In this document: positions 1 to 64,000 of the stretch, in pieces
Position numbering within the stretch: position 1 is the stretch's first letter
How the letters are laid out: each line of letters opens with the position of its first letter
Origin: Arenicola marina
Taxonomy: Eukaryota > Annelida > Polychaeta > Arenicolidae
Direction: 5' to 3'
Assembly: GCA_964019135.1 (NCBI GenBank)
Contig: OZ025257.1
Span: 40,937,798 to 41,001,797 of the forward strand
Length of the DNA stretch: 64,000 nucleotides
Notes under the pieces: generated by a model
Seen by the model: the letters and a program-made list of their open reading frames with translations, nothing else
Told to the model about the DNA's origin: nothing
Database searches by the model: none
Made by a program: the position numbers and the translations under genes

Positions 1-2600
1 GCCTGCGTACGTTTTTGGCCTAATGTTAAATAAATAAGAAATCAATTTAAACAATATATAATGCATTATTTATTATTCAGACCAAACGGGACAAATATGG
101 AATAATACATGAAACAAAACTTGGGAAAGGTTGTCCTGGTAAGCGACCCACAGCACCCACACGACTGCTGCGTAGCTTGGAGTTGAGCGGCCATGGCAAA
201 CAGTGACCCCCCCCCCCCCCACCTTCCCCCGCCCCTACTCCCAGTCTGAGTTGACGGTCCTTTTAGGGGAAAAAACTACGAGGGGGGGGGGGGCGGAGGC
301 ACAGCCTGCCGTGGCTGTACACCACGGACGTGCGCGGCGGGCCGCCCGCCGTTGATAACGATGAGGATTATCAAGATAGTCGAATCCCTGGGACTGGTCC
401 GGGTGGTGGGGGTGGGCGGGAGGCGCATGGGCAGGTAGGCAGGCGGTCGGCAGGCAGGCAGGCTCAGGTAGGGTGCCTTCTCACGGTCGCCGCTCCCACT
501 ACCCTGCTTACCCCCCTCAGTCCACCTCCGCCCTCCACCCACCCCCTCGCACCCCCACCCCACCCCCTCCACCTCTGTTATCACCACACTCACTCGATGA
601 GACATCGCCAGCCCGGCTCCCGTCCCCTCCCCTCCCTCCCCCAGCTCTTCATGCGCTTTACTCCCAACAGGACAGGTGAGCGAGGTGGGGGTGGAGGTTT
701 GGGGGGGGGGGGGTAGATGGAGGGATTGTGAAGAGGCCCTCTTGACGTTACCCCCAGGATAGAGCCCCATGAACACCCACACCCCCCCCCCCCACAATCC
801 CTATTCCTCTCGACCACCCCCACCCCCACCCCCACCGCGGCCTCGATCGTCACCCCGGGACAAATCAATGCTCAGCTGGAGAGGAGGTTGGCCGATAAAT
901 CCTGAGGTGTTCTGTTGACACTGCGCCGAGCGCCGACTGGTACCCGAGAGAGCAAAAAATGTCAAAATGTTACCGCCGTAGAGCAAGCAAACCCCCCCCC
1001 CCCCCCCAACCCACTCATTCACCACCCCCTCCCCCTGAACATCCCACCTCCTCCGCGCGTTATCAGGGCGGCGGCTCGCGCCTTACCTGGCTGTGACCGC
1101 CAGGGGGTGCGCGGAGAGCCAGCGAGCGGACTGCCACCCAGTTTGCCGGCCTCTCTACGCCAGGCAGCGACCAGCGGCGGCGTCTCTCGTGGGGTTGGTC
1201 TTCTTGGGATCATGGCGACGGCAGCGGTTCGGGAGGTGAGGGAGGGGTGTGGGGGGGGCGGTGCAGCGGGCGGGGGGCATTCAGCGCATTCAGAGTCACG
1301 GGGCGGGACGGGGCGGCCCCCCAGCCTGCACCCCCACAACATCACCCCTACGCCCATCCCTCTTCCCCTCTTTATGAGTTCATGCCTACCTTCTTTTCCC
1401 TGCCGACACTCACCCCCCCCCCCATGCATGCACCCTCCCCACCCCCATCCACCTCTCCCCCACCTCCGCACCCCTTCTCCAACCCGCCTATGGCAGGATC
1501 TAGGACCTACCTGAGGGTCGTGGGCGTGTCGCAGACCGCTGTTTAGACAGCGCCGCACCCTCACCGCCCCCCTCCCACCCCCCTGGCCGCCCCGTCGCCG
1601 CTGACAGACGGCAGTGCAGAGCAAACACTGACCCTTGATGGATGCCAGAAAAAACGTCTTTCCCCACTACCCAAGACTTCTTTCTTTCCCCACCCTCCTC
1701 GGCGACATAACAGTCAGTGTCACCGCCACTAATGACACGTCACTTCAAGGTGTGGCGGCAGTTAGCCGTCTTAATTCCCTAGTCCCCCACGGCCCCAACG
1801 AGGCCTGCAATTCACAGCCAAGCGCGCGTTCTAGTCATGCAAAAAAAAGGCAAAACAAAACTGAAAAGTGAAGACGCCATAATATCAGATACACGCCGGA
1901 CGACCCGGGAACGCCACAGTTCGGGTTGATTAAAAAATAAACGTTTATGATCCACTCCAGCCGTTTGCATGTTATTTTGGAGTTCTGCATTTGCACGACG
2001 GGCCTGGCCTGAAAGTATTAATAAACTATCTATCTACGCCTTTATAACTAAAGTAGTCACCTGCGATAATACCAGCTATAAGTTCTTTTGAACATTGATT
2101 GGTAAATACACACAGACAGTAGATAGTGGCCAAAACGACGTCGTCATTAACTGTCTAGTAGTGTAGTAGTAGTAGTAGTAGTAGTAGGCATTTGAGGAAT
2201 CTGGACAAGATTCAGTTCTACTCGACAGGCTCCATGATACAATAGCAGCTACTCGGTAGATAAAAGTAAGTGGTGAACATCAAACATGGCTGCCTATTCT
2301 TTTTCTATTATATCTTACATGTCTTTATACTGCCACCCATGACGTATGGTGGGTATTAGATAGATTTCGTTCAGGATACCAGCGTTAGGATTTGTTCAAC
2401 AGGTGTACAAAATACAGAGCGTGGTACATATAGGTTACAAGAATGAAAGAATTACCGGGAAATTTAGGTGCGAGTGAAAAGTTTGTCCGCACACACAAAT
2501 TCACACAGCACACAAAACAAGGATTGTTTAATGGATTAGGTTAACTTCCGCCAAATGAAACCAAGGAGTCCGAACTGAGGCAGGAGTGCATACAAATTAG
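1..2600. other. no supported gene; C/G-rich low complexity
   Basis: Contains long C and G homopolymers, CT-rich tracts, an (agt)n microsatellite at 2161-2187 and GC-rich DNA at 1050-1600. A possible first exon at 1211-1234 is discussed in the findings. Otherwise I see no conserved protein or RNA gene. Confidence 0.6.
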
Positions 2601-2606
2601 AACCAA

Positions 2607-2995
2607 CCAATCCAAAGTACATTTCCAGAAGCAAATCGGAACCAGCCAATCCAAATGAGGCGCATTGAAACCAGCCAATCCCAGGTGAGTCACATGGGAA
2701 CCAGCCAATCCCAGGTTAGGCGCATGAGAACCAGCCAATCCCAGGTGAGGCACATGGGAACCAGCCAATCGCAGGTGAGGCGCATGGGGACCAGCCAATC
2801 CCATGTGAGGCACATGGGAACCAGCCAATCCCATGTGAGGCACATGGGAACCAGCCAATCCCATGTGAGGCACATGGGAACCAGCCAATCCAAGATGAGG
2901 CGCATGGGAACCAGCCAATCCCATGTGAGGCGCATGGGAAACAGCCAATCACAGGTGGGGCGCATGCGTAAACACATGGAAACCAACCAATCCAA
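2607..2995. repeat. 30-bp tandem array with a CCAAT box in each unit
   Basis: About 13 units, the central ten at an exact 30-bp period, each containing accagccaatcc and a variable gaggcrcatggg part. Each unit matches the NF-Y core CCAAT. Confidence 0.95.
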
Positions 2996-3332
2996 AGTTA
3001 GATACATGAATACTCAAAGAGGTCAAACATGGAGGAATTTCGAAAACCGTTGTAAATGAAAAGTCAAACGTAAGTCACAAAACTGTCACAAATATAACCA
3101 CAAAAAGAAGACATTTCGCTTGGTCTATCGGACGCGAGATTGAAGTCCCAGTCTTGACGTCATAATCAGTCTCGTCCCGTTAGAATGTAGCAAAATGAAC
3201 AGACTATTACTTTAGCTCGTTTTCATCCACAGCGTTCTCGTATTGAGTGGTTGCGATCCACGAATTACATTAATACAATGGGACCATGAATGGTTTGGTT
3301 CCTGGTAAAGAAAAAAGAAAGAATGCCACAAG

Positions 3333-3365
3333 AAGATGGCGACATCATACACGCCGCGCATGCGC
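3333..3365 (+). promoter_or_regulatory. YY1-like plus NRF1-like promoter motifs
   Basis: AAGATGGCG (YY1-type) at 3333-3341 is followed by the palindrome GCGCATGCGC (NRF1-type) at 3356-3365. This pairing is typical of housekeeping-gene promoters. The ATG at 3336 opens only about 30 codons and I cannot assign it to a gene. Confidence 0.45.
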
Positions 3366-4449
3366 AGTAGGCCATATGCCTTGATTTATCGCAGGGTGAT
3401 ATTTTATCACCTCATCTTATCTACTTAATCACACCATTGATGGCAAAATATGTTAACACTTATTTTCAAGCGATAATAATGACACTCATTCCTAAAATAC
3501 AACTTGATAACACCATTACCGACATGTAACATTGTCAAGGAAACTAAAGGAATGGCGTACGACCAAGACAAGTCCCCTTGGCCTTAACGGAAGCGTCTTG
3601 CTTGTTGTATAAGCATAAGCCATTCCCGTAAATTCGGTGTAAGTTATGATCATGGGTAGGAGGCCTGCGCCCCATAAACCGCAACCAGCCCAGGCCCCAG
3701 TATAAACAGGACGACGTAGTTATAACCTGTAAGGCTGGATCAGTGCTCTGCGTGGTCGTAAATTACTGATGCCCGGGCCACGACTGGCGACCGGATGCCC
3801 TGTACCTGTGCCACCACCAACCCAGGCTCTGTACGGAGACGGCCTGCTCCGACTAGACTTTACGACTTTTGGAGCGAGTAAAGAGCGACCTCGTCTGTAG
3901 TAAAGGCCAAGTGACTGCACGAGGCAGTGGCCACCAAGCCAACCCCCCCCCCCCCCCCCTTCAGCCTCAAGGTCGTCACTTCTTAGGTCACTCGGGCGTA
4001 ACGCCAGCCGGCATCAGTGGATTGTTTGTCCGGAGTAGTCCACAGACACCTTGTTGTTGATGCCTTTTTATCTTACATAAACCACCGGTGCAATGCGTTC
4101 TTTTATATAGCAGGTCAACAGGCATTTATAACAAGGATCAAAAAATCATCTCGGCGGTTGGAAAGTCTGCTCTGATCCAGACAGGAATGTAGGCGTCTTT
4201 TATATCACACATGTTCATTCAAAGACGACTATTCCCGTTACATAAAAGGAAATATTAGGTAAGGGAAGAGGACCAGAATAATTACCTAATTTTTAATCAC
4301 TGCGTAAATGTTACTGACAACTTAGCGCAAAAAAACCTTTCCTCTGACTAGCTGACTAGTGCCACCCGCAATCCGCACCATCAAAGAAACCATAGATATA
4401 AACGATGAGAGAACATCGGTAACCAAGGGAGGGGGGAGGTGGGGGGGTC

Positions 4450-4675
4450 CAGTGTCGGTTTTTCAAAATGCTCAGTGTCGAATGTCGATTTTTCATGATG
4501 TTCTTTGTCGCTTTTGGGCTAAGTTCAGTGTCGCTTTTTAAAAAATCAACATGCCCCTGTCTGTGTCGGTGTCGCTTTTTTAGATCCTGAATATCGGAAA
4601 TTGGGCATAAATGTCGAATGTCGTTTTATCAAATATGCTTGTGTCGCGTGTCGCCTTTTTCCCCTTCCAGACCCC
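4450..4675. repeat. degenerate gtgtcgcttttt repeat
   Basis: About six diverged units built around cagtgtcgctttttnaa and aatgtcg, with spacing near 35-40 bp. No coding content seen. Confidence 0.7.
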
Positions 4676-5519
4676 TACCCTAACTGTAGTCGTGGCAATA
4701 AAGTATCCGGGTTCTTTAGGCATCACTCGATCTGGCGCACCATGAGCAATAACCGCTCTGCTCGGACTTTTAAGCGCTACTAATTTCTCCTGCGTATTCT
4801 TGGCATTGAAGAGGCGCGCACGTACAGGACATAAACAAGGCAAAAGTCCATCTGCAGAGAGGAAAGCCAGGTCCGATACAACCAATGATCCGTGACTCAG
4901 CGAATCACGGTGCGACAAGTCCATATGGAGATCATTGAGTCCGCAGGCCGGGTCGTCGCTAAGTCTGGTCCGATATAGGGCTATAATCAGCGAACCGTAA
5001 ACCGGTTACGGACTGTTTCCATAACCTCCATGGCCAGACTGGACCCGAGAAGAGGAGGAAGGAGGGGGCTGTGGAGGAGACTAGGGGCTGGTCGGTCGGC
5101 GGGGACCCCTATAACAGAACAAGTCTCGATGGTCATCCTCCGCGTTAAACGGAGAGTGGGCTAACCGTTGGAACAAAGCAAAGTTCGAAAGTAATCTGCC
5201 CGAGGTATCAGATTATCACTTACCCGGCCAACTTGCGAACGCCATGAGCGACATAAATATTCGTCTTTCCTGGGGGCTGGGCTGGGCTGGGCTGTGGGCT
5301 GGGCTGGGCCGGTCGTTCAAAGGTCCTATATGAGGAAGTCGCGATAGGCGTTGTACCCTGCTCCCCCTCCTGGCGACAGTGGCAGGCGTCTCGGACTCTG
5401 TCCCGGACTAAAGGAGCTAAAGTAGCGACCTCAGACTGAGCTACAGCCACATAACGCCGGGTGACGACGTCATATTAAATCAAATATGATCTATTCGCCC
5501 AAAGAGGTGACTATCCGGT

Positions 5520-6475
5520 GAGTGGGTGGGGTCGGGTCGGGTGGGGGGGAGGGGGAGGGAAGGGCTTGGCTGTCCATTGAAAGGGGGAGGGTGTGTGGGA
5601 TGGGGGTGGAGGGCCTGGGAGGGAAGGGCTTGGCTGTCCATTGAGAGGGGGAGAGATGGGGAGGAGGGTGTGCGGGGTGGGGTGGGGGTGAGGGTGGGCA
5701 CACGAGGTTGGCTTTATGAACTGTATATACAACATATCGAGGTAATCTTCTCATTGGTCAGCTCTATCAAGGTGAGATCTCTGGGAGCTCTGGGCCCGTT
5801 ATCGCCCATCTATTGATTAATGTTACCACTATGAAAGAAAGATTGATCAGAAAGTTCTCTCGGATGGTGGGGGGGGGGTGGGAGGGGGGCTGGCGCCAGG
5901 TGAGAGGAAGAGGAAGGCTAGGTGTGGGGTGTGTGGGGGGAAGTGGGTTAAGGGGGGCGGCTAAGGGTGAGGGGGTGTAAGTGTGACGGGGTAGGCGAGT
6001 GGGGTCGGGGCTGGGGCTGGTGAGGGTGTGCAGTATAGGGGGGGGGGGGGACCTTCCCTGGCGCCCCCTGGGGTTAGTTTATCACTATGGAGAGGGTTGT
6101 TGAGCTGAGCAGCCCTGGCAGTCAGTCTTGGTGGTCTCGTATCACGGGGGTCACCAAGCGGGCTCTTGGCGGATGTGAAGGGGAGGGAGGGGGGGTGAGG
6201 GAGGGGAGGGGGAGGGGGTGCGGGGAGGGGTGGGGGGTGAGGGAGGGGAGGGGGAGAGGGTGCTGGGAGGGGGGAGGGTGAAGGGGCAGGGTGAGTAGGG
6301 CGAGGGGGAGAGGGGCAATATGGTAGGGTGAGGGGGGGCGAGCGGGGCCGATGAGGGGGGGGGGGGGTAAAGGGTGAAGGGGCGATGAGGGGCCAGGAAG
6401 AGGGTAGACACCAAGAGTTTCTGAACCTCACACGACCAGCACCCCCCGCCCCTCCCCCAAGCCCCGCCGCGCCCG
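5520..6475. repeat. purine-rich low-complexity blocks
   Basis: Two blocks (5520-5710 and 5860-6475) of almost pure G/A on the plus strand with dozens of runs of four or more G, such as gggaggggagggggagg. The first block includes a duplicated segment ggaagggcttggctgtcca. No codon structure. Confidence 0.9.
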
Positions 6476-6984
6476 TCCCCGCTGACCTAGCCTTCATATA
6501 TGGCAGTCAGAAATATACCTGAAGCACACCTCATCGACATCGAAAAGGGTGCTCCATGATATAGAATTCAGATCTATCATAACGATGTCGCACACCATTG
6601 TTACACTTTTTTGGGCTGCGGTCGGTCTCCCTAAGACACGGATTTCACGGGGAAGCTTCTTCTGTCAGACCCCTAGCGGTGAGGCCAATCAACAACACAC
6701 GAGAGTGCGCCTTGTCAGGAATAGCGCCCCATATAGGGTTAATTCGCCCGTTTTATATATAGGTGGGGGTCAGGCAGAGGTCACATGTGCGACGAAGGAA
6801 GTTTCTGACTGGGTTTGGCGACCAGGCGTCCGCTATGGAGGCTAATTGTGCGGGCAAGCTGACGGGTAGACGGGTAGTGGGGGGGGGGAGGCTGCAACGA
6901 GGGGCGGGTCCTAGCGACAGCAAAGAAGGGCCCGGGGTCTGTCAGAAATAGGGGGTCACGGTAGCTATGGGGACATCCCGGTAG

Positions 6985-7110
6985 ACAAAGGATTCTCGAT
7001 AGATATGAGAGGAGCCCGGTAGCTATGAGCGGATTCCAGTAGCTATGAGTGGATCCTAGTAGCTATGAGCGGATCCTAGTAGCTATGAGCGGATCCTAGT
7101 AGCAAATGAT
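6985..7110. repeat. 20-bp tandem array
   Basis: Five to six copies of a unit reading roughly ggatcctagtagctatgagc, diverging at the left edge. Confidence 0.9.
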
Positions 7111-7213
7111 AGATCAGGATTTAACGGGGCATATACCTTCAGCAATGGACGTATATCGGTAGGCAGGAATATGGAAGTATTATGGCTGCTACTGGCGGAT
7201 CACGGTAACAATA

Positions 7214-7282
7214 GGGCAGTTCTCCGCAGCACTGGGCAGATCTCCGCAGCACTGGGCAGATCTCCGCAGCACTGGGCAGATG
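7214..7282. repeat. 20-bp tandem repeat, three copies
   Basis: Three copies of a unit containing agatctccgcagcactgggc. Confidence 0.9.
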
Positions 7283-8552
7283 CTGCTGACATAGTCAGAT
7301 ACCAATGCGTAGTAGCAATGACCTGCAGGGGGCCGTACTCATAATCACCACTTACGCTACGCCACTAGACTTAGCGCTAAGTGGAAGATTTGTCGACCGA
7401 CTATCGCGTTCAAAATAGATAAGTAGTCACACAAGAAAGGGATTTTCTGAATGAAAAAAGTGCTAAAATTATATTGAAGAGGACTTTTTAATCGTATGCA
7501 CCACCTTAAAGAGCTGGTGAGGCTAAGACGAAAATGCACTTTTCGTGCGTAACTTACGAGGGGAGTATGCATACGGACCCGTAAGATCGAAACACCGAGG
7601 TCGAAAATTTCGCCCAGTTTCATGCCAATGTCCTATGCGAGGGTGATATATTCGGCCCCGGCCATTACGTACGTACGGGTCCAGATAGATATGGGATGGT
7701 CAAGGCGCCGAAACTCCATTAGCTTATCATCCCAGAAACATGACGTATATGGCTTTTCTGTCAGTGTGCATTGCCATGCAGAACCATTTTTTGGCAGCCA
7801 TTACGAAGTTGTGTGAAAGGAATCGTGGATCAACCGTCAATTGTAAACGTTACTTCGGTGAGAACAACTGTTAAAGTTTCATTATCTTTAACAATATTCA
7901 ACATCTCTAACTCGAAACTTCGAGGAGTTGTAGTAGGGCCGACAGGCGCCATTCGTCATCAGAATGCTAGCCTTGCATGTCCCCATGCGTAGAAGTGACA
8001 AACTAATGAAATCTGTGGTGAGTAGATATATACATCGGTTTGATTCCCCAGGGGCGGGTCTAGGGGGTTAGGGTTTCCCCATTTGGGAAGTGTAAAAGGT
8101 TTTCCGACGAAATACAGCGTAAAGTAACATTTTGTAGACACAACCCACTCCGGTCGCACCCCCCCCCCCCCCCTTGCCAAATTCCTTGATCTGCCCCTTG
8201 CCCCTGCTCCCGGTAGCGACATCACGAATTTCACATCTTGTTTCATATAAAAAAATGCTTCTTATGTGCCAGGGCCTTTCTCCATAAAACCTCACATACA
8301 ATATACCCGGGCATATAAACATGTATATCAGCGACTCGAAACCTACAACTTAATTAGTATCGGGTATTATCGGGTATTATCGCCCATAATGTAAGGCCGT
8401 GACAGCTTATCTCATTGGAGCGAAGTGGTTCTACTCCACATGCCACTTCCGCTGGCGAACGTTCTGATAAGATAGCGCCACAAGCACATCGTAGAGGCAA
8501 TATAAGTGGCCGTCGGTTAGCCGTTGTGACATGGTTCCTTATGGGGCGTGCG

Positions 8553-8805
8553 GGTTGACGTACAGCGAGCGCGCTTGTGTCTCTAGAAAATGTCTGCCTT
8601 GCTCACAGCCCTCTACATGATGTGCAGCGAGTGCGCTTTTACCTCTACAAAATGTCTTCCTCGCCCATAGTCCTCTATATGGCGTACAACGAACAACGAG
8701 CGCGCGTACGCCTCTAGAACACGTCTGCTTTGGTCATAGCCCTCTACATGATGTGCAGCAAGCGCGCTTATACCTCTAGAAAATGTCTGCCTTGTTCATA
8801 GCCAT
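8553..8805. repeat. about 80-bp tandem repeat, three to four copies
   Basis: Imperfect units sharing gcagcgagcgcgctt, cctctagaaaatgtctgcc and catagccctctacatgatg. One unit is lengthened by a small internal duplication. Confidence 0.85.
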
Positions 8806-9387
8806 AGCAGTGGCCCATACACATACTAATGTCACATATATAGGGCGGGAAAATGAATGATTAAAAGTCAGTTGCTGCATATATGTAAGTCAATTTTGCT
8901 TTCAACCTTTCTAAATGAATTAATGCAGATGGGTGATGCTTGACCCTGGCATTGCTGCTTAGATTTACCCCGAATATAAGTTCGTTGTCGCGTTAAGTCA
9001 GTCGTTGATAGCCGTCTTCATAAAGTTTGTAAAAGAAACAAATCCGATTGTCCTTGCTCGTAAAATAACGCTCAGTCATCGATTAGTAATGATGGACTCT
9101 TAATTCTGAATGAGATGTTACTCAGGTCACCATATACAGGCCGATCCCGGACCAGAACACGCCATACGTGGCTGGTCTCGTCTGGGGATAAAACGTCATT
9201 TGCCAAATTTTAAAGTGAATCGTCGGATTGTGACAAAAAAAAGCGTGCCGTCGTGGCTTGCAAATCAATTGTACTTTTTCAATAATTAATTAATTATTAA
9301 TGCAAAAATTAATCATTATAAATTAAATCGAGAGCCGAATCCACATTCTGCCGCATGGTGTCGCTTAGCAAGCTGCGCCACCGGCGA

Positions 9388-9400
9388 CGCCACCTAGCGG
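9388..9400 (-). promoter_or_regulatory. CTCF-like site next to the gap
   Basis: The minus strand reads CCGCTAGGTGGCG, which fits the bilaterian CTCF core CC(A/G)(C/G)(C/T)AG(A/G)(G/T)GGC(A/G). It lies 34 bp before the gap where the GMDS 5' end may be. Confidence 0.5.
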
Positions 9401-9433
9401 AAGAAGGCCAAAGTATAGAGGGGGCTCAGTCAT

Positions 9434-9633
9434 NNNNNNNNNNNNNNNNNNNNNNNNNNNNNNNNNNNNNNNNNNNNNNNNNNNNNNNNNNNNNNNNNNN
9501 NNNNNNNNNNNNNNNNNNNNNNNNNNNNNNNNNNNNNNNNNNNNNNNNNNNNNNNNNNNNNNNNNNNNNNNNNNNNNNNNNNNNNNNNNNNNNNNNNNNN
9601 NNNNNNNNNNNNNNNNNNNNNNNNNNNNNNNNN
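9434..9633. other. assembly gap of 200 N
   Basis: Exactly 200 N bases, the conventional size for a scaffold join of unknown length. It lies about 230 bp upstream of the first visible GMDS exon and may hide the missing first coding exon and promoter. Confidence 0.99.
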
Positions 9634-9865
9634 AATATCACAATGTTATTACATCCTGATAAAATTAGTAATACTACTACTTCCTGACATATGTCATACA
9701 GGGTAGGTGGAGGAGTTTTTGATCATACATAAAAATTCAACTGATTACAAACTGGGACTAAATAAAGAATATTACTTTTTATATACTTATATATTTATCT
9801 AGAACTTGTTTTGGTACTATTGGTGACAGGACAATATTAATCCAACTGTTCTTTTTTCTCTGCAG

Positions 9866-23760
<13,895 letters not shown>

Positions 23761-24865
23761 AGCCAAGCTCAAACCACCGTCCAATGTTCGACATGGAGTA
23801 TACTAGAGGTAAGACCCCGTAGACCACTCCCCCTGAACCCGACTTTTTTGTGCATTATTGCATCGATGAAATGCCTGTGATATAATAATTATATATATAT
23901 GAGGGATAGATTACCTACTTAATAAGTGTAATATAATTTTCCGCCTACTTTTTGGTCACATTGTCTTGGTATCTCAACAAATGTTTTAGCTCTCTAAAAT
24001 TCTCTGAAGAATTGTTTTATCTCTCATCTGAAGATATCTCGTTAACTCTGGTGCAGTTTAAAAGTGGTTTATTGTGTAAACGGTGTAAATAATCGGTATT
24101 GATACTTATCTGGCTATATTTATTTGTTTACGCGATGGTTTGCTTCTGCTTATGCATAGACGTTGTATCTTTACAGACACGTGACCGCGGCAGAGTGTGT
24201 GATTGGTTGTTGCTTGGTTGACTGAGCGTCCGTCGCCTCGTCTGGAATGTATGAATGTATCACGTGGCTGTGCCTGGGTACACTGAGTCCGGCCTGCGCC
24301 GGAATCCCCATCAGAGGCGCTGGTGTCTGCACATGGGTCTGGACCACAGAGGGCAGCTGGGTGGTGTGAAGTGTGAAATTCGCGGGCTATGCAAACGAGA
24401 CTGCAAGGCAGGGAAACATCTGCGGCAACGGCACTTACAGAAGACAATGGGCGGCCTCGGCGGTTGACTATACTGCAGCCACAGCAACCCGTGCACGTGC
24501 CCTGCTTGGACTATCGTACCGCGGACGCGTCACTATGTTTGAACTTTAGTGAATGTGTGAACTATAGTTCGAATTTATAGTCAACGGCCTGAGTTGCCCA
24601 TTAGTTGATTTTGCAAGTGACTCTGTGTGTCATGAATAGCTGTGATGAATACATGTGAGGACCTGGTTGAAAGTGTCTTGATATACCCAAGACCAGAATG
24701 TCCAGAATGAAAAAAAGTATTATTTAATGGTAGCCCACAGGAGTGCTTTAATGAAGTCCCGTGTGTTTACAATTGTGAAATCTGTGTTTGACTCAAACAA
24801 CTCGATCCTCTATTGTTCGGTCTATGAGAGACTCTTTGCTGAGGCTAGCTAGAGCTAGATAATGT

Positions 24866-24871
24866 AATAAA
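24866..24871 (+). promoter_or_regulatory. candidate GMDS polyadenylation signal
   Basis: AATAAA 1.1 kb after the GMDS stop. A second lies at 25312-25317, followed by GT-rich sequence, which makes the latter equally plausible. Confidence 0.4.
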
Positions 24872-25811
24872 TACTATTAAGACATCCATTATGCAAGTGT
24901 ACGTGACGAAGATCTCGAAAATACTTCGGCGATGTAAATTATTTAGAAGCCGCCGCACCCTACTCAATATGTCCACTCGTTGAGTTTATGTACATCTTGA
25001 TGGAACGACATCGTCTAAGAGATGCCAACAGATGAGTGATTGGAGTTTTTTTTTATACAATTTAGCTTAACTTAGATGTGAGTTATATGGAGTGATAGTA
25101 TGTTGACAGTATCGTTTTGCCGGAATCTCTTTATCAGTGCGGTCTCTGCCCCCCCGCCCCCCCCCCCCCTCACCCCCATGTCTTCTGTACCGTCTCCGCA
25201 GCAGTAGCTTAAATTGTGTGATACTTGTCTTGGCATTCCAAGGAGAATTGTGTATATATTGGTGGGTTTTTTGAAATATGTGTACAAACAAATGTTTTCA
25301 TGGGGATAGTAAATAAAGAGATGGTTTCGACAACTTGTGTGTGTTGCTTGATATGGAGTGATGTCAATTGTGGTAACGGAATGTCGGTACAGGTCCTACT
25401 GTTGATTCTTGATTGGAACGTTCGCTGCGTTATTTTGGCACAAGGATTGGATCTCAACGGTTGCACACGTCAGATAGATTCTTTCGCTACTAAACCGTCT
25501 CCCGTGAGAGATTACCAAATAACATTAGACACCTTAGAACACAGGGTTTATATGCGTTAAATAGTTCTCAGTTCTTGTATCCAAACTCTATTTAACGATA
25601 CACAAACCATTGCGGTAAAATGCCATCTCTTCGGTCTCCACTCCCTTTTCACCGTTTTCCCGAAGAAAAACTGAATGTTCATTCAGTAAATGCAAATTTA
25701 GTAATTTCAATTTGACAAAATATAAATCCAAATCCTGTTTATATTATGAAACTAGGCTATCGTCACGAGTTCGGGAGGCCATGCCAAACCGATTGTCTCC
25801 AAAATACCTCA

Positions 25812-25997
25812 CAAGCGTGGATCGGTGGTTCGAGCCCCGCTGTAGCCATGTCTGTGTGGTCGCAGGATAAAGATTCCATGTCTTTCTTCGACAACAGTAG
25901 GGGGTTACCCCCGGAGACATGGCTCCACTCTCCCTCCCTTCTCCCAATGACGCGATATGACCAAAAGTGGTTAAAGCGTCCTAAATAACCAACCAAC
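25812..25997 (+). mobile_element. SINE family A, 5'-truncated copy
   Basis: Starts just before the B box (ggttcgagcccc) and continues to gtggttaaagcgtccta. It lies downstream of GMDS. Confidence 0.9.
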
Positions 25998-26399
25998 AAT
26001 CCCACATCGAAAACCCCAGATGGAATGCATGCAATCGAGCCGTGAAAAATCTGAGGAACTGAAGAACGATGGTTCCACATCGTGAGTGATGTCAGAGTTA
26101 TTTGGCTGCGTTTTTTTGGATTGGAGCTGAGCAAGCCAGACAAACGGGCACTGTTTTGGCCTACGTTACAACAGGAGTAGGACTACGAACCTTAGGCGAT
26201 ACATTCATAGATCCTACTTAAGGATTAAGAATACGAGACCGGACTGACGTTACCTGACATGTACCATTGAAGACGTGTAGCACCTATATTAAGACATAAC
26301 TACGGGCAATGTGTGTGCACTCTATGACGTGGGTTGGTTGGAGAAGGACACTTCAACCAATGAAGGGCCGTGATATCACGTTAATGGGAAGCACCAAGG

Positions 26400-26560
26400 G
26401 TAGTCGTGTACCCGCTGGTAACCCCCTACTTTCGAAGATGAACATAGCTAGGCTATTTATACTGGACGGCGAAGCCATATATGTCGCCGATGGTAATCCC
26501 CTACTTTCGAAGAAGAACATAGGTTATTTATACTGGACGGCTATTGCGATGCGAGCGATG
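26400..26560 (-). mobile_element. two family A-like SINE fragments in tandem
   Basis: Two copies of a segment with ggtaaccccctactttcgaa and gaacatag followed by tatttatactggacggc. The first part resembles the reverse of the family A body, the second does not. It may be an older related family duplicated locally. Confidence 0.5.
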
Positions 26561-26771
26561 TCCCGAACTCCTGCTCGCTGGATGGCCTGGCAGAGCTCAT
26601 CTCACGCTAACCACCTAACTAAGTGGGTGACTCGATCGCCTCGCCGAACGAACTAGACACAGTAAGACTAGAAAGTCGCAGCTTTTATTACGCCATAAAG
26701 GCCAGCTAGTCTACCCACTGTCCACACCAAATAAATGTTGCCTTCCACATTCACTTCAACGTACGGTGTCC

Positions 26772-26912
26772 CATGCGGAAATGCCCCCCATGCGGAGATG
26801 CCTCCTCTGTGTCTATCATAGTGGATCCGTTTGAACAGATTGAGCGGAGAAGATCTCAATATCATGTATTTTATATAAGGGGCATCTCGGAATGGGGGAG
26901 CATTTCCGCATG
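26772..26912. repeat. inverted-repeat element, 141 bp
   Basis: The left end catgcggaaatgcccccc and the right end ggagcatttccgcatg are imperfect inverses. Inner matches gagatgcctcc and ggggcatctcgg extend the arms to about 37 bp. Confidence 0.75.
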
Positions 26913-26964
26913 TGACAACGGCAATTGGGGTTTGAGGCAATTGGCGAATTTGCTTAATCGACTA

Positions 26965-27090
26965 TACAGACCAAGCTGTTGCGGGTTCAAATCCCACCAA
27001 TGTTGTTTCATCTCATCTCATTTTCGCATGGCTCCTCTGGCCCAATTTACCCGATGTGTGCATGAATTAAGTTGGCTCAAAACATCAATC
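26965..27090 (+). mobile_element. SINE family B, diverged copy
   Basis: gcgggttcaaatccc, then ctctggcccaatttaccc and ggctcaaaacatcaatcc, in family B order. Confidence 0.7.
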
Positions 27091-27914
27091 CAGCAACCAC
27101 AGCACAGCCACCTGCAATGGCATGTTAGATGGGTTTCAGTATGAACACTGTCTTGTAGAAGTCCAGATAATTGGCATATTGATCACATTATTCGGCCCGT
27201 GTCCACACCATTATAAGGTCATGCAGATAAACGTCTGAAGCGTTTTGCAACAAACCAATACAGAGTTCGTTAATTTGAGTGCATCGTGGTTGGTCTGTGC
27301 ACATGTTGTCAATACTAGCCGATCAAGGGCATAATTAAATGTTCGTTTCACATCTGATCAATGCATGATCGATATATGCTACCTTTATTGCCTACGGTCG
27401 AGAAATACGCTATAGTGAATGCATTCATGGGAATGCGGTAAGCAATTTAACATTCCGTTTAGCGTTCCAAAAGCGTATTTTCGCCATAACCTCGCTCATT
27501 TCACGAGAGAGGTTTATTATTTCAAGTGTAGGAAAGAGGGGCGGGAGACACTTTATTAGGTCGCGTGTCATGCTCATTTGTGGGCCGGAAAGGAAGTGAT
27601 CAGTTCAAAATCCAAGCTGAACAGTATTAGGATATATATACGACTCGTGGGACTTCGGTCCCGCAATTTCAAGGATCGACTCGACCGATGACTAGACTTT
27701 CGAGCCTATATACGTACGTACGCTAATATTTGAGGTGAACATTTATATGTACCACATGTGTTGTCAACCTCTTTAAAGAAATAAAGCTTACAACAACAAA
27801 AATGCAGTACATGGCAAATTGGCCGGATCGAGATAAGGCTGCGACGCGCTGCGACTTCACACAGGCGCATGAACTGAGCACGAACCAAGCAAGTCGGTAC
27901 GTATATAGTCCTAT

Positions 27915-28075
27915 AGCTTGTCAGTGCCGTATTCATATATAAAACTGAGTCAAGCAAGTCGGGTATAGTCTTAGCTTGTGCCGTATTCCTATATAGTCTT
28001 TATATAGGAATACGGCACAAGCTAAGACTACCCGACTTGCTTGACTTTTATATATGAATACGGCACTGACAAGCT
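27915..28075. repeat. long foldback, about 80-bp arms, upstream of CEP76
   Basis: Arms starting agcttgtcagtgccgtattc and ending with its inverse meet at a 5-nt centre near 27998. Only small indels separate the arms. The left arm also contains an internal near-duplication of the caagcaagtcgg segment. Confidence 0.93.
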
Positions 28076-28332
28076 TGGTTGGCTCGTGCTTCAGGAGCCT
28101 GTGGAATACAATCCATTACGTACATTCTTTTATGCCGCTGGTACTTCTCGCAATAAAATGATCCTAAGTGGCCACTTGTTAGACAATTCTACCTGCGCAT
28201 ATTTGACAACACGGCGGGAAGAGAGACAGTCCTACTCGATTATTTCCTTATTATTGTCGATATATTAAATAGATTGCCATGAATATCAGTTCGAAGTAAT
28301 TCTTGCATGTTGAGACACTGCAGCCTAAGAAG

Positions 28333-31300
28333 ATGTCACTACCTCCGGAGAAAATCGCCGAGCTAAAACAGATAATCCACAACAATTTGTCGCAGGTGCG
28401 TCAACCAGTCAACGACAACGATGTCGATGTGTATGAGCACGTTTAAAACTCACGCAGTGCCAGTGACACATGTCAGTATCATGGGATGTCATCAAGCTCT
28501 TATGTATGATAATGGAAAAGTCTTACATAGGGGTCCCATGTTAGAAAACAGGTTTACAACACAACTTGTATATCGGTTTATAAATAAAGCCACATCAGAG
28601 TTTGTTTATTATAGCCTGCATACTTGCAGAAATATATTTTTGTTATTTTATTTACATATGTTTTTAGTCCAAACTTCAGTCAAACAGATGCCTTGATGTG
28701 TGTGTGACAGCTACCTTGATCCAGACTATTTTGTTAGATTGAGATTTTTTATTATATAATTATATTGTAATATTATAATATATTCCATTATATTTATATA
28801 TAGGCAATAGATATTTGATTGTAACCAGCTCCAGATTGTATAGGGCTATTGTCACAACTCTAGCAGGTGATTAGCTATTATTCATAACATCACAGGTTAG
28901 GTTTCAGTGCTTAAGTTGAATATCTACTGTTTAATATATTGGTTATATATATAAATAAACATCCGAATACCTACATATTTTATAGCACAAAATTATTGCC
29001 TAATATTAAATTACTTTTCTATATACCAAATATTTTTCAAACCTCTACAAAAATATCTTACTGATATGGGCAACTAGTATAATAAATTGTTACTAATATT
29101 ATTTTTTAACATGTCTGAATGCATCTACCATAACTGATAAATTTGTACTTACTATTCTTCTTACAGCTTATTATCTATATATTCACTTATGTCATTAAAA
29201 CATCCTGTTATTCTGTTTTAGCATGGTATACAATCCCATATCAAAGATGTTGTTTCTGAGTCCTTGATATTACAAGATGGGAATGTTGAAGAATTCAATG
29301 AAGAAGAACTACTAGCAGCCCTCAGGGAGAAAGGTATTATTTTGATTCAGACAGCTATATATTTAGTTAATAATTTAGTTATATTTAGTTAGTAATTACC
29401 TTTATATAATTTGGTTCATATTCTTTACCATAATATTATGTCATGTTATATCTCTTAACTCATGTCATGTATATGTTATCTCATAATATATATACATGTT
29501 CCAATTACATTGTGATTTTCCAGGTGTGATCGATGAAGTAATGAATCAACTCAAGTTTGATACATCTCACAGTCAAATAGATCAACCGGTTTTCCGTGGT
29601 GAATCCAAGGGCAAAAAAGCCACACATTTTGTTGACAAAGATGATATTTACAAATCATCTGTTCCAATCAAAAATGGTAAGTAAGTTATGACAGATGATA
29701 AGACCAAAAGATAAACAATATTTCTCATCATATTTGTCAAAATGTATGCATGTCACTTTATGTGAACTCCTGTTTTGTTATTACCACTTGTTAACACAGG
29801 ATCATCACATAATAGGCGTTCTTGTTTTTTCCCCTTGGTTCTATTATATTTATTGTCTAAAAATGCTTTTTTCAACCTAAGGAGATTATATATTCCTGCA
29901 AGCTCTTGGTAGCTCTAGTGCAAAGCAATCCAACACAACTGGGTTATTTACTTAGCACTCCACGCACCTATAAGTGGAGGCCTACAATTTACTAGCTACC
30001 TTTTTTTGACAGAAAAACACTTGTGTGTGCATTATGATCCTGATTCTTCTTCAAAAACCATGGCAGCCATAGTTTCTCCAGACACATTCATGCCAAAAGT
30101 TTGGATCTAATCTAGGCTCTTATCTCAGTCCTGCTTTCTTTTTTCATTTATTTATATAAGGAGATGGGTCTTATGCTTGAGTTTGTTCCATGCTAGCTTT
30201 GTGCATCCATCGTCTAGCGGGAACTCCTTTCCAGGCATTAATTTCCGTTTCAGCCAACGTCGACCCGACCAGACGGTACCTGTATGTGCAGGCGCTGGGC
30301 GGCCGAGCCTTCCTGGAACACCTACAGGACCCCCACCACCTCCCGAGACAACTGGCCTCCTACTTCACCCTACACGTTCACTTCCGGGGTCAGAGGTTCC
30401 GGTCTCGGCCCACGCCGTGCGCCTGCGAACCCGACTTCCAGGAGGGGTTCCTGCTGGAACTACACAAGGAAAGATCAGGTACTTGGAACAAGTTCCTGGT
30501 TTAATTTGGCATTTGGATGTGAGAAATTGGTCGATCTGCAGGAGGGTTCTTGGTCTAATTTAGCTCTAATGTACACAAAAGCGATCTAAATCTCCAGTAT
30601 TTCATTTCATTTCGTCTGAACATGTGAAGAGTCTACCACACTATAAACACTGCGCTTGCTTTAAATGGGAGCGATGTACTACGGTACTGTGTATCCATGG
30701 ATGTATGCTTCAATTACCGTATCTTTCTATGGGAAATCTAACGTAACTCGATTCATTGTTTGGCTATTGTATTGCCCTTTACCTACAACTTGGCTATTGC
30801 CGTGTTTCCCCGCTTAGCTATTAAGTTTCAATCGCCTCGTAACTTGTGAGCTCTTTGGTGTCAGGCGATGCGGCACAGATGGTGGACAATGCGGCCATGA
30901 TGTCGCTAAGCGACCGTGTCCACGTGGTCCTGGTGAAGACAGAGCCCTCCGGGGAGACCGTCCTGGTCTCCTCTCACCACCTCGAATGGCGCTCAGCACT
31001 AGCGGCACCCAACGCCCAGTGCACCAAGACGGTGGAACTCATGGGCATAGGTCGGTATGACAAGGTTATCATGTAACTCATGGGCATATTCCTAATAGTC
31101 TGTTCAATGTACTCTTGGAGGTTGTCTAAAATGTCAACATTTCAGTTGAATGTTCCCTTATATATATATAATATAAGTGAAACGTCAAACTAAGGGACTT
31201 TAGGCTCGATGTGACGACTGCGGCAAACTCTGTCAGTCACAAGATAGGCTTTTCAATCATAGGCGCGGACAAATCGGAAGTACACTTACTTAACTCTCAA

Positions 31301-34300
31301 TAATGACCGCGAATCGATCGACCATGCACTGACTGACAGATGCCCATCACACTATAATATCAAGTATGATCGTGTCGTGGTGTCGCAGGCTCGGAGAGCA
31401 AGGTGTTGGTGGGCCTTCTGGAGCTACGTCTGGAGCTGATCCCGAAGACAACGCAGCAGGTGACTAACGTCATCGTGACGACTCAGCTGAACCTGGAGCG
31501 GAGCAGGCAGGCGGAGAAGGAACGATTGTTCCTGGTGTACGCCAAGCAATGGTGGAAGGAATTCCTTCAGATACGTCCGGAGCACAAGCAACGCCTCGTC
31601 AAAATATTTGCTCAGGTGACACAGTCAACGGAATGTCTATCTGATCAATATACGTGCACCGTCATTTTTACCCAAACTACATGAGAAAAACTAAACTTTT
31701 CGAGTGGGATTTGGGGTTTTATTTTGTTATTTCCGTTTCCAAGGCCATCAGGCCGAAAGTACGCAATATGAACGAGTCAATACAAACGAAAAACAGAGTG
31801 AACAAACTAGGGTTATGATTCGATCAGTATATATGATCCATTGCATATTTTTCATATTGATGGCTCAGTGATTGTCAACTTTGATATATTTAATTTTCCC
31901 CGCTGTATGCTGCAAATGTGGCTATAGTTACATTATAACCCCAAATGCGTTTTGATGAGCAAATTTGCGAAATCTCGACCAGCTTGCCAATGCTAGAATA
32001 CTAGTATTTCGGTTTCTCACCATGCCATCAAGCGAACAACTACCAATGGATCACGGTGTACACCAGTAAATCATTTCTGTAACTGATGTGATTATCACTG
32101 CGTTATGCATTGTCTCTCTGTCAGGACGAGAACGCCAACAACCGCCCGGCCTGTGGTTACGTGGCACCCCTCCGGGCCGGCCGTCTCCTTGACAACCCGC
32201 GTCAGGCCGCCCGCTTCGTGAGTCTCCTTGGTTACGAGAAGGTGGCGGCCATTGGGGCGGGGGAGCAGGCCGAGCAGTGGGCCTCCATGCACGCCTTCCT
32301 GGCCAGGAGCAAGGGGGTAAGTCATCTCAGCCGCCTCACCGTGACCATTATATTGTATAGCCCTACATTTATACCCATAATATGCAGTTTTACAGATAGC
32401 TAAGCCACTGTTATACTTGACATTGTATAATAACCACCGTGGATCGATAGCGGTAGTGTTTGTTTTTCTGGCGCATAATATATGTTTGATTGTTAAACAT
32501 ATAAGAATTCTGATGTGATCTTGACATCTAATCTATTTTAAATCAATAATTTTCAGTATCTATTTATTTTACGTTTATTATAGACATTGTACAATTATTT
32601 ATAGAATGTTCACAATATATACTACTTTGAATCAAAATGTTAACTATCTATTTTTTATACGTCTAAGTAAGTATCAACCAATCCTGGTTCAATATGGGCC
32701 AATACGTCGTGTACCTAAAACGTCGCTATAGAGAGGTATATGCCTTCCCCATTTGCATTACGCTAACTTGTATGCCTTATAATCCCGCTGTTGAAATTCA
32801 TCTATTAAAGAAAATCACGAATACAGGTATAAATAGAAGTCTTTAAACATCTAGATACATATTGAGGTTGGCATCCGTCCGTCTGCGAAAGACGATGGAT
32901 TTGCAGCTTTGTTGTGGTTTAAGTAATAAGATTAGATACATATATAAATATATATTCTAGCCGTCAACAAGATAATGGTTTATTAAATTGATCTATTATT
33001 TCTCCTACTGCTCTTGCCACGCTGACCCGCGTTGCCATGGTCACCTCTCAGGACTGCGAGGACCACGCCGTTCTCCTTTGCTGCCTCCTGCTGGGCTTCG
33101 GCCTCGACGCCTATGTCTGTGTGGGTACCAAGGCTCGGGGAGCCCCCCACGCCTGGGTGCTGGTGCTAGGCAACGACGGTCTGGCCACCTTCTGGGAGAG
33201 CCTCACCGGACACAGGTCAGTCTTACGTCACAGCGATTGGTGTCGCTATGGAAATAAAAGCGCGTGGTTAAATCCGGCTGGAAATCAGGATGAATCTCGA
33301 TGAGGGATTGTAAATGTGCTTATGCATCATATAATTTTCTTCACCTTTTACTTTGGAGGGTACCTGCATTCTATAAAAGTACGTTTACTTATACCTAATA
33401 ATTTATAATAATTTATAAGTATTAGGCAGTAGAAGTAACAAAACGAACGGCGTGGCAACTATAGCCTTGTTGGCTGTAATAATAAAGAGAGGAAACCATT
33501 AGACTCTCGGGAATGCTTGTCGGCGGTTTGCTTCACTCTGGTGTTAAAAACATTAACATTTCTCTCTTTGTGTATGAAAATAGTATTCCAGTCCGAATAC
33601 ACCATTTCTTACCTCAAATATGTCGATGAATATTCACTTATTCATACAATACAGCCACTAAGAGAAGGAATAGCTACACATATATTACCAATTCTCACCC
33701 AAGTATGCTCAGTCTGCCGTCATGATGAACATGTTCATGTCCCTGAATGAGGATCGTGCTGCACTATGGGCCACATACTTACCCTTGTGTGGGACTACGC
33801 ACGCTAGTGCTGGATGCCTGTCATATCCTGACGCTGTATACCCGGTTAGAGGGTAGACATTAATGCTGATCTGCCTCCAGGTACGTCCACCGACGTGTTA
33901 ACCCGGATGATCCCCCCGCGGTGGCTCAGCCCAAGCCGTCATACCCCTACAGGACCGTCGGCTGTGTCTTCAACAACACGTCATTCTACGCCAACTGCCA
34001 GGCAAGTATTTTGATACCTTTTTTTTTGTTATTTTCTATGCTTTGGTTTTTACTTTTTTTTTGTATAATTTTTGTTTAGCTAATTTTTGTTCAGCTAATT
34101 TTTGTATTTATTTTTTAAATTTAGTTATTTGAACAAAAAAAATGTCTACTTTGTAAAAATAACTGCCAGGCAAGAACATGGACAAGTATTGATCATGTCA
34201 CGAAACAAATACATGGCTTTTTTTAAATGTTCGCAATGGCAACTTATCTTTACCACTACCGTATATTTCTACTCTACTTATTTTTTGCAAAAACATTAGG

Positions 34301-37267
34301 CGTACATTCTGTTCTAGTTTTGCAAAACGTTTGCAATTATATTGGTAATACCACCCCGTGTGAGCCTGCAGTGGAAAATTAAATAATGTCAACTCTCTCT
34401 GTCTGAATCCAGGCATCAGACCAGGTGGAGGTCAGCGTCTTTGACCTTTCGGACGCCGCGCGCTGGAAGGCCATGTCTGAAGACGCCATCGCCTCAGTGT
34501 GTCTCCCTGGCTCGGCCCCCGCCTGGCCCGACCTCCCCCCGCTCTCCGCCAACCTCCTCGACCCCGCCCTCCTCAGCAACGACCTCGAGCAGGAGCTCAG
34601 GCTGATGGTCGTCCAGCATCGCAGGGTGAGGAAACACAGGCTGATGGGGGTCTAGGACTACAGGGTGGGTGAACACAGGCTGATGGGGGTCCAGGACTAC
34701 AGGGTGGTAAGCACAGGCTGATAGGGGTCTAGGACTACAGGGTGAGTAAACACAGGCTGATGGGGGTACAGGACTACAGGGTGGGTAAACACAGGCTGAT
34801 GGGGGTCCAGGACTACAGGGTGGGTAAACACAGGCTGATGGGGGTCTAGGACTACAGGGTGGGTAAACACAGGCTGATGGGGGTCCAGGACTACAGGGTG
34901 GGTAAACACAGGCTGATGGGGGTCTAGGACTACAGGGTGGGTAAACACAGGCTGATAGGGGTCTAGGACTACAGGGTGAGTAAACACAGGCTGATGGGGG
35001 TCTAGGACTACAGGGTGGGTAAACACAGGCTGATGGGGGTCCAGGACTACAGGGTGGGTAAACACAGGCTGATGGGGGTCCAGGACTACAGGGTGGGTAA
35101 ACACAGGCTGATGGGGGTCCAGGACTACAGGGTGGGTAAACACAGGCTGATGGGGGTCCAGGACTACAGGGTGGGTAAACACAGGCTGATGGGGGTCCAG
35201 GACTACAGGGTGGGTAAACACAGGCTGATAGGGGTCTAGGACTACAGGGTGAGTAAACACAGGCTGATGGGGGTCTAGGACTACAGGGTGGGTAAACACA
35301 GGCTGATGGGGGTCCAGGACTACAGGGTGGGTAAACACAGGCTGATGGGGGTCCAGGACTACAGGGTGGGTAAACACAGGCTGATGGGGGTCCAGGACTA
35401 CAGGGTGGATAAACACCGGCTGATGGGGGTCCAGGACTACAGGGTGGGTAAACACAGGCTGATGGGGGTCCAGGACTACAGGGTGGGTAAACACAGGCTG
35501 ATGGGGATCCAGGACTACAGGGTGGGTAAACACAGGCTGATGGGGGTCTAGGACTACAGGGTGGGTAAACACAGGCTGATACTTAAACCTAAGAGAGTCG
35601 CATGTTTATTTTAATCTAAGTCAATTCGCCCCTGAAAGGTGTTTTGTTATAGTTTGATCAAATCTGATAGTTAGACGCGTTATAATATGACAGAATTCAC
35701 TGCAGACCTCCAATTATTCTATAACTATTTTTGATACGTGATAGTTTGTGTACGCCGTGTAGATCTAATGCACATTGCTTCCTTATGTCATTAAGGCATA
35801 CTTGTCAATCAAATCATATTTGTGCTATGCATCCATGGCATTGTAAGTACGACATAATACTGTATTATATTGCCTTGGTGTTTATAGACCCCGTCTGTGT
35901 GTTCTGAGTGTTGTTGAGTGATTCCCTCTTCCCTCTGTGGCAGGATGAGGGACTGAGCACGACGTGGGACGACCATCTATGTTACCTCTTGACGCCAGCC
36001 CTGTCTTCCTACGAAACGGAACGCCTGACAGGTCAATAGACATCAACCTTTAGCTATATCTAGGGATTACAGCTTGTAAAACCTCACGTCGAGCTGGACA
36101 TCACGTTTTCACCCTATAGTGAAATGGCGTTCCTCGGTTGAAGCAGCCCTTACCCTTCCCGCCTCTTATATAGCTCCGTAGGTAGCGTTTGGCATTTCAT
36201 TTTGAGGAATTCTTCACATATCGTAGATGTATCCCAAGATATTGTTCGGCCTGTTTTAGTAAAGCCTGCTCAAATATCGCTAAAAGCACAAATTAATTTA
36301 TTAAGATCAATAACTACAGCCGTGTTCAAGTGGTAGCGTATTCGATTGCACAACAACCGGTTACATGTTCAGACGCCGCCTGTGCCGTGACGTCATATAC
36401 ATTGTCTTTGGTTGCCAGGGGTGACGGCTGGGAATGAGGAGTTCCAACAGGCCATCCGGCGCGCGGTGCCTGACGGACACACCTTCAAGGGCTACCCCTG
36501 TCAGTTCGTCCACAGAAACGCCAGGCGGGCCTTCGCTACCTGCCTCAGGTTAGTGCTTTCTCTATTCATGCATATGATGCCACTGACTCCAGGACTTCAA
36601 TTACGATTTCATATCACAGAATATGCTAAATCACGAAAGCGGTTGATACGGAGATTAAAGCCCTGGAAGAGTAATATAATAATATTGCGTTGTTGATAAG
36701 TTTATATAAACGACGATGAAGGTAAAACGCATGATAAAGTACCGTAAACTGCCTTTTTGAAGCCGCGACCTCTATAAGAAAGTTGCGGTTTGACAGTTGC
36801 TATGCAGCTTTAAATACGGCATTTTGCCGAATTTCAAGTAAGCAAGACCCGGGGGGTTGGTGGGGGGGGGGGGGGGGCATACGAAAATTCGCCGGTGTTG
36901 CCAAAATAATTGATTGCATCATAACGTCATCAGTGTAACTTTATGCAGCTACCGATGCTCTTGCGACTAGAATTTAGTAATGGACTAAGTGGTCAGATAT
37001 TTCAATAAGGATAGTATAGTTAAGTAAATAAAAAAAATCCGAACTCATATATTATTCTTGAATATAATGCCAAAAGCAACTGTTTTATTTGAATGCTGCT
37101 AACGTCGTCTGCTTCGCTGTCTTTGAAGGTCACCGGTCTGTGATGAGATCATCAACTGTCGCGGCGACCACGTGCGTCTGGCGGTGCGCGTGCGAGTTTA
37201 CACGTACCCAGAGGCCGCCTGTGCCGTCTGGGTCATGTTCGCCTGCAAATACAAGTCCATTGTATAA
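28333..37267 (+). CDS. CEP76: centrosomal protein of 76 kDa (CEP76), complete
   Basis: Centriolar protein that in vertebrates binds CP110 and restrains centriole re-duplication. The 13 coding exons are 28333-28395, 29222-29333, 29524-29676, 30254-30478, 30865-31050, 31389-31615, 32125-32316, 33052-33215, 33881-34001, 34413-34625, 35944-36031, 36419-36548 and 37129-37267. They total 2013 nt, or 670 aa (human 659). The start MSLPPEKIAELKQIIHNNLS matches the family N-terminus. A C2-like region (NVDPTRRYLYVQALGG, PCACEPDF) precedes EKERLFLVYAKQWWKEFLQI and the degenerate transglutaminase-like core (KGDCEDHAVLLCCLLLG, CVGTKARGAPHAWV). The C-terminus has AVPDGHTFKGYP, RNARRAFATCLR and FACKYKSIV. 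The intron after 34001 uses a GC donor (gcaagt), which the phase and the family sequence (NCQ then a short gap then VEVSVFDL) require. The intron after 34625 opens with a 39-bp minisatellite built from the exon end. Confidence 0.97.
30535..30615 (+). mobile_element. SINE family B, 3' fragment in CEP76 intron
   Basis: Contains ggttcttggtctaatttag, gtacacaaaagcgatc and the catttcatttc tail. It starts 57 bp after the CEP76 exon that ends at 30478. Confidence 0.7.
34626..35580. repeat. 39-bp tandem array derived from a CEP76 exon/intron junction
   Basis: About 24 units of 39 bp start at the 5' splice site of the CEP76 exon that ends at 34625. The last 28 exon bases plus the first 11 intron bases align with the unit over its full 39 bp (about 31 of 39 identical). 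Each unit therefore contains a donor-like AGG|gtgggt, and a few contain the stronger AGG|gtgagt. The length is 13 codons, so the frame is kept. Units with tctagg carry an in-frame TAG and units with tccagg are open. The first unit has the TAG. Confidence 0.96.
36740..36930 (+). mobile_element. MITE family G, copy 1, CEP76 last intron
   Basis: Starts taccgtaaactgcc, contains an internal poly-G tract and ends near gattgcatcataacgtca. The same arrangement occurs in reverse at 42668-42878. Confidence 0.82.
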
Positions 37268-37637
37268 TGACCGGCGAAACAACACACCAGTTCCTTATAA
37301 GTGGAAAGAGGCAGCGTCCTTATACATGTAATTTATAAACAGAATATAGTGTAAGGGCCTGACTGGCCTTATTGTCATTGCCTCATTATGTAGTTTTGTA
37401 GGGTCTTATATATATGGTGCTTGGAGGAGCAGAAACAAAGCAGAGCCATTGAACACAGATATTCATGTGCATTCAAATACAGTTAGCAGACCAAATACAA
37501 TGCTCCATTCTCATCTTATGAAGTGAAAGAAATTGGCGAACTCACCAATTTCGCCAAATAATATGTACATACTGTTGTAGTTCGTTATTTATGGTGTGAA
37601 TTTATGTAACATCATGCAGGAAGTCCAGTTATATGAA

Positions 37638-37643
37638 AATAAA
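37638..37643 (+). promoter_or_regulatory. candidate CEP76 polyadenylation signal
   Basis: AATAAA 371 bp after the CEP76 stop, the first canonical hexamer downstream. Confidence 0.55.
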
Positions 37644-38780
37644 AACGGTTTATTATTGTCATTTATTAGCGTATTTCTTTTTAAATGTGTTCTTGGTTGA
37701 ATTTGGATGGTTTTGCCGCTGACCGCGTAAAACCTGTACGAACCGAATGTGCTTCGGACAGCGATATCTTCGGCTCACTGCCGGTTTTAATTGATGACAA
37801 TTAAAACAACTCATGGAAAGTGACAAATATAGATGGGGGACATTAATTGATTAAGCAGTGCTTGGCGATTGGGAGAAAGTATGAATGTTGGTTGAATGAA
37901 CAAAAGACTAAGTTTAATAATACATAATTTAATAATACATATTGCGTATACATATACTTTAAGGATCATGGAACAAAATGAGCGAATCTGGTCTTGTAAT
38001 GTAATCACAAAGCGTTATTATCATTGAGACTCGTGGGCTTAAGGTGCACGATTCCCCTCCCCCCTAAATACTGAAGCCACAGGCGTGGTGGCATTCGTAT
38101 CTTTTGATTCTACAAACTTATCTGATGCACCAGACCAGGAAATTGTTGTTAGGAGTGCTCATTTTATATTTTTTATGCGGCTATCATCGTTTAGCCAACT
38201 GCCGCCGACCAATTATACTGACCATGTGTCGTTTTATTTATTATTGGTGAAATCATTGCCTCCTGCACCAATCGTTATTAAAAACAAATTATTTAAAAAC
38301 CAATAAGCGGTTTTATGTACGTCACCCTTTTGCTGCCATTCGAGTAGCTCACTGCAGTGCCGGAATTTTGTGGAGTATTTGGCGGCGAAAATTGATGAGA
38401 AGCGTCAACCGTGACCAATTAACTCGAGAATGGATTTTCAAGCATTTTCAGCTATGAACATATAGTAATCTACTACACGGGCGATGATGATGTAAATGGT
38501 TACACCAAGTATACACTGAATACAAATTACAACATTATACAAATCGGGCTGACCCAACCACAGCTTGGCCAACTGATCTGCATTTTCTTCGCTCCACTCA
38601 TTAAAGATGGCAGAGGCTGGGCGGCTTTGTCTTTCTCAGAGTTTCAGTAAATATGTAATCGGCCCAATGGTCATGGCCCAGCATAGTTTACCTCGCGTAA
38701 CATTTACCGATCATGTGAGCGTCCCGTACCCCGCGAACGAAACCAGGGAACCAGCGTATTGTTAATCCCGCTACGATACC

Positions 38781-38797
38781 AGCAGCGCCACCTGGCG
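38781..38797 (-). promoter_or_regulatory. CTCF-like site in the BLOC1S4 promoter
   Basis: The minus strand reads CCAGGTGGCGCTGCT, containing the core AGGTGGCGC, about 30 bp upstream of the BLOC1S4 start codon. Confidence 0.5.
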
Positions 38798-38824
38798 AAC
38801 GCAGCATACACACGATTTACAAAC

Positions 38825-41800
38825 ATGGCGGACGTTGTTCCTGATGAAAAATCGCCTGATGCTGTTTGCATGTTGGCTAACCAATATGCAGAATATCTCA
38901 GTTTTGACGTTGCTAAGCAGGTAGTGATAGAACAAAGAGTGGAAATCATCAGTGTTGACAAACTGCCACCTCCACGATGACTTGCCTGAAGCCAACATTT
39001 GTCCTCATCTAAAAATATGTTCTGTTTTGATCAGTCGATGGCCGTAGCCGTGGATGGGCGTGGTGATCAGGTGCTGGTGTCTTGTCAATCACAGGAACCT
39101 GAACTCTAAAGCGAGTTAGTGGGCTGGCGAGCAACTCTTATATATGTAAAAACGAAGGATAAACGATGAACGATACCATAGTTAGCATTTGTTTGCCTGC
39201 TTAAAGTTACTAAGCTTAACTTAAGTTAATTTCCTCAAATTTGATGGGGAAGGTTTCTGTTGAATCGAATTACCAGAACAGCAGTTCGCTCTGTCACAGA
39301 GCCTTGTTACAAATAACAATGCCACAAGGTTGGGGCTAAACAGCAGTAAACATTATAACACTCTGGCAGAAGGAGGCTTTACAGTCTGTGAATATACAGC
39401 AAGTGAGAAGTTGTTGCACCCTCAATTGGAAAATATGTTTTTCATGTGGGTTATGACTGAATTATACACAAGGCTATATATACATCCCCACTCATACAAT
39501 GCTTACCGTCATTTACGTATGTTTTGGAACACCCGAAAAATAATCACAAATCTGGGTGTTCCAAAACATACAGTCAAAAAAATTAATTAATTTTGCAGCT
39601 GTTCCAAAACTTTGATACTTTTTTTGGGGGGGCGGGGTTGTAAAGGGTAGGGAGCTTGTACGGTCAGTCAACCCAAAAGCTTCCGTAGCTGTAGCCACCA
39701 CAGGATGCATGTAAGGGGCAGGGTGGGGTAAGGTCAGCACACAGTATTTGGCTTCCCTGCTTCCTGTCAAACAAAGCCTGGTATGAGTGTAAGGGGATTG
39801 GTCAAGAAGGAGGGGGAAGAAGGAGGTGTCACAAACTTAGTGGCTCCATCACCACAGGCGCTTGGCGAGCTGAGAGGAATGGCCCTCCTCTGACGACGGG
39901 GGTGGGGTGGGCAGCAGTTGGAATGGGGATTACTGTCAGTCAGCCAGCTCTGATGGAGAGAAGAGAAGCGGAGAAATGTGCGTCACATGGATAGGCAGAG
40001 GTGGAGGGTGGTGCAGACAGAGCAGTCACGCAGCGCAGAAATAAAACAATGTATGCTAGTCGGGGGGAGATGGGTGGAAGGGGGTGCACGGAGAGGCGGT
40101 CAGTCAGGCAGCTCAGACATATATACACTGAACGCGCGGGTACCACCGCAAGTTTTGACTGACATTTGATATGCCCCGAAACGAACATAACTCTTTACAA
40201 TATTACCCATTTGAGTAGCTTGAGTGATATTGGATGGGCGGTAAGCCTGGGAACTGATGCCTAAAAGTTGGGAGGGTGCTGGATCGGAGGTTGATACTCC
40301 CTTATTGAGACCGATTTCAATGTTATATGTCTTATATCTTCACGGATGCAACCTAAGTAAATAGATCTATTTCCTGAAAATTAGGGTGTACCAAAACATT
40401 GATACAATAAAATTACCCACCATCTGTCGTGTACTAAAACATACAGCCACAAAAAATAATTATTTTTTCCAAAATTGGGGGTGTTCCAAAACATAGGGAC
40501 ATTTTTGGTGTTCCAAAACATACGTAAATGACGGTAGTTTTTATTGATACTTGAAGATGATGATTTACAGTTTTGGGGTTTTGATTTTGAAGTAGAGCGA
40601 TGCTGATGGTGATTTATTTTCAGCATTCATACTAATGACTAAGATACTTGCTGCAGTTGTTGCATTGATAACCCATCCTCTATTGGTGTTGATTATTACT
40701 CAATGGTCTGTTAGTCTTACATAATAAATCAGCAGGGAAGGAGGGGGGATACACCTCTCTACTAATTTATTATACCTGTGGCTGTGCCTTTGCACGTTTA
40801 ATATCTGCCGCCTCGCTTTTGTAAATATTTTTGTCCCTGCACCATTTGCAGCCACAATTTATGTATTTATTTGCTCCATTAGTCATTACATGAGATTTTA
40901 ACTTACTTGAAAGTGTATCTTGCTTAATAACAGCACAACACGATAGTCTCTAGCATAAAGTATAGCAGATGATAGCCTGAATGTTCAGACGTTACAGTCT
41001 TGACACATGTTCTTGTGACTGTTACAAGAACAAGTGTCAAGACTGTAACGTCTGAACATTCAGGCTAAGCAGATGAAAGTGTGTAGACAGCCGCCTTTTT
41101 ATGACGTTGTAAGGTGAAGGTCACATTGCTGCATTTTCATTGGTTAAAAGAAGTAGGCCCACGGAAGAGTCTAATATCAGGCACTAGAAAAGGGGACAGA
41201 GCATTATATGCCCATTCAAAGTTTCTAAACTAACAGTAATTTTAGCATCTCCAAGCAAAAGCAATGCAAAAGAAATGAGTTTGTAGCTTCAATGTTCATA
41301 CATATGAGAAAAACTATAAACACATGTAAGCTTAATTCGTTAGTTACGGCTTGACATTGACACAACCTAACCCCCCCTGTCCAAAATACCAGCAATACTA
41401 TCACCCACAGACATGACAGATGACAAGGTAAACAGACCGACGGCCATACCGAAACTTGCCTGCTTCGTTTGCGTAAAACTCATAATGTTGGCATCATGTA
41501 AATTCTGTTGACAACAGGACTGTGAGTACGCCAAATTCTGTTGGGTCTTTGGTTCAAGTTGACAAATATAAACTGATTTGGGGCTTGTCAATGAAACATT
41601 TCCTGTCAAATTAGAAAACGAGGCGGCAAATAGTTTCCGTGCCGACTGTACAGTTTATATAAACTGTATAGATCTATATGTACCATGGGCATTGTGCCTA
41701 AAGTACTTCAATAAACTATTATTATCTTCATATTCTTAATTTCTCAAATTAGAGCTGGTTGTACCATAAACTGCCTATTTGAAGCCGTACCCCAACTTTG

Positions 41801-44800
41801 GCCTCAAACTTTGGCCTCAACACTGGGTTGGCAGGCACCCAGAACCATTTCTGGAAAACTACATATTATAAGCTGCACCCGGACTTTGGCCTCTTGCCCC
41901 CCCCCCCCCCCCCCCCACTCCTCCCTCTGTATCCCTGCTTAATTCAGTCCTGCCAACGAAACCAATTAATTGTTTATACAAGCAGTCGCGACCACAGGCA
42001 CAGTAAATCAGTGGAGGGGGGAGGCCGGGGGGGGGGGGGGTAGGGGCCCCACAACGTATACTAAACAACGTATACTTTGTGGGCCCCTACCCCCCGTATA
42101 CGTTGTGGGGCCCCTACCCCTCCCCCCCCCCCCCGGCCTCCCCCCTCCACTGATTTACTGTGCCTGTGGTCGCGACTACTAACAACATTCCCCTCTCCCT
42201 CTCCGATTGCACCTCTTTTCAGGTGTCACACCAGTGGCTGGCTCTTCTGGCCCCTACCAAGCCAATTAATTGTTTTTACAAGCAGTCGTGACTACTAACC
42301 ACATTCACCTCTCTCTCTCCGATCGCAGCTCTTATCAAGTGTCACACCAGTGGCTGGCTCTCCTGGCTCTTACTGCATGTTTATGAATCACTGTCATACC
42401 TACCCAGTGTCAAGTTTCTGTCTGTTACAATTAACTTATTGCATTCGGTGCGAGGCCGGTGGCAGCCATATCCATTTACACCACCTGAAACCTGGCCTCT
42501 GAGCATTGGTCTACAATAGGTGTAGGCGGAGTCGCGTGGCAAGTAGTAATAAATAACACAACCGTAAGTAGCTCATTGTCAGTCTTGATTGCTACGGTAA
42601 CACAATGCCTGGGAAAAGAACATCTTCCGACGCAGCTTTCAAGTTGAATTATCTCCCGACTTGTATGACGTTATGATGCAATACATTATTTTGGCAACAC
42701 CGGTAATTTTACGTATTACCCCCCCCCCCCCCCCCCCCTGGCTTGTCTCGCCACGCTCACTTTAAATCGGCAAAAGGCCCTATTTAAAGCTGCACCCTGA
42801 CTTGCACCTCAAATCCGGAAAGTGGAACCTCACAACTTCCTAATATAAGCCGCAGCTTCAAATAGGCAGTTTACGGTAATAGAATATTCTGTCTAGTACA
42901 TTATGGAATCACCTTATATATGATGAACATATCTAAGCCAACAAGGACATCTTGGTTTGACAAGTGTCAGAATGCTTGGTAATAATACTTCAGCAATTTT
43001 TATTAAGTAACAGTCTCTGAAAAATTGCAACTGAAGAGGGGGGTTCTCCCCCCCCCCACACATTGGGACTATCCAGTCAGTTTGGGGTATGAACTGTGAA
43101 CAATTGTTTACTTGTCATAATGAAGATAACTTCATGCTTGATATTTAAATTACCAGTATTATACTAATACAAGATCTGTATGTGGAGTTTCCTTTCTTTA
43201 TTATTCAGAGAGACCAGTTTGGAGAAAGTATTGAAGATATGTTGGTGCAACTGGATGAGTTTGGCGGGCTTGTTGATCTGGTAAGGGATGGTAGTCAATA
43301 GGAGGTGGTTGGTTAGTACAGCTGTTCTGTTTGTACCATAATACTGCTACTAGTATGACATACGCCTTTAATAGTCAGTCAAACCATCAGCCTGTAGCAG
43401 TCTAGGTAGCATGCTTCAAGATCAAAAAGGTTGCTCTCCTGGAAGGGATGTGTTTAAACGAGAGTGCTACATAAATTACCGGTCTGATTTCATTGCATGT
43501 TCCTCCGCACTGTCAGTGGTGTCATGTAATATCCAGACCAACACTTTCCCTATATGCTTTAAGAGAAGATGATAGATTGGACGATTAGTTGGATAATTAG
43601 CAGCGCAAACATGCATCCCATTTTTCTGTGTTGTAAAATTTGTGTGGCCAGTTGTTGAACCATGAGATGATTTAATGAGATGCAGTGTTGTACTTGAATA
43701 ATTATGACCTCCTGTATGTTTCAGATAAGGAGTGACACTAGTTTGTGTCTTCAAAAGACTCTGCCGATGATTCATGCAAAGAGCACAGAAATGCAAAAAA
43801 TGTTTGAAAAGATTGATAAATTGGAGGCAAGTATATGATCGTATGTGACATGCAGAAATAAGCTTGTGACCATCTGTGACATGAAAATGGACTCCAGGAT
43901 CTATTTAGTGTAGTTGCTGAATATATGGTTCTGTACATATTGCTGACTATAGGGTTCATTGTCAACTTTATTGCAGGCTTTTGTCTCCATGGTAAAACGC
44001 AATGTGGCGCAGTTGGAGCAGCAGGTAGAACTCGCGGAGGATGATATGGGGTCACTCAGTGCGGTCCGAAAAGTCTTCACCTCAATCTCGTTACCCTCCT
44101 TCTTATCTTCCGTAAGTAATGGTTTTGGTATTCAGTGTCTTATCAATATTTTTATATGACGTGCTGATTCTTTTGTTACCCCGCATGCCTCATGGGCATG
44201 ACAAAATGCGTCCCGTTGTCACGTTAAAAGAAAACACTGCATAGTCTTCCGATTTTGACATGAAGACCAGTGACTCTAACATAATATGATCCTCGACATT
44301 TCAGAAGAAACCGGTATCTCCAACGGCAGATACGCGAGCAAGGACCTTTACCCCTCAGCCGATTTTCACCACTGCTGACTATCTGACCTTATCCTCTGCC
44401 ACTGACAAGACGTCTGCTGTGGCAAACCAGCAGCCCCAACGTCTCTCCGGGGAATCGCTGGCCGCTGCGCAACCGCAGGACGCGTCCGCGCAACCGCAGA
44501 CCACTGCACAGCAACGGGAAGATTCTGCGCCATCGCAGGGCGCCTCTGCGCAATCTCAGGATTCTGCCCAGTCGCAGGACGCCTCTGCGCAAGCTCATGA
44601 TTCTGCGCAAGCTCAGGATTCTGCGCAAGCTCAGGATTTTGCGCAAGCTCAGGACGCCTCTGCGCAAGCTCAGGACGCCTCTGCGCAAGCTCAGAGTTCT
44701 GCGCAAGCTCAGAGTTCTGCGCAGTCGCAGGAATCTGCACAGCCACAACCCGCGGTTCTCACTCCGGAGCAAATTCCACGTGGTTTCCAGAAAGAAGACA

Positions 44801-44964
44801 AGACGCAAGCAGCCGTGGAGCAGCCGGTCTCTGGGACAGTGATCATGGACTCACCTGATAAGGAGACAGTAACGGCAGAGGTACCCGTGCTGGAGACGGG
44901 CAGGACCCCGGTAACCCCTGGTGAAGGCGGAGAGACAGGCGCCAGCTTAGCGACAGACAGTTGA
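38825..44964 (+). CDS. BLOC1S4: BLOC-1 subunit 4 (cappuccino) with Ser-Ala-Gln repeat tail
   Basis: Subunit of the BLOC-1 complex, which sorts cargo to lysosome-related organelles. The five exons are 38825-38920, 43209-43280, 43725-43826, 43977-44111 and 44305-44964. They total 1065 nt, or 354 aa. The core matches the family: SIEDMLVQLDEFGGLVDL, then PMIHAKSTEMQKMFEKIDKL, then EAFVSMVKRNVAQLEQQVEL (coiled coil, about residues 75-120), SISLPSFLSS, and FTTADYLTL, equivalent to the end of the human protein (about 217 aa). After that come about 180 residues not found in vertebrate members, with a Ser-Ala-Gln/Asp repeat at about residues 185-285 and an acidic Thr/Val-rich end. The third intron has a GC donor (43827, gcaagt), and the LEAFV motif is restored only by using it. 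Intron 1 (4.3 kb) is full of MITEs. The start ATGGCGG follows a CTCF-like site by about 30 bp. Confidence 0.95.
39504..40536. mobile_element. 1.03-kb non-autonomous DNA transposon with about 30-bp inverted ends
   Basis: The left end taccgtcatttacgtatg (39504) continues as ttttggaacacc. The right end, finishing at 40536, is its inverse. Several subterminal copies of gtgttccaaaacat lie inside both ends. No transposase is encoded. It lies in BLOC1S4 intron 1. Confidence 0.88.
40974..41066. repeat. hairpin with about 43-bp near-perfect arms, BLOC1S4 intron 1
   Basis: agcctgaatgttcagacg opens the left arm and its inverse closes the right. One or two mismatches and a very short loop. It could be a MITE remnant or a source of double-stranded RNA. 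Confidence 0.92.
41761..41930 (+). mobile_element. MITE family G, partial copy, BLOC1S4 intron 1
   Basis: Begins taccataaactgcctattt and gaagccgtac, and reaches an 18-C tract. The distal end is absent. Confidence 0.7.
41950..42365. repeat. tandem duplication split by a MITE
   Basis: About 105-bp copies sharing ccaattaattgttt, acaagcagtcg, actactaac and caccagtggctggctct. The first copy is interrupted by the hAT-like MITE and the second is intact. Confidence 0.88.
41993..42168. mobile_element. hAT-like MITE (foldback, 176 bp) in BLOC1S4 intron 1
   Basis: Ends CACAGGCACAGTAAATC and its inverse, with long inverted arms including poly-G/poly-C. It is flanked by the 8-bp repeat gtcgcgac (41985-41992 and 42169-42176), which fits the hAT target pattern nTnnnnAn. 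A duplicated flank at 42285-42292 shows the uninterrupted site gtcgtgac, so the insertion boundaries are seen directly. Confidence 0.9.
42668..42878 (-). mobile_element. MITE family G, copy 2, BLOC1S4 intron 1
   Basis: Reverse orientation: begins acgttatgatgcaat, has a 20-C tract and ends ggcagtttacggta. Confidence 0.82.
44473..44755 (+). repeat. coding minisatellite in the BLOC1S4 last exon
   Basis: In-frame 18- to 24-bp units built on tctgcgcaagctcaggat encode Ser-Ala-Gln-Ala-Gln-Asp variants (about residues 190-285). Unit lengths stay multiples of three, consistent with selection to keep the frame. Confidence 0.9.
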
Positions 44965-45929
44965 TCGTCGTGAACAATCACATTCCTTATGAGGTGCTTT
45001 GTGTAAATATTAATTATATATTTTTTATTCACTTTGTTTTCCATCTCCTATGTTTATCGCGAGGTTCAGTGTATATTTTTTAAAGGTGTTTGTGCCTGTT
45101 GCCGGCTAATCACCTGTTGTTTCATGAATTTTATTCGGGTCTTCAGCGGTTTCTCTGTGTGGAATGACCTCCTGATTCTGTTCATTACACAACGGCGTTT
45201 GCCTTGAAAGAAGTTGGTCGGGGATCATTTCCACTGACCTCTGGCCGTTATGCTTGACAAACATTGCAATCACGCTAGTAGTATAGGAGTTTCATTATAT
45301 TATTTCACTTAAAGAATGTTTCGTGACAGGTAAGGGGTTATGAAGGTAATAATAAAGTTTCATTGTACACCGAATCAAGTTACGTATCCATGTCCCCTAT
45401 TAACTGATGTTGAGTGTAAAATACATAATCATTTGTACAGTAACCATACGATACCAATACTAACAGAACCGTACTGAAAGCGAGTACTGTGTAAATAAAC
45501 ACTTTGAAATGTTCTTTTTGTGCGATGGTCCGGATTTACTTACGTAGAAGCTAAACGTCAGCTACAACGGTAAACTGAGGCATAATAAGCAGGGAGCTCA
45601 GTTAACTGCCAGACCTAACGATTAAATACAAATAGGTGTCATTATGTCCTAATGTGTCATTACTTATATTTGGTGACGTCGGTTTAGGATACCATTGTTG
45701 ATGAACGACACACAAATTAAAGAGAAACGAAATAAGCCTGAGAACTTTCATCTTTTACTGAAACATTTTTTCATTGAATTTCATTACATTAGCATCATGT
45801 TTCCGCGTACCATAAACGTATTATACAACGTGACAAAGACATAGTTCAGTGGGAATTACGATGACAGGATATTGTGCGTCTAGCATTGGTTTGGGGTGAG
45901 TTCACACAGACCGATTACATGACAAATCC
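44965..45929. other. tail-to-tail intergenic region of BLOC1S4 and zinc-finger gene
   Basis: Likely the BLOC1S4 3' UTR with two AATAAA candidates. I see no AATAAA in minus orientation between 45500 and the array, so the 3' end of the zinc-finger transcript is unclear. The nearest TTTATT is close to 45130. Confidence 0.6.
45351..45356 (+). promoter_or_regulatory. candidate BLOC1S4 polyadenylation signal
   Basis: AATAAA 387 bp after the BLOC1S4 stop. A second at 45494-45499 is followed by a GT-rich stretch. Confidence 0.5.
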
Positions 45930-48823
45930 AGACTGAGGACCGTGTCCGGAGCGCTATGCTCCACGTCTATGTGGACAGTCACCGCCTCCTGGTCCTGATG
46001 TGATCCAGAGACGCCGGCGTCTTTCAGGATAGACTGATGACCGTGTCCGGAGCGCTATGCTCCACCTCCATGTGGACAGTCACCGCCTCCTGGTCCTGAT
46101 GTGATGCAGAGAGACCGGCGTCCTTCAGGATAGACTGATGACCGTGTCCGGAGCGCTATGCTCCACCACCATGTGGACAGTCACCGCTTCCTGGTCCTGA
46201 TGTGATGCAGAGAGACCGGCGTCCTTCAGGATAGACTGATGACCGTGTCCGGAGCGCTATGCTCCACCTCCATGTGGACAGTCACCGCCTCCTGGTCCTG
46301 ATGTGATGCAGAGAGACGGGCGTCCTTCAGGATAGACTGATGACCGTGTCCGGAGCGCTATGCTCCACCACCATGTGGACAGTCACCGCTTCCTGGTCCT
46401 GATGTGATGCAGAGAGACCGGCGTCCTTCAGGATAGACTGATGACCGTGTCCGGAGCGCTATGCTCCACCTCCATGTGGACAGTCACCGCCTCCTGGTCC
46501 TGATGTGATGCAGAGAGACGGGCGTCCTTCAGGATAGACTGATGACCGTGTCCGGAGCGCTATGCTCCACCTCCATGTGGACAGTCACCGCCTCCTGGTC
46601 CTGATGTGATCCAGAGAGACGGGCGTCCTTCAGGATAGACTGATGACCGTGTCCGGAGCGCTATGCTCCACCTCCATGTGGACAGTCACCGCCTCCTGGT
46701 CCTGATGTGAGCCAGAGAGACCGGCGTCCTTCAGGATAGACTGATGACTGTGTCCGGAGCGCTATGCTCCACCTCTATGTGGACAGTCACCGCCTCCTGG
46801 TCCTGATGTGATCCAGAGAGACTGGCGTCCTTCAGGATAGACTGATGACTGTGTCCGGAGCGCTATGCTCCACGTCTATGTGGACAGTCACCGCCTCCTG
46901 GTCCTGATGTGATCCAGAGAGACCGGCGTCCTTCAGGATAGACTGATGACTGTGTCCGGAGCGCTATGCTCCACCTCTATGTGGACAGTCACCGCCTCCT
47001 GGTCCTGATGTGATCCAGAGAGACGGGCGTCCTTCAGGATAGACTGATGACCGTGTCCGGAGCGCTATGCTCCACCTCTATGTGGACAGTCACCGCCTCC
47101 TGGTCCTGATGTGATGCAGAGAGACGGGCGTCCTTCAGGATAGACTGATGACTGTGTCCGGAGCGCTATGCTCCACCTCTATGTGGACAGTCACCGCCTC
47201 CTGGTCCTGATGTGATGCAGAGAGACGGGCGTCCTTCAGGATAGACTGATGACCGTGTCCGGAGCGCTATGCTCCACCTCCATGTGGACAGTCACCGCCT
47301 CCTGGTCCTGATGTGATGCAGAGAGACGGGCGTCCTTCAGGATAGACTGATGACCGTGTCCGGAGCGCTATGCTCCACCTCCATGTGGACAGTCACCGCC
47401 TCCTGGTCCTGATGTGATGCAGAGAGACGGGCGTCCTTCAGGATAGACTGATGACCGTGTCCGGAGCGCTATGCTCCACCTCCATGTGGACAGTCACCGC
47501 CTCCTGGTCCTGATGTGATCCAGAGAGACGGGCGTCCTTCAGGATAGACTGATGACTGTGTCCGGAGCGCTATGCTCCACCTCTATGTGGACAGTCACCG
47601 CCTCCTGGTCCTGATGTGATGCAGAGAGACGGGCGTCCTTCAGGATAGACTGATGACCGTGTCCGGAGCGCTATGCTCCACCTCTATGTGGACAGTCACC
47701 GCCTCCTGGTCCTGATGTGATCCAGAGACGCCGGCGTCTTTCAGGATAGACTGATGACCGTGTCCGGAGCGCTATGCTCCACCTCTATGTGGACAGTCAC
47801 CGCCTCCTGGTCCTGATGTGATGCAGAGAGACGGGCGTCCTTCAGGATAGACTGATGACCGTGTCCGGAGCGCTATGCTCCACCTCTATGTGGACAGTCA
47901 CCGCCTCCTGGTCCTGATGTGATCCAGAGAGACCGGCGTCCTTCAGGATAGACTGATGACTGTGTCCGGAGCGCTATGCTCCACCTCTATGTGGACAGTC
48001 ACCGCCTCCTGGTCCTGATGTGATGCAGAGAGACCGGCATCCTTCAGGATAGACTGATGACCGTGTCCGGAGCGCTATGCTCCACGTCTATGTGGACAGT
48101 CACCGCCTCCTGGTCCTGATGTGATCCAGAGAGACCGGCGTCCTTCAGGATAGACTGATGACTGTGTCCGGAGCGCTATGCTCCACCTCTATGTGGACAG
48201 TCACCGCCTCCTGGTCCTGATGTGATCCAGAGAGACGGGCGTCCTTCAGGATAGACTGATGACTGTGTCCGGAGCGCTATGCTCCACCTCCATGTGGACA
48301 GTCACCGCCTCCTGGTCCTGATGTGATGCAGAGAGACGGGCGTCCTTCAGGATAGACTGATGACCGTGTCCGGAGCGCTATGCTCCACCTCTATGTGGAC
48401 AGTCACCGCCTCCTGGTCCTGATGTGATCCAGAGACGCCGGCGTCTTTCAGGATAGACTGATGACCGTGTCCGGAGCGCTATGCTCCACCTCCATGTGGA
48501 CAGTCACCGCCTCCTGGTCCTGATGTGATGCAGAGAGACGGGCGTCCTTCAGGATAGACTGATGACCGTGTCCGGAGCGCTATGCTCCACGTCTATGTGG
48601 ACAGTCACCGCCTCCTGGTCCTGATGTGATGCAGAGAGACGGGCGTCCTTCAGGATAGACTGATGACCGTGTCCGGAGCGCTATGCTCCACCTCCATGTG
48701 GACAGTCACCGCCTCCTGGTCCTGATGTGATGCAGAGAAACGGGCGTCCTTCAGGATAGACTGATGACCGTGTCCGGAGCGCTATGTTCCACCTCCATGT
48801 GGACAGTCACCGCCTCCTGGTCC
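45930..48823. repeat. 101-bp tandem array, 28 full periods plus a partial copy
   Basis: Copies start at 45930, 46031, 46132 and so on to 48758 with a constant 101-bp period, so 28 periods show no net length change. Copies differ by a few substitutions at recurring positions. Read on the minus strand, each unit holds the last 24 codons of the zinc-finger gene (from DQEAVTVHMEVEH to the TGA) plus about 30 nt of 3' flank. The copy at 48758-48823 is the coding one, so the rest lies downstream of the stop and would form an array-rich 3' UTR or 3' flank. Each unit also has a short GGAGC/GCTCC stem. Confidence 0.97.
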
Positions 48824-51800
48824 TCAAACAGCTGGTTGCAGGCCCCACACATGTACATGACCCCTTCCCCCTCTTCCGCCAGCTGCTGCCCGTCGCCCAT
48901 GAAGGTCTTGCTGTCCTCCACCACGTTCTCCGTCGCCACCTGGAAGTCACTCATCACCAGCCCCTCGGCCGCCGTCACGTCCTCCGTCGTCATGGCAACG
49001 AAGTGCGTCTCCGCCAACGACCCCATTGGCAGCTCGATAACCTGTTCATTGCCATGGAGACCAGCCGTGGCCAGCGTGGCGACTGAGGAACCGTCGGCCG
49101 GTATGACCTGGAACGCCCCGCCGTGGGTGCCCCCGTGGCCATGGTGACCAACGAGGGTGGCGACCTCGACCAGGGTCTCATCTTGCTCTCCGTCCTCCAG
49201 GACCTCGGCCTCGTCGTCGTCGCCGGCGGTGGCGTACGCGATGACCAGCGGCCCCCCCTGGTCGGCGTCCAGCCCCTCCTCCAGCCCCGGCCCCGACCCG
49301 TCCTCGGCCTCCCGCTTGACGGCCAGCATCCCATCGGCCGGGCCGTAGTCGAGCACCACGCGCCGGATGCCGTCGTCATGGGCGATGGCCTTGCAGTTGT
49401 GCTTGACGAGCGACGAGTTGGCCGTGAAGACCTTGTCGCAGCGGTGACAGCGGTGGCGGCCCTGCCTCGTGTGGGTCACGATGTGGGCGGTCAGCTTGTA
49501 GCGGAACTTGAAGCCCTTGCCGCAGTGGTGACAGATGTGGGGGCGGCTGTCGGCGTGCGCCACCGCGTGCTTGTTCACTGCCGGCAAACACAGATACACC
49601 ATATCAGTCCATCGCTACAGCAGTGGCAACCCATATTGCTTTAATCGAGAAACCCTCTGGCACATGAGACTGATCCAATTGGGCTTTGGAAGAGTGAAAT
49701 TCGAGGTTAATTTTGAGGAAAGAAGATGTGAAAATCATGATGTCGCCACCAAAATATTCCAGGGCTCTGAATACTGAAACTGCGCTACCAACGACATTTT
49801 ATTAATCCATATCATATCTGCCACATATATCTTTTTTTTTAATGTTATATTTCTCTAATTTCATTGTAGTCTTTTCGATACAGTTCCCGGATTTTTAGAT
49901 CATAGTTTTCTTTAGCATGAAATACAATTTTAATAACAGAAGCAGGCGAAGAGATTGGACAAGACGACTTTCGGCATCGCACACTATTTTCCTTTCCCAT
50001 AACAAGTTTTCTTTAGCATGAAATACCATTTTAATAACAGAAGCAGGCGAGGCGAGTGGACACGACGACTTTCTGCATCGCACACTATTTTCCTTTCCCA
50101 TAACCTTTCCCAGGGTTGAGTGTGAGACTCACGTTCGGAGTTGTAGCAGAAGGCCTTGGGGCACTGGTGGCACTTGTAGGGCCGGCGTCCCGTGTGGGTG
50201 TTCTCGTGCTGCTTCAGCGTGGCGCGCTGGGCGAAGGCCTTGCCGCAGTACGTACACACGTGCTTCTTGGTCCGCTCCCGCTCGGCGTCCGTCAGGTGCA
50301 CATGGCTGGAGGGCATAAGGAGGTCCGGGCTCAATCGCAAGTCTTTGAATAGTGTCTTTGGAGTGCAATGATATCGTCAATACGAGAGTGAAAATGAGGG
50401 GTAATATATATGAAAATGATGTACGACGGCATAGGGGGGGGGGGTTTTCTCGGGGAGGACCTGTCCGGGGGGGATTTATCCTAGCGGGGAATTGTCCGGG
50501 GGGGAGTTGTCCGGGGGGGGGGGGTTATCCGGGGGGGACTTGTCGGAGGGGGGAATTGTCGGAGGGGAGTTGTCCGGGGGGAATTGTCTGGGGAGAAATG
50601 GTCCGGGGGGAAAATGTCCGGAGGGGATTTGTCATAGAACCGGGTACACTATCTGTACAAGTCATGTATCGTACGCAGCAGGCTATATATAGTGAAATAG
50701 ACCGGGTTTGGCGTCTCACTACTTCAAACTATTTGTATTAATCCCAATAACAATTCATGTATTACATATACATATATTGTTACTATGTCAGGCAGCCTGA
50801 ACACACGCCTACACGCCTACAAAGGCCTAGAGGACTGCCCCACTGACCTGTGTTCCAACATACGGGCCCTCTCGAAGAAGCCGCGCCCACAGGTCGGGCA
50901 GAAATGCGACCGCTCTTGGCGGTGAATCCGCTTGATGTGGGCGTTGAGGAACCTGGCGGCGTTGAAGGTCTTGCCGCACTGCTCGCAGCTGCACTTGCCG
51001 CTGGAGCCGTGCACGGTGTCCATGTGGAAGCGCAGGCTGGTGGGCGTCGTGAAGTCCCGCCGGCAGAGCCCGCACTGGCGCTCGGCCAGCGGCGCGTGGT
51101 TGCGGCGCTCGTGCGCTCTCATCTGACCCTTGCGCGTGCACTGGAAGCCGCACTGCTCGCAGCTGAGGACGCGCGTGGCGCCGTGGGAACGCAGGTGGAG
51201 CTGCAGAGCGGCGCGGCGCTTGAAGATCGTCTCGCAGACGCCGCACTTGTAGAGGATGGACGACTCCCGAGGGGGCAGCATCAGGTGCTTCAGTCGCTTG
51301 GCCTTCGCGCGGTGCTCCTCCACGTGGCTCCGGGCGGTCACGTGGTCCGGGAGGACGGCGCCGCACTGCTGGCAGCTGTACGCCTCCCAGTGGGCGGCGG
51401 CGCGGTGACTGGCCACGGCCGACTCGGAGCCCTGGAAGCTGCAGCATTGACACTGGACCGCGCCACCCTCGGCACCTGTAACACAGACACAAGGGAATAT
51501 CACGTGGGCGGCTTGGGCCATGTGATGAGTCGATGGGAACTTGCATGGCCACATATAACGACGGCGGCGTAAGTCGGTAACCAAGAGTAACGGTGCCCGG
51601 CTACCAGAGCCAGCGAGCGAGGTGAGCAGCAATCTCCCTTCTTAAATGCAAACCCAAATAACCATGAATTACGTAAGATAATACATGTTTTTCTCTTACT
51701 TGGTTTTACTTCATAGTCACTGAAAAACCTCACTACAGGGTACATAGGTCTTCAGTAGTCTTTACCCGCCATTGGGACCAAATAAATGAAGCTGTTAAAG

Positions 51801-54800
51801 ACTACACTTCTTTCGTTATACCGAGGTTAAATAGTACAAGGTGCCACAATAACCGACCTGGTTCTGACTCTGGGATTTTCGTGTCCCCCGCGGCCGCTTG
51901 GTGCGCCTCTTGTTTGTGACTCCACACCTCGTCCAGGGAGCCTGTCAGCTGACACACCACACAGGTCACCCCGCCCGTCGTCTTGGCGATGTCACCGTCA
52001 GGGGCCACGGACTCACGCTTGGTCTTTACTTCAGGAGTGTCTTCGGAGCGTTCCAAAGAGGGACTGGCTGCGTCTGCTTCAATATCTCATCGTAAAATAA
52101 ATTTAAATCATTGAAAATCATGACTGGCACCTTGATTGTCAGGGAATATTTGTGCGTTATATCTTCCATTCATCTATAGACATAAGCATAATAATTTGGC
52201 TGAATGTGATAGACCGTATAACTTTAATAACAACGTAGATAATGTAGAAACGTACTTGTCATATTATGACGTTGTGTCAACGCCGTGTAATGATCAAAAT
52301 TATGATAAAAATTATAAGATATACGGTGACGTCTCCTTGTGGAATGATTTCACAATCGTCTGAAACAAATCATTCCCAGAGGCTGCTGTAATCTGAGCTA
52401 ACCATATGACCTAATATTCACAACCAAGCCTCACTTTGTTCACTCCCGCCGCTGTTTTCCTCTGTGATCGCGGCGTCGTTTTCGCTCGGTTTACCGTCCA
52501 GATGGAAATCAATCTCCAGGTCAGCCAAAGTGATGACGTCATCTTCCCCTGTGTACTTGGCGTAGACGTCACGACCTTGCTCCGTCAGGTGACCCGACAT
52601 GTCAAAGTGGATCAGTCGATGGCGCCTCATGTCGTAACGAATCCCAAATCTGGCGAAGCCAATAGAAGTCATATTTGCCATATTTAAATTAGCTGATGAT
52701 GTATACGTGTGATATTAGAATATTAAACCTGTCAAGTGTGAAATACGACAAAAAAAACAAGAACAGATAATGCATACTAATCAATAAGTAAAAATGTAAA
52801 AGATGATTAATAACATGTAATACCTTATTCAAATTCAATTTGAATGAAAGAATTGGATTGGACGAGGCAACTACGGTGCACAGTGACGTTGATTTAGGCC
52901 AAGCAACGCCTGGAGCAATGAGATGGATAAACCCTCAATCTGCCCTCTAGTCGAGTTCACTACGAGGTCCGCGAGTTCGAAACGACCTGGGCCCACTATG
53001 TCGCCCTCGAATAGGACATTAGCATCGATGAACATGGGCGAAATATTCGGCCCCCAGCCGTTTCAAAATCGCGAGCGGCTCACTGATCTAATACAGACGA
53101 TCGCCTTACCTCCGCCCACATATCTCGCAGTTGAAGGTGGTGGTGGGGTGGACTCTGATCTGGTGTTTCTTGACGCCGACCAGCGAGGACCGGTAGCTAC
53201 ACTGGTCACACTTGTGGGTGCACCGCTGGCAGTCCTCGTCGTGGTGAGCGCACAGCCCGCCCCGCAGCAACTGACGCTGTTTCCGCACTTTGGGCGCCAG
53301 CGGCGTTCCATACTCTTCTGCAGAACACACGCCATACTTCGTTAAGACGTAACTTGATGGGTACAGAGACTAACTTAGAATGTGATTCGAATATTTAAAC
53401 ACCATACCCTGTCCACAGAAACGCCAATTTTTTGTAATGTAATTTGTTTATGATCTTTTTTTAATTTTTTGCTAAACTGTATGTCAATATTGAAATCTAT
53501 AATCTCGGGTTACCTTTGTCGGGGTTCCTAACACAAATCAATAATAGATTGTTTAATAACTTCATGTCACGGATACAGTATCTGACAATACGCAAACATG
53601 CCATCAGAATCGTCCCATACCACAAGCGCTTGTTAATAAAACCATACTGAAGAGAGCAATGACACTTGCCATCATCGGGTTTTTCCGTCTTGATCGCGAC
53701 GTTTAGGTTTGTCCCTTCGGTCGTATCCACGGCGGCGTGGTCGTCTCCATGGTAACTGTCGGCGAGGTCTTCATCGGGGTCACCGGTCTGCTCCTCATCG
53801 GCATCAACAGGCTCCTGCAGAGTGTCTTCGAGATTCTCGACCGCGTCATTCTTACCCAGATCTCCCTCCCCCTTCCGCCCTTGGGCTCTCTCCTCACGGC
53901 TTTTCCTCCTTGCGGAAGCCTTGTCAATGGCCTCCCGATCCGGAGAACTCTCAGTCCGATTGGCTGTCTTCTGGCCGGGTGAGTGGCGCCTGGATCCCTC
54001 GGTTAGTCGTCGGGGCCGTCCCTTAGGGCGTTTCGGCGGCCCACCGCTTAGTGTCGCCTCGGAGTCTCGGATCTACACATAATACAATGAGTAATGGATA
54101 ACTGGGCTGTAGTCGTTGTTGATTGAATGAGGAACTTTAACCTCTAAGATTATATTGCGACAATGAGAAGGTTCAAGGTAGAGAGGCACCAGGCGTTTCG
54201 GAGTAACCCCCTACCCTTTGCGAAAAGAGAGATATGGGATATTTATCATGCACAAAAAAAGGCATTCAAAAGGCAGTATTTACCTTCACCATTCTTTTCA
54301 AGGACCTTACTCCCGAGGCATGCGACTTTTAACCCCATAACTAATTCGCCATAGTTCCATCCATGTACAAATGCTACGACTATTTCCAGAAGCAACATAT
54401 AAATACATTACAGCATACACACCTTCCTGAGCATTTTACCAGCCGAAGTCAGTTTATCCAGCGTGCCGTAGACAATGTGGACGTCCTGATCCGACGTCCT
54501 TCCCTGCGACAGGAGGTGTATCCCGGCCTGGGAGGTGACGGCCCGCAGAGCCACAGCGGCGCTGCCGGGAATGGCCGACAGCACGGAACCGGAAACCAGT
54601 GCTGCCACCAAGGAAAACACCTGCAACCAACAGAACATGGATTAATTGGCAGGTGTTTGATTTCACCTTCCCGTCAGCTGGGCCTAGACTTTTTTTCAGC
54701 ACCATGACATGAATGATGTCAGTCCAAACCACTGGTGCGGTATGGCTCAAGCAGTACTCACGTATAGTGTTACTATAGTATTGTGATGGCTGACATTGAA

Positions 54801-56253
54801 GATCGACTCACTATAATGTGGATGACTAGTGAAAATATCCCAAGCAGATACCAGGAGGGAATAAAAGCTGTCAATTGCCGATCCCTGTGCTACAATCATG
54901 GCTGTGCATGCTTCCGCAGTCGGAATACAAGCCACTGTGGTTGGTAAGTCGTTGTATATTCAGGACGCTTTAAACATATTTGGTCATATCGCGTCAATGG
55001 GAGAAGGAATGGAGAGTGTAGCCATGTCCCCGGGGGTAAAGCCATTGTGGTAGGTTCATGTTGAAAATACCAGTCAACAGTTAAAATTGGACTGTTTTAC
55101 CAAAACACTCTGACCCAATTTAGTGTGTATATTGTTTATTACTATAGTGATTGCAATTTCATATTATCAACCACAAAAAATATTTTTTATTCTATCATAC
55201 TTACATCATCTTGATTTTTGTTCTCTTTCTCTGACAAGAGCGTATTAATTAGCATGTCTTTAGAAGCACCATCCTTCCTGGCGGAGCTGGAAACTGGGGG
55301 AGTCTTTTTGATGCCGGGGGTATCAAGAGGCTATACAAACAACCAAAACAACCAAAAGAAATAACAACATTATCTCTTACATGATTTTAAAGTATTCAAC
55401 CACAGTTTTTCAAATAAAAAAAAACAGGATGGCCAAAGGTTCTGATTCTTGTATTTGATATTATTCATGGTTATTTAATATTGAGATACTGCAAAGCAAA
55501 AATGCTCGCTAAGTGGAGAAACAACGCATATGAATAGTACTGGTACTCAGTGCCAGGTGGTGCCACAGTGATACTGCGTAGTATCTTAACACCTAGGTAA
55601 CACAGTAGGTAACATTATATGTTTTATTCCTACTTTTCCTGGAGTAGCTGAGATCTTCCGGGGGCGTCCTCTGCCTCGTTTGGGGGTCAAAACAACCGGT
55701 TCTACATTGGGCGATTTCTGGATCTGTGCCTTCTCATCACCACTTTTCTCCTCTTTAATCCGGACTTTGGTGACATCCCTTGGCAGGGCAGGTATCTTGT
55801 CAAGCTGTTTCCTCTCATCTTTCTCTGTCTCAATGAGCTTGGGGTTTTCGGGAACAGGGCTATCTGAACCAACACCAGTCTGTGCCAATGCAGTGCCTCC
55901 TATTTGTCTATGAGTGTTTCCAGCATCTTCTTGAGTAGAGCTCTTCCTCTTTTTCTTACGGGTAAAGTCTGTGATAAATTCACTATCTTTATCATGGCTT
56001 TTGTCTTGTGTTCGCTGCAAACAAAGTCAAGAATTGCTTTAAAAGATCTCAGGGTTGAGAAAAGAACATTTAGCTTTTACCATTTTGCTAACATATAAAT
56101 ACATTGGAAAAAGTGGTTGAAGATCACAGAATTTGCAATTCTATGTCTTTCAGATAAAGCCTTTTAAAGGATGGCAAAAGCTGTCAAAATGAATAACAAT
56201 CTCACCTTTTGAGCTAATCTATTAGATATCCTGGGACTCTCTGATAAGTTCAT
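48751..56253 (-). CDS. AT-hook and 15-finger C2H2 zinc-finger protein, 1141 aa
   Basis: Probable nuclear DNA-binding protein that I cannot match to a named family. The 11 coding exons in order of translation are 56253-56206, 56014-55634, 55330-55205, 54620-54423, 54072-53670, 53317-53110, 52649-52435, 52076-51858, 51475-50848, 50305-50133 and 49577-48751. All phases agree and the sum is 3426 nt (1141 aa plus TGA). The start exon reads MNLSESPRISNRLAQK, with an acceptor 8 nt before the ATG, so a 5' noncoding exon is likely upstream. AT-hooks are PKRGRGRPRK (about residue 130) and PKRPKGRPRR (about residue 270). Fifteen CxxC...H...H fingers follow from about residue 422. Fingers 2, 10 and 12 are completed only across exon junctions, which independently supports the splicing. 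The segment between fingers 14 and 15 is acidic. The intron after 53670 uses a GC donor (gcaagt). The last finger and stop codon seed the neighbouring 101-bp array. Assigning all exons to one gene rests on phase and domain continuity, not on transcripts. Confidence 0.9.
49904..50105. repeat. 101-bp tandem duplication in zinc-finger intron
   Basis: Two tandem copies starting agttttctttagcatgaaa at 49904 and 50005, in the intron before the last coding exon. They are unrelated in sequence to the 101-bp array at 45930-48823, although the period is the same. Confidence 0.93.
50430..50640. repeat. G-rich degenerate 18-20 bp repeat in zinc-finger intron
   Basis: About ten irregular units alternating runs of 5-13 G with attgtcc, agttgtcc or acttgtc. 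It lies in the intron between the exons at 50848 and 50305. The plus strand has many closely spaced G runs, so quadruplex formation is possible. Confidence 0.85.
54190..54260 (-). mobile_element. SINE family A fragment
   Basis: The plus strand reads gtaaccccctaccctttgcg then a diverged gatatgggat, the reverse of the family A body. It lies in the zinc-finger intron before 54072. Confidence 0.65.
54950..55050 (-). mobile_element. SINE family A, 3' fragment
   Basis: Minus-strand match to the 3' half: ttcaggacgctttaaac, then tggtcatatcgcgtcaatgg and ccccgggggtaa in plus orientation. Confidence 0.82.
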
Positions 56254-56709
56254 GTTATACTCTGAAAATAAAAAGATAAATAAAACGATAGTAGTATATT
56301 GTACAGCTGTCATTTACCACTTTCAACTGACTAAAACTGTTATAGTCATCAATACCTTCCTATTAGTTCCATAAATGTAAGTCTGCTCTGATATTAGGCC
56401 ATTTAAGGAAGGACTGTTAATGATAACAATATAGGCTTATTTACAGAAGGATTGTCCCACATGCTAAGCTGATACCTATGGTTGTCATATCCTAAGTGGG
56501 GAGACACATTTGTATATCATGAGAAAACTGTATCTGTGCATGTATAGGTGCTAAAACTTTACAGAAGTAAATTTTCCATTTGTAAGTATGTTATATGTAC
56601 CAGGGAACATTTTTACTTTGGGCCAAGACACAGTTAAAGCAATGTTCCATGAGTGGTAATTGGGCTATGCTGTATGCCATCGAATTGCTCATAACGGTCA
56701 TGGTTGGTT

Positions 56710-56765
56710 AGTTGTATATTCAAAATGCTTTAACCAATTCTGGTCATGTCGCCTCAATGCGATGT
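56710..56765 (-). mobile_element. SINE family A, short 3' fragment
   Basis: The plus strand reads tatattcaaaatgctttaac and tggtcatgtcgcctcaatg, the reverse of the family A 3' end. Confidence 0.65.
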
Positions 56766-57204
56766 GACATATATGAAATGGTTGGCTTTCCATAATGCCA
56801 TATGCCCTGTGTGAGTGAGTATGTGAATGAGCATTTATCATAAGTGTGTGTTGGGTTGTATATGAAATGATTATGACAGAGTATGAAAGTGAGTGGTCAT
56901 CATAAGGTGTATGTCATTTGCATGTTGCATTAATTGGTTACAATGGTCTGACTAGAAGGTATGTAATTTTTGTTATATATAATACATTACTTTGATACAG
57001 TTGCTATATATTTCCATTTATTGATTTAAATATTGGTTTAAATAGATAGTCCCTCATCATTGATTGATTGTCATATACCTTGTCTTTATCAACAGTTTTA
57101 TACATGTTATATACTTCCATCTCAACATAGAAGATACTGAAAATGTTGTCTTTTCCTAAGTCTACCACAAAATCTTTTATATACATATGTTAATAAACAT
57201 ATTG

Positions 57205-57400
57205 TATAAGCCACACTGGTTGTTGACTATGTCAGGGAGACAGAAGTATAGAGTGAAACCATGTCCCTGGGGTAACCTGGCCATACTCTTTACAGACATG
57301 GACATAGGATCTTTATCCTGCGACCACACAGACATGACCACAGCTAGGTTTAAACAATCCATCCACATGCTGTTAGGCTCTCAGGTGGCCAGAGCTTTCA
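57205..57400 (-). mobile_element. SINE family A, diverged minus-strand copy
   Basis: On the minus strand it shows the tail of the tRNA-like part, gaccacacagacatg in plus orientation, then the body with gtccctggggtaacc. It is more diverged than the plus-strand copies, so probably older. Confidence 0.8.
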
Positions 57401-59507
57401 ACTGGAGAAAATCAACATGCTGACTAGCCGAATGAAGGCGTGCCTATACCCAACCCGGGTGAAAGAAACATACATACCTGGGTTACCAAAGAAATACACC
57501 CACTAATCTCGCTTATTCAACCAGCCCTAGCCATGAACCCATGGCAATGGTTGAAAAATCTTAGTCCACACACAGCCTGGGCTAGGGTTCTGGGTTACCT
57601 GAGAGCTTTAAAGTTTAGATAGGTTAGATAATCATGCATGGGAAAAGACTAATTAAGCTTATGTAAAATCAAACAAATGACAGCTGTGTGGCACCTTCAC
57701 CTCTTTAATAGAATTAGTTGTTTAGTATTTAGAACAAATCTTGAACATCAATAATTAATTTAAGCAATCGTGCACGGTAGTTTCATGATTGTAAATACTA
57801 ACAGATATAAAATATGGAATATAGCGCCAATAGCGAGATCCCAGACCCAATGCCATTGCCAAAGCAGACGCCGCATATTTGAACTTGAACAGATTATTAC
57901 ATGTAAAAAACATATACATCGCTTCGAATTTTAGAATAAGGAGCTCGCCAGGAGCTCTTTGTGATCAAACATCACACATGAGTGCGTTTTCAAATGCTTA
58001 CAAGTTCAGTGATGACCAATTGACGCAAACATAGATCTCTGCGTGATAAATTACAATTTGTGTGTACGATTCGTTGCATCTCGCATACGAGCTGCCGTTT
58101 ACGCGCGTCTGCAGATGGTTCTTTTGCACTCCTGTGCAAATCGAAGGAGCAGTTGTTGCTACGTTAATGGTTGTTAACGACAGAAAACTTACAAAAATTA
58201 AGAAACTTGGTCTTTTCGTGATCCAGAAGGGATACGAAAACATCCAACTGGTCTTATTTTATCTTTACCATGTGGTTTAATGACGCACCCGTGTGTTGTT
58301 ACTTCATGCACTGCACATTTTGACAGCGGAATGGTTAAGTCAATCACTTGTTCTCAACATTTTTGTTACCGCGGAGGCACGCGAAACTCTGTGACGCCAC
58401 TCGCTGTTTTGTAAACTTGCAAAAGCCCGGGTGCAGGGCTAAATTTAGAACGTTATTTTTAGCTTTCGAGTGTTTTGAAGACGTATTTTTCCTTGTATAT
58501 TCCCAAAGTTCTGCGCTTCATCTCCTCGAAATATTTTAACGTATATCTCCCATAGCCATGTTTAGTGAAATGGTACTCATAGTCTTTAGAATAAACCTTA
58601 AAAGAAATCGACTTATAGCTGCCTATACTTCAACATGGAGCATGTGTGTTTGTTTGTCCATAAAACATGAGTCTCGCGGCCCGATCGCGAGAACTTTATA
58701 GCCCTATAGGGCTGTACAGTCACTAGGCCTACGGGATTTTATCGAGGCCCTACGAGACAGGCATACTTATGCTCCACGTCAGTGCATAACATCAACGGCC
58801 TGTATGAGCTGCCTACCTTCCGGTTATTCGCCTTCACTCGCTTCACACACAAGATCGCCTAAACCTGTCCTTGGATGCACAACTAACCACTGCACTGCAA
58901 CCATCCGAGTAGACTTATGTAATATATGAGCGGTTAGACAGTACTGTTGATAAACCAGAATTTAGTTGTTTCATGAGTGACTGTCAGTGTCAGGCGATCT
59001 GATGTGCTGCGCGGGCTTTTCCATGTCTTATGACGTAATAATCACCATGACTCGCATGTCTGCGCGCGGTATCTATGGTTACGTAACAACGCTCCTTATG
59101 TGGACTGACCCCGCGAAGACAATGGTGCTCAGTTTGTCGCAGAAATGTCAACATCGATGATTTGCCTCAAAATACAACGCTTCCAACAGTCTCGTCAAAC
59201 GGACCACATGCATTATGGAGAGATAAATGTCTTATCTTTAACTATATTATGATTTTACAGTTAGCAATGCCTGGACCAAAGCAAACAAAAAATAGTTTCA
59301 CACCCACTCGATTCTTCACGCATAAACCGCGCAGCCGGCCGGTTCCCAATACTCAAACGTTGACTACAATGAGTGCGCGTCACGCAGCTGTAGTAAGGCA
59401 CCAGCGTGATGCGCATTCGTTCTAAGAGCACGTGTTTTTTTGTTGGTCCCCAAAAGACCTAAACCGGAAATAGAACCCGCGAGAACTGTACAGCCCTAGC
59501 TATTACT

Positions 59508-59946
59508 CGCACAACCCTGCGTGATGTTTCTGAAGGAGACGGGGCGGGGCCACTTGGGGCTGAAAAAACGATTGATTGACAATTATTGACCTCTTGTAGG
59601 CCGAAATTCGTCACGGCGTCACGTACAAGTGTCTACCCGAAACCTTTAATTTGACTGGACAACTGACTTTTCGCCAACGAATTAGGCTTCTATAAGAGTA
59701 GAATGTACCAAGGAATAGACCCGGGTGGAGGGGGGGGGGGGGGTGGGGGTAGGGGGCAGTTTATGAAAACACTCATGTATATCTGATGCCAAAATGTTAC
59801 TGCCTTATATATTTAGTCAATAGAGAATAATCCGTGCGCGCGCTCACAACAGGGCGATCGAGGCACAGCGTCAACTGAACATTTGCTCCCAGATAGAGCA
59901 TGCCGTATGGTCAGATGTTTTCATCAGTGACGTTTTGGGTCCTAAG
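59508..59946 (+). repeat. dispersed repeat D, copy 2, upstream of MED10
   Basis: Same ordered landmarks as the copy at 21897, with about 70 bp of extra sequence after aggccgaaattcg. Family unknown and no coding content. Confidence 0.82.
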
Positions 59947-60350
59947 GAGCATAGCTGTAGCGGCTTATACCATTAAAGCCAGTTCTATAATTAACTGTAC
60001 TAATATCGTTTGGCAGTATGCGAGTCATGAGAGCCTGTTTGTATTTTTATAGAGGAATATACACTAGTACAGTATGGCAGAGTCGGTTACATTGAAAATG
60101 TTCAGTGTTCCCGCTTGTTCAATGATACACCTGGGGCGCGTACTGTAGCGCGGTCGACCGCGATCAACCGCCATACCGTATGATATATATTAGGATGTCA
60201 GGCAGATTGGTCAAGGACACAAACTATTCAAAACTGCAAGAGAGAGCAGTCCTGCATCATTGTATTAAATTCTGGACGTCTTCCGAAGAAAGAGGGGATA
60301 ACCCGTAATCAGAATTTATACGTGCAATAATTATCCCTTCTTTCTCAAAA

Positions 60351-60538
60351 TGTTACACTATTTAGATTGTGCTACTATTTCTAAATGATTTACTGGACAC
60401 GCCCGCATGAAATTGAAAATGAAAGTGGTTCACTGTGACCAATGTCGTTAAATAACGCTCTGAGAGTGACCGAAATTGTGCGCCGCGCCCACAGGCACAG
60501 GTAAATCGACTGACACAGGGAAGGGGGGGGGGGGCGGG
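60351..60538. repeat. dispersed repeat E, copy 1
   Basis: Aligns at high identity with 61294-61473, both starting tgttacactatttagattg. The first half of the hAT-like MITE sits at the same internal position in both copies. Confidence 0.9.
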
Positions 60539-60619
60539 GAGAGTCCGCACTTAGGCCGTGCGGACCCTCCCCCCCCCCCACCCCCCCTCCCCTGTATCAG
60601 TCGATTTACTGTGCCTGTG
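60490..60619. mobile_element. hAT-like MITE in the MED10 upstream region
   Basis: Same termini (CACAGGCACAG and inverse), with foldback arms carrying poly-G/C. The flanking octamers gccgcgcc and gtcgcgcc match at 7 of 8 positions. It ends 106 bp before the MED10 ATG. Confidence 0.85.
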
Positions 60620-60724
60620 GTCGCGCCCGACCGCGATACGTAACTCGGCCTGGGACAGATGCTTATTCGCTGAGATGACGGTGCTTCATCGGTGCACTCG
60701 TCGTAACGTATACAACAGTTCACA

Positions 60725-63700
60725 ATGGCCGACAAGTTCGAGTTGCTTGAACAACAATTGGAACATTTCATTGAAAATACGCGACAGTTAGGAATTATTG
60801 TGGCCGACTTTCAACCACAGGGACAGAATGTGCTCAATCAAAAAATGTAATGACCTCAAATGTTTGAAAATGTTACATTTTAGCATAATTGTTGAATTAC
60901 ACGAAGGGCGATAATACAGTTACTTATCAATATTGACAATAATATCGATACCAAAGGCAAACCTGAAATAGAGACTAAGCTTAGTAGAGTCTTGACCTAG
61001 ATAATATTCATATGGAGACTTTTAAGGTGTTGACTAAGCCTAGATGGCTTGTCATGGACCTTCTATTGTAGTATCTGAGTATAGGATATATGCTCACATT
61101 TAGTTTGACCACTGGATGGTTTTGACTGCTGGACCATTAACCGTTGTAGGAGGGTTTGTATTGGTACTGGAGATAATATGGATAGGTGCTACCTAAAATG
61201 CGAGCGTAAATATATATTAATTAAGCTATTCCGGTACATCGAGATTAATATTCAAAATAAATTCTACATCGGATTGCCATAATGCAAATTTAATGTTACA
61301 CTATTTAGATTGTGCTACTATTTCTAAATTATTTACTGGATACTCTCGCATGAAAGTGAAAATGAAAGTGGTTTCCCTGTGATCAATGTCATTAAATAAC
61401 GTTTTGAGAGTGACCGAAATTGTGCTCAGGGCCCACAGGCACAGTAAATCGACTGACACAGGGGAGGGGGGGTGGTAGCCCTGGTACATGCCTCTCTTAC
61501 CACGTCAGTAAACGGAGCAAGGGTGAGAGCCATGCCGCTGACACCCCCGAAAACAAGAAATCGCGGACCGGTGGCTTAAGTTGAAGTTCATAACAAAATA
61601 AATATGCAGTACCTATCCGTCAAGTTGCTCCATTAGATTCCTGAAGCTATCATGACTTTCGTCGGACAGTCATTTCTTTGGTCGGTAGTGTATTTTCTTG
61701 TAATCCGGGCGATTTTTGTCACCTCTTGCTTCGTGTTGAATGCTCTGTCATTTGCCGGACGTCAACAAATACCGCCTGGCAGCGAGTGCTCACACTAAGT
61801 TTGTTTACTACACTGTCCACCACACATTTGATCCCAAAAACTGTGAGGCTCTGAGAGGTCTACTTAAGAAGTTGGGTTTTGATGTAAAATATTTGGTTTT
61901 TAACTCCTAGTTATTTAAGTTGCAGAACATTATTCCAAAGGAGCGGTATAGTGAAATAACTTAGATGCAACAAATATAGGCTTAACTATTTCACTTTATC
62001 CACTGACAACATTTGCCAGCTTGGAGCCTATGACCTGCAGCGCTTATCAGCTTGTTGCTCCTAGCTGATGACACTTGATTGTCATAAAGTGAAACACCCA
62101 ACATTAGTCAATTAGCAGGTTTTGCTCTGGAAAGTCCAATATCATACCATTTGTTGACATCAATGTGTATTAGATCTACCCATTTAATGTATCATTTAAA
62201 TATCCGAATTGCATCACTATGGTCAGATTTGAAAGTATTTTGGTGAATTATAGTCTTATAATCGCTATAGTTGTTAAATGAACTTTCTTATATAATATGT
62301 TTTTGGTATTACCTAAAATTGTTGCAAGTGTCATAATTAGAAAGAAATTTACACATGTTTATAAATAGCAATAGCTAGTTATTGTAACTGTGCTAGATAG
62401 CAACCTGCTAGTGCAAAAAGATTCTATACCTTTCATCACAGGAATGTGATAGAGATGGCACCATTGGTGCAAAAGCAATTTTCTTTTATGGACATTAAAC
62501 TGGCAGTAAGCACTGTATGATATTAACAGAGCTTGCTTATGTATAGCATATATATGTTGTGAGTGTGTTACTTTATTATAATAACTATTCTTGTATATGC
62601 TCATATGTAGTCAGAATTAATTTAATGGTACCAACATGCTTCACATACTTATGTGTTGCCTGACGTGTCATCCTAAACACAAGGCCTAACTAGGGAGATG
62701 TAGATACAGGAAATAACTATATTGCAGCCATACCATGGTCACTGGAGTGCAAGAGATCGATAAACTCAAAGGGCAAGTTCAAGATGTTCAAATACCACTG
62801 GAGGTATTTGAGTAAGTATAATGACAATATAAATGTTTTTTTGTAAAAAATTTAGATTGAATATACTTATAACATTCTTACCAGCAATACCAGTATATCA
62901 ATAAATTAATATAAATATATTAATGTGTATGAACTTTTGACACAACCTTATCTACAACGTCATCTTATATTATGCAGTTGATATTTAGATCAGGCACTCA
63001 GCAGCACTCCAGTAGTAACTGTAGTATCCCATCTCTATCCTACCTGTATATCATTTCTCTTTGTAGCAGCTGTAGTATACTATATCTCTTTGTAGCAGCT
63101 GTAGTATACTATATCTCTTTGTAGCAGCTGTAGTATACTATATCTCTTTGTAGCTGCTGTAGTATACTATATCGCTTTGTAGCAGCTGTAGTATACTATA
63201 TCTCTTTGTAGCAGCTGTAGTATACTATATCGCTTTGTAGCAGCTGTAGTATACTATCTCTCTTTGTAGCAGCTGTAGTATACTATATCTCTTTGTAGCA
63301 GCTGTAGTATACTATATCTCTTTGTAGCAGCTGTAGTATACTACATATCTTTGTAGCAGCTGTAGTATACTACATATCTTTGTAGCAGCTGTAGTATACT
63401 ATATCTCTTTGTAGCAGCTGTAGTATACTATATCTCTTTGCAGTTATATAGACCAGGGGAAAAACCCGCAGCTGTACACCAAAGACTGCATGGAAAAGGC
63501 ACTGATGAAGAATGAGACTGTGAAAGGCAAAATAGATGCATTTAAGGTAAGTTTTTGAAATATGAACAAGCCAGTGAAGCAGTACTCTGCGTTCTGCAGG
63601 ATGGTCAGTTTCACATGTGCACATTCATGCACACTCTCTCGGAATGTCTCGGAATAAATACTATGTACTCACACTTTCGGTTTGCAATGTTTTATTACAT

Positions 63701-63876
63701 GGACGCCAATCAGCTGTATAACTACCGGTAATACGCCTTAATTTCTATGTTAACGCCTGTATACATTTCTTGTTTTTCAGAACTTCAAGGGCAAGTTGTT
63801 GGTAGAGCTTAGCAAAGTGTTTCCCACCGAGATGGCTAAATATAGAGCGATAAGAGGGGATGATCGACCGTCCTGA
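60725..63876 (+). CDS. MED10: Mediator complex subunit 10, complete
   Basis: Small subunit of the middle module of Mediator, which links activators to RNA polymerase II in the nucleus. The four exons are 60725-60846, 62728-62811, 63444-63546 and 63781-63876, giving 134 aa (human 135). The N-terminus has FIENTRQLGIIVADFQPQG. The middle has MVTGVQEIDKL, then PLEVFDYIDQGKNPQLYTKD. The end has LSKVFPTEMAKYRAIRGDD, then RPS and TGA. All introns are GT-AG and in phase. The third exon's acceptor is the end of a 29-bp tandem array. A hAT-like MITE ends 106 bp before the start codon. The gene is divergent from the zinc-finger gene, with about 4.5 kb between their start codons. Confidence 0.97.
61294..61473. 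repeat. dispersed repeat E, copy 2, in MED10 intron 1
   Basis: Partner of 60351-60538. The MITE part is cut off after its left arm, so the arm has no inverted partner here. Confidence 0.9.
63045..63443. repeat. 29-bp tandem array ending at a MED10 3' splice site
   Basis: About 13 units with a 29-bp period. Each contains ctctttgtag, a pyrimidine tract plus AG, followed by cagctgtagtatac. The final unit is interrupted by the authentic acceptor ctctttgcag at 63434-63443, immediately followed by MED10 exon 3. The array therefore supplies the real polypyrimidine tract and repeats near-copies of it upstream. Confidence 0.95.
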
Positions 63877-63937
63877 CATCCTCACCCTGCCGCTGAGAAC
63901 ATTGTACAATCAAAGCTTCCATCATAATATCATATTG

Positions 63938-63984
63938 TGACGTCATAGTTTGGCTTCGAGCACCAACTGACAACGATGACGTCA
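63938..63984. repeat. 39-bp direct repeat with TGACGTCA
   Basis: The CRE-type palindrome tgacgtca at 63938-63945 and 63977-63984 lies inside a 39-bp tandem repeat that runs off the window edge, just after MED10. Confidence 0.75.
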
Positions 63985-64000
63985 TAGTTCGGCTCCGAGC

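Follow-up and report, generated by a model that had tools for sequence, protein, structure and literature searches.

The CEP76 gene of Arenicola marina carries a minisatellite that is a tandem amplification of an exon end together with its 5′ splice site, as the first-pass annotation of this DNA had proposed. Arrays that cross a donor were found at about one in seven of the donors that we sampled in the genome. The CEP76 array probably grew as a neutral minisatellite and is tolerated because splicing takes whichever donor comes first (a "mirage"). A wider reading of the sampled genes is that repeats overrun 5′ splice sites almost like ordinary intron and hardly ever overrun 3′ splice sites or exon bodies, with the 5′-most donor always taken, be it during transcription or through exon definition, and acceptors oppositely constrained; we regard its chances as close to even, if slightly below.

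Structure of the CEP76 array

The window is the whole 64,000-nucleotide stretch of DNA that was analysed. Tandem Repeats Finder detected a tandem array at 34598-35580 with a period of 39 bp, 25.2 copies and 95% matches. Read in register, the array consists of 25 whole units and a 9-nt stub, and unit 3 is 38 bp long. The array of about 24 copies that had been described is thus real, and its unit 1, said to combine the last 28 exon bases with the first 11 intron bases, matches the register (Table 1). The repeat starts 28 nt inside a CEP76 exon, spans the donor at 34625/34626 and covers 955 bp of the 1318-bp intron behind it (34626-35943). The segment 34598-34685, which opens with the exon unit, aligned to later units with E values down to 4e-27, so the likeness along the array is not due to chance. 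When two array units were used as a genome query, 11 matches were found among the best-scoring candidates, all of them within the CEP76 array.

The donor assigned as authentic (AGG/GTGAGG, the slash marking the exon end) fits the reading frame ...CAT CGC AGG/GAT GAG..., and the exon is joined in frame to the next one (HRR/DEGLSTTWDD). The spliced product matched the Pfam families CEP76-C2 (1.8e-56), CEP76 peptidase (4.8e-44) and CEP76_C (4.2e-32). The exon frame and the domain continuity thus speak for the first copy as the authentic one. Further along the array, the block of units 10-16 and the similar block of units 17-23 are likely a higher-order duplication.

The preceding CEP76 intron, at 34001/34002, seems to begin with GC (CCAG/GCAAGT) and would then be a GC-AG intron, as judged from the sequence and the frame. 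Known RNA families and tRNAs were searched for in the window, and none was found.

Table 1. Features of the CEP76 exon, intron and array (positions in the window)
Feature	Position	Strand	Remarks
CEP76 exon of 213 nt, in phase 0 on both sides, last residues ...ELRLMVVQHRR	34413-34625	+	acceptor aatccag/GCATCA, donor AGG/GTGAGG
39-bp minisatellite, 25 units and stub	34598-35580	+	28 nt exonic, 955 nt intronic
Unit 1, 28 exon nt and 11 intron nt	34598-34636	+	contains the authentic donor
In-frame TAG in unit 2	34653-34655	+	present in any decoy-donor transcript; read-through VRKHRLMGV, then stop
Unit 4, GTGAGT donor at 34741	34714-34752	+	scores above the authentic donor
GTGAGT donors of units 10 and 17	34975; 35248	+	likewise score above the authentic donor
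Units 10-16, block of seven units; units 17-23 behind it form a similar one	34948-35220	+	unit list by eye
Next CEP76 exon, DEGLSTTWDD...	35944-36030	+	acceptor ctgtggcag/GATGAG; end approximate

Decoy donors in the CEP76 array

The copied donors were compared with the authentic one. Among the 24 intronic units, 19 carry AGG/GTGGGT and three (units 4, 10 and 17) carry AGG/GTGAGT. Every copy had been said to contain one of these two motifs, which holds for 22 of the 24 and fails for units 3 and 21: unit 21 reads AGG/GTGGAT, and a deletion in unit 3 gives GTG/GTAAGC. Donors were scored from base frequencies, and sites with a score of 6 or more were listed. The score was 8.9 for the authentic donor, 7.6 for GTGGGT, 10.1 for GTGAGT and 8.3 for the GTAAGC of unit 3, while the GTGGAT of unit 21 fell below 6. 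A plausible donor (score at least 7.5) is kept in 23 of the 24 intronic units, the decoys running from 34664 to 35560, and three of them score higher than the authentic site. The background was 7 such sites in 5970 nearby plus-strand positions, versus the 23 decoys in the array. Scores far below the authentic site, which the first-pass annotation had named among the signs that the motifs are passive, were not observed. Pairing with the 5′ end of U1 was also predicted. It was -9.5 kcal/mol for the authentic donor, stronger for 22 of the 23 decoys (-10.1 to -11.7 kcal/mol), and -8.0 kcal/mol for the GTAAGC site of unit 3. By these measures the decoys are not weak, and they may compete with the authentic donor as had been annotated.

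Reading through the exon end gives VRKHRLMGV and then the TAG at 34653, which lies in unit 2, not in the first unit as had been annotated. Since all decoys are located downstream of this TAG, any product made from one of them would stop there, after 9 residues. The expectation that most of them would stop after about ten residues was right about the stop, and it applies to all of them. Consequently no coding block would be inserted, and later donors would not add multiples of 13 residues as had been suggested; the 38-bp unit 3 also breaks the 13-codon rule. Decoy-donor mRNAs of CEP76 would presumably be degraded.

Arrays over donors and acceptors in the sampled exons

The genome was searched with the myosin head (77 matches) and kinesin motor (133 matches) families, and 60 loci were taken. 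Five kinesin loci on small contigs (L043, L044, L046, L047 and L052) were dropped before counting because of several in-frame stops and a foreign look. The best 40 of 78 exons matching dynein DHC_N2 were added, which gave 95 exons in the first set. A second set, chosen beforehand, consisted of kinesin ranks 31-70; 20 of its 40 exons were counted, and the total was 115. SNF2 gave a further 66 matches, and the counts cover the myosin, kinesin and dynein exons. Splice sites were placed near the HMM edge with a simple scoring scheme based on base frequencies. An array was called where a 40-nt window had a nearby copy matching at least 28 of 40 positions.

In the 95 exons, the 40-nt windows showed arrays over 16 donors and 2 acceptors and over no exon middle. 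Intron windows contained an array in 25 cases at +100 from the donor and in 16 cases at -140 from the acceptor. After pooling the 115 exons, several of which belong to the same genes, 17 donors (one doubtful) versus 3 acceptors were crossed (Fisher p 0.0017), and the exon middle was still free of arrays (0/115). A stricter count excluded the donor of L037, whose copy lies upstream and which was apparently misassigned. It gave 16/114 donors versus 3/114 acceptors, with 14 exons crossed only at the donor, one only at the acceptor and two at both (exact p 0.001), and p ranged from 0.001 to 0.004 over six settings of window and threshold.

The position of the arrays was followed with a sliding 30-nt window. 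On the donor side, arrays were present in 23/92 windows at +30, 16/95 at the donor, 12/95 at -30 and 3/95 at -60; they run on from the intron and reach roughly 60 nt into the exon. On the acceptor side the numbers were 14/95 at -45, 3/95 at the site and 0/95 at +30, and the arrays fade before the acceptor. Where an array was present 60 nt into the intron, the donor was crossed in 16 of 27 cases and the acceptor in 3 of 20 (Fisher p 0.003), the remaining 11 and 17 arrays stopping short of the splice site.

The asymmetry was found at GC-rich boundaries. With a window GC of at least 0.55, arrays crossed 14/64 donors versus 0/56 acceptors, and no asymmetry was seen at a GC of 0.40-0.55 (2/42 donors versus 3/47 acceptors). 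GC content does not explain the asymmetry, and the effect is confined to GC-rich boundaries. By family, donors versus acceptors were 9/40 versus 1/40 for dynein, 5/30 (one doubtful) versus 0/30 for myosin and 3/45 versus 2/45 for kinesin. The asymmetry was absent from the 20-exon replication set taken alone, in which 1/20 donors and 1/20 acceptors were crossed, both in exon L118. Deeper in the intron, arrays were present on the donor side in 32/115 exons versus 18/115 on the acceptor side at 220 nt (p 0.04), and in 32/115 versus 19/115 at 180 nt (p 0.06). The supply of arrays on the two sides is not fully equal, and this donor-side excess at 180-220 nt slightly lowers the odds that we give to our reading of the arrays.

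Decoys in the other donor-crossing arrays

Decoy copies outside CEP76 were counted at a match of at least 16/24 nt. Across 16 donor-crossing arrays, GT was kept in 162 of 167 decoy donors, and in 15 of these arrays 129 of 161 decoys equalled or exceeded the score of the authentic donor. The copied exon tail ranged from about 7 to 83 nt. In 6 or 7 of the 16 arrays the modal spacing of the repeats was divisible by three, which is no more than about the chance level. The array of L020, for example, has a 62-bp period and 24 copies with GT in all 24, and that of L040 has a period of about 100 bp with GT in 14/14 copies. The same layout at 16 other sampled donors, with decoys mostly scoring like the authentic sites, suggests that the decoys of CEP76 are normally ignored.

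A shorter case is present in the same window as CEP76. There a GMDS exon has its end (17192-17231, donor at 17218/17219) copied once at 17247-17286, 55 bp apart, with 82.5% identity over 40 bp, and the copied donor is weak. In the survey, the 140-nt kinesin exon of L118 has arrays across both of its boundaries, and the six donor copies within the sequence covered are exactly 61 bp apart and keep GT.

A faster decay of decoy acceptors than of decoy donors was considered and rejected: AG was kept in 8 of 23 copies in register (4 acceptors), and in 15 of 23 when a 1-nt shift was allowed by eye. G-skew or R-loops as a cause were also rejected, the skew being inconsistent.

Other arrays and side observations

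The window contains further tandem arrays. One of them, on the minus strand at 45930-48824, has about 29 copies of a 101-bp unit and starts within the final coding segment of a zinc-finger gene (DQEAVTVHMEVEHSAPDTVISLS, then the stop). It repeats the gene end, and by eye its units include the stop codon. A 48-bp array at 10099-10867 has 16 copies at 99%, with donor-like and acceptor-like motifs on both strands (by eye). Splice-like motifs were also seen in a 30-bp array at 2631-2966 (CCCAGGTGAG in the consensus unit) and in a 29-bp array at 63056-63440 (TCTCTTTGTAG in the consensus unit). A 36-bp array at 12080-12208, whose consensus contains CCTGCCTAG, ends near the acceptor of a GMDS exon.

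Elsewhere in the assembly, a myosin heavy chain gene on the minus strand (G000:C4:366000-385000) matched the profile region of about 89-154 five times and that of about 590-640 four times, in tandem, an arrangement that would resemble clusters of mutually exclusive exons. On contigs C204, C390, C504 and C536 of G000, matches to kinesin, dynein or SNF2 contain TAA and TAG in frame and no TGA. They perhaps come from an organism that reads TAA and TAG as amino acids, such as a ciliate living with the animal. On the mitochondrial contig, COX1 has 13 in-frame TGA codons and AGA is best read as serine, as in invertebrate mitochondria. ARAGORN placed the tRNAs in the order Ser, Asn, Asp, Tyr, Gly. 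With the protein genes located by eye, the order is Ser-ND2-COX1-Asn-COX2-Asp-ATP8-Tyr-Gly-COX3, which we take to be the annelid ground pattern. Amphioxus, a candidate in view of its mirages, was rejected on this code and gene order. Lamprey, a candidate because of the 46% GC, was also rejected: lamprey haemoglobin V gave only three matches, at 26-27%.

Discussion

Neutral growth of the CEP76 array may be pictured as follows. A tandem duplication across the exon-intron boundary would have started the minisatellite, and unequal exchange or slippage would then have lengthened it. The spliceosome presumably takes the first donor that it meets at the exon end, and the later decoys would leave with the intron. 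Because the first donor would be used and the decoys removed, the array would be selectively near neutral. More generally, introns seem to be where arrays originate, and their extension over a donor seems to be harmless. Arrays that cross an acceptor would be removed by selection, since splicing would take the copy lying upstream before it reached the true acceptor.

Regulated or leaky use of the decoys would give the array a function. Some transcripts would carry the TAG at 34653 and be degraded, or CEP76 would be truncated soon after HRR, and the array length would tune CEP76 output. Such use is made plausible by the good donors in 23 of 24 intronic units, three of which exceed the authentic one, and by the stronger U1 pairing in 22 of 23. 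It also has a precedent in the minisatellite of human IFI6 (6-16), for which the introduction of PMC4526556 credits Turri 1995 with the finding that two of the repeat units further downstream serve as donors, with three mRNAs as the result; the first-donor rule is therefore not universal. Like that of IFI6, the CEP76 minisatellite lies at an exon end and repeats the donor site, but in CEP76 the use of any decoy would include a stop codon. However, the layout is found again, with differing periods, in a number of motor-protein genes, which is what neutral DNA should show, and the later decoys would lengthen the exon to as much as about 1.1 kb. We consider decoy use unlikely. Far less probable is an active helper role, in which the G-rich array would strengthen the first donor as an intronic enhancer or a landing pad for U1. 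Most CEP76 units do have GGGGG and GGG runs, and the mean GC skew over the 400 nt past the donor was +0.20 for 15 donor-crossing arrays versus +0.02 for 80 other introns. This skew was inconsistent (from -0.59 to +0.99), however, and GC-rich exon tails by themselves raise the GC of an array.

The asymmetry could also come from mutation instead of tolerance, if donors were hot spots of minisatellite birth. The somewhat commoner donor-side arrays at 180-220 nt into the intron (32 versus 19 and 18 of 115) fit this idea, and on the acceptor side the pyrimidine tracts may undergo duplication less readily. Against it, the donor windows had no excess of arrays (16/95) relative to the intron windows nearby (25/95), the acceptors (2/95) were depleted against theirs (16/95), and the mean GC was alike in donor and acceptor windows (0.54 and 0.53). 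We hold such seeding to be improbable, a little more so than decoy use. Neutral growth with use of the first donor remains our preferred explanation for CEP76.

The "mirages" of amphioxus are minisatellite-like tandem duplications over exon-intron boundaries with AG/GT in many units. The accessible portions of the two reports name Adh3, the globins BflGb6/9, PGBD5 and TnC, and describe the mirages gene by gene, at both types of boundary (PMC3087553, PMC3902484). Regular splicing was reported despite the mirages, from RT-PCR of the globins and earlier data on Adh3, and the unit lengths were 10-72 bp in Adh3 and 150-160 bp in the globins (the relevant part of PMC3087553). Like these mirages, the CEP76 units span an exon-intron boundary (unit 1, then 24 similar units), their splice signals are kept, with donors of at least 7.5 in 23/24 intronic units, and the 39-bp unit is inside the reported range of lengths. 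Length polymorphism or somatic instability is a further mark of mirages; in the one assembly covered here, the search with array units pointed to a single place. Unlike them, the arrays studied here belong to an annelid and are dominated by donors, with about one sampled donor in seven affected. The CEP76 array is of the same kind as the amphioxus mirages, and what is new is the scale and the donor polarity. Long minisatellites also occur in annelid metallothionein genes of earthworms; those are placed within intron 1, according to the accessible part of PMC12783039, whereas the CEP76 array crosses a splice site. A genome-wide count or a donor-acceptor asymmetry of such arrays did not turn up in literature searches over open-licence PMC papers.

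For genome annotation, such arrays can yield long stop-free frames in introns and false donor calls. The choice among equal 5′ splice sites has been debated ever since duplicated-site constructs were reported in the 1980s (Lang and Spritz; Kuhne et al.). If donors are indeed overrun by repeats and the first one is taken, this genome would be a genome-scale natural experiment on the choice among many identical donors, with two dozen of them at some exons.
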